A DNA stretch of 64,000 nt from Kribbella capetownensis (GTDB taxonomy: Bacteria > Actinomycetota > Actinomycetes > Propionibacteriales > Kribbellaceae). Positions 1 through 64,000 of the stretch are shown here, one piece after another. The stretch is from assembly GCF_004331485.1 (NCBI RefSeq), contig NZ_SJKD01000001.1:1116001-1180000 (forward strand), given 5' to 3'. The notes under the pieces were generated by a model that saw only the letters and a program-made list of their open reading frames with translations, had not been told where the DNA came from and did no database searches. The translations under genes and the position numbers were made by a program. Position 1 is the stretch's first letter. Each line of letters starts with the position of its first letter.

Positions 1-1
1 C

Positions 2-898
2 CTGTATGACTGGGCGACCGCCTGGCGCGGACTGCGCGGCGACCACGCGCTCGCGGACTACGGCGGCATCGACAACCTGCTCGAGTGCGTCAGCAGCTAC
101 GTCCACGAGGTCGCCAGCTTCAACGCCGCGAACGTGTGGTGTCTCCGTGTTGCTGCCGAGCTCGCCTCCCGCTCGGGCGACGACGACCGTGCCGAGTTGC
201 TGCGCAAGGAGGCCGACGAGCAGGCCGGACACGTCAACGAGTTGTACGTCGAGGGCGCCGGCTTCTTCCACGCCCGGCAGCCCGACGGAGCCATGGTCCC
301 GGTGCGGCACTGCTACGACTTCAACATCGTCGGTACGACGATGGCCGCCGACCTCTCCGAGACGCAGCGGGCCGAAATGGTCGAATTCTTCCAGCGCGAA
401 CTGCAGACACCGACCTGGATGCGGGCGCTCTCGCCGTACGACGCCGATGCGGCGTTCAGCCTGCGGCCGGATCACCAGTGGAACGGTGCCTATCCGGCTT
501 GGCCGGCCGACGCCGGGCGGGCGCTGTTCCAGCTGGGCCGGGCGGACGTCGTACTGGATTGGCTGCCTGGCTTGGCGAAGTCGGCCAACCAGGGTCCGAC
601 CGGTCAGGCGCACTTCGTCGAGGAGGCGGTCCCGGCCATGGCCGGTGGTGCCCGCAAGTCGCCGCCGCAGTTCCCGTACCTGATCGACTGGTCGTGCTCG
701 TCCTCCGGCTCCTGGGTCAGCCTGATCCTGGAGGGTGTCTTCGGTCTCGAGGTCGGCCTGGACGGAACAGTCACCGCGAACCCACAGGTCGCCGCCCTGG
801 ACCCGGACGCGCGCCTGACCGGCCTCCGCGTCGGCTCCAAGACGTACGACGTCACCGCCACCGGCGCCCACCCCTCCAACCCCCGTCTGCTGGGCTGA
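2..898 (+). CDS. C-terminal part of a six-hairpin glycosidase-like protein (5' end outside window)
   Basis: An open frame runs in from the left edge without a start and stops at 896-898, giving 298 visible residues. The visible part is rich in helix-forming segments and aromatic motifs (LYDWATAWRG near the edge, HQWNGAYPAWPADAGRALF, and a Gly/Ser-rich SCSSSGSWVSLILEGVFGLE near the end). This is typical of the C-terminal half of (alpha/alpha)6-barrel glycoside hydrolases followed by a small beta domain. The catalytic residues and any signal peptide cannot be judged because the N-terminus is missing. I infer a carbohydrate-active enzyme but cannot assign a GH family or substrate. It converges on the GntR gene, with a strong hairpin between them. 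Confidence 0.6.
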   Translation: MYDWATAWRGLRGDHALADYGGIDNLLECVSSYVHEVASFNAANVWCLRVAAELASRSGDDDRAELLRKEADEQAGHVNELYVEGAGFFHARQPDGAMVPVRHCYDFNIVGTTMAADLSETQRAEMVEFFQRELQTPTWMRALSPYDADAAFSLRPDHQWNGAYPAWPADAGRALFQLGRADVVLDWLPGLAKSANQGPTGQAHFVEEAVPAMAGGARKSPPQFPYLIDWSCSSSGSWVSLILEGVFGLEVGLDGTVTANPQVAALDPDARLTGLRVGSKTYDVTATGAHPSNPRLLG

Positions 899-910
899 CC
901 CACCGCTGTG

Positions 911-945
911 TGGGTTGGCCCATCGGAATCCGGTGGGCCAACCCA
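911..945. terminator. Bidirectional hairpin between convergent genes
   Basis: Positions 911-926 pair with 930-945 (16 bp with one G-T pair, loop AAT). The arm begins TGGGTTGGCCCA. The stem lies between the stops of the glycosidase-like gene and the convergent GntR gene. There is no T tract, as is usual for actinomycete terminators. Variants of the arm (GGGCTGACCCACC, GGGCTAACCCACC) flank it on both sides. Confidence 0.7.
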
Positions 946-990
946 CCCTCGGCTGGGCTAACCCACCAGACGGGAGCAAGGGGCAGGCGG

Positions 991-1659
991 TCAGCTGGGC
1001 GGCATCGCGATGGCTTCCAGGAGGGACTCCTGGGCGCCCTCGAGGTGACGGCGGAGTTCCTCGACGCATTCGTCGAGCTCGCCGCGTTCGAGCAGCCGGA
1101 CCAGCTTGCGGTGGGACGCGACCTGTTGGCGCGCGTCCTGCCGCAGCGCGTCCACCCGGGCCAGTGCGAGTCGCGCCTCGCCAGTGACCGAGTCGGCGGT
1201 CGCGATCAGCCGCTCGCTGCCGGTGAGCGCGACCAGACTGCGGTGGATCGCCAGGTGCGTCTCGGTCATCGCCTCCGGGTCGGCACCATCCTTGGCCGTG
1301 GCGGCAAACGTCCGCATCGCCTCGCGGACTCGCTCGCGCGCGGCCTCATCCGCATCGAACCAGGCCCGGATCCCGGCCGACTCCAGCACGAACCGGGCCC
1401 GGCAGATGTCCGCCACCGCGTCGGGGTGCAGGATCGCGACGCTGACGCCCTTGTTCGGCTCTCGGACCGCGAGTCCCTCGGTGACCAGCATGGTCATTGC
1501 CTCGCGAACGGTGCTCCGGGCAACACCGAGTGCCTCGGCCAGCGGTTGCTCGCGCAACGGCGTACCGGGCTCGAGGTCGCCGGCGAACAGGGCGGAGCGC
1601 AGGGCGTCGACCACCCGGTCCACTGTCGTCGAGCGATCCACCCGCAGCCGTTCGTACAT
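991..1659 (-). CDS. GntR-family transcriptional regulator, FCD (FadR-like) subfamily
   Basis: The 222-residue protein has an N-terminal winged helix (LREQPLAEALGVARSTVREAM, given in two overlapping parts: LREQPLAEALGV and ARSTVREAM) and an all-helical C-terminal FCD ligand domain. The FCD domain is built around R/H positions such as FVLESAGIRAWF and ETHLAIHRSL, which in this family often bind a metal and a carboxylate effector. I chose the ATG at 1659. An in-frame upstream start would add a poorly conserved 21-residue tail. No good Shine-Dalgarno is visible, so the mRNA may be leaderless. The target is unknown. The neighbour upstream is divergent, and the FCD-type palindrome at 4357-4375 is a candidate site, but no link is shown. 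Confidence 0.85.
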   Translation of the reverse strand: MYERLRVDRSTTVDRVVDALRSALFAGDLEPGTPLREQPLAEALGVARSTVREAMTMLVTEGLAVREPNKGVSVAILHPDAVADICRARFVLESAGIRAWFDADEAARERVREAMRTFAATAKDGADPEAMTETHLAIHRSLVALTGSERLIATADSVTGEARLALARVDALRQDARQQVASHRKLVRLLERGELDECVEELRRHLEGAQESLLEAIAMPPS

Positions 1660-1757
1660 AGGGAGATTCTCGTCCAGGCAGGGTCCGTTGTCGCGCCCGG
1701 CACCCCCCTGTGGATAACTCACGATGCGGAAAGGCCCCTTTCAGGCAGGATTTTCGG

Positions 1758-2870
1758 GTGGGTGACATCAAGGTCGTGCCGGTCATCGGCGGCGTCGTGG
1801 CGGCGCTGTTCCTGCCGCTGCTGATCGTGCTGGCCCTGGTCGTTGTCGGCCTGGCCGGGATGGATACAGCCGAGGCGCAGTGCGATCCGACCGGTCTGAC
1901 AGGCAAGGGCAACCGGCAGCAGGCGTTCAACTTCTTCGTCTCGGCCGGCTACAGCAAGGAGCAGGCGGCTGGGGTGGTCGGCAATCTGATCACTGAATCC
2001 AGCGTCGAGCCTGCGCTGCGGCAGGGCGACGTACCGGGCACGGTCACGCATCCGGCTGACATGGTCGACAGCCCGCTCGGGTGGGGCCTGGTGCAGTGGA
2101 CTCCTGCGGGGAAGCTGATCGAGCCGGCCCGCCAGGCGGGGGTCGCCGACGCGACGATCGAGTCGCTGGAGTTCCAGCTGGACTTTCTCAAGGATCAGCT
2201 CGACGGTGGCGGGCCGGTGCCGGAGAAGGTCGCCGGTGACAAGCTGAAGGTCGCCACGACCGTCGACGAGGCAACGTTTGCCTTCGGCTACCACTTTGAG
2301 CGCTTCGCCGATCGCGACGACCTGGCCGGTGCCAACTGGGCTCAGCGCAAGGCCGATGCCCGGACTGTCCTGGAGCGGTACGGCGATGGCGCCAGTGGTG
2401 GACAGTGCGATGGTGGAATCGTCGAGACCGCGCTGGCCCTTGCCTGGGACACCCCTGGCCACGGCCACGACCCGAAGCCGGCTTATGCAGCGGCCGAGGC
2501 GGCGTACAACGGCTCCAAGGGGTACGACGAGCTGACCGACTGCGGTGTCTTCGTGGCGACCGTGATGGTGATGAGTGGTGCCGACAAGGACTACGTACGC
2601 CGGCTCACCAGTAGCCAGCGGGCTTATGTGCGGGGATCACCGAAGTACGAGGTGTTCGAGGATCTGACCAACGAAGGGCAGTTGCGGCCGGGCGACATCT
2701 TCGTGCACGACGGGCACACGTTCATCTACACCGGCAACTACACGGGCGGCGACGGGAAGACGTACAACGCGGCGTCGGCCTCGCTGACCGAGCATGTGCC
2801 GGAGGCGTCGCGGGTGTACTTCTCCGACTCGCGCGGCCACTACACCGTCGCTCGGAGGTCAGATGACTGA
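1758..2870 (+). CDS. Membrane-anchored wall hydrolase: phage tail-tip lysozyme-like domain plus NlpC/CHAP-like domain
   Basis: The 370-residue product has an N-terminal membrane segment (about residues 8-34). A lysozyme-like domain of the phage tail-tip type follows (FNFFVSAGYSKEQAAGVVGN, with the candidate catalytic Glu80 in LITES). The C-terminal region looks like an NlpC/P60 or CHAP cysteine peptidase, with Cys262 (TDCGVFVATVM) and a downstream His (about 320, in FVHDGHTFIYTG). The role is probably cleavage of both glycan and peptide bonds of peptidoglycan outside the membrane. I chose GTG 1758 because AGGCAGGA lies about 7 nt upstream. A further GTG at 1710 is possible. The gene overlaps the next one by 8 nt, so the two are likely translated together. 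Confidence 0.75.
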   Translation: MGDIKVVPVIGGVVAALFLPLLIVLALVVVGLAGMDTAEAQCDPTGLTGKGNRQQAFNFFVSAGYSKEQAAGVVGNLITESSVEPALRQGDVPGTVTHPADMVDSPLGWGLVQWTPAGKLIEPARQAGVADATIESLEFQLDFLKDQLDGGGPVPEKVAGDKLKVATTVDEATFAFGYHFERFADRDDLAGANWAQRKADARTVLERYGDGASGGQCDGGIVETALALAWDTPGHGHDPKPAYAAAEAAYNGSKGYDELTDCGVFVATVMVMSGADKDYVRRLTSSQRAYVRGSPKYEVFEDLTNEGQLRPGDIFVHDGHTFIYTGNYTGGDGKTYNAASASLTEHVPEASRVYFSDSRGHYTVARRSDD

Positions 2871-3459
2871 GAAGTTGTGGATGGTCTTGGGTGTCATCGC
2901 GTTGCTGATCGGTGGCCTCGTGGCGTTTCGCGGGGACGGGGGGCACACGCTCACCATCACGTCGATCCCGAACGACCTCACCCTTACACTCGACGGCCGG
3001 CAGATCCCGGCGAACGGCGACGTTGCGGTGAAGGCGGGCCGGCATACGTTGACCGGTGAGCGGCCCGGGTTCGAGACGTACACCGAGACCGTCGAGGTCC
3101 ACGCGGATGCCAGCTACAAGATGTACCTGTTCGCCGACGACGCCGAGGGCCGTGCCTGGGAGACGGCACATCCTGACCAGGTGCTGGAGACGGAGTCCGA
3201 TGCCGGCCGCCGGTTCGACGAGCTCAATGGCCGGCTCGAGGCGAAGTACCCGCTGCTGCAGGAGCTGCCCTTGGTCGGCCGCGGCTTCACCATCGACCAG
3301 GGCGTCTCCCGGGCTCACCCGGGAGACCCCGAGTACCTCGCCTTCTACATCAGGCTGACCTATCCCGAAGGCCGGAAGAACGCCCACGACTGGCTCACCG
3401 GCCACGGGTACAACCCCGACGACCTCGAGCTCATCTACACGGTCATGCGGGGAGGATGA
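2863..3459 (+). CDS. Membrane-anchored PEGA-domain protein
   Basis: This 198-residue protein starts at ATG 2863 with a strong GGAGG 5 nt upstream, inside the end of the preceding hydrolase gene. Residues about 5-22 form one membrane segment. A PEGA beta-domain follows (about 28-90: LTITSIPNDLTLTLDGRQIP, then GRHTLTGERPGFETYTETV), a fold usually exposed on the outer surface and linked to surface-layer or wall proteins. The C-terminal 100 residues (LLQELPLVGRGFTIDQG, NAHDWLTGHGYNPDDLELIY) resemble nothing I can name. Tight coupling to the wall hydrolase suggests that the two act together at the envelope. Confidence 0.7.
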   Translation: MTEKLWMVLGVIALLIGGLVAFRGDGGHTLTITSIPNDLTLTLDGRQIPANGDVAVKAGRHTLTGERPGFETYTETVEVHADASYKMYLFADDAEGRAWETAHPDQVLETESDAGRRFDELNGRLEAKYPLLQELPLVGRGFTIDQGVSRAHPGDPEYLAFYIRLTYPEGRKNAHDWLTGHGYNPDDLELIYTVMRGG

Positions 3460-4315
3460 GCTCGCCGCCCGGAGTCGTGATGGAGTCCAGTGGGAAGTCG
3501 AGCGGGTTTGTCAGGCAGCGAGCGGACCCACCGGCCTTGTGGAACTCAGTGAAGTCGAGGACAACCACGCGCAGTCCGAGTCCAGCGAGTACGTCGTGCA
3601 GACGCGGGGAGCAGGCCGGCATGATGATCGTCTCGTTCACCACGATCGAGTTGCCGCTGAACGCGAACGCCTCGTCGTCGGTCAGCACGATCGGGTCCGG
3701 CACGAGGTCGAACAGCGCCGCCTGGCTCGCCGCGTCGAACGCCGCCGGGTAGACCATCGCGTGCGTGCTGTCGACCGGGCAGAACGGCAGGTCGAGGTGG
3801 TACATGCCCTCGTGCGCGATCCGCAGCCCGCGGACGCGGATGTTCCACTCGGTCGCCAGGTGCTTGAGGGCGCCTGCCTCGGTGCGCGGGCCGTAGCCGA
3901 CGACCAAGCTGTCGCCGAACACGAACGCGTCGCCGGACTCGAAGTGCGGCCCGACGCCGTCACTGCCGGGCCGGCCGAGTGCGAACCCGTGCCCGACGAA
4001 CCAGTCACCCGCGGTCAGCGACTCCTTGCGGCGCGGCTCGAACCGCATGTGGGAGAGCATCGCGCGGCCGTCCGCCGCCGCGAGGCCGAGGTTCATCGCG
4101 TAGACCATGTCCGGCGAGTCCGGCCGCTGCGGCAGCACCTCGACCTCGCCATCGGCGTCCACGATCGCCTGCCGTAGCGAGTCCCACTGCTTCAGAGCCA
4201 GCTCGGGATCCGGCTGGTCGTGCGTCGACATGTAGGGGTTGATCACGTAGTCGATCCGGAAGTGGTCCGGGCGGACCATCAGATACCGGCGACCCCACTC
4301 CAGCGACTGACCCAT
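3443..4315 (-). CDS. Dimethylarginine dimethylaminohydrolase (DDAH)-type guanidine hydrolase/amidinotransferase fold
   Basis: The 290-residue protein has the pentein fold signature: an N-terminal substrate strand (PDHFRIDYVINPYM), Glu127 in HFESGD, His173 in MYHLDLPFC and the nucleophile Cys267 in GGSARCLTNPLD. The His-Cys spacing and length match DDAH-like hydrolases, which cleave methylated arginines to citrulline plus dimethylamine. Other guanidine substrates, or an ornithine-forming activity, cannot be excluded. ATG 4315 is chosen because GGAGG sits 6 nt upstream. A GTG six bases earlier is too close to that site. The 3' end overlaps the convergent PEGA gene by 17 nt. Two palindromes lie immediately upstream and probably bind a regulator. 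Confidence 0.75.
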   Translation of the reverse strand: MGQSLEWGRRYLMVRPDHFRIDYVINPYMSTHDQPDPELALKQWDSLRQAIVDADGEVEVLPQRPDSPDMVYAMNLGLAAADGRAMLSHMRFEPRRKESLTAGDWFVGHGFALGRPGSDGVGPHFESGDAFVFGDSLVVGYGPRTEAGALKHLATEWNIRVRGLRIAHEGMYHLDLPFCPVDSTHAMVYPAAFDAASQAALFDLVPDPIVLTDDEAFAFSGNSIVVNETIIMPACSPRLHDVLAGLGLRVVVLDFTEFHKAGGSARCLTNPLDFPLDSITTPGGELILPA

Positions 4316-4338
4316 GAACACCCTCCGATGACTGGCGA

Positions 4339-4375
4339 GATCTGCTGTCAGATCCCCTGATTGTCCGACAATCAG
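4339..4375. promoter_or_regulatory. Two adjacent palindromes upstream of the DDAH-like gene
   Basis: Positions 4339-4354 read GATCTG-CTGT-CAGATC. Positions 4357-4375 read CTGATTGTCCGACAATCAG, a perfect 8+3+8 palindrome. The latter fits the TNGTNNNACNA pattern of FCD-type GntR operators. They lie 24-60 nt upstream of the DDAH-like start, in the divergent interval shared with the aminotransferase gene. Confidence 0.6.
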
Positions 4376-4504
4376 TCAGTGTGCAGCCAAGAATCGGTCC
4401 GCGCAACATGCGGGTTCGCGCGGTGTCGGGAGTGACTCAGCCGGGCCTCTTGGTGTGACCCAGCCAGGGTGGCCGGAGGGTGCGGTAAGGATTAACCTGC
4501 GGGC

Positions 4505-5584
4505 ATGACCCCTGACAACGAGGTTCGCTTCCGCGGGTGCCTGGACGATGTGGCGGCTTACAAGCCCGGTCGTCCGCCCGCGCGCTCCGACGGCCGGCCG
4601 ACGTACAAGTTGTCCAGCAACGAGAACCCGTACCCGCCGCTGCCCGGCGTCCTGGCCGCTGCCACCGAGGCTGCGGCGCAGATGAACCGCTACCCGGACA
4701 TGGGTGCGGTCGACCTGCTCGAGGCCCTGTCGGCACGGTTCGGCGTACCGGTGAGTGACCTCGCCGTCGGGACCGGATCCGTTGCGCTGCTCTACCACCT
4801 GCTGCAGGCCGCGGTTTCCGAGGGTGACGAGGTGATCTACGCCTGGCGCTCGTTCGAGGCGTACCCGATCGCGGTCCAGCTGACCGGCGCGACCTCGGTC
4901 CAGGTGCCGCTGACCGTCGACGCGCGGCACGACTTCAAGGCGATGGAAGCCGCGATCACCGAGCGGACCAAGGTCGTCCTGGTCTGTACGCCGAACAACC
5001 CGACCGGCCCGGTGGTCCGCGCGGACGAGTTGCTCGCGTTCCTGGACGTCGTACCGCGCGATGTCCTGGTCGTGCTGGACGAGGCGTACCGCGAGTTCGT
5101 CCGCGAGCCCGGGATCGTCGACGGTGTCGAGGTGTACCGGGAGCGGCCGAACGTCGTCGTACTGCGGACCTTCTCGAAGGCGTACGGGCTGGCCGGCTTC
5201 CGGGTTGGTTATGCGATCGGGCACCCCGAGGTGGTTGCGGCGATCCGGAAGTGTGCGTTGCCGTTCGGGGTCAGCCACGTAGCGCAGGCGGCCGCGATCG
5301 CCTCGCTTGCCGTCGAGGAGCAGTTGCTGGAGCGGGTCGAGGCGCTGGTTGATGAGCGGACCCGAGTCGTCGAGGAGCTGCGCGCCGCGGGCTGGGACGT
5401 GCCCGATTCGCAGACGAACTTCGTCTGGCTGGAGCTCGGCGAGGACACGGTCGCGTTCGCCGAGGCGGTGCAGGCCGAGGGGGTCTCGATCCGTCCGTTC
5501 GCCGGTCACGGCGCCCGGATCTCCATCGGCGAACGTGAAGCGAACAACCTCTTCCTCGCGGTCGCGCGCGACTGGCGCAAGTGA
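4505..5584 (+). CDS. Histidinol-phosphate / aromatic aminotransferase (class I/II, PLP)
   Basis: The 359-residue enzyme has the class I/II aminotransferase core of the HisC group: SSNENPYPP at 37-45, the PLP aspartate region [10 protein letters not shown] (about 189-198), Lys225 in [15 protein letters not shown] as Schiff-base lysine, and the C-terminal phosphate-recognition arginines (RISIGE). It transfers the amino group between glutamate and histidinol phosphate or an aromatic keto acid. No other his gene is nearby, so it may be the second HisC-like copy of actinomycetes, often assigned as an aromatic aminotransferase (Pat). The GTG of the following SDR gene overlaps its stop. Confidence 0.8.
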
Positions 5585-6306
5585 GGTCGGCGGCCAGGTC
5601 GCTGATCTGGATCTCGGGCGCATCGGCCGGGATCGGGGCGGCTCTGGCCGCGGCCGTCCCGTACCCGGATGCGCGGGTGATCGACCTGTCCCGGCGCGGC
5701 GGAGGTACGGCGGAACACTTCAAGGCCGACCTCTCCGATCCGGCCGGCTGGGAGCGGGTCGAGAAGCACTTCGAGGCAGAGCTCACCGGGTACGACGGTG
5801 ATCGCGTCGTCTTCATCCACAACGCCGGGACCATTACGCCGATCGGTCCAGCCCACGCGGTCGACAGCGCCGCCTACACCAGTGCGGTGCTACTCAACTC
5901 CGTCGCACCGCAGGTCCTCGGTCGAGCCTTCCTGACCGCGACCGCCGGCCTGCGCTGCGAACGCCACCTCCTCATGCTGTCCTCCGGCGCCGCCAAGACG
6001 CCGTACGCCGGCTGGTCCTCCTACACCGCCGGCAAGGCGGCCGTCGAGCAATGGGTCCGCACGGTCGGCGCCGAGCAACCGGCCGACGGCTGCCGGGTCA
6101 TCGCGGTCGCCCCCGGCGTCGTCGACACCGACATGCAGTCCGAAATCCGCTCCACCGACTCGGAGTCCTTCCCATCGGTAGACCGCTTCCACACCCTCAA
6201 ACAGTCCGGCGCCCTGGCCACCCCCGAGTCCGCAGCCGCCGGCATCTGGTCCGTCCTCGCCCGCGACCTTCCCAACGGCTCCTGCGTAGACCTCAGACAC
6301 CTCTAG
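5581..6306 (+). CDS. Short-chain dehydrogenase/reductase (sepiapterin-reductase-like)
   Basis: The 241-residue Rossmann protein carries the cofactor loop GASAGIG (13-19), NAG at 81-83, and the catalytic Ser134/135, Tyr148 and Lys152 (SSYTAGK). The absence of an acidic residue right after the second strand (IDLSRRGG) suggests NADP(H). Its GTG overlaps the aminotransferase stop (GTGA), so the two form an operon and may act on the same amino or keto acid. The substrate is unknown. A pair of GC-rich hairpins follows the stop. Confidence 0.8.
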
Positions 6307-6333
6307 ACACATCGGCGGATCGGGCATGCGAAA

Positions 6334-6363
6334 GCCCGGCCCGCGCTGGGACGGGGGCCGGGC
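6334..6363 (+). terminator. Hairpin after the SDR gene
   Basis: GCCCGGCCC (6334-6342) pairs with GGGCCGGGC (6355-6363) across a 12-nt loop, 27 nt after the SDR stop. No T tract follows. Confidence 0.65.
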
Positions 6364-6370
6364 GTGATGC

Positions 6371-6404
6371 GGCGCCGGGAGGAGTGAGGCTTGCTCCCGG
6401 CGCC
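6371..6404. terminator. Second hairpin between convergent genes
   Basis: GGCGCCGGGA (6371-6380) pairs perfectly with TCCCGGCGCC (6395-6404), with a 14-nt loop. It sits between the SDR gene and the convergent secreted-repeat gene and can serve both directions. Confidence 0.65.
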
Positions 6405-6477
6405 GCGGATGGTGCTACCGAATCAGTCACCCCACCGAGGTGGCTCTTTCGGGTCCAGCATCACTGACCAGGGAGGG

Positions 6478-7071
6478 TCAGTTGTTCTGCGTCGAGTCCT
6501 GCTCGCAGGTCTTCAGCGTGTCGATCGAGTTGCCGTCGTTGAACGCACCGAGAACGCCGGCCAGGTTGGTCAGCGGCACGTTGCCGCCGATACCCGTCGC
6601 GGACAGCTCGTTGTGGCACGCCTGGAACGGGCCGACGTTGTTGCGGCTGACCGACACCACGCCGTCGTCGCCCATCTTGTACCACTTGCGGTTGGCCTGC
6701 GCGTTGCCCTGCTCGCAGGTCTTGACAGCGGTGACCGAGTTGCCGTCGTTGAAGAAGCCCACGACGCCGGTGATGTCGCTGGCCGGCACGTTGCCGCCGA
6801 TACCGGTGCCGGAACCGAACAGGTGGCAGGCCTGGAAGGGGCCGACGTTGTTGTCGTCGATGGCCAGGAGGCCGCCGTCGCGCTTGACGCCGTACCAGCC
6901 GTGGTTGCCGCCGTAGGCCTTGCTGGCCAGCGACGCCGCGTCGGCCAGGCCGGTGTCCTGAGCCTTCTGCTGCGTGTCGTCGAGAACGTTCGCGCTCACA
7001 ACGGTAGCCAGGCCCAGCGTGGCGACGGTCGCCACTGCCGCGGCAGCGGCGATCTTGCGAGTTACCTGCAT
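6478..7071 (-). CDS. Secreted protein of two exact 70-residue repeats (unknown function)
   Basis: A 197-residue protein begins with a Sec-type signal peptide (MQVTRK, hydrophobic stretch, cleavage near VVSA-NV at about 27). The mature part holds two copies of one module with an exact period of 70 residues: NNVGPFQACH at 74 and 144, TGIGGNVP at 89 and 159, FNDGNS at 107 and 177, KTCEQ at 117 and 187. Each module has two cysteines (82/119 and 152/189), suggesting one disulfide per module. The size, secretion and small repeats recall chaplins and rodlins of aerial-hypha-forming actinomycetes, but I see no chaplin signature. I therefore do not assign a function. The ATG at 7071 has an AAAGGAAA element upstream. 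Confidence 0.7.
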   Translation of the reverse strand: MQVTRKIAAAAAVATVATLGLATVVSANVLDDTQQKAQDTGLADAASLASKAYGGNHGWYGVKRDGGLLAIDDNNVGPFQACHLFGSGTGIGGNVPASDITGVVGFFNDGNSVTAVKTCEQGNAQANRKWYKMGDDGVVSVSRNNVGPFQACHNELSATGIGGNVPLTNLAGVLGAFNDGNSIDTLKTCEQDSTQNN

Positions 7072-7557
7072 TATGCCAGGTTTCCTTTCGGGTTTGACGG
7101 ATTCGTCTTAGTGGTAACGACACCTGGCCGGGCCGGTTACAAACATTTTTGTCAGCTATTCCATCCGTGCTCGCCCTCATAGGCAGCGTGTGATGAGTTC
7201 CCTGACGGCGCAGCAAATCCGCTCTGACCAGGCAACTTGCCGCCGGCCGGGACTGTCGCCGAACCGATCGTCAGTTGATGGGGAATCGGCCGTAACCGAA
7301 CCCGGAGTACGTCGTTGAGTCAGCGCGGGTGACGGATGAAACCCGGTGAATCGGAAGATTGTTTTCGGTGGGCTCGGTGGTCGCCGAACGAGCAATACCA
7401 TGATGAATCGGAAATCGTTGAACCATTGCCGGAGTTTCGCGCCGTGTTTTTTCGGGGCAGGGTGCCGGCCGGCAACCATGGCCCGCTGCCGCGCGCATCG
7501 GCAGCGGTGGGAGACCCGGGTCCTCAAGGGCCCGGGTTCTTCCGTCTCTGGAAGCCG
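7072..7557. other. Intergenic interval of 486 bp between two minus-strand genes
   Basis: The interval holds the upstream region of the secreted-repeat gene, an A/T-richer stretch near 7141-7165 that may carry its promoter, and the terminator-like hairpin of the EamA gene at its right end. I find no convincing coding frame with a ribosome site on either strand. Confidence 0.5.
7513..7538 (-). terminator. Hairpin downstream of the EamA gene
   Basis: ACCCGGG (7514-7520) pairs with CCCGGGT (7531-7537). The loop can itself pair CCT with AGG. It lies 20 nt past the stop of the minus-strand transporter. Confidence 0.55.
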
Positions 7558-8499
7558 TCAGGTCCGCAGGCGCCGCTCGGCGGTGACCACGAGCGCGACG
7601 CCGATGATGATCACTGCGCCGCCGAGCAGGATCTGCCAGGTGATGTGCTCGTCGAGGATCAGCCAGCCGAGCAGTACGGCGACCGCCGGATTCACGTACG
7701 CGTAGGTGCCGATCAGCGAGATGGGCGCGTTCGCCAGCAGGTAGGAGTAGGCGGAGTACGCGAGCAGCGAGCCGAACACGATCAGGTAGCCGAGCGCGAG
7801 CCAGCCGGATCCGTCGATCCGGTCGAGGTGCAACCGGCCCGGCTCGCCGCGGACCACGCCGATCAGGACCATCGCCGTACCGCCGAAGACCATCTCGTAC
7901 AGAGCGGTCACCAGTGGATCGCGCGGCAGGCCGAGACGCGGGGCGAATCGCGAGCCGGTGGCCCAGCAGATCGTTCCGACCACCAGGACGGCGACGGACA
8001 GCGGTTTCGCGCTCGTGTTGCCACCCGACAACGCGAGCAGTGCCGCCCCGCCGAATCCGATCAGTACGCCGAGCCACGTCAAGCCGCGGGGACGCTCGCC
8101 GCCGCCGACGCGCAGCAGCATCAGCCAGAGCGGGATCGCGGCGACCAGCAGCGCCGCCAGGCCGGACGGTACGGTCTGCTCCGCGATCGCGACCGCACCG
8201 TTGCCGAAGGCAAGCAACAGGATGCCGACCGTGGCCGCGCCGAGCGCCTCCCGGCGGGTGATCTTCAGTCGCCGCCACCCCGACTTCAGGCTGAGCGCGG
8301 CGGCCAGCAGCAGCGCCGCGGTGAGGAACCGGGTCGCCATCCCGAGCATCGGCGGGATCTCCGCGTCCACGACCACCCGGATGCCCAGGTAGGTCGAACC
8401 CCAGACGACGTATACGACCGCGAGCGCGGTCCAGATCATCGCGCTCGAAGCGGGCCGGGCGCCGGCGTCAGGCAGCGCGGCCGGGGCGGAAGCCGCCAT
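7558..8499 (-). CDS. EamA/DMT-superfamily exporter (YedA/RhtA-like)
   Basis: The 313-residue inner-membrane protein has about ten hydrophobic segments arranged as two EamA repeats. The family motif VVWGSTYLGIR is in the first helix pair, and the second half ends with AYVNPAVAVLLGWLILDEHI. Members export amino acids, purines or other metabolites. The substrate here is unknown. ATG 8499 is used because GAGGAGGG lies about 8 nt upstream. An upstream GTG at 8535 would add twelve unlikely residues. It is transcribed alone, divergent from the phytase gene. Confidence 0.8.
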   Translation of the reverse strand: MAASAPAALPDAGARPASSAMIWTALAVVYVVWGSTYLGIRVVVDAEIPPMLGMATRFLTAALLLAAALSLKSGWRRLKITRREALGAATVGILLLAFGNGAVAIAEQTVPSGLAALLVAAIPLWLMLLRVGGGERPRGLTWLGVLIGFGGAALLALSGGNTSAKPLSVAVLVVGTICWATGSRFAPRLGLPRDPLVTALYEMVFGGTAMVLIGVVRGEPGRLHLDRIDGSGWLALGYLIVFGSLLAYSAYSYLLANAPISLIGTYAYVNPAVAVLLGWLILDEHITWQILLGGAVIIIGVALVVTAERRLRT

Positions 8500-8664
8500 C
8501 CGGGACCCTCCTCGGTTGTCAGGGGTGTCATACAAAGACGATGCTTACGCTAGGCGGGCGGGCCTCGCCGCGCAAGCCGGTTTCCAGTCAGCAATCCGCT
8601 GTTTCCCGCCAGTCCATCAGCGCCAGGCACTCTGCGCCGTACTGCCGATGGTGAGGAGAGTTGG

Positions 8665-9864
8665 ATGCGGATCGCCGGTGTCACGCTTGCTGCGATGGTC
8701 GTCACGCTGGGTGTCCAGCCGGCGTACGCCAGTGGGCTCACGGAGGTGACCGCGGTCACCGAGACCGTGCCGAACTGGGACGACGAGGCCGGCGGCAACG
8801 CCAACGCCGACGACCCGGCCATCTGGATCGACGCCAAGCACCCCGAGCGCAGCGTCGTCCTCGGGACCCTGAAGAACGGCGGGCTGACCGTGTTCGACCT
8901 CTCCGGCCAGGAGGTCCAGCACATCGCGACACCGCCTCCGCCGGCGCCGGGTCAGGAGCCCGGGCGCTTCAACAACGTCGACCTGGTCGGCAACCTCGCG
9001 GTCGTCACCGACCGCGGCCGCGACCAGCTCAGGACGTACGCCGTCAAGGCAGGGCGACTGACCGACGTGACCACCGCCAAGGCGCCGCTCGTGTTCAGCA
9101 AGGACACCGACGAGGTCCAGGACCAGCACACGGCCTACGGCCTGGCCGCCACCGAGATCCACGGACAGCCGGTCGTCGCGGTCACGCGCCGCAGCGAGAC
9201 CCGGATCGGCTTCTTCCGGCTCGTCCCCGACGGCCACGGCAAGATCACCTACCGCCCGATCGGCAACGTCGACCTGCCGAGCAGTTTCCGGCTGAGCGAC
9301 GGCAGCACCTGGTCGCCGTGCGAGGAGCCCGGCGACCGTCCGCAGCTCGAGGGCATGGTCTTCGACCGCACCACCAACGACCTGTACGCCGCCCAGGAGG
9401 ACGTCGGCGTCTGGCGCATCCCGCAGCACGGCAAGCCCGAGCTGGTGGAGAAGGTCCGCGAGTACGGTCAGCCGGCGGCGTACGACGAGGAGACCGAGGA
9501 GTGCGCTCCGACCGGGCCGGTCACCCGGGACGCGGGGAAGTACCTCAGCGCGGACGCCGAGGGTCTGACGATCGCCTACGAGCAGGGCAAGCGGATCATG
9601 TACGCGTCCGGCCAGGGTGACTCGACGTTCGCGTCGTACCGGATGGACGGGCGGCGGCTGGTCTACCGCGCCGGCTTCCAGATGGTCGACGGTTCGGCGG
9701 CGGACGGCGTACAGCACAGTGACGGCGCGGCGGTGACCACTCAGCCGCTCGGGCCGCGGTTCCCGCACGGTCTGTTCGCTGTGCATGACGGTGAGAACAC
9801 GCCTGGTGACGGTGACCGCGAGGGCACCAACTTCAAGCTCGTCCGGCTCGAGAAGCTGCCCTGA
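8665..9864 (+). CDS. Secreted beta-propeller phytase (3-phytase, BPP)
   Basis: The 399-residue protein has an N-terminal signal peptide (cleavage near AYAS, residue about 22) and the six-bladed BPP phytase motifs: ADDPAIWIDAKHPERS, NNVDLVGNLAVVTDRGRD, QLEGMVFDRTTNDLYAAQED and SADAEGLTIAY. Acidic residues in these strands bind the calcium ions that activate the enzyme and hold phytate. It should release phosphate from phytate outside the cell. It is monocistronic. GAGGAGAG lies 8 nt upstream of the ATG. Phosphate-starvation control is plausible, but I see no clear PhoP box. Confidence 0.85.
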   Translation: MRIAGVTLAAMVVTLGVQPAYASGLTEVTAVTETVPNWDDEAGGNANADDPAIWIDAKHPERSVVLGTLKNGGLTVFDLSGQEVQHIATPPPPAPGQEPGRFNNVDLVGNLAVVTDRGRDQLRTYAVKAGRLTDVTTAKAPLVFSKDTDEVQDQHTAYGLAATEIHGQPVVAVTRRSETRIGFFRLVPDGHGKITYRPIGNVDLPSSFRLSDGSTWSPCEEPGDRPQLEGMVFDRTTNDLYAAQEDVGVWRIPQHGKPELVEKVREYGQPAAYDEETEECAPTGPVTRDAGKYLSADAEGLTIAYEQGKRIMYASGQGDSTFASYRMDGRRLVYRAGFQMVDGSAADGVQHSDGAAVTTQPLGPRFPHGLFAVHDGENTPGDGDREGTNFKLVRLEKLP

Positions 9865-10206
9865 TCGCAACGCAGTTGTGACAGATGCTGTCTGGGCTGC
9901 GGACATCTGTAATATGAGCGTGGAGATATGACCAGTGGGTGGACTGGTGTCTCGTGCCAGGACCGGTTTCGGTACCGGCGTACGTGCGAGCGTCCAGACA
10001 GTTAGCGGATCAGGCAACCCGCTGGGTACGGTGTCCCGCAAGTAATACAGCCAGGCAGGCCGGTGAGGAGGTCTACTGGTAGTAGTGCCAGTGCATCAAC
10101 CCTGGATCCACGCGGTCCTGCCTGCGAAGCCTCACCCGGCTGAAGGGGGCCGGCCCGCGCAACGTTGCGGTCGCGGCGATCCCGCGCTCGAACCCGAGGA
10201 GTGCAT
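9865..10206 (+). other. Long, possibly structured leader of the 2-oxoacid dehydrogenase operon
   Basis: The 342-bp interval contains no convincing gene but several consecutive small inverted repeats on the plus strand: ACCAGT/ACTGGT at 9931-9948, CCGGT/ACCGG at about 9963-9978, and AGGCAGG near 10054 with CCTGCCT near 10118. A TAATAT element at 9910 could be a -10 box. A GAGGAGG at 10065 is followed by a 41-codon frame (GTG 10085 to TGA 10210) that overlaps the E1alpha start. I recognise no known riboswitch. Confidence 0.4.
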
Positions 10207-11373
10207 GTGAGTGAGTCGGTGCCGGGGATTACCCCGGAAGTGTTCGCGCCCGTCGAGGCGCCGGTCAGTCCGCCCCAGGCCTCCGAGGAGGTCGAGTTCG
10301 TCCAGCTGCTGACGCCCGAAGGTGAGCGCGTCGAGCACCCGGACTACTCGTTCGACCTCGACGACGAGGCGATCAAGGGCTTCTACCGGGACATGACCCT
10401 GGTCCGCCGGATCGACACCGAGGCCACCGCCCTGCAGCGGCAGGGTGAGCTCGGTCTCTGGGCGTCGCTGCTCGGCCAGGAGGCCGCGCAGATCGGCTCC
10501 GGCCGCGCCCTGAACTCCAAGGACATGGTCTTCCCGACCTATCGCGAGCACGGCGTCGCCTGGTGCCAGGGCGTCGACCCGCTGCGGCTGCTCGGCCTGT
10601 TCCGCGGCGTCGACCAGGGTGCCTGGGACCCGCGCGAGAACAACTTCCACCTGTACACGATCGTGATCGGCGCGCAGACGCTGCACGCGACCGGGTACGC
10701 GATGGGCCAGCAGCGCGACCACGCCATCGGCGACGCCGAGAACGGCGAGGCGACGATCGCGTACTTCGGCGACGGCGCCAGCAGCCAGGGCGACGTGAAC
10801 GAGGCGTTCATCTGGGCCTCGGTCTTCAACGCGCCGGTGGTGTTCTTCTGCCAGAACAACCAGTGGGCCATCTCCGAGCCGATCGACCGGCAGACCCGGA
10901 TCCCGCTGTACCAGCGCGCGGCCGGCTTCGGCTTCCCCGGCGTCCGCGTCGACGGCAACGACGTACTTGCTACGTACGCCGTCTCGCAACAGGCTCTCAG
11001 CAGGGCCCGGGAGGGGAGCGGCCCGACCCTGATCGAGGCCTACACCTACCGGATGGGTGCGCACACCACCTCCGACGACCCGACGAAGTACCGGCTCAGC
11101 GAGGACCTCGAGCACTGGAAGCTGAAGGACCCGATCGAGCGGGTCCGCGCGTACCTGACCCGCACCGCCGGGGTCGACCACGACTTCTTCGACCAGATCG
11201 ACGCCGAGGCCGACGGGGTCGCCGCCACGCTGCGGGCCGGCTGCCTGTCGATGCCGGAGCCGGAGCTGACCGACTTCTTCGACACCGTGTACGTCGAGCA
11301 GACGCCGCAACTGGTCGAGCAGAAGGAACAGTTCGCCGCGTACGCCGCTTCGTTCGAAGGCGAGGTTCGGTGA
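10207..11373 (+). CDS. bkdA: 2-oxoacid dehydrogenase E1 component, alpha subunit (pyruvate or branched-chain)
   Basis: The 388-residue protein carries the thiamine diphosphate motif GDGASSQGDVNEAF ending in NNQWAIS, the E1alpha entry motif QGELGLWASLLGQEAAQIGS, and the phosphorylation-loop region TYRMGAHTTSDDPTKYR. With E1beta it decarboxylates a 2-oxoacid and acylates the lipoyl group of E2. GTG 10207 has AGGAG 6 nt upstream. It heads a three-gene operon (E1alpha-E1beta-E2) with overlapping starts. In actinomycetes this arrangement, with a separate AceE for pyruvate, is usually the branched-chain complex, so bkd is likelier than pdh, but sequence alone does not settle the substrate. Confidence 0.85.
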   Translation: MSESVPGITPEVFAPVEAPVSPPQASEEVEFVQLLTPEGERVEHPDYSFDLDDEAIKGFYRDMTLVRRIDTEATALQRQGELGLWASLLGQEAAQIGSGRALNSKDMVFPTYREHGVAWCQGVDPLRLLGLFRGVDQGAWDPRENNFHLYTIVIGAQTLHATGYAMGQQRDHAIGDAENGEATIAYFGDGASSQGDVNEAFIWASVFNAPVVFFCQNNQWAISEPIDRQTRIPLYQRAAGFGFPGVRVDGNDVLATYAVSQQALSRAREGSGPTLIEAYTYRMGAHTTSDDPTKYRLSEDLEHWKLKDPIERVRAYLTRTAGVDHDFFDQIDAEADGVAATLRAGCLSMPEPELTDFFDTVYVEQTPQLVEQKEQFAAYAASFEGEVR

Positions 11374-12350
11374 TGACGAAGATCACTCTCGGCAAGGGCA
11401 TCAACGCCGGTCTGCGGGCCGCGATGGAGGCCGACCCCAAGGTCGTCGTGATGGGCGAGGACATCGGCAAGCTCGGCGGGGTCTTCCGGGTCACCGAAGG
11501 CCTGCAGAAGGACTTCGGCGAGGACCGGGTGATCGACACCCCGCTGGCCGAGTCCGGCATCATCGGGACCGCGGTCGGTCTGGCGCTGCGCGGCTATCGG
11601 CCGGTCTGCGAGATCCAGTTCGACGGGTTCGTGTTCCCGGCGTACGACCAGATCATCAACCAGGTCGCGAAGATGCACTTCCGGTCGCACGGCCGGATCC
11701 GGATGCCCGTCGTGATCCGGATCCCGTACGGCGGCGGCATCGGCGCGGTCGAGCACCACTCGGAGTCGCCGGAGACGCTGTTCGCGCACGTGCCCGGTCT
11801 CAAGGTGGTGTCCTGCGGCGACCCGGTCGACGCGTACTGGATGATCCAGCAGGCGATCGCCACCGACGACCCGGTGGTGTTCTTCGAGCCGAAGCGCCGC
11901 TACCACGAGAAGGCGGAGCTGGACGAGTCTGTGCCGCCGGCGCTGCCGCTGCACCAGGCGAAGGTGGTCCGCGAGGGCACCGACGCGACGCTGCTCTGTT
12001 ACGGCCCGATGGTGAAGACCTGCTTGCAAGCCGCCGAGGCCGCGGTCGAGGACGGTCGGCAGCTCGAGGTCGTCGACCTGCGCACGATCTCGCCGTTCGA
12101 CCTGCCGACGATCTTCGCGTCGGTCAAGAAGACCCGGCGGGCGATCGTCGTGCACGAGGCGCCGTACACGCTCGGCCCGGGTTCGGAGATCGCCGCGCGG
12201 GTGACCGAGGAGTGCTTCTACCACCTGGAGGCGCCGGTCCTGCGCGTCACCGGGTTCGACACCCCGTACCCGCCGTCGCGGATGGAAGAGGACTACCTGC
12301 CCGACCTCGACCGGGTGCTCGACGGTGTCGACCGGGTGATGGGGTACTGA
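11373..12350 (+). CDS. bkdB: 2-oxoacid dehydrogenase E1 component, beta subunit
   Basis: The 325-residue transketolase-like subunit has the E1beta hallmarks MGEDIGKLGGVFRVTEGL, DTPLAESGIIGTAVGLALRG, EIQFDGFVFPAYDQI and GGGIGAVEHHSESPE, and ends in the C-terminal swivel domain (EVVDLRTISPFD). It completes the thiamine diphosphate sites with E1alpha. Its ATG shares one base with the E1alpha stop (TGATG), so translation is coupled. Substrate preference (branched-chain or pyruvate) cannot be decided here. Confidence 0.88.
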   Translation: MTKITLGKGINAGLRAAMEADPKVVVMGEDIGKLGGVFRVTEGLQKDFGEDRVIDTPLAESGIIGTAVGLALRGYRPVCEIQFDGFVFPAYDQIINQVAKMHFRSHGRIRMPVVIRIPYGGGIGAVEHHSESPETLFAHVPGLKVVSCGDPVDAYWMIQQAIATDDPVVFFEPKRRYHEKAELDESVPPALPLHQAKVVREGTDATLLCYGPMVKTCLQAAEAAVEDGRQLEVVDLRTISPFDLPTIFASVKKTRRAIVVHEAPYTLGPGSEIAARVTEECFYHLEAPVLRVTGFDTPYPPSRMEEDYLPDLDRVLDGVDRVMGY

Positions 12351-13696
12351 TGGGCATCCAGCACTTCCGCCTCCCCGACGTGGGTGAGGGTCTGGTCGAA
12401 GCCGAGATCGTCAGCTGGAAGGTCAAGCCGGGCGACACGGTCAAGCTCAACGACACCGTCGTCGAGATCGAGACCGCCAAGTCCCTGGTCGAACTCCCGG
12501 TCCCCTTCGCCGGCACCATCGCCGAACTCCTCGTCCCCGAAGGCGAGACCGTCCCGGTCGGTACGCCGATCATCGCGGTCCAGACCGACTCCGCGGGCGA
12601 CGAGCCCCCACCGGCCGATGCCGGCACCGAAGACCTCGTTCCCGCGATCCCCGAACCCGACAACGGCGGCCGCACCGCGGTCCTCGTCGGCTACGGCCCC
12701 CGAACCACCGAAGCCAAACGCCGCCCCCGCAAGGGTTCTGGTCCCGCACCGGCTCCAGCGGTCGAGGTGCCTGCACCCGCACCCGTACCTGAACCGGTTG
12801 TTGCTAAGAGCAATGAACCGGCGGGTTCTGTGCATGTGCTGGCCAAGCCTCCGGTGCGGAAGCTGGCCAAGGATCTGGGGATTGATCTGGCCGGCGTGAC
12901 TGCAACCGGGCCGGGCGGGATCATCACCCGGGCTGACGTCGAAGGGCACGTAGAGGCGCCGGCTCCTGTGGTTGAGGTTGCGCCTGTGGTTAGTGGGCGT
13001 GGGGATACTCGGGTGCCCGTGAAGGGTGTGCAGAAGGTGATGGCGCAGGCGATGGTTGCCAGTGCTTTCACCGCGCCGCATGTGACCGAGTGGATCACCG
13101 TGGACGTCAGCGCCACCATGGAGCTGGTCGACCGGCTCAAGGGTGACAAGGCGTTCCGGGACCTCAAGGTGTCGCCGTTGCTGATCGTCGCGAAGGCGGT
13201 CACCCTGGCAGCCCGTCGTACCCCGGTCATCAACGCGGCCTGGGACGAACCGGCGCAGGAGATCGTCTACAAGGGCGCGGTCAACCTCGGCATCGCCGCG
13301 GCCACCCCGCGCGGCCTGATCGTGCCGAACATCAAGAACGCCGACGCCCTCACGTTGCCCGAGCTCTGCGCTGCACTGAACGACCTGGTCGCCACCGCCC
13401 GCGAGGGCAAGACCCAACCGGCGGACCAGGCCGGCGGTTCGTTCACGATCACCAACGTCGGCGTGTTCGGCGTCGACGCGGGGACGCCGATCATCAACCC
13501 GGGCGAGGCAGCGATCCTCGCCTTCGGCGCGATCCGCAAGCAGCCGTGGGTGGTGGACGACGAGATCGTCCCGCGCTGGCTCACCACGCTGGCGCTGTCC
13601 TTCGACCACCGCCTGATCGACGGCGAGAAGGGCTCCACCTTCCTCGCCGACGTCGCCGGCATTCTCGAGGACCCCGCCCGCGCCCTGATGTTCTAG
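12350..13696 (+). CDS. bkdC: 2-oxoacid dehydrogenase E2 (dihydrolipoamide acyltransferase)
   Basis: The 448-residue protein contains one lipoyl domain (about 4-78, lipoyl Lys44 in ETAKSLVE), a Pro/Ala-rich linker and a peripheral-subunit-binding domain (PPVRKLAKDLGIDL, TGPGGIITRADV). A second linker follows, then a catalytic acyltransferase domain ending with the active-site DHRLIDG motif. It carries the acyl group from E1 to CoA and forms the core of the complex. The start overlaps the E1beta stop by one base. E3 is not in the window and must be encoded elsewhere. Confidence 0.9.
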   Translation: MGIQHFRLPDVGEGLVEAEIVSWKVKPGDTVKLNDTVVEIETAKSLVELPVPFAGTIAELLVPEGETVPVGTPIIAVQTDSAGDEPPPADAGTEDLVPAIPEPDNGGRTAVLVGYGPRTTEAKRRPRKGSGPAPAPAVEVPAPAPVPEPVVAKSNEPAGSVHVLAKPPVRKLAKDLGIDLAGVTATGPGGIITRADVEGHVEAPAPVVEVAPVVSGRGDTRVPVKGVQKVMAQAMVASAFTAPHVTEWITVDVSATMELVDRLKGDKAFRDLKVSPLLIVAKAVTLAARRTPVINAAWDEPAQEIVYKGAVNLGIAAATPRGLIVPNIKNADALTLPELCAALNDLVATAREGKTQPADQAGGSFTITNVGVFGVDAGTPIINPGEAAILAFGAIRKQPWVVDDEIVPRWLTTLALSFDHRLIDGEKGSTFLADVAGILEDPARALMF

Positions 13697-13707
13697 CAGT
13701 ACGCCGC

Positions 13708-13738
13708 AAGGCCCGGGTGGACAAACCACCCGGGCCTT
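13708..13738. terminator. Strong bidirectional terminator
   Basis: AAGGCCCGGGTGG (13708-13720) pairs perfectly with 13726-13738 around the loop ACAAA. A short TTCG follows. It lies between the E2 stop and the convergent quinone oxidoreductase stop. Confidence 0.85.
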
Positions 13739-13744
13739 CGCACG

Positions 13745-14671
13745 TCACCGCAGCGCGAGCACCAGCTTCCCCGTCACCCGACCCGTCTCGCCCACGCGGT
13801 GTGCGGCGGCGGCGTCCTCCAGCGGGAACGTCTGCTCGACGTGCACCCGCAGCAGCCCGCGCTCGACCAGATCGGTCAACCCGAGCAGCCCGATCCGGTC
13901 CGGCTCGACCAGCATCTCCGCAGTACGTACGCCGCGTGCCTCGGCGTCCCGCCCAAGCTCCTCCGTCACCCCGCCAAGTACGGCGACCAGCAGCCCACCA
14001 GGTCGCACGAACTCCAACCACCGCCGATCCGATTCCGTCCCCACCAACCCGACCACGAGGTCAATCTCGCCGGGGTCAGCCGCCGGATCGTGGTAGTCGA
14101 GCGGCTGATCCACTCCGATCGACCGCAGGAACTCATGCTTCCCCGCGCTAGCAGTCCCGACCACCTCAGCCCCACGAGCCTTCGCGATCTGCACCGCCAG
14201 ATGCCCGACCCCGCCCGCGGCAGCATCAACCAGCACCCGCTGCCCAGCCTGTACGTCGGCCACCTCGACCAGGCACTGCCATGCGGTGAGCCCGGCCAGC
14301 GGCAACCCAGCCGCCTCCACGTGCGACATCCCCGCCGGCCTCCGCACGAACTGCCGTGACGGCGCCGTCACATAGTCGGCGTACGCCGCAGCCTCCCGCG
14401 GGAACCACGGCATCCCCAGCACCTCGTCACCAACCGCGACTCCGCTGGCGCCCACGCCGAGCTCGACCACCACGCCCGACACGTCCCAACCGAGCGTGTA
14501 CGGCGGCTTCCCCAGGTACACCTCCTCCGCCCGAGTCACCCAGTCCACCGGGTTGACGCCCGCCGCATGTACCTCGACCAGCACCTCAGTCGGCCCCGGC
14601 ACCGGCTTCTCGACCTCGGTCAGCTCGAGAACCTCAGGCCCACCGAACTTCCACTGCCTCACAGATCGCAT
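13745..14671 (-). CDS. NADPH:quinone oxidoreductase-like protein (zinc-free MDR family)
   Basis: The 308-residue medium-chain reductase has the GroES-like N-terminal half (AAGVNPVDWVTR, YTLGWDVSGVV) and a Rossmann half with AAAGGVGHLAVQIAKARGAEV for NADPH. It lacks the zinc-binding cysteines of alcohol dehydrogenases, which fits the quinone oxidoreductase/zeta-crystallin group. It would reduce quinones or enones. It is transcribed alone and convergent with the E2 gene. It may serve detoxification, but nothing in the context fixes the substrate. Confidence 0.8.
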   Translation of the reverse strand: MRSVRQWKFGGPEVLELTEVEKPVPGPTEVLVEVHAAGVNPVDWVTRAEEVYLGKPPYTLGWDVSGVVVELGVGASGVAVGDEVLGMPWFPREAAAYADYVTAPSRQFVRRPAGMSHVEAAGLPLAGLTAWQCLVEVADVQAGQRVLVDAAAGGVGHLAVQIAKARGAEVVGTASAGKHEFLRSIGVDQPLDYHDPAADPGEIDLVVGLVGTESDRRWLEFVRPGGLLVAVLGGVTEELGRDAEARGVRTAEMLVEPDRIGLLGLTDLVERGLLRVHVEQTFPLEDAAAAHRVGETGRVTGKLVLALR

Positions 14672-14732
14672 GCCTACAGCGTCTCAAGGCATAGGCGCAG
14701 GGCGGCGGTTGTCCCAGTGAGAGGGTGTAGCA

Positions 14733-15563
14733 GTGCTGGTGTTGATGGTGGTGCTCGGGGCGGCGGTCCTGCACGCGACCTGGAACGCGATGGCGCACGG
14801 TGCGCCGGACCGGGTCGCCGGGCTTGCGCTGTTCGAGTTGGCCGCGGGGATCATCGGGCTGACCGCGGTGCTGGTGATGGGTCTGCCGCCGGCCGGTACC
14901 TGGGGCTACATCATCGCGTCGGCCGTGCTGCACCTCGCGTATCTCGGTGGGCTGCTGGCCTCCTATCAACTGGGTCAGTTCAGCCAGATGTACCCGTTGG
15001 CCCGCGGTACGTCGCCCTGGGTGGTGGCGGTCGTCTCGATCGTCGTACTGCATCAGGCACTGGCGCTGGTCGAGTTGGCCGGGGTGCTGCTGATCTCGGC
15101 CGGACTGATCGCGCTGGTGTTCATCGGCCGGCCGGGGCGGCGGCAGGCGCCGGCGCTGCTGGCGGCCGTCGGCACCGGGCTGACGATCGCGTCGTACACG
15201 GTGGTCGACGGCCTGGCGGTCCACAAGATGCCCGTGCTGACCTATATGGGCTGGGTGTTCATGCTCCAGGGCTTCCTGATGCCGCTGGTGGTGCTCGCCT
15301 GGCGCGGCCCGGGCGTGCTGAAACTGCCGCGCTCAGCGGTGCTGTCCGGGCTCGCCGGTGGTGTTGTGTCGATGGTCGCCTACGGCTTGGTCTTGTGGGC
15401 ACAGACGCGCGGCACCCTCGCCGCCATCGCGGCGCTCCGCGAGACCAGCATCATCTTCGGCGCCATCATCGGCGCGGTCTTCTTCGGTGAACGCTTCGGC
15501 CCGCGGCGCGCGATCGCCGCCGTGGTCGTCGTCGCCGGAATCGTGCTGATCAGCACGGCGTAG
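14733..15563 (+). CDS. EamA-family transporter
   Basis: A 276-residue protein of about ten transmembrane segments in two EamA repeats (AVLHATWNAMAHGAPDR at the start, ALRETSIIFGAIIGAVFFGE in the second). Its short loops and lack of a large soluble part are typical of drug/metabolite transporters. The GTG at 14733 is preceded by GAGAGGG. It is divergent from the quinone oxidoreductase gene, with only about 60 bp between the starts, so the two may share regulation. The substrate is unknown. Confidence 0.78.
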   Translation: MLVLMVVLGAAVLHATWNAMAHGAPDRVAGLALFELAAGIIGLTAVLVMGLPPAGTWGYIIASAVLHLAYLGGLLASYQLGQFSQMYPLARGTSPWVVAVVSIVVLHQALALVELAGVLLISAGLIALVFIGRPGRRQAPALLAAVGTGLTIASYTVVDGLAVHKMPVLTYMGWVFMLQGFLMPLVVLAWRGPGVLKLPRSAVLSGLAGGVVSMVAYGLVLWAQTRGTLAAIAALRETSIIFGAIIGAVFFGERFGPRRAIAAVVVVAGIVLISTA

Positions 15564-15643
15564 CACGTCGGCTCCCATCCACCGCCGGCGGCTGTGCCGG
15601 GTCCTACCGCCTCCACCGGCTCGCCTCCACCGCCCGCCCGCGA

Positions 15644-15734
15644 CCATTTGAGCGGATATCCCTCCAAATGGCCCCTTGTCTGCTCGTAATTCGGAGAGAG
15701 AAGGGGCGAGTCGAGGGGTTATCCGTTCAAATGG
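15644..15734. repeat. 91-bp extragenic palindrome, copy 1
   Basis: The element folds on itself in one register over its full 91 bp (position i with 92-i). The outer arm ATTTGAGCGGATATCCC pairs with its mate near 15716-15732. The inner arm GCCCCTTGTCTGCTC pairs, with a few mismatches, with the region 15693-15707. A second copy of the same length and outer arms is at 41552-41642. It lies downstream of the EamA gene and before a G-rich tract. Confidence 0.85.
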
Positions 15735-15735
15735 C

Positions 15736-15845
15736 GGCGCACCGGTGGCCGGCGCACCGGTGGGCTGTGGCTGGGGGCTGTGGCTGGGGGCTGGGGGCTG
15801 GGGGGTCGGCTGGGCGGCTGGGTCGGCGGTTGCTGGAGGGTGGGG
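15736..15845 (+). repeat. G-rich low-complexity tract with quadruplex potential
   Basis: GGCGCACCGGTGG occurs twice (15736 and 15751). Repeats of GGCTGGGGGCT follow. G-runs at 15773-15777, 15786-15790, 15793-15797 and 15800-15805 fit a G-quadruplex with short CT loops. The interval 15564-15928 holds only this tract, the palindrome and no gene. Confidence 0.65.
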
Positions 15846-15928
15846 TGCGTAGAGCCATGTGTGGGGGAGACCGCGGACAGGGTGTGAGTGGGGGTCCTGG
15901 GCGGAGGACCCCCACTCGGTCTGGGTCG

Positions 15929-17365
15929 TCAGCGCTTGACGGCGTCCAGCGCGTCCGCGATGCCTTCACCGAAGAAGGCGTTGTTCGCGGTCGTGCCGGT
16001 GCAGCGGGCGTCCGGGGTGGTCGGGCAGGCGGTGTCGTCCGCCTCCTTGCGCAGCGCCCGCTCCAGGTCCTGCGGGCTCCACCACGGGTGCGCCGACTTC
16101 ATCAGCGCGGCGACACCGGTGACGTGCGGCGACGCCATCGACGTACCGCTCATGTTTCCGTAGCCGCCACCTGGCAGGGTGGACAGGATCGAGCTGCCGG
16201 GGGCGGCGACGTCGATCTTGTTCAGGCCGAAGTTCGAGAAGCCGCTGCGGACCCTGGCCTGGGTGGTGCTGGCCACGGTGATCACGCCGGGCAGCTCGGT
16301 CGGCATGTCCAGGCAGCTGTTGTTGATCTGCCGGGGGACCGGGGTCGAGTCGTTCGGGCTGCCGTTGTCGGTGGTCTTGTTGGCCAGGTCGTAGTTCGAG
16401 TTGCCGGCGGCCGCGACCGACAGCACTCCGCGACCCGTCGCCCAGGCGTACGCACGCCGTACCGCTTCCTGGACCGCGCCCTGGTCGCCGTTGTCCTTGC
16501 ACCAGAACTCGAACGGGTCGATGAAGTAGCTGTGGTTGGTGACGTCCATGTGGTGCTCGGCGGCCCAGACGATGCCGCAGATCGAGTACTCCGGGTAGAT
16601 GAAGCCGTCATCGTTGACCACCTTGACCGACGCGATCCGCACGCCGGGAGCGACACCGACGATGCCGACGCCGTTGCGGGCCGCGGCGACCGTCCCGGCC
16701 ACGTGCGTGCCGTGCGAACTGGTGGTCGGCCGCCACGCACCCGCAGTGGTGTCCGGTACGCCGTTGTTCACACAGTTCACCGAGTCCTTGGCGTCGAAGT
16801 TCGGCGCCAGGTCCGGGTGGGTGTCGTCGACACCGCTGTCGTTGATGCCGACCAGCACGCCGCGCGAGCCGTCGGTGACCGCGTGGGCCTGGTCCGCCTT
16901 GATCTGGACCATGTCCCACTGATCGAGCTCGCGCGGATCCGGCACCGGCGCCGCCTCGGCGTCCTCGACCGACTTCACTCCGGCGGCGGACTTCGCCGTA
17001 CCGACCGGGCCCTCGCTGACCGCGGCGGTGCGGGTCGCGCCGACGGACTGGACCTCACGCCCGTTGTGGCCCGAGCGCACGTCGGTGCGGAAGTCCGGGT
17101 TGGTCGACTGGGCGATCACCACCCCGAGCTGGCGGTACGACGTCACCACGGTCCCGCCGGCCGCCTTCACGGCGTCCTCGACCTTGCGCACGTGACCGGG
17201 TGACGCCTTGGTGTTGACCACGTAGTTCATCAGCGGCCCAGGCGCCGCCGCCGACGCGTGGTCGGACGGTACGGCGTGGGCGGTGGCGGCACCGAGTGTC
17301 GTCAGAGTGAGCGCGGTGGCAGCCAGACCGGCTGTCCAGCGGCGCGGACGGGAGCTTCGGGACAC
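15929..17365 (-). CDS. Secreted subtilisin-like serine protease (S8 family)
   Basis: The 478-residue protease has a signal peptide (1-31, ending AATAHA), a propeptide-like region (about 45-130) and an S8 catalytic domain with Asp176 (INDSGVDDTHPDL), His218 (SSHGTHVAGTV), oxyanion Asn322 (AAAGNSN) and Ser409 (MSGTSMASPHV). It should act outside the cell as an endopeptidase. Cysteines at about 198, 263, 289 and 351 could form disulfides. GTG 17365 is preceded by GAGGAGG. The frame stays open for about 97 codons further upstream, but that extension lacks a ribosome site and would bury the signal peptide. The operator region upstream is shared with the divergent GntR gene. Confidence 0.88.
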   Translation of the reverse strand: MSRSSRPRRWTAGLAATALTLTTLGAATAHAVPSDHASAAAPGPLMNYVVNTKASPGHVRKVEDAVKAAGGTVVTSYRQLGVVIAQSTNPDFRTDVRSGHNGREVQSVGATRTAAVSEGPVGTAKSAAGVKSVEDAEAAPVPDPRELDQWDMVQIKADQAHAVTDGSRGVLVGINDSGVDDTHPDLAPNFDAKDSVNCVNNGVPDTTAGAWRPTTSSHGTHVAGTVAAARNGVGIVGVAPGVRIASVKVVNDDGFIYPEYSICGIVWAAEHHMDVTNHSYFIDPFEFWCKDNGDQGAVQEAVRRAYAWATGRGVLSVAAAGNSNYDLANKTTDNGSPNDSTPVPRQINNSCLDMPTELPGVITVASTTQARVRSGFSNFGLNKIDVAAPGSSILSTLPGGGYGNMSGTSMASPHVTGVAALMKSAHPWWSPQDLERALRKEADDTACPTTPDARCTGTTANNAFFGEGIADALDAVKR

Positions 17366-17649
17366 GCTGCCTCCTCGGAGCGGGGGCCTGGGTGAGGTCG
17401 GGCCAGGCTCGGTATCCCGAGACTCTAGAGCGGATTGCGAACCCGCGGAGTTCTTCATCCACAACGCAGGGGAAACCCTGCACTTGTCACTACCTACAGT
17501 CCATCCGTTCACGCTCAGTTGCCCACATGCTGTGGATCGGCCTGTGGATAACTCGTGGACAAGCTGGGGAATACCTGGCCGCAGCGGTGGATTAGAGTGG
17601 TGTGTAAGATAGATACAACAGAGATACCGGTCGTATGGGTGGGAGTTCA

Positions 17650-18405
17650 GTGACAAGCGGGGTGCCGGAGAACGGGCCGACTGTGTCGGCGTCGGCGTCG
17701 GGGTCGGCGTTGGAGTTGGGCGACGAGACCGCGGAGATCGCCCGGGTGGTGGTCGAGGCGGCGCCGGGGGTGGAGAAGATCCCGGCCGCCGAGCGGGTCT
17801 ACGCCTACGTGAAGGCGGCGATCCTGGACCGGGTCTACCCGGGCGGCGAGCTGCTCACCGAAGGTGAGCTGGCCACCGCGGTCGGGGTGTCGCGGACACC
17901 GGTGCGCGAGGCATTGCTGCGGCTGGAGGAGTCCGGCCTGGTGAAGCTGTACCCGAAGAAGGGCGCACTCGTTCAGCCGGTGCTGCCGCAGGAGATCGAC
18001 GATGTCCTGGAGGCCCGTGAGCTGCTCGAGACGCACGCCGCCGCCAAGGTCTGGCCGCGGCGCAAGCAGCTCGTCGAGACCCTGACCCAGCGCGTCGACG
18101 AGATGCGTGAACACCGCCGCAGCGGCAACGCCAAGAGCTTCCTGGAGGCCGACCGCGCTTTCCACGAGGCCATCGTCGGTGCCGCCGGCAACCAAATCCT
18201 CGCCAAGCTCTACAACAGCCTGCGCGACCGCCAGGTCCGGATGGGCGTGCCCGGCATCGAGATGCAGCCGGCCCGGATGGACAAGTCGATCGCCTCGCAC
18301 CAGGAGATGATCGACGCCCTCGGCGGGAACAGCGTGAAGCGGTTCCGCGAGCTCGTGGTCGCCCACATCGACACCGCCTCGGCGGACCTGCGGAGTTCGC
18401 GTTGA
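17650..18405 (+). CDS. GntR-family regulator, FCD subfamily
   Basis: This 251-residue protein has a variable 40-residue N-terminus and a winged helix (ELLTEGELATAVGVSRTPVR followed by EALLRL). The FCD effector domain has the metal-binding pattern (EARELLETHAA, ADRAFHEAIV, SHQEMIDAL). GTG 17650 is preceded by GGGAG. An ATG at 17635 in frame would give five more residues. TGTA-N7-TACA at 17603-17617 upstream is a possible autoregulatory site. It overlaps the following MFS gene (TTGA), whose expression it probably controls in response to the transported compound. Confidence 0.85.
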   Translation: MTSGVPENGPTVSASASGSALELGDETAEIARVVVEAAPGVEKIPAAERVYAYVKAAILDRVYPGGELLTEGELATAVGVSRTPVREALLRLEESGLVKLYPKKGALVQPVLPQEIDDVLEARELLETHAAAKVWPRRKQLVETLTQRVDEMREHRRSGNAKSFLEADRAFHEAIVGAAGNQILAKLYNSLRDRQVRMGVPGIEMQPARMDKSIASHQEMIDALGGNSVKRFRELVVAHIDTASADLRSSR

Positions 18406-19718
18406 CCGAACTCCTCTTCCCCCTGGGCGGACGTCGCGCCTGGGCGGTGTGGACCACTGCTGTCCTCACCTACCTGGTGACCGTGCTGCACCGTGGCTCG
18501 ATGAGCGTGGCCGGCCTACAGGCCGCAGAGCGCTTCCACATCTCCGCATCCGCGTTGGCCAGCTTCACCGTCGTGCAGCTGACCGTGTACGCCGCCATGC
18601 AGGTGCCGGTCGGCGTACTGCTCGACCGGTACGGCTCCAAGCGGCTGCTGATCACCGCGTCCGGACTGCTGTTCGTGGCGCAAACTGCGTTCAGTCTGGT
18701 CGACTCGTATCCCGCTGCACTCGCGGCCCGCGCCGTACTGGGTGTGGGCGACGCACTGGTGTTCATCAGCGTGCTGCGGGTCGTCATGTCCTGGTTCCCC
18801 GCGTTGCGCCAGCCGGTGATGTCTCAGGCGACCGGAATGCTCGGTGGTCTCGGTGCGATCGTCTCGACCGTGCCGATGTCCGCGGCCTTCCACGCGTTCG
18901 GCTGGACCACCACGTTCGCCGCTGCCAGTGTGCTCAGTCTGGTGACCGGCGTACTCGTGCTGTTCCTGATCAAGGACACGCCGTACGACGAGCCGCTGCA
19001 CCAGAGCAAGCAGTCGGTCACCGAAGTGCGGAACAATCTGCGGCGGGCGTGGAAGGAGCCGGGCACTCGGCTGGGGCTCTGGACCCACTTCACCACCAGC
19101 TTCTCCGGCAGCACCTTCGGACTGCTCTGGGGCTTCCCGTTCCTCGTGACCGGTGAGGGGCTGGCGCCGACGACTGCCGCGGCGATGCTGGTCCTGCCGG
19201 TGCTGGCGGGCCTCTGCTACGGCCCAATGGTCGGCCGGTACGCCGCTCGCTTCCCGTTCTACCGCTCCTGGATCGTGCTGGCCGTGATCGCGGGGTCGGT
19301 GACGATGTGGACCGTCGTACTGCTCTGGCCGGGTCAGGCGCCGCTGCCGGTGCTCCTGCTGCTGATCGTCGTCCAGGCGGCTGGTGGGCCCGGGTCGATG
19401 CTCGGACTGGACTACGCCCGGACGTTCAACCCATCCACGCGGTTCGGGGCGGCGAACGGGATGGTCAACACTGGCGGGTTCATCGCCACGCTGCTGTGTA
19501 TCGGGATGGTCGGCATCCTGCTCGACGCGTCGTCGGGTGGGGCGCCTCAGACCATCACCGATTTCAAGTGGGCGCTGGCCTTCCAGTACGTGCTGTGGGC
19601 GATCGGCACCCGGCAGATCCTCAGGTATCGGCGGAAGGCCCGGGCCACGCTGGCCCGGTACAACCCGGAGATCTACGAGGCGCTGCGGGCCAACCAGGTC
19701 GTTCCGCTGAAGGGCTAG
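18402..19718 (+). CDS. MFS transporter (NNP/ACS-like) coupled to GntR regulator
   Basis: A 438-residue major-facilitator protein with about twelve membrane helices. The family loop DRYGSKRLL lies between helices 2 and 3, and the C-terminal tail is charged (RYRRKARATLARYNPEIYEA). The TTG start overlaps the gntR stop, so the two genes are one operon. The pair suggests uptake or export of a small carboxylate or related metabolite controlled by the upstream GntR protein. The substrate cannot be read from the sequence. Confidence 0.82.
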   Translation: MTELLFPLGGRRAWAVWTTAVLTYLVTVLHRGSMSVAGLQAAERFHISASALASFTVVQLTVYAAMQVPVGVLLDRYGSKRLLITASGLLFVAQTAFSLVDSYPAALAARAVLGVGDALVFISVLRVVMSWFPALRQPVMSQATGMLGGLGAIVSTVPMSAAFHAFGWTTTFAAASVLSLVTGVLVLFLIKDTPYDEPLHQSKQSVTEVRNNLRRAWKEPGTRLGLWTHFTTSFSGSTFGLLWGFPFLVTGEGLAPTTAAAMLVLPVLAGLCYGPMVGRYAARFPFYRSWIVLAVIAGSVTMWTVVLLWPGQAPLPVLLLLIVVQAAGGPGSMLGLDYARTFNPSTRFGAANGMVNTGGFIATLLCIGMVGILLDASSGGAPQTITDFKWALAFQYVLWAIGTRQILRYRRKARATLARYNPEIYEALRANQVVPLKG

Positions 19719-19748
19719 GTCGTGTCTGCTGTCCCGCAGGCACGACCT
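19717..19748 (+). terminator. Hairpin at the end of the GntR-MFS operon
   Basis: AGGTCGTG (19717-19724, including the stop codon end) pairs with CACGACCT (19741-19748). Inside it CTGC pairs with GCAG. No T tract follows. Confidence 0.55.
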
Positions 19749-19843
19749 GCCAGCGGCTGGCATGACCTGCTGTCGCCTGACATCGGCTGAGATGGCCTGA
19801 CAGCCGAGTGCCAGGCCGGTGCCAGAGCGGTCCGGCACGGTAG

Positions 19844-19868
19844 TCCCAGTGAAGTGATTCCACTGGGA
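19844..19868 (+). promoter_or_regulatory. Inverted repeat abutting the ribosome site of the ABC exporter
   Basis: TCCCAGTG (19844-19851) pairs with CACTGGGA (19861-19868). The right arm contains the first bases of the Shine-Dalgarno GGGAGG before ATG 19876. It could be a dimer operator or a hairpin that hides the ribosome site. Confidence 0.55.
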
Positions 19869-19875
19869 GGAACCG

Positions 19876-20865
19876 ATGACCACAACGAACCAGGTCGCCA
19901 TCGAGGCTGTTGGCTTGGTCAAGAAATATGGCAGCACCACCGCCCTGGCCGGCGTCGACCTGAGTGTGCCGACCGGCACCGTGCTCGGGGTCCTCGGGCC
20001 GAACGGGGCCGGCAAGACCACAGCGGTCCGCATCCTGGGCACTCTGCTCCGCCCCGACTCCGGCCACGCCACGGTCGGCGGGTACGACGTCGTCCGCGAG
20101 GCCGGCCGGGTCCGCGAGATCATCGGGCTGACCGGGCAGTACGCCTCGGTCGACGAGGACATGTCCGGCCGCCGGAACCTGATCATGATCGGGCGGCTGC
20201 TCGGCCACTCGCGGGAGCGGTCCCGCGCCAAGGCGGACCATTTGCTGGAGCGGTTCGAGCTGACCGACGCCGGCGACCGGATCGCGAAGACGTACTCCGG
20301 CGGTATGCGCCGGCGACTCGACCTGGCCGCCAGCCTGGTCGGCGACCCGAGCATCCTGTACCTGGACGAGCCCACCACCGGTCTCGACCCGCACGCCCGC
20401 AACGGCGTCTGGGAGACGATCCGGAACCTGGTGCTCGACGGGACCACGGTGCTCCTCACCACGCAGTACCTGGAGGAGGCCGACGCACTGGCCGACTCGA
20501 TCATGGTGTTCGACAAGGGCCGGGTGGTGGCCTCCGGGCGGCCGGCCGAGCTGAAGGCCCAGGCCGGCAAGCAGTCGCTGGACGTCAGTCCAGCCGAGCC
20601 GGCCCATCTCGAGCGGGTCGCGGCGATCGTCGCCGAGTCGGTCGGCGTACGCCCGACTGTGGACGTTGTGAACGCCCGCGTCAGCGCACCGGTCACCGAC
20701 GGTACGTCGATGCCGGTCGTCGTACGCCGCCTCGACGAGGAAGGTATCGCGGTCACCGAACTGGCGCTGCGGCTGCCCAGCCTGGACGAGGTCTTCCTGG
20801 CCCTGACCGGGCACACCGCCGAAGAGAAGAAGTACGACGCTGTCCTGGAAGGAGCGGGCCGATGA
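19876..20865 (+). CDS. ABC exporter ATP-binding protein, DrrA-like
   Basis: The 329-residue ATPase carries Walker A GPNGAGKTT (41-49), the signature SGGMRRR (from 141), Walker B LYLDEPTTGLD with Asp164/Glu165, and the H-loop replaced by Gln in LLTTQYLEEAD, as in DrrA-type drug exporters. The C-terminal extension (about 240-329) resembles the DUF4162 domain of this subfamily. With the coupled permease it should expel a hydrophobic drug or metabolite. The start has GGGAGG within an inverted repeat. The gene overlaps the permease gene by 4 nt. Confidence 0.87.
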   Translation: MTTTNQVAIEAVGLVKKYGSTTALAGVDLSVPTGTVLGVLGPNGAGKTTAVRILGTLLRPDSGHATVGGYDVVREAGRVREIIGLTGQYASVDEDMSGRRNLIMIGRLLGHSRERSRAKADHLLERFELTDAGDRIAKTYSGGMRRRLDLAASLVGDPSILYLDEPTTGLDPHARNGVWETIRNLVLDGTTVLLTTQYLEEADALADSIMVFDKGRVVASGRPAELKAQAGKQSLDVSPAEPAHLERVAAIVAESVGVRPTVDVVNARVSAPVTDGTSMPVVVRRLDEEGIAVTELALRLPSLDEVFLALTGHTAEEKKYDAVLEGAGR

Positions 20866-21677
20866 GCACCGCCGTTGTCGATGCCCCGGCCCACGCGGGC
20901 CGCCGTACCAATCCGTTCGCCTGGGTGCAGCAGAGCCTGACCCTGGCCTGGCGCAACATCGTCCGGATCCGGCAGAACCCGGAAGCCCTGGCGGACGTCA
21001 CATTCCAGCCGATCATCTTCCTGGTGCTGTTCCTGTTCGTCTTCGGCGGCGCGATCGCCCAGGGTGGGACCTGGCACGACTATCTGCCGTACCTGCTGCC
21101 CGGTCTGCTGGTGCAGACCGTGGTGTTCTCCACGATGGGCACCGGGGTCGCGCTGAACGACGACTTCGCCAAGGGAGTCTTCGACCGGTTCCGCAGCCTG
21201 CCGATCGCTCGGATCGCTCCGTTGGTCGGCGCTGTCCTCGGTGACGCGGTGCGGTACTCGCTGTCGATCGTGATCTTGATGGGGACCGGGTTCGCGCTCG
21301 GGTTCCGGTTCGGGAACGGGGTCGGCAACGGCCTGCTGGCGCTGGTGATCGTGCTGCTGTTCGCGCTGTCGATGTGCTGGATCTGGGTCTGGCTCGGGCT
21401 GACGCTGAAGACCGCCCAGGGTGTCCAAGGCGTCGCCTTCCTGGTGATGTTCCCACTCACCTTCGGCAGCAACGTCTTCGTCCAGACCAGCACCTTGCCC
21501 GGCTTCCTGCAGGCCTTCGTGAACGTCAACCCGGTCAAGTACCTCGTCGACACCATGCGAGCCCTGATGCTGGGCGGCGACCTGCAGAAACCGCTCCTCA
21601 TCACCTTCGCCTGGATGATCGGCCTGGTAGCAGTCTTCGCCCCCCTGGCCATCCGAGCCTACCGCCGCCGCACCTGA
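20862..21677 (+). CDS. ABC-2 type permease, DrrB-like
   Basis: The 271-residue membrane protein has six hydrophobic segments of the ABC-2 fold (FQPIIFLVLFLFVFGGAI, YLLPGLLVQTVVFSTMGTG, the conserved KGVFDRFRSLPIAR loop, and FPLTFGSNVFVQTSTLPGFL). It forms the membrane channel for the preceding ATPase. The ATG overlaps the ATPase stop (ATGA) and GGAAGGAG lies upstream. A very strong hairpin follows the stop. Confidence 0.87.
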   Translation: MSTAVVDAPAHAGRRTNPFAWVQQSLTLAWRNIVRIRQNPEALADVTFQPIIFLVLFLFVFGGAIAQGGTWHDYLPYLLPGLLVQTVVFSTMGTGVALNDDFAKGVFDRFRSLPIARIAPLVGAVLGDAVRYSLSIVILMGTGFALGFRFGNGVGNGLLALVIVLLFALSMCWIWVWLGLTLKTAQGVQGVAFLVMFPLTFGSNVFVQTSTLPGFLQAFVNVNPVKYLVDTMRALMLGGDLQKPLLITFAWMIGLVAVFAPLAIRAYRRRT

Positions 21678-21690
21678 CCCAACCCCACGA

Positions 21691-21724
21691 CGAAGGGGCC
21701 GAGGAAATCCTCGGCCCCTTCGTC
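21691..21724. terminator. Very strong bidirectional terminator
   Basis: ACGAAGGGGCCGAGGA (21691-21706) pairs with all 16 bases of 21709-21724 across a two-base AA turn. It serves the plus-strand ABC operon and the minus-strand serine hydrolase, whose stop begins 4 nt later. Confidence 0.88.
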
Positions 21725-21727
21725 AAT

Positions 21728-23086
21728 TCAGAGGTGTTCGCCGAAGGCGAGGGGTTGGCGGGTGCAGAGGTAGGTTGCCCAGTGCAACTTTGTGGGGGTG
21801 CCGGTGGTGTCTCGGGTGATGCGGAGGAGTTCGCCGGCTTCGCGGCCGGAGACGGTGCGGTAGGTGTCTTCGGAGATGCGGGCGAAGACGGCCGGCTTGA
21901 GGTGTGCGGGGGCGCCGAGACCGGCGGCTTCGAGGATGCCGGACTTGACCGAGAAGATGAACGGGCGCCCCTCGGAGAACCAGGTGCCGAGGACACCTTC
22001 GAGCTCGGCCGGTACGGCGTCGCCCGGCATCCACGGGTCGGCGGGCAGCGGGTCGTCCTCGAGGACCTTGATCACCAGGTCGGTGGCCAGCGCGCTCGGG
22101 GCCGGCGACGACGTCGAGTTGAACAGCGCGATCCCGGCTGTGCCGGACGGCCGGTGAACGAACGTCGACGTGATGTGACCAGGCATACCGCCGTCGTGAC
22201 CGACGAACACGCGGTCGCCGAGACGCATCAGCATGAACCCGAGCCCGAACGCCAACTGCCAGCGCTCCATGTCAGCCATCAACTGGACCTGGCACATCTC
22301 GTCCACGGTGTCCTTCGACAGCACCTCGTCCACCGGGTCGGCGACGAACATGGCCCACTTCGCCAGGTCCTGCGCCGTACTCGCCAGACCGCCGCAGGCG
22401 TTCAGTGCACCGAGATCGAGCAGCTTCTCCTGCACCGGTACGTCGCTGTACGGCGGCACGTAGTACCCGGTGGCGGCCGGTCCGCCGTCCATGCCGACCG
22501 TCGTACGGCGCATCTCCAGCGGGTCCAGGATCCGGGCCTTGATCGCGTCGTACCAGGGCCGGCCGTCGATCCGGGCGACGATCTCGCCGAGCATCGAGAA
22601 GACCAGGTTCGAGTAGTGGACCCGGTGGTGCGGCTTGCCGACCCGCTCTGCCTCGTTCCAGCCCGACACCAGCTCCTCGCGGTCCGGGAACTTCATCAGG
22701 TCCCAGACGTCGCCGACCGGCTCGCGCTGCATGCCGCTGGCGTGGCTGAGCATCTGCCGCACGGTGATGCCCTCGTGCTTGCTCTCCGGGATCAGCTTCT
22801 CGACCGTGTCGTCCAGGCTGAGCTTGCCCTCGTCGCGCAGCGCCATGATCGCGACCGCGGTCAGCGTCTTGCTCTGCGAGGCGATCAGGAACTGCGAGTC
22901 CGCCGTCGGCGGCACCCCGGGCGAACCCAGGTCGGCCGAGCCGAGCCCCTGCGACCAGGCCAGCTTGCCGGCCCGGGCCACGGCCCCGACAACGCCGGGC
23001 ACCCGCCCCTTGGTCTGCCGTTCGGAAACGATTCGAGTGAGAGCGGTCTGCGTACCCGCGGAGATGTCAGTCACGACTGCCGACAC
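21728..23086 (-). CDS. Serine hydrolase of the class C beta-lactamase/DD-peptidase fold
   Basis: A 452-residue protein with the three penicillin-recognising motifs: SxxK (Ser70-Gln-Ser-Lys73), YxN (Tyr158-Ser-Asn160 in VHYSN) and HxG in FVGHDGGMPG. A C-terminal lipocalin-like region starts around residue 360. No signal peptide is visible, so it is probably cytoplasmic, which argues for an esterase or peptidase rather than a lactamase. The GTG at 23086 lacks a clear ribosome site and a GTG four codons later is an alternative. It is divergent from the AfsR-like regulator. A paralogue-like gene lies at 33372. Confidence 0.78.
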   Translation of the reverse strand: MSAVVTDISAGTQTALTRIVSERQTKGRVPGVVGAVARAGKLAWSQGLGSADLGSPGVPPTADSQFLIASQSKTLTAVAIMALRDEGKLSLDDTVEKLIPESKHEGITVRQMLSHASGMQREPVGDVWDLMKFPDREELVSGWNEAERVGKPHHRVHYSNLVFSMLGEIVARIDGRPWYDAIKARILDPLEMRRTTVGMDGGPAATGYYVPPYSDVPVQEKLLDLGALNACGGLASTAQDLAKWAMFVADPVDEVLSKDTVDEMCQVQLMADMERWQLAFGLGFMLMRLGDRVFVGHDGGMPGHITSTFVHRPSGTAGIALFNSTSSPAPSALATDLVIKVLEDDPLPADPWMPGDAVPAELEGVLGTWFSEGRPFIFSVKSGILEAAGLGAPAHLKPAVFARISEDTYRTVSGREAGELLRITRDTTGTPTKLHWATYLCTRQPLAFGEHL

Positions 23087-23148
23087 TATGCGAAGGACGT
23101 GACAAAAGGCAGGGGGATTTGGACGGCCTCATGTGCGAGGCTGGAGGC

Positions 23149-26100
23149 GTGCGCATAGCGGTGCTTGGGCCTCTCGCGATGTGGGCGGCCGACGGGACTC
23201 CGCTGGACGTCCGCGGGGTCCGGCTGCGCGGATTGCTCGCCCGGCTCGCGCTCAGCGCCGGTCGCCCGGTGAGCGTCGAGACGCTGGTCGACGGGCTCTG
23301 GGGGAGTGAGGCTCCCAGCGCGAACGCCCTGCAGTCGCTCGTCTCCCGCCTGCGCGCCGGCCTGCCCGCGACCGAGTCGAGCGTCTCGGTCCAATCCGGC
23401 CCGGCCGGCTACACGCTGACCATGGGGGCGGACTGTGTCGACGCCCTCCAGTTCGAGGACCTGGTACGCCGGGGACGCGGGCTGATCGGCTCCGATCCGG
23501 AGAAGGCCCACGGACTGCTCACCCAGGCGGAGAAGCTGTGGCGGGGGGACGCGCTCGCCGACCTCCGGGACCTGCCGTTCGCGTCGGTCGAGGGCGACCG
23601 CCTGAGCGAGCTCCGGCTCGCCGCGGCCGAGGATCTCGCCGAGGCCGCCGTCCGCTGCGGTCACGCCCGCGACCGCATCACCGAGCTCGAACGCCTCGCC
23701 GTCGCCCACCCACTCCGCGAACGCGTCCACGAACTGCTGATCAGAGCCCTGTACGCCGATGGCCGGCAAGCCGAGGCGCTGGCGGCGTACGAGCGAGTCC
23801 GGGCGACCCTCGCGGACGAGCTCGGTGCGGACCCGGGCACCCGCCTGCGCGAGCTACACGTCGCCGTGCTGCGTGGGGACTCGGTGGACCCGGTGGCGAC
23901 CGACGGTGTCGTGCCGACGCCGACCGCTGCGGCCCCACACAGCAATCTGCGTGCGCCGATGACCAGCTTCGTCGGACGCCGCGAGGACGTGGCGGAGCTG
24001 GAGCGAATGCTGAACAACGGCACGCGTCTGGTGACCATGGTCGGTCCTGGTGGTGCCGGGAAGACCAGACTGGCGACAGAGACCGGGCGGTCCTTGGTTG
24101 CGCAGAGCGGGGACGGCATCTGGTTCGTCGAGCTCGCGCCACTCGGTGACGCGGCCGAGGTCGCGCCTGCAGTCCTGTCCGCGCTCGGTGCGACCGAGTA
24201 CATCGACACTCCCCAGAGCGCTCTGGGGACACCGAGGCGGCTCCCGGCGTCGCGGGCCGCGACCGAGCGGCTGGTGGACGTCATCGCGGACCGCCGGGTC
24301 CTGCTCGTGCTGGACAACTGCGAGCACCTCGTGCAGGAGGTGGCCGCCTTGGTCGACTCGTTGCTCGCGGCCTGCCCGCGACTCCGCGTGCTGACGACCA
24401 GCCGCGAGCCGCTGAGTATTCCCGGCGAGCTCCTGCATCCGGTCGGCCCGCTGGGGCTGCCGCCCGAGGATGCGGTCGACGACGAGTACCCGGCGATCCA
24501 GCTGTTCGTGGACCGGGCCCGTGCCGTACGACCGGACTTCGCGCTGATCGATGCGAACCGGGGAGCGGTCGCGGAGATCTGCCGCCGGCTGGACGGCATG
24601 CCACTGGCGATCGAGCTCGCGGCGGCGCGGCTGCGGGCGCTCACGCCGGAGCTGATCGTGGAGCGGCTGGCCGACCGGTTCCGCCTGCTGACCAGCGGCT
24701 CGCGGACCGCACTGCCCAGACACCAGACATTGCGCGCGGTCGTGGAGTGGAGCTGGGAGCTGCTCGATTCCGACGAGCAGGCGGTGGCGCGACGGCTGTC
24801 CCTGTTCTCCGGCGGCGCGACCCTGGAGGCCGCTGAGCAAGTCTGCAGCGACAGCAACCTGCCGCCCGACGCGATCCTCGGCGTACTGGCGTCTCTTGTC
24901 GACAAATCGCTCGTGGAAGCGGCAGCCGGGGAGCGCTCGGTCCGGTACCGGATGCTCGAGACGGTCCGGGCGTACGGCGCCGAGCAGCTCGAGCTGGCCG
25001 GTGAGCGCGAACGTTTCCGGCACGCGCACACGATCTACTTCAGCCGGCTGCTGCGGCAGGCCAAGCCGAAGCTGCGGACCGGCGAGCAGATCCAGTGGAT
25101 CGCCCGCCTGACCGCGGAGAACGAGAACCTGCTCGACGCGCTCCGGAACGCGATCGACACCGGCTCCGCGCGCGTCGCGGTCCAACTCGTCTCGGTGCTG
25201 GGCGAGTACTGGAACATGAGCGGCCGTCCGACCGAAGCGGTCGGCTGGATGGAGGCGGCTCTCGCCGTACCGGGGCCGACGTCGCCGCACGACCGGGCGA
25301 TGGCCCTGATGCTGTACTCGATCGGCACGCTGTCCATCAGCGAGGACCCGGGCGCGAACTTCCATCAGGCGATCCGTGGGCTGGCCGAGGTGCGGTGGCT
25401 GAGCCGGCGCCATGCGCACGTCGCACACTCCGGCGTCGGGATGTTCACGAACGCGGTGTGGGCGATGATCCGTCGGGACAAGGCCGGGTCGTTCCGTGAG
25501 CTCGAGGCCGCCCGCGAGCACGAGGACCCCTGGACCCGGAACCTGGCCGTGATGATGACGGCGATGTTCCGCGAGAACGACGGCGAGGTCGACCAGATGG
25601 CGGCTGACCTGGCCGTGGCGCTGGACGGTTTCCGTCAGCTCGGCGACCGCTGGGGTACGTCGATGGCCCTGCGCGGCCTGTCGAGCTTCCAGGGCAGCCG
25701 CGGCGATCACGAGGGCGCGCTGGAGTCGGTGGAGGAGGCGCTCAGCCTGATCAGTGAACTGGGCACGACCGAGGGAGTGTCCCAGCTGCTCGGTCAGAGT
25801 GCGGCGGAGCGGGTCGAGCTCGGCGACATCGACGGCGCGCGTGCGGATCTGACCAGAGCGATGCAGCTGGCGGAGGAGACCGGGTCACGTGGCGGTCAGG
25901 GCATGGCGTACCTGGGGTTGTCGCGGGTCGCCTACCGGACCGGCCGGCTGGACGAGGCCAAGGAGCTGGGCGAGCGCGCGTACTCGATGCTCGACCTCGA
26001 GGTGGAGCGGATGGCGCCGCAGGGCCAGGCGATGATGCTGGCGAACCTCTGCCGGGTGCATGTCGCGCGCAACGAGCTCGACGAGGCGCGCCGCTACGGC

Positions 26101-26400
26101 AAGCAGGCGATCGAGCTCGGGCTGTCCGCCGACGACATGCCGGTCGCGTCGATCATCGTCGAGGTCCTGGCGGACGTGGAGGAGTTGTCCGGCGAGCCCG
26201 AGCTCGCGGCCCGGACGCTGGGCATGGCGGCAGCGATGCGCGGCCTGCGGACGGTCGCGGACGCCGACGTCCGAGCCGCCTTCGAACGACTGCAAGAGGC
26301 CCTGGGCAACGATGCGTTCGACGCCGCGTACGACGCCGGCGCGTCGCTGCCCCGGGACCAAGTGGTGCTCGAACTGCGCAAGCGGGTCAGCTCGTCATGA
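23149..26400 (+). CDS. AfsR/SARP-like regulator: winged helix, BTAD, NB-ARC ATPase, TPR
   Basis: The 1083-residue protein begins with an OmpR-type winged helix (RIAVLGPLAMW to SRLRAGLP). A bacterial transcriptional activation domain follows (about 90-240), then a STAND/NB-ARC ATPase with P-loop VGPGGAGKTRLATE (about 298-311) and LVLDNCEHL as Walker B. The C-terminal half is tetratricopeptide-like (about 680-1080). It is built as an ATP-dependent switch that activates secondary-metabolite or developmental genes. GTG 23149 is chosen because RIAVLGPL is the usual start of the fold. CGAGG lies about 8 nt upstream, and an ATG at 23131 is possible. No biosynthetic cluster is adjacent. The target may be the divergent hydrolase. 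Confidence 0.85.
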   Translation: MRIAVLGPLAMWAADGTPLDVRGVRLRGLLARLALSAGRPVSVETLVDGLWGSEAPSANALQSLVSRLRAGLPATESSVSVQSGPAGYTLTMGADCVDALQFEDLVRRGRGLIGSDPEKAHGLLTQAEKLWRGDALADLRDLPFASVEGDRLSELRLAAAEDLAEAAVRCGHARDRITELERLAVAHPLRERVHELLIRALYADGRQAEALAAYERVRATLADELGADPGTRLRELHVAVLRGDSVDPVATDGVVPTPTAAAPHSNLRAPMTSFVGRREDVAELERMLNNGTRLVTMVGPGGAGKTRLATETGRSLVAQSGDGIWFVELAPLGDAAEVAPAVLSALGATEYIDTPQSALGTPRRLPASRAATERLVDVIADRRVLLVLDNCEHLVQEVAALVDSLLAACPRLRVLTTSREPLSIPGELLHPVGPLGLPPEDAVDDEYPAIQLFVDRARAVRPDFALIDANRGAVAEICRRLDGMPLAIELAAARLRALTPELIVERLADRFRLLTSGSRTALPRHQTLRAVVEWSWELLDSDEQAVARRLSLFSGGATLEAAEQVCSDSNLPPDAILGVLASLVDKSLVEAAAGERSVRYRMLETVRAYGAEQLELAGERERFRHAHTIYFSRLLRQAKPKLRTGEQIQWIARLTAENENLLDALRNAIDTGSARVAVQLVSVLGEYWNMSGRPTEAVGWMEAALAVPGPTSPHDRAMALMLYSIGTLSISEDPGANFHQAIRGLAEVRWLSRRHAHVAHSGVGMFTNAVWAMIRRDKAGSFRELEAAREHEDPWTRNLAVMMTAMFRENDGEVDQMAADLAVALDGFRQLGDRWGTSMALRGLSSFQGSRGDHEGALESVEEALSLISELGTTEGVSQLLGQSAAERVELGDIDGARADLTRAMQLAEETGSRGGQGMAYLGLSRVAYRTGRLDEAKELGERAYSMLDLEVERMAPQGQAMMLANLCRVHVARNELDEARRYGKQAIELGLSADDMPVASIIVEVLADVEELSGEPELAARTLGMAAAMRGLRTVADADVRAAFERLQEALGNDAFDAAYDAGASLPRDQVVLELRKRVSSS

Positions 26401-27013
26401 GCTGAACGGCCAGCTCACGCAGAGACTGCTGCACGTCATGTTCGGGCGGTCGCGGGTCGGTCAGCATCCAGTCGTAGACGACCGTGTTCACCGCGCCGAA
26501 GAACGCCAGCCCGAGGAACCGGAAGTCCTTGCGCTTGATCTCGCCGCGGCCGACCGCGGTCTCGCCGAGGTCCGTCACGCTGCCGATCAGCAGCTCCCGG
26601 AACGCGATCCGCTGCTCCTCGACGGCCGGACTGGTACCGACCACTTCGACGAACGAGATCCGGGCCTGACGCAGATCAGCCATGATCGTGCGCAGGTAGC
26701 TGTCGACGGCCGCGGTGATCCGCTCGCCGACCGGCCGGTCGGCGGTGCGGCGCAACGCGTCACCGGTGGTCCGCACCGCCATCTCGATCACCTGCGCGTG
26801 CACTGCGAGCAGGACGGCTTCCTTGTTCTGGAACTCGTGGTAGAAGTGCCGGGTGGAGACTTTCGCCTGTGTACACAGGCGTTCCACCGAGGTCGCGGGA
26901 TAGCCTTCGGTCCCGAACAACTCCAGCGCGGCGGCGAGCAGTCGCTCCCGGCGCGCGGCCTTCCACTCCTCGACGGACCGCCCGGAATAACGGCGTACGG
27001 AGGGTTCCCTCAT
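26387..27013 (-). CDS. TetR-family regulator
   Basis: The protein has an N-terminal TetR helix-turn-helix (LLAAALELFGTEGYPATSVE, then RLCTQAKVSTRHFYHEF) and an all-helical ligand domain of about 150 residues. ATG 27013 is preferred (AGAGG 5 nt upstream). In-frame starts at 27052 and 27064 are possible. The 3' end overlaps the convergent AfsR-like gene by 14 nt, so transcription of either may interfere with the other. The regulated gene is not obvious. The phenylacetate genes nearby are often under TetR control, but they are not adjacent. Confidence 0.83.
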   Translation of the reverse strand: MREPSVRRYSGRSVEEWKAARRERLLAAALELFGTEGYPATSVERLCTQAKVSTRHFYHEFQNKEAVLLAVHAQVIEMAVRTTGDALRRTADRPVGERITAAVDSYLRTIMADLRQARISFVEVVGTSPAVEEQRIAFRELLIGSVTDLGETAVGRGEIKRKDFRFLGLAFFGAVNTVVYDWMLTDPRPPEHDVQQSLRELAVQLMTS

Positions 27014-27135
27014 CACACCTCTTGTCGCTACCCCGTGCCAGATGCCGGACATCTTATCCACCACTCGGCGCCGCTGTAACCGGGTTACCGAGGTGGGTGG
27101 TCATCAGGTGGAGATCACCCACCCCGGTCTCCGGA

Positions 27136-27663
27136 TCAGTTCAGCTTCTCGTAGCCGGTGGTGCCGTCGAGGAGTTCCCGGATGATGTCGAGGTGGCCGA
27201 CGTGGCGCGCGGTCTCCTCGATCATGTGGCACAGGATGTACCGCAAGGACGCGGCGTCGCCCTTCGCGGCGTACGGGCCCTGCTCGAGCGCATCCAGCGA
27301 ATGCGCGGCGATGGTCTCGTTGGATCGCGCGCACTCGGCGTCGTACTCGTCCAGCAGTTGGGCGATGGGTACGTCGTCGACGAACATCTCGGCGTCGGGG
27401 TGACCGCCCTCTGTCCATGGGGTCTGGCCGGTGTCGGCGACGCCGGCCAGGTTGAGCTGGAACCACGAGTACTCGTTCCAGCGCAGATGGGCGACCAGGC
27501 CGGCCATCGTCATCAGCGGCGACGTCGGCAGAAGCTTGCGGTGGGCATCTTCTTCGCTGAGCCCCTGGCACTTCATCCGGACGAAGGAACGCTGCAGGTC
27601 GAGCCATCCGGTCAGCTGGCCGCGCTCGTCGGCGGTCAGCGGCGGACGCTGTACTTCGGTCAT
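27136..27663 (-). CDS. DUF664/DinB-superfamily protein
   Basis: A 175-residue four-helix-bundle protein of the DinB type: WLDLQRSFVRMKCQGLSEED, TMAGLVAHLRWNEYSWFQ and ILCHMIEETARHVGHLDIIR. His residues in the second helix and in HMIEETARHVGH probably form a metal site. Members are thiol-dependent transferases or uncharacterised stress proteins, and mycothiol-dependent enzymes share this fold. ATG 27663 has AGGAG 6 nt upstream. A 15-codon reading frame with a perfect ribosome site lies just before it. Confidence 0.8.
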   Translation of the reverse strand: MTEVQRPPLTADERGQLTGWLDLQRSFVRMKCQGLSEEDAHRKLLPTSPLMTMAGLVAHLRWNEYSWFQLNLAGVADTGQTPWTEGGHPDAEMFVDDVPIAQLLDEYDAECARSNETIAAHSLDALEQGPYAAKGDAASLRYILCHMIEETARHVGHLDIIRELLDGTTGYEKLN

Positions 27664-27698
27664 TGAAAGCTCCTGTACTGAAATGGAGCCACCCGGTC

Positions 27699-27746
27699 TC
27701 AGCCGCGGGTACGGCGGACGGGCAGCACGACGGTCGAACTCGACAT
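27699..27746 (-). CDS. Putative 15-residue leader peptide upstream of the DUF664 gene
   Basis: The short frame encodes MSSSTVVLPVRRTRG and is preceded by AGGAGGTGA at ideal spacing, the best ribosome site in this part of the window. It stops 35 nt before the DUF664 start. An Arg-rich end (RRTRG) right before the stop could make ribosomes pause and affect the downstream gene. I found no matching known leader type. It could also be a stand-alone small protein. Confidence 0.5.
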   Translation of the reverse strand: MSSSTVVLPVRRTRG

Positions 27747-27898
27747 CGCGCTCACCTCCTCTCGGCCAGGCAGCACCGTACACCCCCACTTCGTGCACCC
27801 ACCAACCAGATTTCCGCTCGCTGGGTGCACGAAGTCGGCTCGGGGCCGTGGCATGCTCGGGTCAAGCACAGCGCCCGCACCGCGCGAAGAGGTGAGAC

Positions 27899-28588
27899 GT
27901 GGATCCACGGTTCGACCTGCCGCTGTACACACGTGCCGAGGTGGCGCTCCAACTCGGGCTGCCCGCGACGACGCTCGGGGACTGGTTGCGGTCGGGAGCG
28001 CTGGAGGCACGCAGCGGTGGACGCGGGGAGCCGACGATCACCTTCGCCGGGCTGGTCGAGACGCACATGCTGCGACAGCTCAGGTACGCCGGGTTGTCGC
28101 TGCAGGCGATCGGTGAAGCGGCAGTCGCCCTGCGGTCCCGCGCCGGACGGCACTATCCGCTGGCGTGGTCCGGGCTGGCGCACGACGGCCGGGATCTGCT
28201 GATCGAGATCGCCGCCGAGGGTCGCGAACAGGGCTGGGAACGCCTCCGCGACAGCCAAGGCGGCCTGCCCGGCGTACTGCGCCGCGGATCGGCCGCGATC
28301 GGCTGGTCCGACGACGGGTACGCCGGAACGCTGCGGCTGGTGATCTACCACGACGTGGATGTCGTCGTGGATCCGGCACGAGCCGGCGGGCAGCCGCTCG
28401 TCGAGGGGTCCGAGGTCCGCGTCGAGGACGTCATCGATCGGGTCCGCACCGGGGCGACGTACCGCGAGATCGCAGCCAAGTTCAACCTCGAAGACTTCGA
28501 GGTGGAGGCGTTGGTCCGACCTCACATCCGCCCACCCGCCTTCCGCAAGGCCAGCCACCCACGATCCCAGGCCGACGTACTCCTCTAA
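27899..28588 (+). CDS. MerR-like HTH plus DUF433 protein
   Basis: The 229-residue protein starts with a winged-helix segment like MerR (LYTRAEVALQLGLPATTLGD). The middle region is of unknown fold, and a C-terminal DUF433 segment follows (about 165-205: GSEVRVEDVIDRVRTGATYR). DUF433 domains occur in antitoxins paired with PIN-like DUF5615 toxins, but no such toxin follows here. GTG 27899 has GAGGTGAG upstream. The gene is divergent from the leader peptide and DUF664 gene. A regulator or an orphan antitoxin are both possible. Confidence 0.7.
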   Translation: MDPRFDLPLYTRAEVALQLGLPATTLGDWLRSGALEARSGGRGEPTITFAGLVETHMLRQLRYAGLSLQAIGEAAVALRSRAGRHYPLAWSGLAHDGRDLLIEIAAEGREQGWERLRDSQGGLPGVLRRGSAAIGWSDDGYAGTLRLVIYHDVDVVVDPARAGGQPLVEGSEVRVEDVIDRVRTGATYREIAAKFNLEDFEVEALVRPHIRPPAFRKASHPRSQADVLL

Positions 28589-28589
28589 C

Positions 28590-28671
28590 GACAGGAGGTA
28601 GTCGGCTCCGAGCACGGCCTTCCGCCTGAGCATCCGGGTGGGACGACCACAGGAGGCGACTACCTCCTGTC
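28590..28671. repeat. Long-loop inverted repeat between convergent genes
   Basis: GACAGGAGGTAGTCG (28590-28604) is perfectly complementary to 28657-28671, with 52 nt between. A further AGGAGG lies at 28651 and another at 28675. It is just past the stop of the DUF433 gene and before the stop of paaK, so it may end transcription from both sides. Confidence 0.6.
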
Positions 28672-28681
28672 CTTAGGAGGT

Positions 28682-29977
28682 CTAGCGGTTGTCTTTGATC
28701 CGCTTGGCCTTGCCGAGCGAGCGTTCGAGGGCGTGGGGGGCGAGGACCTCGACGGTGGCGGTGACGCCTACTCGGTCTTTGATGCGGCGGGCGAGGTGAG
28801 CGCCGGCGGTGGTGGAGTCGGTGAGGCCGGGGGCTGCTTCGACCTGGACAGTGAGTTCGTCGAGGCGACCCGGGCGGGTGAGGACGCAGAGGTAGTGCGG
28901 GGTCAGGCCTTCGACCAGCAGGATCTGTTCCTCGATCTGGGTCGGGAAGACGTTGACGCCGCGGACGATCATCATGTCGTCGGTGCGGCCGGTGATCTTC
29001 TCCATCCGCCGCATCCCGGGCCGTGCCGTCCCCGGAAGCAGCCGGGTCAGGTCCCGGGTGCGATAGCGCAGTACCGGAAAGGCTTCCTTGGTCAGCGTGG
29101 TGAAGACGAGTTCGCCGAGCTCGCCGTCCGGCAGCACCTCGCCGGTGACCGGGTCGATGATCTCCGGGTAGAAGTGGTCCTCCCAGATGTGCAGGCCGTC
29201 CTTGGTCTCCACACACTCCTGTGCGACACCCGGACCCATCACCTCGGACAGCCCGTAGATGTCGACGGCGTGCATCCCGGTCCGCTGCTCGACCTCGGTA
29301 CGCATCTGCTCGGTCCACGGTTCGGCACCGAAGATGCCGATCCGCAGCGAGGTGTCGCGCGGATCCATCCCGCGCGCCTCCATCTCGTCCACGATGGCGA
29401 GGAAGTATGACGGCGTGACCATGATGATCTGGGCGCCGAAGTCGCGGATCAGGTCGACCTGCCGCTCGGTCATCCCGCCGGACACCGGTACGACGGTGCA
29501 CCCCAACCGCTCGGCACCGTAGTGCGCCCCGAGACCGCCGGTGAACAGACCGTAGCCGTAGGCAACATGACACACGTCCCCCGCACGCCCGCCGGCCGCG
29601 CGGATCGAGCGAGCCATCAGGTCGGCCCACGTATCCACGTCCCGCTGTGTGTACCCGACCACCGTCGGCCGTCCCGTCGTCCCCGAGGAGGCATGCACCC
29701 GCACCACCTCGGTCCGCGGAACGGCGAACATCCCGAACGGGTAGTTGTCGCGCAGCTCCGCCTTGGCCGTGAACGGCAACCGGCTCAGATCCTCCAGCGA
29801 CTTCAGATCGTCGGGCGCGAAGCCGACCCCGTCCAACGCGGCCCGATAGTGCGGGACGTTCTCGTACGTCGTCCTGATCGTTGTCTGCAGCAACGACAGC
29901 TGGCGGGACCGGAGTTCGTCGACGGACAGCCGTTCGCCGTCGTCGCGCAGGTCCTCGGGACAGGGATCGCCGAGCAT
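28682..29977 (-). CDS. paaK: Phenylacetate-CoA ligase
   Basis: A 431-residue AMP-forming ligase with the adenylate motif HASSGTTGRPTVVGYT, the substrate region VAYGYGLFTGGLGAHYGAE, YGLSEVMGPGVAQEC, and the catalytic lysine near the C-terminus (GKAKRIKDNR). It activates phenylacetate with CoA and ATP, the first step of aerobic phenylacetate degradation. It lies downstream of the thiolase and PaaI genes with only 15 nt between. The ring-epoxidase genes paaABCDE are not in the window. Confidence 0.9.
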   Translation of the reverse strand: MLGDPCPEDLRDDGERLSVDELRSRQLSLLQTTIRTTYENVPHYRAALDGVGFAPDDLKSLEDLSRLPFTAKAELRDNYPFGMFAVPRTEVVRVHASSGTTGRPTVVGYTQRDVDTWADLMARSIRAAGGRAGDVCHVAYGYGLFTGGLGAHYGAERLGCTVVPVSGGMTERQVDLIRDFGAQIIMVTPSYFLAIVDEMEARGMDPRDTSLRIGIFGAEPWTEQMRTEVEQRTGMHAVDIYGLSEVMGPGVAQECVETKDGLHIWEDHFYPEIIDPVTGEVLPDGELGELVFTTLTKEAFPVLRYRTRDLTRLLPGTARPGMRRMEKITGRTDDMMIVRGVNVFPTQIEEQILLVEGLTPHYLCVLTRPGRLDELTVQVEAAPGLTDSTTAGAHLARRIKDRVGVTATVEVLAPHALERSLGKAKRIKDNR

Positions 29978-29992
29978 CACAGCACCTACCGA

Positions 29993-31198
29993 TCAGGGAC
30001 GGGCGAGCAGGGTCGCGATGCCCTGACCGACTCCGATGCACATGGTTGCCAGCGCGTACCCGGCGTCGCGGTGGCGAAGCTCCAGGGCGGCGGTGAGAGC
30101 GAGGCGGGCACCGGACATCCCCAGCGGGTGGCCGAGGGCGATGGCGCCGCCGTTCGGGTTGACGTGCTCGGCGTCGTCGGGAAGACCGAGCTCGCGCAGT
30201 ACTGCCAACGACTGGGAGGCGAACGCCTCGTTCAGCTCGATCGCGTCGATGTCGGACAGCGCGACACCGGTGCGGGCGAGCAGCTTGCGGGTGGCGGGCG
30301 CCGGGCCGATGCCCATGATCCGCGGCGGCACCCCGGCGGCCGCCGTGCCGGCGATCCGAGCGAGGGGCCTGACGCCGAGCCGGTTGACCGCGTCGCCGCT
30401 CATCACCAGCAGAGCAGCTGCGCCGTCGTTGACGCCGGATGCATTGCCCGCGGTGACCGTCCCCGGCGTACGGAACGGCGTCCTGAGCCCCGCCAGCGCC
30501 TCCAGCGACGTCTCCCGCGGATGCTCGTCGACCTCCACGTCCGTCACGGCACCCCGCTTGCCGGGCACGGAGACCGGCACGATCTCCTCGGCCAGCCGCC
30601 CGTTCGCCTGGGCCTTGGCCGCGCGCTGCTGACTGCGCAGCGCGAACAGGTCCTGGTCCTCGCGCGAGATCCCGAAGTCCGCCGCGACGTTCTCCGCGGT
30701 CTCGGGCATCGAGTCGATCCCGTACTGCGCCTGCAGGACCGGGTTCACGAACCGCCAGCCGATCGTGGTGTCGAAGATCTCCGCCTGCCGGGAGAACGCG
30801 GTCGTCGCCTTCGGCATCACGAACGGCGCCCGCGACATCGACTCGACCCCACCGGCGATCACGATCTCGTTGTCACCGGCAACGATCGAGCGGGCGGCCG
30901 AGGCGACCGCGTCCAGACCGGAGCCACAGAGCCGGTTGATCGTCGTCCCCGGAACGTCGACGGGCAGGCCGGACAGCAGCACCGCCATCCGGGCCACATT
31001 GCGGTTGTCCTCGCCGGCCTGGTTCGCGCAGCCGAGGATCACGTCGTCGATCAGCGAGGGATCGAGCGAGCTGTGCCGGGCCAGCAGCGCGGACACCGCA
31101 TGCGCGGCCAGGTCGTCGGGCCGGACAGTCGCCAGCGCACCGCCGTACCGTCCGATCGGGGTACGCACGCCGTCGACCAGGAACGCCGCACGGGTCAT
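29993..31198 (-). CDS. Acetyl-CoA acyltransferase, probably 3-oxoadipyl-CoA thiolase
   Basis: The 401-residue thiolase has the nucleophile in [11 protein letters not shown] (Cys about 91), the His of [14 protein letters not shown] and the second Cys in [10 protein letters not shown]. Size and context favour the 3-oxoadipyl-CoA/3-oxo-5,6-dehydrosuberyl-CoA thiolase step (PaaJ/PcaF), which releases acetyl-CoA. The ATG overlaps the paaI stop (ATGA) and has GAGGAGGAG upstream. Substrate cannot be separated from general beta-ketothiolase on motifs alone. Confidence 0.85.
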
Positions 31199-31626
31199 GA
31201 CTCCTCCTCGGACGCGATGATCGTGCCGGACAACTGACGGCTGCGGCCGCGGAACTCGGCGATCACGTCGTCGCCGCGCCGGACCGTCACGTCGTAGATC
31301 GCGTTCCGGCCGAACGCCGTCCGCTCGCGGGCCTCGGCGACCAGCAGGTCCCCGCGCCGGGCCGGGGCGACGAAGACGATGTCGCAGGCCTGCGCGACGG
31401 TCACCTGGTTGCGCGAGTTGCAGGCGAACGCGAACGCGGAGTCGGCCAGGCTGAACACGAATCCACCATGCGCGATCCCGTGCCCGTTGACCATGTCCTC
31501 GCGTACCGGCATCTCGAGCCGGGCCGTGCCCTCGCCGACGTCGACCAGCCGCATGCCGAGGCCGGCGCTGGCGGTGTCCTCCGCCCACATCGCGGCGGCC
31601 ACGCGGGCCGCCAGCTCGTCACCCAT
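31195..31626 (-). CDS. paaI: Hydroxyphenylacetyl-CoA thioesterase PaaI
   Basis: The 143-residue hotdog-fold thioesterase shows the PaaI pattern: [20 protein letters not shown], with the catalytic Asn/Gly-rich loop and Asp, then [19 protein letters not shown]. It hydrolyses dead-end phenylacetyl-CoA derivatives and frees CoA. It is first in the minus-strand PaaI-thiolase-PaaK operon and divergent from paaN, so a short shared promoter region (31627-31699) probably serves both units. Confidence 0.87.
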
Positions 31627-31699
31627 GGATTCGCCCCATCGAGAACTACTCTTGTGACAACCTATCTCTGATTGTGCCGTTGACTGTAACATCGCAGCC

Positions 31700-33379
31700 A
31701 TGACCACCACCGGGACCGATCGGCTCGCCACCCACCGCGAACGCTTGGACGCCGCCATCGCGGCCATCCGCGGCCGCGGCTACCACTCCGCCTTCCCGGA
31801 GTCTCCCAGTCCCCGGGTGTACGGCGAGACGGCGGCCGCCGACGGCAAGGCCGCCTTCGGGGCCCATCTGAGTACGACGTACGCCCTGGACACCCCGGGA
31901 TCGCGCGGCACGGTCATCACCGAGCAGTCGCCGTTCGGGATCACCATGGACGTCGCCTACCCGCGGACGGTCGAGGACGGGCTGGACGAGCTGATGGCGG
32001 CGGCTCAGCAGGGCATCTCGGACTGGCGCAAGGCCGGGATCGACACCCGGACCGGGGTCACGCTGGAGATCCTCGCCCGGCTGCACCAGCGGGTGTTCGA
32101 GCTGGCCAACGCGGTCCAGCACACCAGCGGGCAGGCGTTCGTGATGGCGTTCCAGGCCGGCGGCGCGCACGCGCTGGACCGGGCGCTGGAGGCGGTCGCG
32201 TACGCCTACGAGGAGATGAACCGGTACCCGGCTGAGGCGACCTGGGAGAAGCCGGCCAAGGGCGACCCGATCCGGATGGAGAAGACGTTCACCGTCACGG
32301 GCCGTGGTGTCGCGCTGGTGATCGGCTGCAACACGTTCCCGACCTGGAACTCGTGGCCCGGTCTGTTCGCGTCGCTGGTCACCGGCAACGCCGTCGTGGT
32401 GAAGCCGCACCCGCTCGCGGTCCTGCCGCTGGCGATCACCGTCGAGGTCTGCCGCGAGGTGCTCGCCGAGGCCGGCTTCGATCCGAACCTGGTCACCCTG
32501 GCCGTCGAGCGCGCCGGTGACGGCCTGGCCAAGCCCCTGGCGACCCGCCCCGAGGTCAAGCTGATCGACTTCACCGGCGGCACCGAGTTCGGTGAGTGGC
32601 TGGAGCAGAACGCGACCCAGGCGACCGTCTTCACCGAGAAGGCCGGCGTCAACGCGGTCATCATCGACTCCACCGACGCGTTCAAAGCCATGACCGGGAA
32701 CCTGGCCTTCACGCTCTCGCTGTACTCGGGCCAGATGTGCACCACGACCCAGAACATCTTCGTCCCGGCCGGCGGGATCGAGACCGACGAGGGGCACAAG
32801 TCCTTCGACGAGGTCGGGGCGGGCATCGCCGGCGCGATGGGCAAGCTGCTCGGCGACGACGCCCGCGCGGTCGAGATCCTCGGCGGCATCGTGAACCAGG
32901 CCGTGATCAACCGGCTCGAGCTGGCCCCGGAGTACGGCGAGGTCGTGCTGGAGTCCCGCGCGATCCAGCATCCGTCGTTCCCGGACGCGGTCGTGCGTAC
33001 GCCGCTGCTGGTCGCCATCGACGCCAAGGACGACGAGGTGTACGGCCGCGAGTGCTTCGGGCCGGTGTCGTTCCTGGTCCGGACTGCGGACACCGCGGAG
33101 TCGATCGACGTGTTCCGCTCGACCGTCACCGAGGGCGGCGCGATGACGGCCGGGATCTACTCGACCGACCCGAAGGTGCTCGACCAGGCCCGCGACGCCG
33201 CGCTCGATGCCGGGGTCGCCCTGTCGGAGAATCTGACCGGCCAGGTGTTCGTCAATCAATCGGCTGCTTTCAGCGATTTCCACGGCACCGGCGCGAATCC
33301 GGCCGCCAACGCGACATACACCGACGGCGCTTACGTTGCGAGTCGCTTCCGCGTCATTCAATCTAGGCGTCATGTCTGA
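31700..33379 (+). CDS. paaN: Phenylacetate degradation aldehyde dehydrogenase PaaN
   Basis: The 559-residue aldehyde dehydrogenase has no fused hydratase domain, unlike PaaZ, and its length matches the PaaN type. Motifs are the cofactor region VIGCNTFPTWNSWPGLFASL, TGNAVVVKPHPLAVLP, the catalytic Cys in SGQMCTTTQN and the Glu/Gly segment TEKAGVNAV. It oxidises the ring-cleavage semialdehyde of the pathway. The gene is divergent from paaI. Its end overlaps a serine hydrolase gene by 8 nt, suggesting cotranscription. Confidence 0.87.
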   Translation: MTTTGTDRLATHRERLDAAIAAIRGRGYHSAFPESPSPRVYGETAAADGKAAFGAHLSTTYALDTPGSRGTVITEQSPFGITMDVAYPRTVEDGLDELMAAAQQGISDWRKAGIDTRTGVTLEILARLHQRVFELANAVQHTSGQAFVMAFQAGGAHALDRALEAVAYAYEEMNRYPAEATWEKPAKGDPIRMEKTFTVTGRGVALVIGCNTFPTWNSWPGLFASLVTGNAVVVKPHPLAVLPLAITVEVCREVLAEAGFDPNLVTLAVERAGDGLAKPLATRPEVKLIDFTGGTEFGEWLEQNATQATVFTEKAGVNAVIIDSTDAFKAMTGNLAFTLSLYSGQMCTTTQNIFVPAGGIETDEGHKSFDEVGAGIAGAMGKLLGDDARAVEILGGIVNQAVINRLELAPEYGEVVLESRAIQHPSFPDAVVRTPLLVAIDAKDDEVYGRECFGPVSFLVRTADTAESIDVFRSTVTEGGAMTAGIYSTDPKVLDQARDAALDAGVALSENLTGQVFVNQSAAFSDFHGTGANPAANATYTDGAYVASRFRVIQSRRHV

Positions 33380-34757
33380 CGCTTCGGATTCCGAGAACCT
33401 GCGCGAAGTACTCGCCTACTACGACACCTGGCTGGCGTTCAACCAGCGCTTCCAGCGGGTGCCCGGGGTCCAGGCCGCGGTGTACGCCGGGGACGGCGTC
33501 GCCTTCTCGGCGGCGTACGGGATGGCGGACGTGGAAGACGACGTACCGCTGACCGAACAGCATCTGTTCCGGATCGCGTCGCATTCGAAGACGTTCACCG
33601 CGACGGCCGTGTTCCAGCTGGTCGAGCAGGGGCGGCTGCGGCTGGACGACAAGGCGTCGCAGCACGTCACGGAGATCCTCGGTACGCCGCTGGGTGAGCG
33701 GACCGTCCGTGAGTTGCTGGCGCACGCCGGCGGGGTCACCCGGGACAGCGACGCCGCCGACTGGTGGCAGCTCCAGACCAAATTCCCGGACCGCGACGAG
33801 CTGCTGGAGGTACTGCGGCAGGAGTCGTCGGCCGTGACGCCGGAGAACGAGCGCTTCAAGTACACGAACATCGGCTACGGCCTGCTCGGTCTGGTGGTCG
33901 AGGCCGCGTCCGGGACGTCGTACACCTCCTATGTCCAGACGGCGATCGTGGACAAGCTCGGTTTGTCCGGACTCGGGCCGGAGCTGGATCCGGCCCGGCT
34001 CACCGAGTACGCCGCCGGCTACAGCGCCCTGTCGTACGCGCCGGACCGGGTCCCGATCGAGCACGTCGACACCCGGGCGCTGGCCTCGGCGACCGGCTTC
34101 TTCGGCAACGCCCGGGATCTGGTCACCTATTTCTCCGCGCACCTGCCCGGCGACGACCGGCTGCTGACGGACAAATCGAAGCGCGAGATGCAGCACCCGC
34201 TGTGGCAGACCTCGCAGGACGACTGGCCGAGGTACGGGCTGGGCCTGCAGATCGCGAAGACCGGCGACCGCCGGCTGATCGGGCACGGTGGTGGCTACCC
34301 GGGGCACATCACCCGGTCCATGTTCGACCGGTCCGCCGGGATCGCGGTGTCCGTCCTGACCAACGCGATCGACGGTCCCGCGGGCCAGTTGGCCGAAGGG
34401 TTCTTCCGGCTGCTCGATCTGGCCGAGTCGAAGGAGCGCCCGGGCGACGCGGCCGACCTGGCCCGCTTCACCGGTCGCTACGCGAACCTGTGGGGCGTCA
34501 CCGACATCGTCCAGCTCGGCGGCCGCCTGTATGTTCTCGACCCGGCTCAGGGCAACCCCGCCGACAAACCGACCGTGCTCGAAGCCGACGGCGACACGCT
34601 GCTGGTGACCGAGGACGCCGGCTCCGGTGTCTACGGCCAGCGGTACGTGTTCACGTTCGACGCGGACGGACGGCCAGAGACGATCCGCGCCGCGATCGGC
34701 CTGCAACTCCAGCCCATTGACCGCTTCACCCTGCCGCCCCGCGTGACCGCGCGGTAA
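33372..34757 (+). CDS. Serine hydrolase of the class C beta-lactamase fold
   Basis: The 461-residue protein has SxxK at 70-73 (SHSK), YxN at 164-166 (KYTNIGYG) and HGGGYPG near residue 313. An extra C-terminal beta domain (about 365-461) is present. It lacks a signal peptide. The ATG lies within the last codons of paaN, so it may be translated with it. A role in hydrolysing an ester or peptide is likely, but its link to phenylacetate is only positional. It resembles the hydrolase at 21728 in layout, including the paired WQLQTKFPDRDEL/WDLMKFPDREEL segments. Confidence 0.78.
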   Translation: MSDASDSENLREVLAYYDTWLAFNQRFQRVPGVQAAVYAGDGVAFSAAYGMADVEDDVPLTEQHLFRIASHSKTFTATAVFQLVEQGRLRLDDKASQHVTEILGTPLGERTVRELLAHAGGVTRDSDAADWWQLQTKFPDRDELLEVLRQESSAVTPENERFKYTNIGYGLLGLVVEAASGTSYTSYVQTAIVDKLGLSGLGPELDPARLTEYAAGYSALSYAPDRVPIEHVDTRALASATGFFGNARDLVTYFSAHLPGDDRLLTDKSKREMQHPLWQTSQDDWPRYGLGLQIAKTGDRRLIGHGGGYPGHITRSMFDRSAGIAVSVLTNAIDGPAGQLAEGFFRLLDLAESKERPGDAADLARFTGRYANLWGVTDIVQLGGRLYVLDPAQGNPADKPTVLEADGDTLLVTEDAGSGVYGQRYVFTFDADGRPETIRAAIGLQLQPIDRFTLPPRVTAR

Positions 34758-34770
34758 GTACCGTGCGGGT

Positions 34771-35289
34771 ATGACGATCCACGGCGATCACCCGTTCTTG
34801 CCGCCCGAGTCCGAGCGCAGTCCGGTCCGCCGGCTGCGCGGGCGGCTGCCGTCGCCGGTCAGCCTGTGGACCAGCTCGTACGACGGCAAGCGCGCGGGGC
34901 TCACGGTGTCGTCCATGCTGGTGGCCGACGGCGAGCCCGGCTACGTGATCGGGTTGATCGATCCCGACTCGGACCTGTGGGAAACGTTGCGTCAGGCAAG
35001 GACCGCGGTCGTCGCCCTGCTCGGTGCCCCGCAGCAGCAACTCGCTGACGCGTTCGGCTACGTCGCCCCGGCTCCGGGCGGCCCGTTCCGGCTGATCGAC
35101 TGGACGGACACCGAGTGGGGTCCCGCTCCGACCGGTGTCACCACCTGGGCCGGCTGCACCCTGACCACGCCCGACCCGCCCGAGGTCGGCTGGGCCCTCC
35201 AGGTCCAGCTGGAGATCGCCCACGTCGAGCTCGCCCCCGACGAGGTCCCACCCCTGGTCCACCGCCGAGGTCGCTACAGCACCGCCTAA
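34771..35289 (+). CDS. Flavin reductase-like FMN-binding protein
   Basis: The 172-residue protein has the split-barrel flavin reductase fold (PSPVSLWTSSYDGKRAGLTV, SSMLVADGEPGYVIGLIDP), which binds FMN or supplies reduced flavin to monooxygenases. No oxygenase partner lies beside it. It starts 13 nt after the upstream hydrolase stop and could belong to the same transcript. Confidence 0.78.
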   Translation: MTIHGDHPFLPPESERSPVRRLRGRLPSPVSLWTSSYDGKRAGLTVSSMLVADGEPGYVIGLIDPDSDLWETLRQARTAVVALLGAPQQQLADAFGYVAPAPGGPFRLIDWTDTEWGPAPTGVTTWAGCTLTTPDPPEVGWALQVQLEIAHVELAPDEVPPLVHRRGRYSTA

Positions 35290-35298
35290 GCTGGCAGC

Positions 35299-36330
35299 AT
35301 GCGTGCCACGATGCTTCATGCCCCGTTCGACATCAGGCTGAACGACGTACCGGATCCGAAGATCGACGGGCCGACGGACGCACTGGTGAAAATCGTTGCC
35401 TCATGCATCTGTGGCTCGGACCTGTGGCCGTACCGCGGCGAGAACCCGGTCCCGGAGCCGCGGCGGATCGGGCACGAGTTCGTCGGGATCGTCGAGGAGG
35501 TCGGCGCCGAGGTGCGCACGGTCAAGCCCGGCGACTTCGTCATCACACCGTTCGTGGTGAGCGACGGCACCTGCCCGAACTGCCAGGCCGGGTACCAGAC
35601 GGCCTGCCAGAACCGGGTCGGCTACGGCACCGACCAGGCCGACGGCGGCCAGGGCGAGTACGTCAAGCTCCCGTACGCCGATGGCACGCTGGTGGCAACG
35701 CCCGAGATGCCGGACGACGCACAGATCCCGTCGCTGCTCGCGCTGTCCGACGTGATGGGCACCGGCTGGCATGCCGCCCGCGCTGCACGCGTGAAGGCCG
35801 GCGACACCGTGGTGGTGGTCGGTGATGGCGCCGTCGGACTGTGCGGCGTACTGGCGGCCTCGCGGATGGGGGCCGAGCGAATCGTCGCATTGTCACGGCA
35901 CGAACCACGTCAAAAGCTTGCCGTCGAATTCGGTGCCACGGACGTCATTTCCGAACGCGATGACGCGGCGCGGGACGCCGTACTCGAACTGACCGGCGGG
36001 GTCGGCGCGGACGCGGTGCTCGAGTGTGTCGGCACCGGGCAGGCGATGACGACGGCGTTCGATGTTGCCAGGGCCGGGGCCATGGTCGGGTTCGTCGGCG
36101 TGCCGCACGGGGTGGAGCCGCCGATCCCCGTGATGTTCCGGCGCAACATCGGTCTGGCCGGTGGGGCCGCACCCGTGCGCACGTACCTGCCGCAGTTGAT
36201 GGCCGACGTACTGGCGGGCGAGATCGACCCGGGCAAGGTTTTCGACCTCGAGTTGCCGCTGGCGGAAGTGGCCGAGGGCTACAAAGCCATGCACGAGCGG
36301 CGGGCGATCAAGGTTCTGCTGCGTCCGTAG
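35299..36330 (+). CDS. Zinc-dependent alcohol dehydrogenase (MDR)
   Basis: The 343-residue enzyme has the catalytic zinc ligands Cys (CICGSDLWPYRG) and His-Glu (GHEFVG), a cofactor fold VVVVGDGAVGLCGVLAA with SRHEPRQ after the second strand, and a structural zinc region TCPNCQAGYQTAC. The structural site shows only three of the usual four cysteines, so that zinc may be absent or bound differently. It probably reduces aldehydes or oxidises alcohols with NAD(P). It starts 9 nt after the flavin reductase gene. Confidence 0.82.
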   Translation: MRATMLHAPFDIRLNDVPDPKIDGPTDALVKIVASCICGSDLWPYRGENPVPEPRRIGHEFVGIVEEVGAEVRTVKPGDFVITPFVVSDGTCPNCQAGYQTACQNRVGYGTDQADGGQGEYVKLPYADGTLVATPEMPDDAQIPSLLALSDVMGTGWHAARAARVKAGDTVVVVGDGAVGLCGVLAASRMGAERIVALSRHEPRQKLAVEFGATDVISERDDAARDAVLELTGGVGADAVLECVGTGQAMTTAFDVARAGAMVGFVGVPHGVEPPIPVMFRRNIGLAGGAAPVRTYLPQLMADVLAGEIDPGKVFDLELPLAEVAEGYKAMHERRAIKVLLRP

Positions 36331-36337
36331 GAAAGTT

Positions 36338-36432
36338 TCGCGCAACGCGACTGATCAAGGTGCCCGGTTGGGCGCCCGATGTGCGCGCTCTCACACTCGT
36401 GCGGCGCGCGGGGTCACGGCTGCGCAACGCGC
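36338..36432. promoter_or_regulatory. Operator-like repeats upstream of the sugar ABC operon
   Basis: TCGCGCAACGCGA (36338-36350) is a perfect 5+3+5 palindrome. GCGCAACGCGC (36422-36432) repeats its core. A TTGACA hexamer at 36444 may be the -35 box. LacI- or GntR-type control of the following transporter is plausible. The regulator gene is not adjacent. Confidence 0.45.
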
Positions 36433-36535
36433 CTGCGCGGAGCGTTGACACCCGGCAGGCCGCGTGCCCAGAGTTGGGCCGTCAAGGGGGCATCGTTGTC
36501 ACAGGCGGCTCCACCCAAGTGATCGGAGAGTGAAC

Positions 36536-37813
36536 ATGCGTGGTCTGAGTAAGACCCTCGCGGTGCTGAGTGCGGCGGGTCTTCTCGCGGTCAGCGCCTG
36601 CGGGAACAGCGATGACGGCGGCGGCGGTGGAGACTCGGCGGCGAGCAAGGACGTCACGGTCTTCACCTGGTGGGCCGATGGCGGCGAGAAGGCCGGTCTG
36701 GACGGCATGGTCTCGGTGTTCAACACCGACTGCAAGGACTTCAAGTTCGTCAACTCCGCGGTCGCGGGTGGCGCCGGGTCGAACGCCAAGCAGGTGCTGG
36801 CCAACGACCTGCAGGCGGGCAAGCCGCCGTCCACGTTCCAGGCGCACGCCGGCGCGGAGCTGAAGGACTACATCAACGCGGGGCAGGTCGACGACGTCAG
36901 CCAGCTGTACAAGGACTACGGGCTGGACAAGGCCTTCCCGCAGAACCTGATCGACAACCTGACCGTCGACGGCAAGATCTACTCGATCCCGGCCAACATC
37001 CACCGCGCCAACGTGGTCTGGGCCAACCCGGCGGTGCTGAAGAAGGCCAGCATCGACGGCGCCAAGGCGCCGGCCAGCGTGGACGCCTGGATCGCGGACA
37101 TGGACAAGTTGAAGGCGGCCGGCGTGAAGGCGCCGCTGGCGATCTCCAAGGGCTTCGCACAGGAGATGCTGGTCGAGGCCGTGCTGCTGGCCGACCTCGG
37201 GGCGGACAAGTTCAGCGGTCTGTGGGACGGCAAGACCGACTGGGCCGGTGCCGACGTGACCGCGGCACTGGAGAAGTACAAGAAGCTGCTGACCTACACG
37301 AACGCCGACCGTGAGGCGATCGACTGGCCGGACGCGCTGCAGTACGTGAACAAGGGCCAGGCCGGCTACACGCTGATGGGTGACTGGGTCGCCGCGCAGC
37401 AGCTGGCCGACAAGGTGCCGGACTCGGCGTACACCTACTGGCCGGCTCCGGGGACCTCGGGAACCTTCCAGTTCCTGGCGGACTCGTTCACGCTGCCGAC
37501 CAACGGGGCTGACCCCGACGGTGCGAAGTGCTGGCTGAAGACCGTCGGTTCGGCCGAGGGCCAGAAGGCGTTCAACACCAAGAAGGGCTCGATCCCGGCC
37601 CGCTCGGACGCGCAGCCGGCCGACTACCCGAAGTACCAGCAGGGCGCGATGGCCGACTGGAAGAGCAACAAGATCGTGCCGTCGTGCGCCCACGGTGCTG
37701 CCTGCACGCTGGGCCAGAACAACGACATCCTCTCCGCGCTCAGCCAGTTCAGTGGCAGCCCCGACGTGGCCAAGTTGCAGACGGCGCTCGGTAACGCGAT
37801 GAAGACGAGCTGA
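36536..37813 (+). CDS. Sugar ABC transporter substrate-binding lipoprotein
   Basis: A 425-residue protein with a lipoprotein signal (hydrophobic core then VSACG, lipobox Cys about 22), a Gly/Asp-rich linker and a CUT1-type solute-binding fold (VFTWWADGGEKAGLDGMVSV, DGKIYSIPANIHRANVVWAN, AGYTLMGDW). It captures a mono- or oligosaccharide outside the membrane. ATG 36536 has GGAGAG upstream. It is followed by two permease genes. No ATPase gene is present, so a shared MsiK-like ATPase elsewhere probably energises it. Confidence 0.88.
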   Translation: MRGLSKTLAVLSAAGLLAVSACGNSDDGGGGGDSAASKDVTVFTWWADGGEKAGLDGMVSVFNTDCKDFKFVNSAVAGGAGSNAKQVLANDLQAGKPPSTFQAHAGAELKDYINAGQVDDVSQLYKDYGLDKAFPQNLIDNLTVDGKIYSIPANIHRANVVWANPAVLKKASIDGAKAPASVDAWIADMDKLKAAGVKAPLAISKGFAQEMLVEAVLLADLGADKFSGLWDGKTDWAGADVTAALEKYKKLLTYTNADREAIDWPDALQYVNKGQAGYTLMGDWVAAQQLADKVPDSAYTYWPAPGTSGTFQFLADSFTLPTNGADPDGAKCWLKTVGSAEGQKAFNTKKGSIPARSDAQPADYPKYQQGAMADWKSNKIVPSCAHGAACTLGQNNDILSALSQFSGSPDVAKLQTALGNAMKTS

Positions 37814-37856
37814 TGCGCGACGAGTTGCGGATCCGACCCGGCTGGGAGGACTGAAC

Positions 37857-38756
37857 GTGCACGGAAGAATCCGCACCTGGGGACCTGGCGCCCTGGTGCT
37901 GCTGCCGACCGTGCTCTTGCTCGGGTACTTCGTCTACGGGCTGATCGCGTGGTCCTTCAACACGTCGCTGACCGACCGGCACACGGCCCGCAAAGGCCCG
38001 GCCCACTACGTCGGCTTCGAGAACTACGTGAACCTGTTCGGCGAGGACCGGTTCCTCAACTCGCTGAAGAACCTCGGCGTGCTCACGGTGGCGTTCATCG
38101 TGGGCACGCTGATCTTCGGCCTGCTCTGGGCCCTGCTGCTGGAGAAGGGGGTCACCGGCGAGGGCGTGTTCCGGTCGATCTTCCTGTTCCCGATGGCGAT
38201 CTCGATGATCGCCTCGGGCGTGGTCTGGGGCTGGTTGCTGAACCCGTCCCAGGGTGACGACGCCCGCGGCCTGAACCGGCTCTTCGCGATTCTCCATCTG
38301 AACTTCCTGGAGAATCCGTGGTGGACCGCGGGGAGCAGATGGACGACGATGGCGGCCATCGCCCTGCCCGCGGTCTGGCAGATGTCCGGCTACATCATGG
38401 CGCTGTTCCTGGCCGGCTTCCGGGGCATTCCGCCGGAGCTGCGCGAGGCCGCCCGGGTCGATGGCGCGAGCGAGTTCAAGCTGTACCGGTACGTGCTGTT
38501 CCCGCAACTGTCGCCGATCGCGTTGTCGGCGCTGATCATCCTCGGCCACATCTCGCTGAAGCTGTTCGACCTGATCTACGCGATCACCGGGCCGAACCAG
38601 TTCCGCACCGAGGTGCCGTCGATCTACATGTGGAACACCTTGTTGCGCAGTGATCAGGCCAAGGCGGCCGCGATCGCGATCGTCCTGCTCGCGTGCGTCG
38701 CGGTCCTCGTCATCCCGTACCTCTCGTGGACCGCCCGGCAGGAGGCCAAGCAATGA
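37857..38756 (+). CDS. Sugar ABC transporter permease (MalF-like)
   Basis: The 299-residue permease has six membrane helices and the EAA loop (ELREAARVDGASEFKLYRYV) that contacts the ATPase. The GTG start has GGGAGGA upstream. It overlaps the second permease gene by 4 nt (ATGA). It works with the preceding lipoprotein in carbohydrate uptake. The substrate is not evident. Confidence 0.88.
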   Translation: MHGRIRTWGPGALVLLPTVLLLGYFVYGLIAWSFNTSLTDRHTARKGPAHYVGFENYVNLFGEDRFLNSLKNLGVLTVAFIVGTLIFGLLWALLLEKGVTGEGVFRSIFLFPMAISMIASGVVWGWLLNPSQGDDARGLNRLFAILHLNFLENPWWTAGSRWTTMAAIALPAVWQMSGYIMALFLAGFRGIPPELREAARVDGASEFKLYRYVLFPQLSPIALSALIILGHISLKLFDLIYAITGPNQFRTEVPSIYMWNTLLRSDQAKAAAIAIVLLACVAVLVIPYLSWTARQEAKQ

Positions 38757-39652
38757 GCACCGCAGAAGCCGCCACCGGTCAGGCCGCCGCGGCGCTCACC
38801 CGCAAGCCGCGGCGCAGTACGATCGCCGACGGTTCGACCCGGCGCAGCCGGACCTTCCGGTACCTCTTCCTGCTGCTCTTCCTGCTGTTCGTGCTGACTC
38901 CGGTGTACGTCGTCGTGGTCACCAGCTTCAAGACCGCCAGCGACACCACGGCCGCCGCACAGTGGTCGTTGCCGGAGACCTGGACGCTGGAGCCGTGGAG
39001 CAAGGCGTGGGACGTGCTGCGGCCGTACATGATCCGGTCGCTGTCGCTGGCGATCCCGGCCGCGATCATCTCGTCGATGATCGGTTCCGCGAACGGGTTC
39101 GTGCTGGCCCGCTGGCGGTTCCCCGGCGCGAACATCGTGTTCGCGTTCATCCTGTTCGGGATGTTCATCCCGTACCAGGCGGTGATGCTGCCGCTGCGGA
39201 CGACGTTCACCGAGCTGGACGTGACCCGGGGTGTGCCGACGCTGATCATCGCGCACTGCATCTACGGCATCCCGATCTGCACACTGATCTTCCGGAACTA
39301 CTACGCCACGATCGTGCCGACCGAGATCATCGAGTCGGCCCGGGTGGACGGCGCCGGACTGATCCAGACGTACGCCCGGATCATTCTGCCGATCTCGATC
39401 TCCGGGTTCGTGGTGACGTTGATCTGGCAGTTCACCTCGGTCTGGAACGACTTCCTGTTCGCCCTGTTCCTGACCCAGCAGAACAACGGTCCGGTGACGT
39501 TGGGCCTGGCGGCGCTGTCCGGCGGCCAGAAGGTCGACTACGCGGCCAGCATGGCCGGCGCGCTGATCACCTCGTTCCCGACCCTGCTGGTCTACATCCT
39601 GCTGGGCCGCTGGTTCATCGGCGGCCTGATGGCGGGTGCCCTGAAGGGCTGA
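38753..39652 (+). CDS. Sugar ABC transporter permease (MalG-like)
   Basis: The 299-residue permease has a cytosolic N-terminus of about 35 residues, six membrane helices and the EAA loop EIIESARVDGAGLIQTYARI. It ends with the typical MAGALKG tail of this group. It pairs with the upstream permease to form the channel. A strong hairpin follows the stop, which closes the three-gene operon. Confidence 0.88.
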   Translation: MSTAEAATGQAAAALTRKPRRSTIADGSTRRSRTFRYLFLLLFLLFVLTPVYVVVVTSFKTASDTTAAAQWSLPETWTLEPWSKAWDVLRPYMIRSLSLAIPAAIISSMIGSANGFVLARWRFPGANIVFAFILFGMFIPYQAVMLPLRTTFTELDVTRGVPTLIIAHCIYGIPICTLIFRNYYATIVPTEIIESARVDGAGLIQTYARIILPISISGFVVTLIWQFTSVWNDFLFALFLTQQNNGPVTLGLAALSGGQKVDYAASMAGALITSFPTLLVYILLGRWFIGGLMAGALKG

Positions 39653-39672
39653 CCGGCAGGACGACGTACGAC

Positions 39673-39702
39673 GCGGCCCGTGCTACTCCAAGCACGGGCC
39701 GC
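39673..39702 (+). terminator. Terminator of the sugar ABC operon
   Basis: GCGGCCCGTGCT (39673-39684) pairs perfectly with AGCACGGGCCGC (39691-39702) around the loop ACTCCA, 20 nt after the permease stop. Confidence 0.82.
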
Positions 39703-39793
39703 AGTCGTTCCGTGACGGCGTGTCGAGCTCGTTGTCCACAGGACGCGCGCAGGGGCCTGCGGCGGACTGGGACTGGACGGTAATGTCGCGGAC

Positions 39794-41428
39794 GTGACCA
39801 AGTCACCACGAGGCCGGGACGGACGGCGCAGCCACCTGCGGCTGGTCGATTCGGCGCCGGGCCCGACCCACGGACCCACGGCTGGTGTCGACGTCGACAC
39901 CACGCCGAGCGTCGCCGTGCTGGAAACCCTGCTGGAAACGCTCTCCCTGGACCTGGCCGCCGCGCCGCCGGCGCTGCACCCGGTGATCGCCGAGGCCTCC
40001 GTCGCGCGGTCCGCGGCGATGCTCGCCGACCAGCTCTGGCCGGCCGGAAGGCCGGACGAGATCGGCGAGGTCGAGCGGTTCTTCTGGGCCGATGCCGCGC
40101 GGGTGCTCGGTGAGCGCCGCGACCTCGAATCCTTTGTCCTGCTGACGAGTCTGGCCCGCACGGTCGGTCCGGCCGGGCGGTTGCCGCTGCAGCGGGCACA
40201 CCTGTCCCGGCTCCGCACCGAGGCCGAGGTGCCGGAGTGGGTGACCCGGATCGCCGGCTTCCGGCTGACCAGCGCGATCGTGTCCGAGGACATCAGCGGT
40301 GACGGGCTGAGCGTCGTACTGGACTACGACGACGACCACCATCCGCACACCGTGGTGGTGTTCATCGACAACAACATCGGCGCGATCGTGAAGGACGTGT
40401 TCGTCGGACCGCCGGTGGACCGGGTGCTGGAGGCGTACCAGCGCGGTGGCCGGGTGACGATCCGGTCGGTCCGCCCGCCGACCGCGGCCGGGATCATCCT
40501 GCAGGCGCTCGGCGAGACCAACGACTACGACGATCCGCCGGTCAGCGAGGACTTCGAGTTCTTCTCGGCCCTGCTGGTGAACCGGCTGACCCAGTTGCCG
40601 GAACGCCCGATCCGGCCTCCCGTTCGCCCGCTGCTCTCCCCGCGGCAGCGCGATCAGTTGGTCGACGATTTCCTCGGGTCGCCGTACGGCGCGGGCCTGT
40701 CCGGCGACGCGGCGGACATCGTGCGGCTGTGGATCGACCATGCGGTCGACCACACCGTCGGCGGTCCGCTGCGCGTGAGCGCCGTACTGGTCGAGCTGTT
40801 CCTGGCGCACTGGCTGCCCCGGAAGGTGCTTGCCGACAGCACCTACTTCGAGGCCGTGCCGGTGGTGGTCAAAGCCTGGCTGGGATTCGCGGGGGATCGG
40901 ACCCAGTTGGCGCTGGACGCCATCGATGAGGCTGTCGACGCGGTGGACGTGTGGACACCCGCCCTGGAGGCCGCGGCGATGGTCGACCCGGTCGGCTCGA
41001 AACCGGGCGAGCGGGTGTTCCTCGACGACACCACCAATGACCTCGAGGACGCCTACCGCGCCCTGTCCGGTCTCGGCTCACCGCCACAGCCCGATCTGCA
41101 CGGCCTGGACAAGTCCCAGGCCGCCACCTTGTCCGTCCTCGCCCCGCACGCCTGGCTGATGGCCGGCGAAACCTTGGGCAACGCCTACGCTCCCGACGCC
41201 TTCGACATCGCCGAGCGCCTGGTCCGCGAGGCCCCCGACCTGCTCGCCAAGGCCCGCCTGTCCACTTGGCCGCGCGCCATCGTCTGGCTCCTGGCCCACC
41301 GCCACCGCCTCGTCGGCCCCGGCGAACCCCTCACCCCCTACGCCCTCGCCGCCGACCTCTCCTCATCCCCCGCCACCCTCCGCAAAACCGCCAAACTCCT
41401 CACCGACACCCTGGTCCTACCCCGCTGA
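39794..41428 (+). CDS. Large soluble actinobacterial protein of unknown function
   Basis: The 544-residue protein has no signal peptide or membrane segment. The N-terminal 60 residues are low in structure. The middle (about 140-230) is beta-rich with an acidic strand (VVLDYDDDHHPHTVVVFIDN). The C-terminal part is helical and ends with a helix-turn-helix-like PYALAADLSSSPATLRKTAKLL. I do not recognise the family and give no function. GTG 39794 is the most likely start. It is preceded by a TAATGT box. The gene stands alone and ends before a low-complexity tract. Confidence 0.6.
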   Translation: MTKSPRGRDGRRSHLRLVDSAPGPTHGPTAGVDVDTTPSVAVLETLLETLSLDLAAAPPALHPVIAEASVARSAAMLADQLWPAGRPDEIGEVERFFWADAARVLGERRDLESFVLLTSLARTVGPAGRLPLQRAHLSRLRTEAEVPEWVTRIAGFRLTSAIVSEDISGDGLSVVLDYDDDHHPHTVVVFIDNNIGAIVKDVFVGPPVDRVLEAYQRGGRVTIRSVRPPTAAGIILQALGETNDYDDPPVSEDFEFFSALLVNRLTQLPERPIRPPVRPLLSPRQRDQLVDDFLGSPYGAGLSGDAADIVRLWIDHAVDHTVGGPLRVSAVLVELFLAHWLPRKVLADSTYFEAVPVVVKAWLGFAGDRTQLALDAIDEAVDAVDVWTPALEAAAMVDPVGSKPGERVFLDDTTNDLEDAYRALSGLGSPPQPDLHGLDKSQAATLSVLAPHAWLMAGETLGNAYAPDAFDIAERLVREAPDLLAKARLSTWPRAIVWLLAHRHRLVGPGEPLTPYALAADLSSSPATLRKTAKLLTDTLVLPR

Positions 41429-41431
41429 TCA

Positions 41432-41540
41432 CACCCCGCCGTCCGCACCCACCCCGCCGTCCCCGCACCCCGCCGTCCCTGCACCCCGCCGTCCCCCGCC
41501 GGCCCGCCACCCCGCCGGCCCGCCACCCCGCCCGCGCCGG
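41432..41540 (+). repeat. C-rich tandem low-complexity tract
   Basis: CACCCCGCCGTCC occurs about four times with small changes, followed by CCACCCCGCCGGCCCG twice. It is non-coding and lies right before the second 91-bp palindrome, in mirror arrangement to the G-rich tract beside copy 1. The interval 41429-41753 has no gene. Confidence 0.7.
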
Positions 41541-41551
41541 TTCCGCGAGTG

Positions 41552-41642
41552 GCATTTGAACGGATATCCCCTCGCGTTGCCGGTTCTCCCCCCGTGATAC
41601 GAGCTGAGAACCGGCAACGGCAAGGGATATCCGCTCAAATGC
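41552..41642. repeat. 91-bp extragenic palindrome, copy 2
   Basis: Position i pairs with 92-i in one register. The outer arm ATTTGAACGGATATCCC has its mate at about 41624-41640. The inner arm CGTTGCCGGTTCTC pairs perfectly with GAGAACCGGCAACG. Length and outer arms match copy 1 at 15644-15734, while the inner arms differ. Confidence 0.88.
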
Positions 41643-41753
41643 CTGAAGTCAGGGTGGGACGGGTGGATCCCGGATCCCGGATCTTGGATGGCGGGCCTGC
41701 CCGCAAGGCGGGGCTGGGGCTGGTGTGCTTGTGCCGAGGCGGACAATGGCGGC

Positions 41754-43532
41754 ATGCATGTGCGTGCGCCGGAGCTCAAGGGTCGTGGGTGGTTGAACAC
41801 CGGAGGGCGGGAGCTGTCGCTCGCGGACTTCCGGGGGCGGTTCCTGTTGCTGGACTTCTGGACGTTCTGCTGCATCAACTGCCTGCATGTGCTCGACGAG
41901 TTGCGGCCGCTGGAGGAGAAGTACGGCGACGCGCTGGTGATCGTGGGCGTGCATTCGCCGAAGTTCGCGCACGAGGGCGAGGAAGTGGCGGTCCGGTCCG
42001 CGGTCGAGCGGTACGAAGTGGGCCACCCGGTGCTCGACGACCCGGAGCTGGTGACGTGGCAGAACTACACCGCCCGGGCCTGGCCGACGCTGGTCCTGGT
42101 CGACCCGAACGGGTACATCGTCGCGCAGTACTCCGGTGAAGGACACGCGCACGCACTCGATGCCCAGCTGGCCGAGCTGATCGAGGAGCACGAGCGCGCC
42201 GGCACACTGACCCGAGGCAAGTCGCCGTACGTCGCTCCCGCGCCGGAGCCCACCGACCTCCGCTTCCCGGCCAAGGTCGTTGCCCTCGACAAGGGCTTCC
42301 TGGTGGCCGACGCCGGGAACCACAGCATCGTCGAGCTCGCCGAGGACGCGACCACCGTCGTACGCCGGATCGGCACCGGGCAGCGCGGATTCGCCGACGG
42401 CGACGCACAGGCCAGCTTCTCCGAGCCGAACGGGCTGACGCGGCTCCCGGCCGACGTCGCGACCAAGCTCGGGTACGACGTCGTCGTCGCCGACACGGTC
42501 AACCACGCGCTCCGCGGCATCGACCTGGCGACCGGCCGGGTCACGACCCTCGTCGGCACCGGCAAGCAGTGGATGGACGGCGACGGGACCGACGTACTGA
42601 GCTCGCCCTGGGACGTCGCGTGGTGGCAGGACAAGGTCTGGATCGCGATGGCCGGAGTCCACCAGTTGTGGACGTACGACCCGTTCACCAAGGTGACGGA
42701 GGTTGCCGCCGGCACCACGAACGAGGGTCTGAAGGACGGCGCGCCGGCCGAGGCGTGGTTCGCGCAGACCAGCGGCCTGGCAGCGGACGGGGACCGGCTC
42801 TGGCTGGCTGATTCCGAGATCTCCGCGCTGCGCTGGATCGACACCGAGGTCCACACCGCGGTTGGCACCGGCCTGTTCGACTTCGGCCTGCGCGACGGCA
42901 AGGCGAGCGAAGCCCTGCTCCAGCACCCGCTCGGCGTGACCGCTCTCCCGGACGGCACGATCGCGATCGCCGACACCTACAACGGCGCCGTACGCCGCTA
43001 TGACCCACGCACCGACGTGGTCGACACCATGGCCACCGGGCTGGCCGAGCCCAGCGGTGCCGTTGTCATGGGCAACGAACTGCTGGTGGTCGAGTCGGCG
43101 GCCCACCGGCTGACCCGGATCCCGCTCGGCGCGTCGGCGAAGGTGGACGAGTTCAGCACCAGGACCCAGCGGCCGCCGATGGAGGTCAGGGGTGGGGACG
43201 TGACGCTGGAGGTCGTCTTCACACCACCGCCGGGGCAGAAGCTGGACGATCGGTACGGACCGTCGACCCGGCTGCTGGTGTCCTCGACACCGGAGAACCT
43301 GCTACGTGAAGGCGCCGGCGACTCCACCGAGCTGAGCCGCCGGCTCGTCATCGACGAGCGGGTCGGGGACGGCGTACTGCACGTCGCCGTCCAGGCGGCC
43401 TCGTGTGACGACTCGGCCGAGGTCGAGTTCCCGGCCTGTCACATGCACCGCCAGGACTGGGGCGTCCCGATCCGGGTCACCCCGGACGGCGCCGCCCGCC
43501 TCGAACTGGTCCTGTCGGGCGCCACCGTCTAA
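41754..43532 (+). CDS. Thioredoxin-like plus NHL-repeat protein (NHLRC2-like)
   Basis: The 592-residue protein begins with a thioredoxin fold of the TlpA type (LSLADFRGRFLLLDFWTF, then the redox pair Cys40-x-x-Cys43 in CCINC). A six-bladed NHL/beta-propeller domain follows (about 165-480), and a C-terminal beta domain (about 480-592) with CHMHRQDWGVP. No signal peptide is visible, so it is probably cytosolic, unlike most TlpA proteins. The architecture matches NHLRC2-type proteins, whose function is unclear. ATG 41754 is chosen as the first start before VRAPEL. Confidence 0.8.
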   Translation: MHVRAPELKGRGWLNTGGRELSLADFRGRFLLLDFWTFCCINCLHVLDELRPLEEKYGDALVIVGVHSPKFAHEGEEVAVRSAVERYEVGHPVLDDPELVTWQNYTARAWPTLVLVDPNGYIVAQYSGEGHAHALDAQLAELIEEHERAGTLTRGKSPYVAPAPEPTDLRFPAKVVALDKGFLVADAGNHSIVELAEDATTVVRRIGTGQRGFADGDAQASFSEPNGLTRLPADVATKLGYDVVVADTVNHALRGIDLATGRVTTLVGTGKQWMDGDGTDVLSSPWDVAWWQDKVWIAMAGVHQLWTYDPFTKVTEVAAGTTNEGLKDGAPAEAWFAQTSGLAADGDRLWLADSEISALRWIDTEVHTAVGTGLFDFGLRDGKASEALLQHPLGVTALPDGTIAIADTYNGAVRRYDPRTDVVDTMATGLAEPSGAVVMGNELLVVESAAHRLTRIPLGASAKVDEFSTRTQRPPMEVRGGDVTLEVVFTPPPGQKLDDRYGPSTRLLVSSTPENLLREGAGDSTELSRRLVIDERVGDGVLHVAVQAASCDDSAEVEFPACHMHRQDWGVPIRVTPDGAARLELVLSGATV

Positions 43533-43543
43533 CCGCGCTCCCG

Positions 43544-43792
43544 CTACTCCTTGATGTCGCGGTGGTGTTCCTCGACGACGCGGTACTCCTCCTCGACCGC
43601 GGGGTCGATCGCGTCGGTCTCGACGCGGCGGCGCCGGTTCGTGATGTAGAAGGAGAGCAGGATGCCGGCCAGACCCGCGAGCATCAGGATGTAGCCGACG
43701 GCGGTCAGGTCGACCGCGTCCCACGAGTCCCGGACCGCGAACGCCAGGATGGCGCCCACCACCATCAAAAAGATCCCCACACCGATGCTCAT
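43544..43792 (-). CDS. DUF6458-family small membrane protein
   Basis: The 82-residue protein has two hydrophobic helices (IGVGIFLMVVGAILAFAV and TAVGYILMLAGLAGILLSFY) and an acidic, charged cytosolic tail (EEEYRVVEEHHRDIKE). It matches the short actinobacterial DUF6458 family of unknown function. Its ATG overlaps the stop of a 27-codon frame (ATGA), suggesting translational coupling. It converges on the NHL gene with 11 nt between the stops. Confidence 0.75.
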   Translation of the reverse strand: MSIGVGIFLMVVGAILAFAVRDSWDAVDLTAVGYILMLAGLAGILLSFYITNRRRRVETDAIDPAVEEEYRVVEEHHRDIKE

Positions 43793-43872
43793 GCGCGTCC
43801 TCGCTTCGCTCCGGGCGCGCACGAGACACGAGGTGCGCTGCCCTGGATGATGTGCTCGCTCCGCTCGCCCAT
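43789..43872 (-). CDS. Putative 27-residue protein coupled to DUF6458
   Basis: The short frame starts MGERSEHIIQGSAPRV, has CTAGGAGG at good spacing upstream and ends in a TGA that overlaps the DUF6458 ATG. The base composition includes the near-repeat CGCTTCGCTCCGG/CGCTCCGCTCG, so the amino acid bias could be chance. It is either a coupled small protein or an upstream frame that guides ribosomes. Confidence 0.45.
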   Translation of the reverse strand: MGERSEHIIQGSAPRVSCAPGAKRGRA

Positions 43873-43994
43873 GCCGAGCCTCCTAGTGAAGTCGCCGTAC
43901 ATCCTCGACGCTACTCCGCGTTGGCGGCGTTATCCATCAACACCCGATGTCGCTTGCGCCACCCCATCTGTACCCGGAGGGTAAACACGGACCG

Positions 43995-44765
43995 TCAGTG
44001 TGCGTGGAGCTCGATGTCACCGGAGACCGTGGTCGCCTCGAGGGAGTGAGACCCGTCGGCGTCGTTGCCGAGCTGGTTCTCCACCTCACCGCTGCGGGTG
44101 TCGGTGCTGACCTTGTAACCACCCGACGGCGCGGAGATCTCGATGTCGCTGCTGGTGCCCTTGGCCCGTACGTCGTTCGCCTCGCTCAGGTCGAGTTCGA
44201 TGTCGCCGGAGGTGGTCTCGACATTCACCGGGCCGCCCTTCAGGCCGCGCGCCTCGATGTCGCCGGAGTTCGCCGTCACGTCCAGCTTGCCGGTCAGATC
44301 CGACACCTCGACGTCGCCGGAGGTCAGGTCGAGCTTCACGTCACCGCTGATGTCGCTGAGTTCGATCTTGCCGGACGTCGACTTCGTGTCGACGCCGCTG
44401 ACGCCGGCGATGGACACGTCACCGCTGCCGTTGTGGCCGATCACCTTGGTACCGCGCGGGACGGTCACCTCGAAGTCGGCGCTGCACTGCCAGCCGCAGT
44501 CGCCGTCGAGCTTCAGGGTGCCGTTGTCGACGGAGTACGCGTCGCCGTGCTTCCAGAGCCAGTACTTGCGCTTCTCCTGCACAGTGGTCCGGTCGTCGCC
44601 GGACACCTTGATCGTGACGTCGGCGTTCTTGGCGGCCAGTTCGACCGTGGTGATCCGATCGTCGATCGTGTGGGTGTCGTCGGAGTCCCGGTCCCCGAAG
44701 GTCCAGAACGCCAGTCCCGCCGCGACCACCAGGAGCACAGCCCCCAGTTGCTTGCTCTCCGCCAT
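43995..44765 (-). CDS. DUF4097-family membrane-anchored beta-repeat protein
   Basis: The 256-residue protein has one N-terminal membrane anchor (LGAVLLVVAAGLAFWTF). A right-handed beta-solenoid of repeated SGDIEL-like turns follows (SGDVSIAG, SGKIELSD, SGDVKLD, SGDVEVSD, SGDIEAR, SGDIELDL, SGDIELHAH), the DUF4097 signature. It is probably exposed outside the membrane. Function in this family is unknown. Some members lie beside anti-sigma or PspC proteins, which is not the case here. Two cysteines (CGWQC) may form a disulfide. Confidence 0.8.
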   Translation of the reverse strand: MAESKQLGAVLLVVAAGLAFWTFGDRDSDDTHTIDDRITTVELAAKNADVTIKVSGDDRTTVQEKRKYWLWKHGDAYSVDNGTLKLDGDCGWQCSADFEVTVPRGTKVIGHNGSGDVSIAGVSGVDTKSTSGKIELSDISGDVKLDLTSGDVEVSDLTGKLDVTANSGDIEARGLKGGPVNVETTSGDIELDLSEANDVRAKGTSSDIEISAPSGGYKVSTDTRSGEVENQLGNDADGSHSLEATTVSGDIELHAH

Positions 44766-44907
44766 CGTCCGCCTCTTCTTCTACTGCCCCGCCACGTTGT
44801 CCGCTCGACAGTAGGCCGACCTGCGGTGCCGCAGGATCCGGCAGATCCCCCGACGCGTCCCTGAGGGCTTCCTGAGGTCACCCCCGGCGTACGGCGGGGG
44901 ACAGGGG

Positions 44908-44947
44908 ACGGCCCTGGCTCGGACAGGGGAAGCCAAGCCAGGGCCGT
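44908..44947. terminator. Hairpin in the DUF4097/acyl-CoA dehydrogenase interval
   Basis: ACGGCCCTGGCT (44908-44919) pairs with AGCCAGGGCCGT (44936-44947). Confidence 0.5.
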
Positions 44948-45015
44948 TGTGTTGCCACGGGCAGAAACGCTCCTACAAACAGCCGTTCCTCACCAGGGCA
45001 GATCGTGGGGGCAAC

Positions 45016-45039
45016 CCGGGGCAGATCCATCTGCCCCGG
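45016..45039. repeat. Compact inverted repeat
   Basis: CCGGGGCAGAT (45016-45026) pairs with ATCTGCCCCGG (45029-45039) with a two-base turn. It could form a hairpin in transcripts running past the dehydrogenase terminator, or act as a protein site for the upstream region of DUF4097. Confidence 0.5.
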
Positions 45040-45046
45040 AACCGGG

Positions 45047-45083
45047 CCTCCGGCTCGACCCGCGCAAGTGGTCGAGCCGGAGG
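45047..45083 (-). terminator. Terminator of the acyl-CoA dehydrogenase gene
   Basis: CCTCCGGCTCGACC (45047-45060) pairs perfectly with GGTCGAGCCGGAGG (45070-45083), 9 nt beyond the dehydrogenase stop. Confidence 0.82.
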
Positions 45084-45091
45084 GGTTCGGG

Positions 45092-46951
45092 TCAGAAAGC
45101 GGATTCGGGCAGGTCCATGATGTCGAGGTCGGTGAGCTCGGCCTTGATCCGCTCGGCCCGGACCGTCGGCATGGTGGAGCGGACGAACCACTGGGCCGCG
45201 GCCACCTTGCCGGTGTAGAAGTCCAGGTCGGCGGCGGAGAGCTCGCCACCCAGCTTGTCCAGGGCGACCTCGGCCTGCCGCAGCATCAGCCACGAGCAGA
45301 CCACGTCGCCGAGCACGTACAGCAGCCGCGAGGTGTTCAGGCCGACCTTGTAGATGTTGCGCGGGTCGCCGTTCTCCGCCTGCGGGTTGCTCGCCATCAG
45401 CGCCTGGCCCATCACGCCCAGGATCTTCTGCGCGTCCTCGAGGCCCTTCGCCAGCAGGCCGCGCTCCTCCTTCAGCCGGCCGTTGCCGGCCTCCGAGGCG
45501 ACGAAGCCCTGGATCTGCTCGGCCAGGTGACCGAGCGCCTTGCCCTGGTCCTTGATGATCTTGCGGAAGAACAGGTCCTGGCCCTGGATCGCCGTGGTGC
45601 CCTCGTACAGGGTGTCGATCTTGGCGTCCCGGACGTACTGCTCGATCGGGTAGTCCTGCAGGAAGCCGGAGCCGCCGAATGTCTGCAGCGACTCGGTGCC
45701 GAGCAGGGTCCACGACTTCTCCGAGCCGTAGCCCTTGACCAGCGGCAGCAGCAGGTCGTTCACGCCCTCGGCGACCACGTCGTGCTCACCGGCGTACCGG
45801 GCCTGCTCGGCGCGGTCCTGGTACGTCGCCGTGAACAGCACCAGCGCCCGCAGCGCCTCGGCGTACGCCTTCTGGGTCATCAGCGACCGGCGGACGTCGG
45901 GGTGGTGGGTGATGGTGACCCGCGGCGCGTCCTTGGCCGGCTGGGTCAGGTCGGCGCCCTGCACCCGCTCCTTGGCGTACTCCAGCGCGTTCAGGTAGCC
46001 GGTGGACAGCGTGGCGATCGCCTTGGTGCCGACCATCATCCGCGCGTACTCGATCACCTGGAACATCTGTGCGATGCCGTCGTGCACCTCGCCGAGCAGC
46101 CAGCCCTTGGCCGGTACGCCGTCGCCGAAGGTGATCTCGCAGGTGGTGGACACCTTGATGCCCATCTTCTTCTCGACGTTCGTGACGAAGGCGCCGTTGC
46201 GCTCCCCGGTCAGCTCGCCGGTCTCCAGGTCGAAGTCGTACTTCGGGACCACGAAAAGGCTGAGGCCCTTCGTACCCGGACCGCCGACACCGTCGATGCC
46301 CTGCGGCCGCGCCAGCACCAGGTGGATGATGTTCTCGGTCAAGTCGTGCTCGCCCGAGGTGATGAATCGCTTGACGCCCTCGATGTGCCAGCTGCCGTCC
46401 TCCTGCAGCGTGGCCTTGGTGCGCCCGGCACCCACGTCGGAACCGGCGTCCGGCTCGGTCAGCACCATGGTGGCGCCCCAGCCACGCTCGATGATGTGGT
46501 GCGCGATCTTCTGGTCCCGCTCGGTGCCGTTGCGCCAGAGCACGTGCGCGAAGTTCGGGCCGGCGGCGTACATGTGCACCGCCGGGTTGGCGCCGAGCAC
46601 CAGCTCGGCGGCGGCCCAGCGCAGCGACGGCGGGGTCGGCTGTCCGCCCAGCTCGGCCGGCAGCTCGAGCTTGAACCACTCGGCGTCCATGTAGGCGTGG
46701 TAGCTCTTCTTGAACGCCTCGGGCATCCGGACCTCATGAGCCTCGGGGTCGAACACCGGCGGGTTGCGGTCGGCCTCGGCGAAGGACTCGGCGAGCTCGT
46801 GCTTGGCCAGCCGGTCGATCTCCGCCAGCACCGCACGCGCGGTGTCGACGTCCATGTCGGCGTACGGGCCCTGCCCGAGCACCGCGTCACGGCCCAGGAC
46901 CTCGAGCAGGTTGAACTCGATGTCCCGCAGATTCGACTTGTAGTGGTTCAC
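45092..46951 (-). CDS. Long-form acyl-CoA dehydrogenase (FadE-type)
   Basis: The 619-residue flavoprotein is of the long class, with an extra N-terminal helix and a C-terminal domain. Motifs are [17 protein letters not shown] (FAD/substrate), [31 protein letters not shown] and the catalytic Glu in [20 protein letters not shown]. It introduces the first double bond in fatty acyl-CoA during beta-oxidation. The electron acceptor is presumably ETF. It is transcribed alone from a promoter region with two palindromes (46981-47014). Confidence 0.88.
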
Positions 46952-46980
46952 AGGGTTCCCCTACCTCTTCGCAGCGCAAT

Positions 46981-47014
46981 ACTCACGAGTAACTTGAGTA
47001 TATACCGGCCGGTA
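46981..47014. promoter_or_regulatory. Operator-like palindromes before the acyl-CoA dehydrogenase
   Basis: ACTCA-N9-TGAGT (46981-46999) and TACCGGCCGGTA (47003-47014, perfect) lie between the dehydrogenase and the divergent phosphatase gene. A TATATA stretch near 46998 is A/T-rich for this genome and may be a promoter. TetR-type regulators of fatty acid genes bind such sites. Confidence 0.5.
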
Positions 47015-47044
47015 ACGAAGGCAAAGTGAGATTAGGTGTGAGGT

Positions 47045-47566
47045 GTGACCACGACACTGATCTACGAGACCCACTCGATCACCCTGGACAACGAGCGCGG
47101 CATCTCGACCGGATGGCTGCCGGGGCAGCTGTCGCAGGCCGGGATCCGGCAGGCGATCGCGATCGGCCCGCGCCGGCGCGACGTCGATGTCGTCTTCAGC
47201 TCCGACCTGCGGCGGGCCGTCCACACGGTCGAGCTGGCCGGCCTGAGCGCGCCGCACTTCCAGGACTGGCGGCTCCGCGAGTGCAACTACGGCGAGCTGA
47301 ACGGAGCGCGGTCGGGGGCACTCGAGCCGCGGGCCGAGCGCGTCGGAACGCCGTTCCCCGGCGGGCAGAGCTACGCCGACGTCGTCGAGCTGACCCGCTC
47401 GTTCCTGGCCGACGTCAAGCACTGGTACGACGGCCAGAAGGTGCTCGTGGTCGCCCACTCGGCGAACCGGTGGTCCTTCGAGCACCTTCTGGGCAGTCGC
47501 GCGCCGATCGAGGAGCTGATCGCCGCGCCGTTCGACTGGAAGCCGGGCTGGGAGTACGAGTTCTAA
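47045..47566 (+). CDS. Histidine phosphatase-superfamily protein with an altered RHG motif
   Basis: The 173-residue protein has the phosphoglycerate mutase fold (FSSDLRRAVHTVEL, RECNYGELNG, VVAHSANRWSFEHL). The usual N-terminal R-H-G is T-H-S (YETHSITLDN): the phosphate-accepting His is kept, but the preceding Arg is replaced. The second His (AHSANR) is present. Activity on phosphate esters may be reduced or changed. It is divergent from the dehydrogenase. Its TAA overlaps the stop of the convergent EndoH-like gene by three bases. Confidence 0.78.
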   Translation: MTTTLIYETHSITLDNERGISTGWLPGQLSQAGIRQAIAIGPRRRDVDVVFSSDLRRAVHTVELAGLSAPHFQDWRLRECNYGELNGARSGALEPRAERVGTPFPGGQSYADVVELTRSFLADVKHWYDGQKVLVVAHSANRWSFEHLLGSRAPIEELIAAPFDWKPGWEYEF

Positions 47567-48477
47567 GGCGTGTAGACGGCGGCGCTGCCGTAGAGCTCCT
47601 GGGTGAACGCCGAGATGTAGGTGTGGGTGTCCGCCGACGTCAGGTTGTAGGTGAGGAAGACGCCGTACCCCTCGTCGACCGTGCGCTGCGCGAGGCCGGC
47701 CGCGGTCGACGAGCTCGTCGCGGTGTACGAGATGGCGGCCGGGGAGAGGCGGGCCTTCGACGTCGGGCCGCTCGGGACACCCCAGGTGCCGTAGTACGGG
47801 TTCCAGGCGTAGTCGAAGGTGTTGGCGATGCTCTGGCCGTTGTAGGTCAGCCGGTCCGAGGCCGGGCCGATGTCGTAGAGCGTGATCAGCTTGGTCGGCA
47901 GCTTCTGGCGCAGCGCCTGGACCAGGTAGACGAAGGAGAAGTCGTTCGGCTGGCCGGTGCCGTTGTTGCCGTACTCGACGTACTCGTCGTCGAAGTCGAT
48001 ACCGTCCAGGCCGTACTGGCTGACCGCGTCGGCGAGCTCCTGTGCGAATGCGTCGGCGGCCTGCTGGGACGGGAAGTTCGCGAAGCCGGCGCCCTGGTGG
48101 TTGCCGAGGATCGAGAGCAGGACCTTGATGCCCTTCTGCTGCAGCGGGCGGACCTGGGTGGCCACGTTGTCGAGCACGTTCTGCACGTTCTCGTTGAAGG
48201 ACAGGTAGGCCTTCGTACCGTCGTAGTTGATATTCGCCGCGAAGATCACCGCGACGTCGAACACCTGCGCGCCGCCGCTTGCCAGCGTGTACTTCGCGAC
48301 GTTCGTCATGGGTTCGTTGTTGACCTCGACGTACACCACCGAGATCGGGCCGTTCTTGCGGGCGCGGCACCGTTTCGGCTGCGCCTGGGCCGGCAGCGCG
48401 ACCCCGGTGGTGGCCGCCGCGGTGCCCGCGGCCAGGGCTGACAACAGGGTCCTTCTCCGCATGAGCTGTGGACTCAT
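47563..48477 (-). CDS. Secreted endo-beta-N-acetylglucosaminidase H-like GH18 enzyme
   Basis: The 304-residue protein has a twin-arginine-like signal (MRRRTLLSALAAG, cleavage near AQAQ about 33) and a GH18 barrel with the catalytic motif DGIDFDDE (158-165, Glu165 as acid). Segments VYVEVNNEPM and VAVIFAANINYDGTKAYLSF fit the EndoH branch, which cuts the chitobiose core of N-glycans. It therefore probably releases glycans outside the cell. ATG 48477 has GAGGAG 7 nt upstream. Confidence 0.85.
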   Translation of the reverse strand: MSPQLMRRRTLLSALAAGTAAATTGVALPAQAQPKRCRARKNGPISVVYVEVNNEPMTNVAKYTLASGGAQVFDVAVIFAANINYDGTKAYLSFNENVQNVLDNVATQVRPLQQKGIKVLLSILGNHQGAGFANFPSQQAADAFAQELADAVSQYGLDGIDFDDEYVEYGNNGTGQPNDFSFVYLVQALRQKLPTKLITLYDIGPASDRLTYNGQSIANTFDYAWNPYYGTWGVPSGPTSKARLSPAAISYTATSSSTAAGLAQRTVDEGYGVFLTYNLTSADTHTYISAFTQELYGSAAVYTP

Positions 48478-48507
48478 CGATCGACTCCTCGTCAAAGGTG
48501 GGCGGTG

Positions 48508-48581
48508 CGCTATATCGGTTAAGTCCAGTTCGCCGCCTGGCGGCATCCGCAGGCGGTGAGTGGAGATAAACCGGTATAGCG
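48508..48581. promoter_or_regulatory. Nested inverted repeats in the divergent EndoH/MFS interval
   Basis: CGCTATATCGGTT (48508-48520) and AACCGGTATAGCG (48569-48581) are complementary except one base. Inside, CCGCCTG (about 48534) pairs with CAGGCGG (about 48550). Each outer arm contains a TATAGC that could be a -10 box for one of the divergent genes. Confidence 0.5.
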
Positions 48582-48709
48582 TCACCGATCATCGATGGGC
48601 GCTCACCCGGTGTCAAGGCCTCCGGGGGTCGCGGTGGCGGTGACTGATGGACCAAGATGGATCCAGGGGCGGGAGAAACCTACGGGGGCCAGGCAGGAGA
48701 GGACCCGAG

Positions 48710-50008
48710 GTGAGCACTCCAGCAGCAACCGGCCAGGTCGGTACGGCGCGGACGCGGCGATCACTGGTCGCCGGGACGGTCGGGAACTTCGTCGAGTGGT
48801 ACGAGTTCGGCGCCTACGGTTTCTTCGCGACCGTGATCGCGGCGAACTTCTTCAGCAGTACGTCGACCAGCGACGCGGAGAGTCTGATCAAGACCTACGC
48901 CTCCTTCGCGCTGGCGTTCTTCTTCCGTCCGATCGGGGCCGCGGTGTTCGGCCGGGTCGGCGACCGGATCGGCCGGCGGCCGACGCTGATCCTGGTGCTG
49001 CTGCTGATGGCCGGGTCGACCACGCTGATCGGCGTACTGCCGACGTACGAGACCATCGGGGCGGCTGCGCCGTGGCTGCTGACGCTGGTGCGGGCGCTGC
49101 AGGGGCTGTCGGCAGGTGGTGAGTTCGGTGGCGCGGTGTCGATCCTGACCGAGTTCGCGCCGAAGACGAAGCGTGGGCTGTACGGCGCCTGGCAGTCGTT
49201 CACGGTCGCGCTCGGACTGCTCGCGGGAGCGGGGTTGGCGGCGATCCTGGCCACGACATTGAGCAAGGAGGCGCTGAACGACTGGGGTTGGCGGGTGCCG
49301 TTCCTGGCCGCGCTGCCGCTCGGCCTGGTGGCGCTGTGGCTGCGGCTCAAGTTGGAGGAGACGCCGAACTTCGCGCGGGTCCAGAAGCGTGAGCCTGAGC
49401 CGGCCGCGGTGGGTGAAGTGGCGAAGGCGATTGCCCTGGGCATCGGTCGGCTGATGGGCTGGTCGGCGGCGGGCTACACGTTCCTCGTGGTGATGCCGTC
49501 GTACTTGCAGGCCACTCTGCACGCGACGTTCCAGCAGGCTCTGGTTGCGACGGTGCTGGCGAATCTGGGGTTCGCGTTGTCGATCCTCCCGGCCGGGTGG
49601 TTGAGCGACCGGATCGGGCGGCGGCCGGTGATGGCGACCGGCGCGGCTCTGGTCGTCGTACTCGCGTTGCCGTTGATGAACCTCTTGCAGGACAAGGAAT
49701 CCGGGAACGCAGCCAAGGGGATCGCGGTGTTCGTGGCCGGGCTGGTCGTGGGGCTGATGGCCGGGCCGGGGCCGGCGATGCTCGCGGAGATGTTCCCGAC
49801 CCGCACTCGCTACACCGGCCTCGGGTTGGCGTACTCGCTGTCGAACGCGGTGTTCTCCGGATCGGCCGGGCTGATCATCACCGAGCTGATCAAGCGGACG
49901 GACAACATCGACATTCCGGCCTGGTATGTGATGGTGACGTGTGCGGTCAGCGTTGGCGCGCTGCTCACCTTGCGCGGAGACGACCACCGACGGGAGTTGC
50001 GGGACTGA
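48710..50008 (+). CDS. MFS transporter, metabolite:H+ symporter (MHS) family
   Basis: A 432-residue protein with twelve membrane helices and MHS-type features: the N-terminal GTVGNFVEWYEFGAYGFFA, DRIGRRPTLILVLLLMA after helix 2, and ALQGLSAGGEFGGAVSIL. Members import carboxylates, osmolytes or sialic acid-like compounds. GTG 48710 has AGGAGAGG upstream. The stop is followed after one base by anmK, so the two form an operon. That could point to uptake of an amino sugar or acid, but it is only an inference. Confidence 0.85.
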   Translation: MSTPAATGQVGTARTRRSLVAGTVGNFVEWYEFGAYGFFATVIAANFFSSTSTSDAESLIKTYASFALAFFFRPIGAAVFGRVGDRIGRRPTLILVLLLMAGSTTLIGVLPTYETIGAAAPWLLTLVRALQGLSAGGEFGGAVSILTEFAPKTKRGLYGAWQSFTVALGLLAGAGLAAILATTLSKEALNDWGWRVPFLAALPLGLVALWLRLKLEETPNFARVQKREPEPAAVGEVAKAIALGIGRLMGWSAAGYTFLVVMPSYLQATLHATFQQALVATVLANLGFALSILPAGWLSDRIGRRPVMATGAALVVVLALPLMNLLQDKESGNAAKGIAVFVAGLVVGLMAGPGPAMLAEMFPTRTRYTGLGLAYSLSNAVFSGSAGLIITELIKRTDNIDIPAWYVMVTCAVSVGALLTLRGDDHRRELRD

Positions 50009-50009
50009 C

Positions 50010-51170
50010 ATGCGAGTCATCGGCCTGATGTCCGGGACGTCGTACGACGCCATCGACGCTGCTGCGGCGGACCTGCGGCTGGACGGGGACGAGTTGGTGC
50101 TGACCCCGCTCGGGATGCTCAGCCAGCCGTACTCGGACGACCTGCGCGCTGCTGTGGCCGGGTCGTTGCCTCCAGCAAGTACATCGATGGAGCAGGTGTG
50201 CCGGTTGGACACGGGGATCGGACAGGCATTCGCGGACGTCGCGCGGCAGGCGGTCGAGCAGCTGTGCGGTGGGTACGCCGATCTGATCGTTTCGCATGGG
50301 CAGACGGTGTTCCACTGGGTCGAGGGCGGCACGGTGCGCGGGACGTTGCAGTTGGGGCAGCCCGCGTGGATCGCTGAGGCGACTGGCATTCCGGTGGTCT
50401 CGGATCTGCGGGCCCGGGACGTGGCGGCTGGTGGGCAGGGTGCGCCGCTGGTCAGCATCATCGACGTGCTCTGGTTGCGCGGGCGGTCCGGCGTACCGAT
50501 TGCTCTGAACCTTGGTGGGATCGCGAACATCACCGTCGTGCATGGTGAACCTGTTGCCTTTGACACCGGTCCGGCGAATGCACTGATCGACGCGGTGGTG
50601 GCCGAGCTGACGGGTGGACGGCTCGGGTTCGATGCGGATGGCGCGATGGCTGGGCGTGGACGGGTGTATCCGGAGCTGTTCGAGCGGTTGCTGGCCGAGC
50701 CGTACTACGAGCGGGCGGCGCCGAAGAGCACCGGGAAGGAGTTGTTCAACCTCTCCTATCTCGCTCGGGCCTTGGAGGGTCTGCCTGATGTGCCGGCCGA
50801 CGATCTGGTCGCGACGGTGACCGCGTTGACGGCCCGGACCGTGGCGGACGCCGTACGACGGTATGGCGGGACCGAGGTGATCGCGTCCGGGGGTGGGATC
50901 CGTAACCCGGTGCTGATGCATCTGCTGGCGGGGGAGCTCGGGGCGGTGCCGTTGCGCAGTACCGACGAGCTGGGGTTGCCGTCGGCGGCGAAGGAGGCGT
51001 ACGCGTTCGCCGTACTCGGGTTCCTGACGGCTCACGGACTCGGCGGGACGGTGCCGAGTTGCACGGGCGCGCGGCACTCGAGCGTGCTCGGGTCGATCAC
51101 TCCCGGCCTGCGCGGACTACCTGAGGCTGAGCCTGACGTGCGGCCTCCCGTGCGTCTCTTGATCCAGTGA
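50010..51170 (+). CDS. anmK: Anhydro-N-acetylmuramic acid kinase
   Basis: The 386-residue sugar kinase has the AnmK motifs GLMSGTSYDAIDAA (5-18), SHGQTVFHW, GGQGAPLVSIID, LNLGGIANIT, AFDTGPANALID and ASGGGIRNPVLM. It phosphorylates and opens 1,6-anhydro-MurNAc to MurNAc-6-phosphate in peptidoglycan recycling. It follows the MHS transporter with one base between. A MurQ etherase is not in the window. Confidence 0.9.
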   Translation: MRVIGLMSGTSYDAIDAAAADLRLDGDELVLTPLGMLSQPYSDDLRAAVAGSLPPASTSMEQVCRLDTGIGQAFADVARQAVEQLCGGYADLIVSHGQTVFHWVEGGTVRGTLQLGQPAWIAEATGIPVVSDLRARDVAAGGQGAPLVSIIDVLWLRGRSGVPIALNLGGIANITVVHGEPVAFDTGPANALIDAVVAELTGGRLGFDADGAMAGRGRVYPELFERLLAEPYYERAAPKSTGKELFNLSYLARALEGLPDVPADDLVATVTALTARTVADAVRRYGGTEVIASGGGIRNPVLMHLLAGELGAVPLRSTDELGLPSAAKEAYAFAVLGFLTAHGLGGTVPSCTGARHSSVLGSITPGLRGLPEAEPDVRPPVRLLIQ

Positions 51171-51185
51171 CCCCACACTAGGACT

Positions 51186-51704
51186 GTGACGAGGTTGTTC
51201 GTGGTGACAGGTGCACCCGGGGCCGGGAAGACGACGGTCGTGCCGGAGTTGGTCCGGCTGAGCCCGGGAAACATGGTCGTGATGGACATGGACGAGTTAC
51301 TGGACGATCACGGCCGGTTGCTCGGAATCAACATCGCCAGCCCGACGGCGGCGCCGATCTGGCCGGCGTACAACGCGCTCTGGCTGCGCATCACCGAGCT
51401 GATCAGGCGGTCGGGCATCCCGGTCCTGCTGCTGTCGCCGCTGTTGCCGGCGGAGCTGCCGGAGGGCCGATGGCTGCATCTCGACTGCTCGGACGCGGTA
51501 CGGCGGAAGCGGCTGGCCGGGCGTGGTTGGGCCGAGGCGCAGATCGAGGAGGCGCTGGCGGACGCGGCCGAGATCCGCAAGCACGTGCCGCGCTCGGTGC
51601 GCGGCGACGTGTCGCCGGAGCGGTCCGCCAAGGGCATCCTCGACTGGATCCGCGGCGAGCGCTTCGGCAAGACCCTGAGCCTGTGGGGCCGGCTACGCAG
51701 TTGA
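51186..51704 (+). CDS. P-loop nucleoside/metabolite kinase-like protein
   Basis: The 172-residue protein starts with Walker A GAPGAGKTT (9-17), has VVMDMDELL as the acidic site and a lid with RKRLAGRGWAEAQIEEAL. It resembles small kinases of the AAA_33/shikimate or chloramphenicol phosphotransferase type. The substrate is unknown. It starts 15 nt after anmK and may be on the same transcript. A second P-loop protein (TmrB-like) follows three genes later. Confidence 0.7.
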   Translation: MTRLFVVTGAPGAGKTTVVPELVRLSPGNMVVMDMDELLDDHGRLLGINIASPTAAPIWPAYNALWLRITELIRRSGIPVLLLSPLLPAELPEGRWLHLDCSDAVRRKRLAGRGWAEAQIEEALADAAEIRKHVPRSVRGDVSPERSAKGILDWIRGERFGKTLSLWGRLRS

Positions 51705-51728
51705 CGCCCGTCGACGCCGGTCGCGGAG

Positions 51729-51787
51729 TTGACCGGTGGGTTGGTTCAGGGCCGGGGTCGCGGCATTGACCTTCGAGTTGGTTCAGG
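51729..51787 (+). promoter_or_regulatory. Duplicated MerR-type operator/promoter boxes
   Basis: TTGACC-N6-TTGGTTCAGG occurs twice with a 37-bp period (51729-51750 and 51766-51787). The half sites TGACC and GGTTCA are roughly inverted, and the -35-like TTGACC suits MerR-regulated promoters. They end 15 nt before the start of the MerR-clamp gene. Confidence 0.65.
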
Positions 51788-51802
51788 GGTGAGGGTCGCG
51801 GC

Positions 51803-52957
51803 ATGACTTCGAGGTTGACGATCAGTGAGTTCGCCCGGCTGGTGGGGTTGGCGCCGAGCGCCCTGCGGTTCTACGACGACTGCGGCCTGCTCCCGCCCGC
51901 GTCGGTGGACGGCTCCAACGGCTACCGCTATTACACGCCGTCCCAGCAACCCCGCGCGCGGCTCCTGCGCGACCTCCGGGAGATCGACCTCCCGCTGGCC
52001 GAGGTCCGCCTGGCCCTGGACGCCGACCCCGCGGAGTTGGCGGTTCTCGTCCGCGCACACCTCCGCACCGTCGAGGCCAAGACGGCCGCCGCCCGAGCCG
52101 CAGCCGACCACCTCCTCACTCACCTGACTGCCGACCACACCCGAGCAGTCCTAGGCGGCCCCGAATTCGCCAGCGCCATCCGCCAGGTAGCCCCCGCCGC
52201 CGCAAACCCCACCACCCCACCACCCACGTCACCCACACCCACGTCAGCCGAGGCCGCCTCAGCGCCTCCCGCTCCGCCAGCGGGCTCGGCCTCTGCCTCT
52301 TCGGCCTCAACCACCACCGCGTCGGCTCCTGAGGGGGCGGCGGGGGTGTTGGCTGCGCTTGATTGTGTGTTGGTTGAGGTGGGGGCGGATGAAGTGGTGT
52401 TTGTGGCGACGGATCGGTATCGGTTGGCGGTGCGGACTGTGCGGCCGGTGGAGTTTGACGGGGCGGCGGGGCGGGTGCTGGTGCGGGCGGATGAGCTGGC
52501 CGGGCTGAGCCGGTGGGCGGCTGCGGGTGAGGTGGTGGAGCTCGAGATCCGGGGTGAGGGTGCGGTGATCGTGCGGGACGGGGAGTCACGCGAGATCGCG
52601 GTGGTGGACGCGGAGTACCCGGCGTACCAGGGAATCCTCGACGGCCTCGCGCCCCCGGTGTGCCGAGTGGTTGTGGACCGCGCGGCGCTGCGGGCGGCGC
52701 TGGAGGGGCGCGAGGTTGTTGCCTTCGACATCGGTTCCGGGGAGCTGCGGATCGATGATGGCGGGCCGATCGAGGTGATCGGGACGGGCGCGGCGCGGAT
52801 CGGGTTCACGGCGTCGTTGCTCGCGGCGGCCCTCGACGTGAGTGTCGGTCCCGACGTACTGCTCGAGATCTGCGCCCAGGACCGGCCGGTCGTCGTACGC
52901 TCGGCCGACCAGGGCACGTTCACCACGCTCGTCATGCCCGTCCGGCTGGACGGGTGA
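51803..52957 (+). CDS. MerR regulator fused to sliding-clamp (DnaN) domains 2 and 3
   Basis: The 384-residue protein has a MerR winged helix (residues 4-70: ISEFARLVGLAPSALRFYDD, NGYRYYTPSQ) and a dimerisation helix (about 76-112). A clamp-like part follows. Clamp domain 2 spans about 117-290, including VATDRYRLAVR (201-211), the best-known DnaN signature, and EYPAYQGIL. Domain 3 spans about 291-384 and ends LVMPVRLDG. A Pro/Ser/Thr/Ala-rich insert (131-178) lies in domain 2. Clamp domain 1 is missing. Residues lining the clamp's peptide pocket (T203, R207, L208, M378, P379, R381, L382) are kept. It is probably an effector-binding regulator of the coupled exporter. Confidence 0.85.
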   Translation: MTSRLTISEFARLVGLAPSALRFYDDCGLLPPASVDGSNGYRYYTPSQQPRARLLRDLREIDLPLAEVRLALDADPAELAVLVRAHLRTVEAKTAAARAAADHLLTHLTADHTRAVLGGPEFASAIRQVAPAAANPTTPPPTSPTPTSAEAASAPPAPPAGSASASSASTTTASAPEGAAGVLAALDCVLVEVGADEVVFVATDRYRLAVRTVRPVEFDGAAGRVLVRADELAGLSRWAAAGEVVELEIRGEGAVIVRDGESREIAVVDAEYPAYQGILDGLAPPVCRVVVDRAALRAALEGREVVAFDIGSGELRIDDGGPIEVIGTGAARIGFTASLLAAALDVSVGPDVLLEICAQDRPVVVRSADQGTFTTLVMPVRLDG

Positions 52958-54129
52958 ACCGGAGCTACTACGGCTGGCTGGCAGGCTCCACACTCTCGGC
53001 GTTCGGCGACAGCGCGCTCTTCTTCGCCCTCGGCTGGGCGGCGACCGGCATCGCGCCGCACATCGCCGGCCTCGTCCTGACCGCCTTCTCCCTGCCGCGC
53101 GCCGTACTCCTCCTGCTCGGCGGCGTCCTCGGCGACCGTTGGGGTCCACGCCGCATGCTGCTCGTCTGCTCGGCCGTCGTCGGCACCTGCTGCTTCGCGC
53201 TGGCAGCCGTCGCCTCAAACGTCACCGCTGCGCTGTTGCTGGTGACCGCAGCCGTAGTCGGGACGGTCGACGCGTTCGCACTGCCCGCCGCGGGCGCACT
53301 GCCTCGGTTGTTCGTGACAGAGGAGGAACTGCCGAGAGCGATGGCGTTGCGTACGTCGGTCACGCAGACCGTCACGCTCGGGGCCGGACCGATCAGCGGC
53401 GTGATCGTTGCCTTTGTCGGTCTGGTGGGTGCGTTGGTGGTGGATGGGGTGACGTTCGCCGTCCAGTTTCTGGTGCTTCTCGCGATCAGACCGCCGTACG
53501 ACGTGGGTCCTGAGCGTGCACCGCGGTCGGTACTGCGGGAGGCGGGCGACGGGATCCGGGTGGCTTGGCGGGATCCGGTGCTGCGGAGTGTGCTGCTGGT
53601 CGTCGCGCTAGTTGCGGCGTTCGTGCTGCCGGTGCGGTCGTTGTGCGTGCCGTTGCTGGCCCGCGCAAACGGTTGGACCGCGTCGGAGACCGGTCTGGTT
53701 GTCGGTGTGGGCGTGGCCGGCGGGTTGATCGTGACGCTGCTCGTGGCGCGGTTCGGAACGTTCACACGACCGGGATTGGCCGGCGGGCTGGGGTGCTTTC
53801 TGGCGGCGGCCGGGATCGCCGGTCTGGGTGCGGCGACGTCTGTTGCGGTCGCGGTCGGTGTCACGTTGGTCCAAGGAGTCGGCGTCGGGATCTTCACGTC
53901 GCACATCGCGCCGGTGTTCGTCCGCAGTACGCCGCGATCGCACCTCACCCGCCTGCAGTCGCTGCTGTCGTTGGCGCAGACGATCCCGCTGCTCGGCTCC
54001 ACCAATCTGCTGGCAGCACTCGACATCCAGGGTGCTCTGGTCCTGTCCGCCGTGGCGACTGCGGTCGCCGGGATCGCGCTCCTCCGCCTCGAACCGATCA
54101 CCGCAGCGGAGCGTCGTACCGCAACATGA
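52954..54129 (+). CDS. MFS efflux transporter coupled to the MerR-clamp gene
   Basis: A 391-residue protein with twelve membrane helices of the MFS_3/EntS-like drug exporter type (STLSAFGDSALFFALGW, LGDRWGPRRMLLV, ALPRLFVTEEELPRAMALR). The GTG overlaps the stop of the regulator gene (GTGA), and its own stop overlaps the next ATPase gene (ATGA), so three genes are cotranslated. An exporter next to a MerR sensor is a common resistance layout. Confidence 0.85.
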   Translation: MNRSYYGWLAGSTLSAFGDSALFFALGWAATGIAPHIAGLVLTAFSLPRAVLLLLGGVLGDRWGPRRMLLVCSAVVGTCCFALAAVASNVTAALLLVTAAVVGTVDAFALPAAGALPRLFVTEEELPRAMALRTSVTQTVTLGAGPISGVIVAFVGLVGALVVDGVTFAVQFLVLLAIRPPYDVGPERAPRSVLREAGDGIRVAWRDPVLRSVLLVVALVAAFVLPVRSLCVPLLARANGWTASETGLVVGVGVAGGLIVTLLVARFGTFTRPGLAGGLGCFLAAAGIAGLGAATSVAVAVGVTLVQGVGVGIFTSHIAPVFVRSTPRSHLTRLQSLLSLAQTIPLLGSTNLLAALDIQGALVLSAVATAVAGIALLRLEPITAAERRTAT

Positions 54130-54650
54130 CGATCATCTGGGTGAACGGGACGTTCGGTGCGGGGAAGACGACGACGGCCGGGAAGCTGGTCGAGCTCACC
54201 GAGGGGACCCGGCTGTTCGACCCCGAGTACGTCGGCTACATGCTGTCGGCGAACCTGAAGGACCAGCAGTTCACCGACTTCCAGCAACTGCCGCCGTGGC
54301 GCACCCTCGTCCCCGTCGTCATGGACGAGGTCGCCCGCTTCACCGGCCAGCACCTGGTCGCCGTACAAACAGTCCTGGTCGAGGACTACTGGCGCGAGAT
54401 CTCCACCGCCCTTCACGCCCTCGGCCATCCCGTGATCCACGTTCTCCTCGACGCCGACGCCGAGACCCTCCACACCCGCATCGACGCCGACCCCGAAGGC
54501 AAAGACATCCGCCCCTGGCGCCACGACCACGTCCCCGAATATCAAGCCGCCCGAACCTGGCTCCTCCCCACCGCCGACCTAGTCATCGACACCACCAAAC
54601 ACACCGCCGACTCCGCAGCCACCCAGATCAAGGAGTCGTTGGCGCTGTAA
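54126..54650 (+). CDS. TmrB-like P-loop ATPase
   Basis: The 174-residue protein begins with WVNGTFGAGKTTTAGKL (Walker A) and follows the layout of TmrB, the tunicamycin resistance protein: LFDPEYVGYML, DFQQLPPWRTL, then VAVQTVLVEDYWREI and HVLLDADAETLHTRI. TmrB-type proteins bind ATP and an antibiotic. Here the substrate is unknown. The ATG overlaps the MFS exporter stop, so it is part of the regulator-exporter operon and may help in resistance. Confidence 0.75.
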   Translation: MTIIWVNGTFGAGKTTTAGKLVELTEGTRLFDPEYVGYMLSANLKDQQFTDFQQLPPWRTLVPVVMDEVARFTGQHLVAVQTVLVEDYWREISTALHALGHPVIHVLLDADAETLHTRIDADPEGKDIRPWRHDHVPEYQAARTWLLPTADLVIDTTKHTADSAATQIKESLAL

Positions 54651-54665
54651 GACATTGTGTCTTAC
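54647..54665. promoter_or_regulatory. Palindromic operator of the toxin-antitoxin genes
   Basis: GTAAGACATTGTGTCTTAC is a perfect 8+3+8 palindrome that includes the TAA of the upstream ATPase gene and ends 9 nt before the antitoxin ATG. Such sites are bound by ribbon-helix-helix antitoxins. Confidence 0.7.
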
Positions 54666-54674
54666 ATTGGGTGC

Positions 54675-54908
54675 ATGGCAGACACGATCACGATTCGCAC
54701 CGATGCGGAGACTGAGCATGCGCTGGACGTGCTGACGCACGACGGCAGTTCGCGCTCGGCGGCGATCAGGCTGGCGGTGCTCGAGGCCGCCCAGCGCAGA
54801 GAGCGTGCTGCCGCGATGCGTCGCGCAGTACTGCGGATGCCCCTCGGCGAGCCCGACGGAGTGGATGTCGCCGCCGAGATCTCGCGCGACCGGGAGGGCG
54901 AGCGCTGA
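54675..54908 (+). CDS. vapB: Ribbon-helix-helix antitoxin (VapB-like)
   Basis: The 77-residue protein has an N-terminal ribbon-helix-helix (TITIRTDAETEHALDVL, SSRSAAIRLAVLEAAQRR) for DNA binding and a C-terminal segment that would wrap the toxin. The ATG at 54675 sits just after the palindromic operator. Its TGA overlaps the toxin ATG by one base. It should neutralise the PIN toxin and repress the operon. Confidence 0.82.
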   Translation: MADTITIRTDAETEHALDVLTHDGSSRSAAIRLAVLEAAQRRERAAAMRRAVLRMPLGEPDGVDVAAEISRDREGER

Positions 54909-55300
54909 TGATCTACCTCGACTCGGCCGCCATCGTGAAGCTCGTGCACGCCGAGTCCGAGTCACTGGCGTTGCGGTATTGGCTCGACGAACGAGCCGAC
55001 GTCGGGTGGGTGAGTTCGGTGCTGGCCGAGATCGAGTCGGCCCGGGCGCTGGCCCGGCACGCGCCCGAGGCGGTGACCCGGCTGCAGTTGGTCCTCGACC
55101 TGATGGACCTGGTGGAACTGGACGCCGGGACGCGGATCCTCGCGCAGACTGTGAAGCCGGCGGTCGTCCGCAGCCTGGACGCGATCCACCTGGCCACCGC
55201 CCTCCGCATCCACCCACAGATCACGTCGTTCGTCACCTACGACAAACGCCTGGCCGACGCGGCCCACTCAGCAGGCCTAATCGTCGACCTGCCTGCATGA
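54908..55300 (+). CDS. vapC: PIN-domain ribonuclease toxin (VapC-like)
   Basis: The 130-residue protein is a complete PIN domain. Acidic metal ligands are Asp5 (IYLDSAAIVKL), Glu in LAEIESARA (about 42), Asp in RSLDAIHLATAL (about 95) and Asp in VTYDKRLADAA (about 113). It should cleave RNA, often a tRNA, when not bound to the antitoxin. Start and stop layout show coupling to the antitoxin gene. Confidence 0.85.
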   Translation: MIYLDSAAIVKLVHAESESLALRYWLDERADVGWVSSVLAEIESARALARHAPEAVTRLQLVLDLMDLVELDAGTRILAQTVKPAVVRSLDAIHLATALRIHPQITSFVTYDKRLADAAHSAGLIVDLPA

Positions 55301-55302
55301 GC

Positions 55303-55992
55303 TCAGTTCCTGGGTTCCAGGGGGTATGGCGATCGGCCGGTGAAGTGGCGGGGATTGCCGTAGTCGAGGTTGTCCTGGCCGCCGAAGTTCGTGTGCAGGA
55401 ACTGCTGGGATGATCTCGCGCGACTGAAGTAACCGGCTCCGTACGGCGCGAAGGCGGGACCGGCGTCCCAGTACGGGAGTTGATGTCCGCCCTGTTCGAC
55501 ATAGCGGATCGACGGCTGCGTGCCTGCCGTGATGCGGGCGGCGTCGTCTGCGCACGCGGGGAGCCTCCGGGTGCCGCGTCCTGGCTCGGTCCACAGCACG
55601 TCAGCAGCCGACGGACCGTGCTGTGGGTTGAAGAAGCACGGCACCCGCTGCTCGGGCACCGACTGCTCGGCGATAGTCGACGTATAGCGCAGTACGGCGT
55701 ACTGCGCGTCGGCCAACGTCTGCGTGATCGCGCCGGCCGCAACCGGGTCCCGGAAAGCCCGACTCGCCTCGAGTGCAGAGGAGTAGGCAACCCCTGCCTG
55801 TGTGTAGTCGGTCGAGCCACTCTCTGGCAGCTGCCGATACAGCTCTCCGAATCGAGTGACGTCGTCCGCCACCATCGCGCGCAAGGACGCCAGTTGTTCG
55901 GCCGCCAGTTGCAGTCGCAGGTGCCGACGCCACGCGAACCACCCTGCGATTGCGATCCCCACTACCCCCAGGCTGATGAACAGCCACAACAT
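55303..55992 (-). CDS. Membrane-anchored protein of unknown function
   Basis: The 229-residue protein has an N-terminal membrane helix (residues 2-20, WLFISLGVVGIAIAGWFAW), a helical region (25-110) and a C-terminal beta-rich region with the motif CFFNPQHGPSAADVLWTEPG and later PYWDAGPAFAPYGAGYF. The Cys-x6-His of the first motif and the CADDAARI that follows could bind metal. I have seen similar segments in actinomycete proteins of unknown role and cannot name the family. Confidence 0.65.
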   Translation of the reverse strand: MLWLFISLGVVGIAIAGWFAWRRHLRLQLAAEQLASLRAMVADDVTRFGELYRQLPESGSTDYTQAGVAYSSALEASRAFRDPVAAGAITQTLADAQYAVLRYTSTIAEQSVPEQRVPCFFNPQHGPSAADVLWTEPGRGTRRLPACADDAARITAGTQPSIRYVEQGGHQLPYWDAGPAFAPYGAGYFSRARSSQQFLHTNFGGQDNLDYGNPRHFTGRSPYPLEPRN

Positions 55993-56038
55993 CTTCCAAC
56001 GCTACAGAGGTAGGGCGGTGCTGTACATAAGTCTTCTT

Positions 56039-56071
56039 GACAACATGTTGTCGTTGTGACAGTATGTTGTC
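56039..56071. promoter_or_regulatory. Twin MarR-type operators before the DJ-1/MarR operon
   Basis: GACAACATGTTGTC (56039-56052) is a perfect palindrome. GACAGTATGTTGTC (56058-56071) is a near copy 19 bp on. The second touches the ATG at 56073, so bound regulator would block transcription. Confidence 0.72.
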
Positions 56072-56072
56072 T

Positions 56073-56672
56073 ATGAGAACAGCTTATGCGGCGGTGTATG
56101 AGACGTGGGCGGACTGGGAGATCGGGCATCTGCTGGTCGAGTTGCGGACTGGGCGGTTCACGGGGGTGCCGTGGACGGTGGTGACTGTGGGGGAGACAGT
56201 CGAGCCTGTGGTGACGATGGGTGGGATGCGGATCGTGCCGGACGTGGCGTTGGCTGACGTCGAGCCGGATGAAGGGGATCTGCTGGTGCTGGCGGGGTCG
56301 GGTCAGTGGGACGACGGGCGCGGGGACGAGTTCGCGAAGTTGGCGCAACGGTTCCTCGACGCCGGCATTCCGGTGGCGGCGATCTGTGGCGCGACGGCTG
56401 GGCTGGCGCGGGCCGGGTTGCTGGACGAGCGCAAGCACACCAGCGCGGCGAAGGAGTACCTGCAGGCGACCGGTTACCAGGGCAGCGACAACTACGTCGA
56501 CGAGCGAGCGGTCATTGGCGGCGACCTGATCACGGCCGGACCGGACTCGCCGGTGCAGTTCGCGCGGGCGACGCTGCAGCGGCTCGGCCTCGCGGACGAA
56601 CGCAAGCTGGATGCGTACGAAGGCGTGTTCCACCGCGCCGACCCATCGGCGTACCCGATCCTGGTCGGATGA
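56073..56672 (+). CDS. DJ-1/PfpI-family glutamine amidotransferase-like protein
   Basis: The 199-residue protein has the DJ-1/PfpI fold with the nucleophile elbow Cys105 in AAICGATAGLA, and Glu in the first strand area (VYETWADWEI). Members act as glyoxalases, chaperones or hydrolases in stress defence. The ATG follows two palindromic operators. Its stop overlaps the MarR gene (ATGA), so the operon probably responds to a stress signal sensed by the MarR protein. Confidence 0.82.
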   Translation: MRTAYAAVYETWADWEIGHLLVELRTGRFTGVPWTVVTVGETVEPVVTMGGMRIVPDVALADVEPDEGDLLVLAGSGQWDDGRGDEFAKLAQRFLDAGIPVAAICGATAGLARAGLLDERKHTSAAKEYLQATGYQGSDNYVDERAVIGGDLITAGPDSPVQFARATLQRLGLADERKLDAYEGVFHRADPSAYPILVG

Positions 56673-57145
56673 CGGTTCCACCTCGCAAGGAGTGGCCGCA
56701 GCCGGGGCCGGCGACGGAAGGTGGTGTGCTGGTGACCGACGTCATCCTCGCCACCTTCCGGCTGAACGCCCGGCTGATGGAGGCCGCCCAGGACCTGGCC
56801 GCGCACGGCGGGCTGACCGCCGCGTGGTGGCAGGTCCTCGGCGGCGTCCTGGATGAGCCGCGGTCGGTCGCCGAGGTCGGCCGCATCATGGGCGTGAGCC
56901 GGCAGGGCGTCCAGCGCATCGCCGACCTGCTGGTCGAACGCGGCCTGGCCGAGTACCAGCCGAATCCGGCGCATCGCCGCGCCAAACTGCTCGCCTGTAC
57001 TGAGGCCGGCTACTGGGCGATCCGGCAGATCGCCGTCGCCCAGCACCCGTTCGCCGCCCAGCTCAGCAAGGACGTCGCCCTCGACGACTTGCGAACGACG
57101 CTCGACACGATGCGGACCCTGATCACCAGGCTGGAAGAAGCCTGA
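56669..57145 (+). CDS. MarR-family regulator of the DJ-1 operon
   Basis: The 158-residue protein has the winged helix of MarR (AEVGRIMGVSRQGVQRIADL, wing PNPAHRRAKLLA) between dimer helices. It is cotranslated with the DJ-1 gene and is the best candidate to bind the two palindromes upstream. No conserved redox cysteine is evident, the only Cys being in LLACTEAGY. The end overlaps the convergent PL8 lyase gene by 23 nt. Confidence 0.83.
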   Translation: MTVPPRKEWPQPGPATEGGVLVTDVILATFRLNARLMEAAQDLAAHGGLTAAWWQVLGGVLDEPRSVAEVGRIMGVSRQGVQRIADLLVERGLAEYQPNPAHRRAKLLACTEAGYWAIRQIAVAQHPFAAQLSKDVALDDLRTTLDTMRTLITRLEEA

Positions 57146-59642
57146 CCGTCATGCTGCGCCCGTAGGTGTGCCGCGTCGTGAACGTCAGCCGCGTCCCGGT
57201 CACCGTCCGCACGATCTGTACGCCGGGATCCGCGGACTCCGGCCGGAGGTACTGCGCCCACAGGTTCACCGTGATCGTGTCGCGCTGCGTGGTCGGGTCC
57301 GCCACCGCAACCGTGGTCGTCCGATCGGCATGCCGTTGCAGCAACACGGACGCGGGCCCGTCGATCGTCAGTCCCGGCAGGTTGTGATGACCGGACGTGA
57401 ACGTGTTCGCACCGGTCAGCCGCAGCCCGAGATGCTGGATCGCCTGCAGCCGTGACGTGTTCGCCAGTACCGCGATCCGCCCGTGCTGGTAGCCGCGCAA
57501 CGCGGATTCCGTTGCGTTAGGCACCAATGCGTACGCGAGCGACCGCGTCGCCCGGGCCGGCTGCGAGACGGTCAACCCGAACACCTGCTTGGTCACCGCC
57601 GTGTCCGGATTCGACGTCCGCACCACCCGCCGGCTCCGCGTGACCGCCTCGAGCCCGACCGAGATCTGACTCGGCTGCAGGAAGTAGTACCCGAGCGCCA
57701 CGCCGCCATCCGTGTACCGCAGCCACCGCGGATCCGTCGTACCCGTCCCACTCCACGGGCGTCCATCCCGACGTACGCCGGTGATCGCGACCGGCGCGCC
57801 CGGTGCCGCGATGCGAGTGTCGAGAGTCGTCGTCACGGCCCGCGACTTGTCGCCCACCCCGGCCGCCAGAACGACGATCTCGTCGTCCAGCAGGAACCAC
57901 GACTTGGTCGCCGACGCGTTCCGGTAGACCACGAAGTCGTCCGGAAGGATGTCGCGCGACGCGTAGGCGAAGTCGTCCGACTGCACCCACCCGGTCGCAC
58001 CGTACGCGCCGAGCGTCGCGCCGCCGGAGTACGCGTTGGTCCCGACCGGGAAGTACACGTAGGTGTTCTGCGACTCCGACGACGAGGTGAAGTTGAGCGG
58101 GTGCGACGGATTGTCGTAGTACGGCGTCCCGTAGAGCTCCGGGATCGTTTTGCGGGTCTCGACCGGCGCGGTCACGCCGCCGAGCGCGTACGGCGAGACG
58201 GTGGTGAAGTAGTCGATCCCGAACGCCTGGGTCTGGTCCTGGCCGGCCAGGTAGAGGTAATGCGCGCCGTCGCCCTGGAACCACGGCATCAGATTCTCGC
58301 CACTCATGTACTCGTACTTGCTGATCCGCGCCGAGTTCCGCGCCAGTGCGAACGCGAAGCCGGGCCGCCGGTGCACGGTCCGGTCCATCGCGTTGAACGC
58401 CGTACTGCTCGCCGCTGGGTTGAGGTCGGCCGGGACGATCGCCGGGTCGGCCTGGATGTCGGCGTACCGGGCGACGCTGACCGGCGAGACGAAGCTGGTC
58501 GGGTTGATCGTCGGCCGCGACGTGAACTTCGCGAACGACTTCAGCCGGCCGGCGTCGTCACCCGTGGCGTAGTCGGCCAGATCGACGATCGCCTCCACCA
58601 CGACGGCCACGTCGGCGTACCCGGTGCCGGTCCGCGAGACCGCGCGGCCCTTGACGATCTCCATCATCCAGCCCTCGAAGATCAGCGGCGCGAACCCGTC
58701 CTCGACCCAGCCCTGCACCACCCCGACCAGGTCGTCGCCCTGTGCGTAGTCCGTCCCGTCGAGCACCTTGATCGTCTGCACGACCCGGCTGAGCAGGCCC
58801 TTCCCGTACGACCCGGTGTAGGCGACGGACGCGTGCTGGATGAACGAGCCGTCGGCGTAGTACCCGTCGGTGACGCCGTGCTGGAGGTTGTACGGGTCGA
58901 CGGTGGCGAAGACGGTGAACTGGTCCTGCAGCGCCTTCCGGATCCGCGCGTCGTCACCCGTCAGTGCGCCCTGCAGTACCCGGTTCGCGGTGATGTCGAC
59001 GAGGTTGGCGCCGGTGTGGAAGCGCGAGTCGAGGTCGACGTCGCCGTCCTTGCCGTTACGCAGATACGCGTCCATCGAGGCGACGTACGTCGTGATGAGA
59101 TCGGCCGGGGCGTCGATCAGGGCCAGCGTCTTCGACACGAACGTCGAGATGCCGATCTCCCAGGTGAACCAGTTGCCGTAGTACCCCTTCGACTGGTCGC
59201 CGTAGTAGTTGTCGTGCAGCCAGCCGAGCTTCTCGGCGACCCTGGCGCGGACCTGCTCGTTGCCCTGCAGGTCGGACGCCGGGCCGGGACGCCGGAACGC
59301 GAGCGCGATCTCGTAGAGGTGCTGGTACGACGCGCTGAGGTTCGGGTCGCTGGTGCCGAGGGGGAGACCGCCGAACAGTTCGCCCGCGCCGGCGGTGTCC
59401 AGCGCCGCCAGCCAGGTCCGGGCGGTGTTGTCGAGGCTGGTGAGCTTGGCCGCGACCTCGGTGCGCGCGTTGGACTCCGGCGTACCGGCGTAGATGCCGA
59501 TCGCGTTGGTGAGCAACTGGCCGGGGCCGGCATCCATCGCAGTCATGGTCTCGGCCGCGCGGGCGGCGGGTGCGGGGTTGACCGCGGTCAGCAGCGCGGT
59601 GGCGGGTACGAACGACAGCAGGCGGCGACGGGTGATGTCCAC
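57123..59642 (-). CDS. Secreted polysaccharide lyase family 8 enzyme (hyaluronate/chondroitin/xanthan lyase type)
   Basis: The 839-residue protein has a twin-arginine-like signal (DITRRRLLSFVPATALL). The (alpha/alpha) toroid carries the PL8 catalytic set Asn213 (TGANLVDI), His270 (DGSFIQHASVAY) and Tyr279 (YTGSYG), with Arg nearby. Beta-sandwich domains follow. The His-Tyr spacing of nine matches known hyaluronate lyases. It cleaves uronic acid polysaccharides by beta-elimination outside the cell. Substrate is not fixed by these motifs. GGGAGTACC precedes the start. Confidence 0.88.
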   Translation of the reverse strand: MDITRRRLLSFVPATALLTAVNPAPAARAAETMTAMDAGPGQLLTNAIGIYAGTPESNARTEVAAKLTSLDNTARTWLAALDTAGAGELFGGLPLGTSDPNLSASYQHLYEIALAFRRPGPASDLQGNEQVRARVAEKLGWLHDNYYGDQSKGYYGNWFTWEIGISTFVSKTLALIDAPADLITTYVASMDAYLRNGKDGDVDLDSRFHTGANLVDITANRVLQGALTGDDARIRKALQDQFTVFATVDPYNLQHGVTDGYYADGSFIQHASVAYTGSYGKGLLSRVVQTIKVLDGTDYAQGDDLVGVVQGWVEDGFAPLIFEGWMMEIVKGRAVSRTGTGYADVAVVVEAIVDLADYATGDDAGRLKSFAKFTSRPTINPTSFVSPVSVARYADIQADPAIVPADLNPAASSTAFNAMDRTVHRRPGFAFALARNSARISKYEYMSGENLMPWFQGDGAHYLYLAGQDQTQAFGIDYFTTVSPYALGGVTAPVETRKTIPELYGTPYYDNPSHPLNFTSSSESQNTYVYFPVGTNAYSGGATLGAYGATGWVQSDDFAYASRDILPDDFVVYRNASATKSWFLLDDEIVVLAAGVGDKSRAVTTTLDTRIAAPGAPVAITGVRRDGRPWSGTGTTDPRWLRYTDGGVALGYYFLQPSQISVGLEAVTRSRRVVRTSNPDTAVTKQVFGLTVSQPARATRSLAYALVPNATESALRGYQHGRIAVLANTSRLQAIQHLGLRLTGANTFTSGHHNLPGLTIDGPASVLLQRHADRTTTVAVADPTTQRDTITVNLWAQYLRPESADPGVQIVRTVTGTRLTFTTRHTYGRSMTVRLLPAW

Positions 59643-59741
59643 TGGTACTCCCGGGCGGATGGGAAAAACCTCACACCCGGAGTCAACCAGCCGGAACTAT
59701 CCTTCAGCAACCGCTTGCCGCTGACTAATCAGGAACGCGGC

Positions 59742-61868
59742 TCAGGACCCTCCTGCGCCGACCAGCTGCCCGTCCATCGAGATGATGCGGATGGTCCCGC
59801 AGCTCGCCTTGGTGGGGATGACCAGCGCGACCTGGTGCAGGTAGTCCTGGTGCAGGGTCTGCGTGTACTTGACCATGCTGCTGAACGCGGTCGCCTCACC
59901 GCTGGTCCAGTACGCGTTCGAGCCCGGCTCGACGCGCTGCAGGTACTGCTCGGTCAGGGCCAGGAAGACGAGCGCCTCGCCGGACGACGTGATGAAGGTC
60001 AGCGGCTCGCCGGACGGGGTGAAGGTGTCCGAGACGCTCGCGATGTACGTCTCCTTGGCGTCCGCGACCTTCGACTTGGCGCGCTGCTCGAGGAGCTTCG
60101 CGGACCCGGGTGAGGGGACGAAGTACTTCGCCCGCGCGGACTTCGCGCCGCCGGACAGGTACGCCGCCAGGTTGGTGGCAGCGGAAGCCGGCAGGCTGTA
60201 CAGCTTGTCCAGATCGGCCTTCTGTGGCGTCCGCAGCCCCTCCATTGGCGGCAGCTTCATGGAGGCAGACGGGTAGACCGAGTTGGTCAGCAGCCACGGC
60301 GTACCCGCGCTCTGCCGCTGCCAGACGCCGAGCTGGCGGCTCTCCGGCTCACCGGAGACGCCGGAGCTGACCACGAACCGCATCGGGTACGACCCGAACT
60401 CCGGAGCGCCGATCTGCGGATCGGTGTAGGTGAACGGCTTGGTCGAGTCCTTGCCGGCCGCGTCGAGTGTGCGGCTGATGACGAACCCGGCGCGGGTCTG
60501 CGCCAGGGTCGGATCCGCCTCGATCGTCTCGGACAGCTTCGCGTCGCGGTTCGCGTTGGCGCGGTTGTTGAGCTGGTTGTACTTCGCGACGACGGCCTGC
60601 GCGTCGGCGAGCGTGACGGCGGGGCGGGTGTCGGAGGCGACGATGCTGTTCTTGGCCGGGAGCAGACCGCAACTCGTTGTCGTTAGCAACAAAGCGCCGC
60701 TGGCCAGGAGTGCGGCCGTCTTCCGGACCGCCTCGTCACTCTTCTCGAACTCCGGCGACTCCACCAGCGACACCGTCTCCGGCTCGACGACCGGCTCGAC
60801 GACCGGCTCCTCGTACGGTGCCTCGTACGGTGCCTCGTGCGGTGCCTCGTCGTACGCCGGGGCGCCTGCGCCGACCGGGGTGAGGAGGGCGGGGGACTTG
60901 GCTCGGGCGACTGCGGCCGGGGACATCAGCATGGGGGCGGCCGGGATGGATTGCTTGGCCGGCTTCGGCTGGGGCTGCGGGTAGGTGATCGCCGGCAGGC
61001 AGACCGGGATCTCCTCGGTGATCGGTTCGTCGGCAGGCGCTCGGTACGCCGGGGGATCGGTCGCGACCGGCGCGAACGGGCTGATCCGCTCGGGCGCGAA
61101 GGGCGAGACCGGCTCGACGGCGGGCGCGGAGGCGGCCGGAGTGGCGGCGACCGGGGTTGCGGCGACCGGGGCGGAGGTCGACGGCGCGGAGGACGCCGGC
61201 AAGGACCGAGCCGGGGGCGGGACGGACGCGATGCGCGCTGGTGTGAAGGCTGGGACCGGGGTGGCCGGGCGGCGGCGGAAGGCGAGGGCGAGGCCCAAGG
61301 CGAAGAGAACGATGCCGGCGCCGAGGACGAGCAGGCAGATGCCGAAGGCACGGTGCACCTCGACGCCGAAGCGGACGTCGGCGCCGACCGCCGGGCTGCC
61401 GTCCGCGTTCATCACCACGACGTCGAACTTGCCGTCCTCGATCGGCCAGGCGATCGACCGAGGGCCGTTGCCACCCGACTTCGCGACCCACCAGTCGAGG
61501 TCACCGGGCGGTGTCAGCCGCGGGATGCCGCCGCGCATCTGCTGGGTGCTGAACGTCGACGGAAGGTCGTACCGGATCACGCGGGTGTGGGCCGCGCCGG
61601 CCAGGTAGTTGGAGACGTCCAAGTCCTGTCCGACGCCGACGAACACGGGCTTGTCCCCGGTCGCGGTCACGTGCAGGGTCGGGCCGTGCCGGTCCAGCAG
61701 ATCTGGCGCGGTGATGACGGCCAGGCCCTTGCTGGTCAACGGCTGACTGCCGGTGGAGATCGTGTTGTCCGGGCCGACCAGCCAGAAGGCGGCCGCGGCT
61801 CCGGCGACGGTGACGACCAGGCCTATCAGGGTCAGCAACAGGCCCAAGGCGGTGCGGGCGAAACGCAT
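59742..61868 (-). CDS. Multi-pass membrane protein with central Pro/Ala-rich region and internal lipobox-like motif
   Basis: The 708-residue protein has a membrane anchor (about 7-30), an extracellular-type domain (about 35-165) and a second membrane helix (ICLLVLGAGIVLFALGLALA, about 175-195). A long Pro/Ala/Glu-rich cytosolic region follows with small repeats (EAPYEAPYEEP, EEPVVEPVVEPE). A third hydrophobic segment ends TTTSCG at Cys400. A soluble domain follows (about 400-708) with DAQAVVAKYNQLNNRANANR. The third segment looks like a lipoprotein signal inside a larger protein, suggesting a fusion. ATG 61868 has GGAG upstream. Function is unknown. Confidence 0.65.
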   Translation of the reverse strand: MRFARTALGLLLTLIGLVVTVAGAAAAFWLVGPDNTISTGSQPLTSKGLAVITAPDLLDRHGPTLHVTATGDKPVFVGVGQDLDVSNYLAGAAHTRVIRYDLPSTFSTQQMRGGIPRLTPPGDLDWWVAKSGGNGPRSIAWPIEDGKFDVVVMNADGSPAVGADVRFGVEVHRAFGICLLVLGAGIVLFALGLALAFRRRPATPVPAFTPARIASVPPPARSLPASSAPSTSAPVAATPVAATPAASAPAVEPVSPFAPERISPFAPVATDPPAYRAPADEPITEEIPVCLPAITYPQPQPKPAKQSIPAAPMLMSPAAVARAKSPALLTPVGAGAPAYDEAPHEAPYEAPYEEPVVEPVVEPETVSLVESPEFEKSDEAVRKTAALLASGALLLTTTSCGLLPAKNSIVASDTRPAVTLADAQAVVAKYNQLNNRANANRDAKLSETIEADPTLAQTRAGFVISRTLDAAGKDSTKPFTYTDPQIGAPEFGSYPMRFVVSSGVSGEPESRQLGVWQRQSAGTPWLLTNSVYPSASMKLPPMEGLRTPQKADLDKLYSLPASAATNLAAYLSGGAKSARAKYFVPSPGSAKLLEQRAKSKVADAKETYIASVSDTFTPSGEPLTFITSSGEALVFLALTEQYLQRVEPGSNAYWTSGEATAFSSMVKYTQTLHQDYLHQVALVIPTKASCGTIRIISMDGQLVGAGGS

Positions 61869-62007
61869 GAAGAGGCTCCCGTTGGTACGACGAACCCAGT
61901 CCGCGGCGGGTGGACCGGGCAACGAGCACCCACGCGGGCCCTCTCCGGGTCCCGCTGTTCACCCGTTGCCATTGACTAACTGATCCAACAAGGATCTGTT
62001 ACTGTCT

Positions 62008-62025
62008 CGTCATTAACGAATGACG
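62008..62025. promoter_or_regulatory. TetR-type operator
   Basis: CGTCATTAACGAATGACG (62008-62025) is a 7+4+7 inverted repeat 25 nt before the TetR start. It lies between the TetR gene and the divergent membrane protein gene and may control both. Confidence 0.65.
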
Positions 62026-62050
62026 GTTCACAAACTCGAGGGTGGTGGGG

Positions 62051-62641
62051 ATGGCTCGGCCGCGGCTGGTCAGCGACGACGCGGTCCTGGACGCCACCCG
62101 CCAGGTCCTCGCCGAGCTGGGACCGGTGAAACTGACGCTCGCGGCGGTCGGTGCCCGCGTAGGTCTGGCGGCTCCGACTCTGGTGCAGAGATTCGGCTCC
62201 AAGCGCGGTCTGCTGCTTGCCTCCGCCGCCCGGTCGCCGGTGATGGTGCTGCGGGCGGCCGAGGAGGCCGAGGCGCGCAACACCTCCCCCTTAGCGACCC
62301 TGCGGGACTTCGCGCTGACGGCCGTTGCCCACATCAAGCACCGCGAGGAGCTCGGCAACGGGCTCGGATTCGTCCAGCTCGACGTCGCCGATCCGGAGTT
62401 CCGCAAGCACGCGCTGGCGCACTCCGCCGCGATCGTCGACAGCTGCGCCCGGTTGTACCGCGCGGCCCAGGACGCCGGCGAGCTGCGCCCGGATGCCGAC
62501 CTACCGGCGCTGGCTCGCCACACCCTTGTCTGTTTCAACGGCGCGCTACAGGTCTGGGCAGTGAACGGCTGGGGCTCGCTCAGTCAGTTCCTCTCCGAAC
62601 AACTGGACCTGCTGCTCGCGCCCTACCTCACCCAGGACTGA
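62051..62641 (+). CDS. TetR-family regulator
   Basis: The 196-residue protein has a TetR helix-turn-helix (VLAELGPVKLTLAAVGARVG, then LAAPTLVQRFGSKRGLL) and a C-terminal ligand domain. ATG 62051 has GAGGG 8 nt upstream. A GTG nine bases earlier is an alternative. A palindrome in the short upstream region suggests autoregulation and possible control of the divergent membrane protein. The ligand is unknown. Confidence 0.83.
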   Translation: MARPRLVSDDAVLDATRQVLAELGPVKLTLAAVGARVGLAAPTLVQRFGSKRGLLLASAARSPVMVLRAAEEAEARNTSPLATLRDFALTAVAHIKHREELGNGLGFVQLDVADPEFRKHALAHSAAIVDSCARLYRAAQDAGELRPDADLPALARHTLVCFNGALQVWAVNGWGSLSQFLSEQLDLLLAPYLTQD

Positions 62642-62811
62642 CGCTGTTCTTCCGCGTGCTGGTCGCGGCCACAGCTGGCCAGCCGAAAGTCTGCCGTTTC
62701 CCTTAGGAGCGTTGGCGCACCGACCCACCGCCCGCAACCACATCCCCCAGTCCGTTGACCGAGGCAACAGTCAGGTAGATCAACCGTTTGAGTAGGAGCG
62801 AAAAGCAAAGG

Positions 62812-62843
62812 AAAAGTCCAGGTCGCGAAACGACCCGGACTTT
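62812..62843 (-). terminator. Rho-independent terminator of tRNA-Gly
   Basis: AAAGTCCAGGTCG (62813-62825) pairs, with one mismatch, with CGACCCGGACTTT (62831-62843). On the minus strand the stem is followed by T-rich sequence (TTTTCCTTTGCTTTT), the clearest intrinsic terminator in the window. Confidence 0.85.
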
Positions 62844-62857
62844 GTCCTGACAAGCGG

Positions 62858-62928
62858 AGCGGGTGACGGGAATCGAACCCGCACTGTCAGCTTGGGAAGC
62901 TGATGTTCTGCCATTGAACTACACCCGC
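62858..62928 (-). tRNA. tRNA-Gly (anticodon CCC)
   Basis: The 71-nt minus-strand cloverleaf has acceptor arms GCGGGTG and CACCCGC, D-arm GTTC/GAAC, anticodon stem TCAGC/GCTGA with loop TTCCCAA (anticodon CCC, reading GGG) and T-arm GCGGG-TTCGATT-CCCGT. CCA is not encoded. A T-rich terminator follows. Confidence 0.95.
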
Positions 62929-63261
62929 GCTGCCTGGCGGTGGGACCCGGCAGGCGGTGAAGAGCATAGCCGATCGGGCGGGCCGCGGGCACGCCGGGTG
63001 CGGCGCGGCGGACCCGGTGGTTGCTGCCGGATCAACCGAACGGGACGAAGACGATGCCCGGTGCATCGAAAAGACGGGTGCGCGCGGTTTGCGCGAGGGG
63101 TTCTTGGGGAGTTTTCCACAAAGGGCACGCTCAGGACTGGGCAGGTTGGTCATCTTCTGGCAGATTAGAACGCGTTGCCGGGGGCAACATTTGACGCAAC
63201 GTGAGGACACGGTCCTCGGGACCGGACAAGATGGTTGCGGGGCAACTGGATGAAGGGGTGA
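62929..63261. other. Divergent interval between tRNA-Gly and the MarR gene
   Basis: The 333-bp interval holds the tRNA promoter side (TATGCT on the minus strand near 62965) and two palindromes before the MarR gene. I see no coding frame with a ribosome site. Confidence 0.5.
63174..63246. promoter_or_regulatory. Two MarR-type palindromes
   Basis: GTTGCCGGGGGCAAC (63174-63188, 6+3+6) and GTTGCGGGGCAAC (63234-63246, 5+3+5) precede the MarR start. A TTGACG at 63191 is a possible -35 box. They are good candidates for autoregulation. Confidence 0.6.
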
Positions 63262-63705
63262 ATGGTGGCAACAGACACGAGTGACGCGCTGGAGAACCTA
63301 GAGAAGGAGCTCGTCACAATGGCGCGGCGGCTGCGCAGCCTGCAGCGGACGCTGTCCGACGAGGCGCACCCGGACCTGGAGCCGGCGCAGTACGCGTTGC
63401 TGAACCACGTCGAGGAGTTGGCGCCGGTGCGGATGGCCGACCTGGTAGCCGCGCTCGAGGTGGACAAGGGCCCGGTCAGCCGGGCCTGCGCACGACTGGA
63501 GGAGGAGGGTCTGCTGAAGCGGGCCGCCGACAAGTCGGACGCGCGGGCGACTCTGCTGACCCTGACCGCGGCCGGTAAGCGCAAGCTGACGGCGGCCCGG
63601 AAGAAGCGGCACAAGGTGATCGAGGATCTGCTGAAGGACTGGTCGCCGGCGCAGGTGAAGACCTTCGCCACCCAGGTGTCGAGGTTCAACAAGCTGGCCG
63701 ACTGA
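63262..63705 (+). CDS. MarR-family regulator
   Basis: The 147-residue protein has the MarR winged helix (VRMADLVAALEVDKGPVSRA, CARLEEEGLLKR) and long dimer helices at both ends. ATG 63262 has AAGGGG a few bases upstream. Two related palindromes lie in the promoter. It stands alone between tRNA-Gly and dcd. The controlled genes are not evident beyond itself. Confidence 0.85.
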   Translation: MVATDTSDALENLEKELVTMARRLRSLQRTLSDEAHPDLEPAQYALLNHVEELAPVRMADLVAALEVDKGPVSRACARLEEEGLLKRAADKSDARATLLTLTAAGKRKLTAARKKRHKVIEDLLKDWSPAQVKTFATQVSRFNKLAD

Positions 63706-63878
63706 TCGTTGCCTGAGGCCCGGGTTTCGGTGCGCCGCAACGGTGCCGGAACCATCGCCGGGACGGTCTGGTGGTGAGGTCACGCCGGGGAGCTGAGGGC
63801 TCCGGACGATCCGCCACCAGGCACCCGAACGGGCCGGCAGAACTGGGCGGAGAGGCAGCACGCTGCTAAGTTCCTGTC

Positions 63879-64000
63879 GTGCTGCTCTCCGACCGTGACA
63901 TCTTGGCCGAGCTCGACGCGAAACGGGTCCAGCTGGATCCGTTCGATGCTGCGATGGTGCAGCCGTCGAGTGTCGACGTACGGCTGGACCGGTTCTTCCG
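63879..64000 (+). CDS. dcd: dCTP deaminase, N-terminal part (3' end outside window)
   Basis: From GTG 63879 the frame runs to the right edge for 40 codons and reads [12 protein letters not shown], then [19 protein letters not shown] and RFF, the conserved N-terminus of dCTP deaminase. The enzyme turns dCTP into dUTP, or into dUMP in bifunctional forms, for thymidylate synthesis. The catalytic Glu region is beyond the edge. Confidence 0.9.

Follow-up and report, generated by a model that had tools for sequence, protein, structure and literature searches.

Kribbella capetownensis is a soil bacterium. In the stretch of its genome analysed here (64,000 nucleotides; the window), a 91-bp palindrome stands between two genes read in the same direction, and the question is what such an element does at this place. 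The initial annotation had offered three roles, namely, ending transcription, protecting mRNA 3' ends or marking a recombination site. We compared the element with its copies in the own genome (G000, the source of the window) and in the other Kribbella genomes (G001-G037; L numbers denote loci), using a covariance model, R1, trained on 20 own-genome copies. The features of the locus are listed below. The element is given no strand because it is a palindrome.

39794-41428, + strand: upstream neighbour gene, 544 aa, outside the element; the same gene lies upstream in 25 of 29 relatives
41429-41551, + strand: C-rich tract with CACCCCGCCGTCC-like repeats, separating the upstream gene from the element
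41552-41642, no strand: the 91-bp palindromic element in question; R1 98.1 bits on one strand and 94.6 bits on the other; included in the 20-copy training set
41562-41569, + strand: conserved box 1, GGATATCC; element columns 11-18; G11, G12, C17 and C18 invariant in 20 copies
41575-41588, + strand: inner left arm, CGTTGCCGGTTCTC; contains conserved box 2, GGTTCTC
41606-41619, + strand: inner right arm, GAGAACCGGCAACG; pairs with CGTTGCCGGTTCTC
41625-41632, + strand: mirrored box 1, GGATATCC; columns 74-81; G74, G75, C80 and C81 invariant in 20 copies
41757-43532, + strand: downstream neighbour gene, thioredoxin/NHL-like by eye; present in 38 of 38 genomes and used as the control gene

The annotated hairpin was confirmed as nearly perfect. 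The inner arms form 14 bp without a mismatch and enclose a 17-nt loop, and the stem is closed by 18 outer pairs (8 + 10). As RNA, the element has a minimum free energy of -58.2 kcal/mol compared to -24.0 +/- 3.3 kcal/mol for 200 dinucleotide shuffles (z = -10.4), none of which was as good. Its placement 3' of the gene that stops at 41428 was also correct. The Rfam search of the window returned only a tRNA, and the element matched no family at gathering scores. No terminator-like site (GC-rich stem followed by a T tract) was found in 41300-41900.

The palindrome belongs to a dispersed family

The window contains three copies of the 91-bp family, one of which (883-973) was absent from the initial annotation. 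The two further copies are as follows.

15644-15734, no strand: second copy, 88.9 bits, between convergent genes (L019)
883-973, no strand: third, diverged copy in another sequence dialect, 49.9 bits, E about 1e-11; inverted repeat I3

Copies are dispersed throughout the own genome. A strict pattern based on the element ends gave 11 matches there and its reversed control gave none, while blastn detected 20 distinct places (hand count, 30 rows). R1 found at least 36 places (hand count, 70 rows); this and the other copy numbers are lower bounds, as the best 114-150 of about 1400-2200 candidates were scored per genome, and 883-973 is among those missed. At E <= 1e-3, R1 matched 35 of the 38 Kribbella genomes, with no match in G011, G028 and G037. 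Order-wide, at E <= 1e-5, matches were obtained in 40 of 147 genomes, which comprised 34 Kribbella and 6 genomes from one genus of another family. In G030, which is assembled as one contig, a hand count gave at least 40 places with strong matches (58 bits or more) and 5 with weaker ones.

The element length is nearly fixed at 91 bp and its sequence varies from species to species, so that a species-specific sequence is carried on a conserved architecture: the divergent copies retain the length, the conserved boxes and the pairing of the outer arms. The consensus starts with GCATTTGA/CCATTT. In G030 it reads as three successive palindromes (P-Q-P) whose dyad centres lie at 14.5, 46 and 77.5. These centres are 31.5 bp apart, or about three helical turns (read from the sequences by hand). 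The conserved boxes, GGnnnnCC (11-18 and 74-81) and TTnT (33-36) with its mirror, are set in variable stems.

Covariation was tested by shuffling whole arms among 37 copies from G030 and 20 from G000; L115 (92 nt) and the tandem copies L105b and L109b were excluded. The outer arms covary (z of 6.5 in G030 and 2.9 in G000) and so do the inner Q arms (3.2 and 2.4), whereas the middle segment (columns 16-28 with 64-76) showed no covariation (-1.3 and -1.4). Part of the element therefore seems to depend on a foldback form, and the rest on specific sequence boxes. The per-pair count on the G000 alignment (A1) gave a weaker signal: its covariation score was reached by 7 of 500 shuffles; doubly changed pairs were not in excess on it (476 of 500 shuffles were as high). 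A reading of the element as RNA only was rejected: the pairing is kept in the outer and inner stems and not in the middle segment, and RNAalifold gave just 14 pairs with a small covariation term. Local folding into three hairpins (P-Q-P) was weak in G030 (z of 1.8 and 2.6) and absent in G000.

At L105 and L109 of G030, element and flanks are duplicated in tandem, at distances of 224 and 139 bp. Several elements of G001 are close to a contig start (C65, C242, C301, C321 and C506), within about 210 bp of it, as if the hairpin or repeat broke the assembly there.

Sites are filled in some species and empty in others

The upstream gene, in the same direction, precedes the thioredoxin/NHL gene in 25 of 29 relatives; in the other four, the upstream gene was not matched (three) or a contig end interrupts the locus (one). 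The thioredoxin/NHL gene itself is on the minus strand in 21 of the 30 loci. Among these 25, 23 had no R1 match in the intergene. In 18 of the 23, the gap is 39-91 bp compared to 331 bp in G000, and the other five have gaps of 176-1064 bp with neither an R1 match nor a strong palindrome. The two remaining relatives, G007 (L070) and G008 (L073), carry a 90-91-bp element in this intergene upstream of the thioredoxin/NHL gene. Both differ in sequence from the window element, so some species have had this spot filled, and by elements of more than one dialect. The recurrence could also reflect a favoured insertion spot rather than conversion. The element is not present unvaried at this site in all relatives, and among the proposals of the initial annotation the hint at a mobile or recombination element has the best support.

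Compared to G015 and G035, the extra DNA at the window site of G000 is longer than the palindrome: the C-rich tract, the element and ~100 bp beyond are largely missing from those two genomes. Filled sites usually exceed the empty ones by more than 91 bp. At L017, about 291 bp are extra in G000 and the genes abut in G015; at L145 the extra DNA is about 590 bp and includes two elements; at L031 it is several hundred bp in G000 and aligns poorly. At L169, about 110 bp are present in G015 with GGCCGGC (7 bp) at both edges, which suggests a 7-bp direct repeat, and it was the only site among those compared to do so.

G000 and G015 share nine sites among the 32 and 25 loci compared, and the sequence changes at such sites. 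In two of the eight pairs shown (L155/L165 and L157/L177), the elements are roughly as alike as their flanks; in the remaining pairs, divergence is greater in the element than in the flanking DNA, as judged by eye. Both genomes also have an older, degenerate element at L180.

A solitary nuclease-like gene is flanked by the palindromes

Three pairs of elements, all outside the window, lie about 1.1 kb apart (L020 in G000; L143 and L144 in G015), and each pair encloses one gene of the same family. In L020, the gene occupies 2098-3045 on the minus strand. The gene is solitary, and its product of ~315 aa combines an AbiEi_4 winged helix with a Vsr/PD-(D/E)XK-like part. PF13338 (AbiEi_4) was above the cut-off in L020, L144, L143, L235, L230 and L214 (E of 2e-10 to 1e-5) and just below it in L211. 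The best PADLOC matches of the N-terminal part were AbiEi models (1e-20 to 2e-18). In relatives, the C-terminal part had weak Pfam similarity to MTES_1575 (E of 0.003-0.006) and DUF559 (0.058), all below the cut-off. The MTES_1575 domain is described as a Vsr-fold REase (PMC3710099). From these weak matches and the residue conservation described below, we consider the C-terminal part a putative nuclease. NCBIfam gave no match for three family proteins, and a PDB sequence search gave only chance-level matches (E >= 0.2).

L020 and L144 occupy the same site. One flank is 97% identical over 987 bp. On the other side, the identity is 81% over 2022 bp, a stretch that includes the gene, and the enclosed proteins share 61% identity. 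The neighbours of L020 are a metallo-beta-lactamase gene on one side and a CRP-like gene (by eye) on the other.

A profile of the protein family (A2) detected it in 38 of 38 genomes, in what we read as three score tiers (T1-T3). The flanks were tested at 30 gene loci, the best one from each of 30 genomes. An R1 element adjoins the gene in 28 of these loci and lies on both sides in 23, one side of L205 being lost to a contig end. L208 and L210 lack an R1-type element and L209 has just a weak one. In the control, R1 matched 2 of 29 relatives on the thioredoxin/NHL gene loci with the same 1.5-kb flanks. The element-to-gene spacing is 0-252 bp, and the flanking elements leave too little room for a second gene between them.

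The flanking elements also resemble a dispersed copy of the same genome. This resemblance was not reached in any of 5000 label shuffles (z of 5.4, uncorrected for species relatedness). It was scored for 35 of 45 flanking elements, namely those with a dispersed copy in the same genome, L051 and L059 being excluded as gene-flanking. The own-genome copy ranked first of 26 for 9 of the 35 and 24th for one. The median number of element rows was 71 in the 27 genomes with a cognate gene and 2 in the 11 without (p of 0.0012); the row counts are lower bounds, and the split was drawn after the flanks had been seen and left out L205. Exceptions, with many elements and no cognate tier-1 gene found, are G001 (at least 114 rows), G030 (at least 89) and G007 (at least 48). 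Possible reasons are that these genomes have lost the gene, that it went undetected (the G001 assembly has 590 contigs), or that the elements are served by another protein.

A phage origin of the gene was rejected: one query protein had no match among 50,697 phage records (E <= 1e-5), and none was confirmed in viral contigs. Four plasmid records matched the family, all at under 60% identity.

Palindromes and catalytic residues in diverged members

We fetched 16 tier-2 and four tier-3 genes. R1 matches were nearly absent from their loci (one locus, L224). The flanks were then scanned for palindromes irrespective of sequence, at a score of 13 or more, which is reached by about 2% of the overlapping and thus non-independent control windows in Kribbella. 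For T1 (30 loci), a palindrome was found upstream in 19, downstream in 27 and on either side in 30; for T2 (16), in 14, 10 and 16; and for T3 (4), in 0, 2 and 2, respectively. The gene is tightly flanked by palindromes, and these differ between gene lineages, L211 (G030) and L214 (G028) having a common one.

Outside Kribbella, homologs were present in 12 of 14 genomes, a sample chosen to include the six that matched R1. In the 30 loci from these genera, palindromes were upstream in 25, downstream in 18 and on either side in 28 (hand count), at a level reached by 4.4% of control windows, which overlap. At L232 and L235, the hairpin modules at the two ends are inverted copies of each other (by eye).

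Of 80 gene loci, 75 entered the residue comparison; the rest had partial or interrupted reading frames. H87, E211 and E254 are invariant among the 75 aligned homologs, and D243 (71 of 75), D256 (71 of 75) and K260 (69 of 75) are nearly so. The putative catalytic E...D...ExD..K set (E211, D243, E254, D256 and K260) is intact in 30 of 30 T1, 15 of 15 T2 and 24 of 26 members from other genera, and in none of the four T3 members. Hence, the catalytic residues are lost in the four examined members that have no upstream palindrome (L227, L228, L229 and L230). Judged from their degraded nuclease residues, these four sampled genes are probably inactive relatives that have been retired or repurposed.

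A TTRTCCACA box, which resembles the DnaA box, precedes the gene. With up to one mismatch, it is found 59-62 bp ahead of the start codon in 28 of 29 T1, 15 of 16 T2 and 4 of 4 T3 members (L181-L230). The distance is fixed in 47 of the 49 Kribbella members examined; of 3000 background windows, 40 had the box anywhere. In other genera it occurs near the start in 20 of 30 loci, at varied estimated positions. As it is kept in T3 too, the box may be a promoter or regulatory feature unconnected to mobility.

A proposed mobile element served by the nuclease-like protein

The association between the palindromes and this gene leads us to propose, with a probability of roughly two in three, that the 91-bp palindrome is a non-autonomous, REP-like mobile element served by the AbiEi_4/nuclease-like protein, which would bind, cut and move it. 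An autonomous unit would consist of an element, ~60 bp with the TTRTCCACA box, the solitary gene and a second element, together roughly 1.1-1.3 kb. The AbiEi_4 winged helix would bind the palindrome, and the Vsr/PD-(D/E)XK-like part would cut there, in double-stranded DNA, a cruciform or a hairpin. Repair would then copy or move the elements, sometimes with the gene, into intergenic sites.

More tentatively, and at slightly below even odds, the winged-helix/Vsr-type nuclease and its lineage-specific palindrome could form a selfish pair that represents a new class of prokaryotic mobile elements. Such a pair would spread by cutting palindromes, copying itself into the break and converting older copies at occupied sites, and its expression or timing would be tied to replication via the DnaA-type box at about -60. 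It would be a double-strand- or cruciform-cutting counterpart of REP-RAYT in several families of the order.

How high-copy bacterial palindromes spread is an open question even for REP/RAYT. The present case adds a second example of dispersed palindromes that are paired with a solitary nuclease-type gene; the host genus is nearly without RAYT, and the many diverged protein-palindrome pairs offer natural experiments on how recognition works. A further suggestion is that some of the actinobacterial genes whose name derives from the AbiEi antitoxin domain encode mobile-element proteins and not antitoxins. In the open-access literature, the titles and abstract openings of the top results contained no description of palindromes flanking an AbiEi-type nuclease, so earlier publication is possible; no paper there had 'AbiEi' together with 'DUF559'.

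Sites of the copies and alternative explanations

The copies are mostly 3' of genes. Based on crude ORF calls, the 32 G000 loci comprise 20 convergent, 10 tandem and no divergent sites, with one copy inside a called ORF and one unclassed. The 40 G030 copies comprise 10 convergent, 21 tandem and 4 divergent sites, one copy inside an ORF and 4 unclassed; the 131 background gaps of at least 60 bp comprise 22, 70 and 39, respectively. Read towards the element, the flanks are C-rich from both sides (skew of -0.36, 120 flanks), compared to -0.02 at other gene 3' ends (91). On the outer flanks of the gene-bearing units, the skew is -0.33 (39 flanks), and this kind of site is common to solo copies and gene units. 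In G000 and G030 a strong C-to-G skew switch is centred on the element; other gene 3' ends are without such a switch.

A C-rich tract ahead of a hairpin would suit Rho loading. The tract leading into the hairpin from both sides, together with the very stable stem, the covarying outer arms and the excess of convergent and lack of divergent sites in G000, would fit a bidirectional transcription terminator or mRNA 3'-end stabiliser maintained by selection, its likeness to a mobile element being incidental. We consider this unlikely, and termination as the primary role was not upheld. No terminator-like site with a T tract was found at the locus, 4 of the 40 G030 copies lie between divergent genes, the element is missing from 23 of the 25 relatives in which the two genes are paired as here, and copies bracket the nuclease-like gene. 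Termination as a side effect is possible.

The palindromes might instead be operators of the regulon of an AbiEi-like repressor, with the gene-adjacent ones serving autoregulation. AbiEi antitoxins are reported to autoregulate by binding inverted repeats (PMC7319586); the AbiEi_4 domain of the protein and the 31.5-bp spacing of the dyad centres would agree with such a role. However, the dispersed copies are mostly 3' of genes and not at promoters, an element or palindrome is also downstream of the gene in many loci, and the nuclease-type residues are strictly conserved, which makes an operator function rather improbable.

A REPIN is composed of a REP, a spacer and an inverted REP. The last alternative is a conventional MITE or REPIN that is mobilised by a DDE or Y1 (RAYT) transposase encoded elsewhere in the genome, with the nuclease-like gene as a passenger. 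The size, the palindromic ends and the patchy occurrence would suit a MITE, and the P-Q-P layout a REPIN. We consider this very improbable: as to Y1 enzymes, Y1_Tnp was found in just one of 38 Kribbella genomes, and different lineages of the same protein have different palindromes, which would be unlikely for a passenger.

Comparison with known systems

The proposed mobile element most invites comparison with REP/BIME/REPIN and their RAYT (TnpA-REP), or REPtron. Both are high-copy intergenic palindromes of species-specific sequence that are present or absent between relatives, and in both a solitary nuclease-type gene (predicted to be one here) is flanked by its own palindromes, of which dispersed copies exist. 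They differ in the enzyme, which is Y1/HUH in the REPtron and an AbiEi_4 winged helix with a Vsr/PD-(D/E)XK-like part here. REPs are defined by a conserved tetranucleotide, mostly GTAG, before a 20-50-nt palindrome (PMC8266576); GTAG is not in the 91-bp consensus, and the unit here is nearly fixed at 91 bp. A search for PF01797 (Y1 transposase) in the 38 Kribbella genomes gave no match in G000 and G030 and a single one in G007, and RAYT/REPIN identity was rejected on this count. The match (RAYT/IS200-type; L142, G007:C7:51482-51820) is in a locus where no R1 element was found. Because the enzyme and the GTAG tag differ, our claim is that the 91-bp system works like REP/RAYT, not that it is REP/RAYT.

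The AbiE type IV toxin-antitoxin system, in which a gene for the AbiEii nucleotidyltransferase toxin adjoins that of the antitoxin, shares the N-terminal AbiEi match, and known AbiEi is reported to bind inverted repeats (PMC7319586). In contrast, the palindrome-bounded unit has no room for a second gene, the protein has a nuclease-like C-terminal part, and the palindromes are dispersed. MITEs of classical insertion sequences are likewise short, non-coding, multi-copy inverted-repeat elements of patchy occurrence. Here, however, the whole length is palindromic with covarying outer arms, the partner gene is no known transposase, and L169 alone among the sites compared had a candidate target duplication.

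Free-standing homing endonucleases include Vsr-like and PD-(D/E)XK types. They resemble the present gene in being small, solitary and of nuclease type in intergenic sites, and the L020/L144 pair, with divergent proteins beside one nearly identical flank, is reminiscent of them. They differ in that the gene here is bounded by palindromes that also spread without it.

A second palindrome family in similar sites

A second family of palindromes, of the GACAGGAGGT...ACCTCCTGTC type (grouped by eye), was observed in the same sort of intergenic sites, often near the 91-bp element. Its members are at 28585-28676 of the window and at L145, L153, L160 and L031. A rough pattern for this family, to which the window copy at 28585-28676 gives no match, occurs 1.2-1.4 times per 10 kb in element loci compared to 0.1-0.3 in gene loci.
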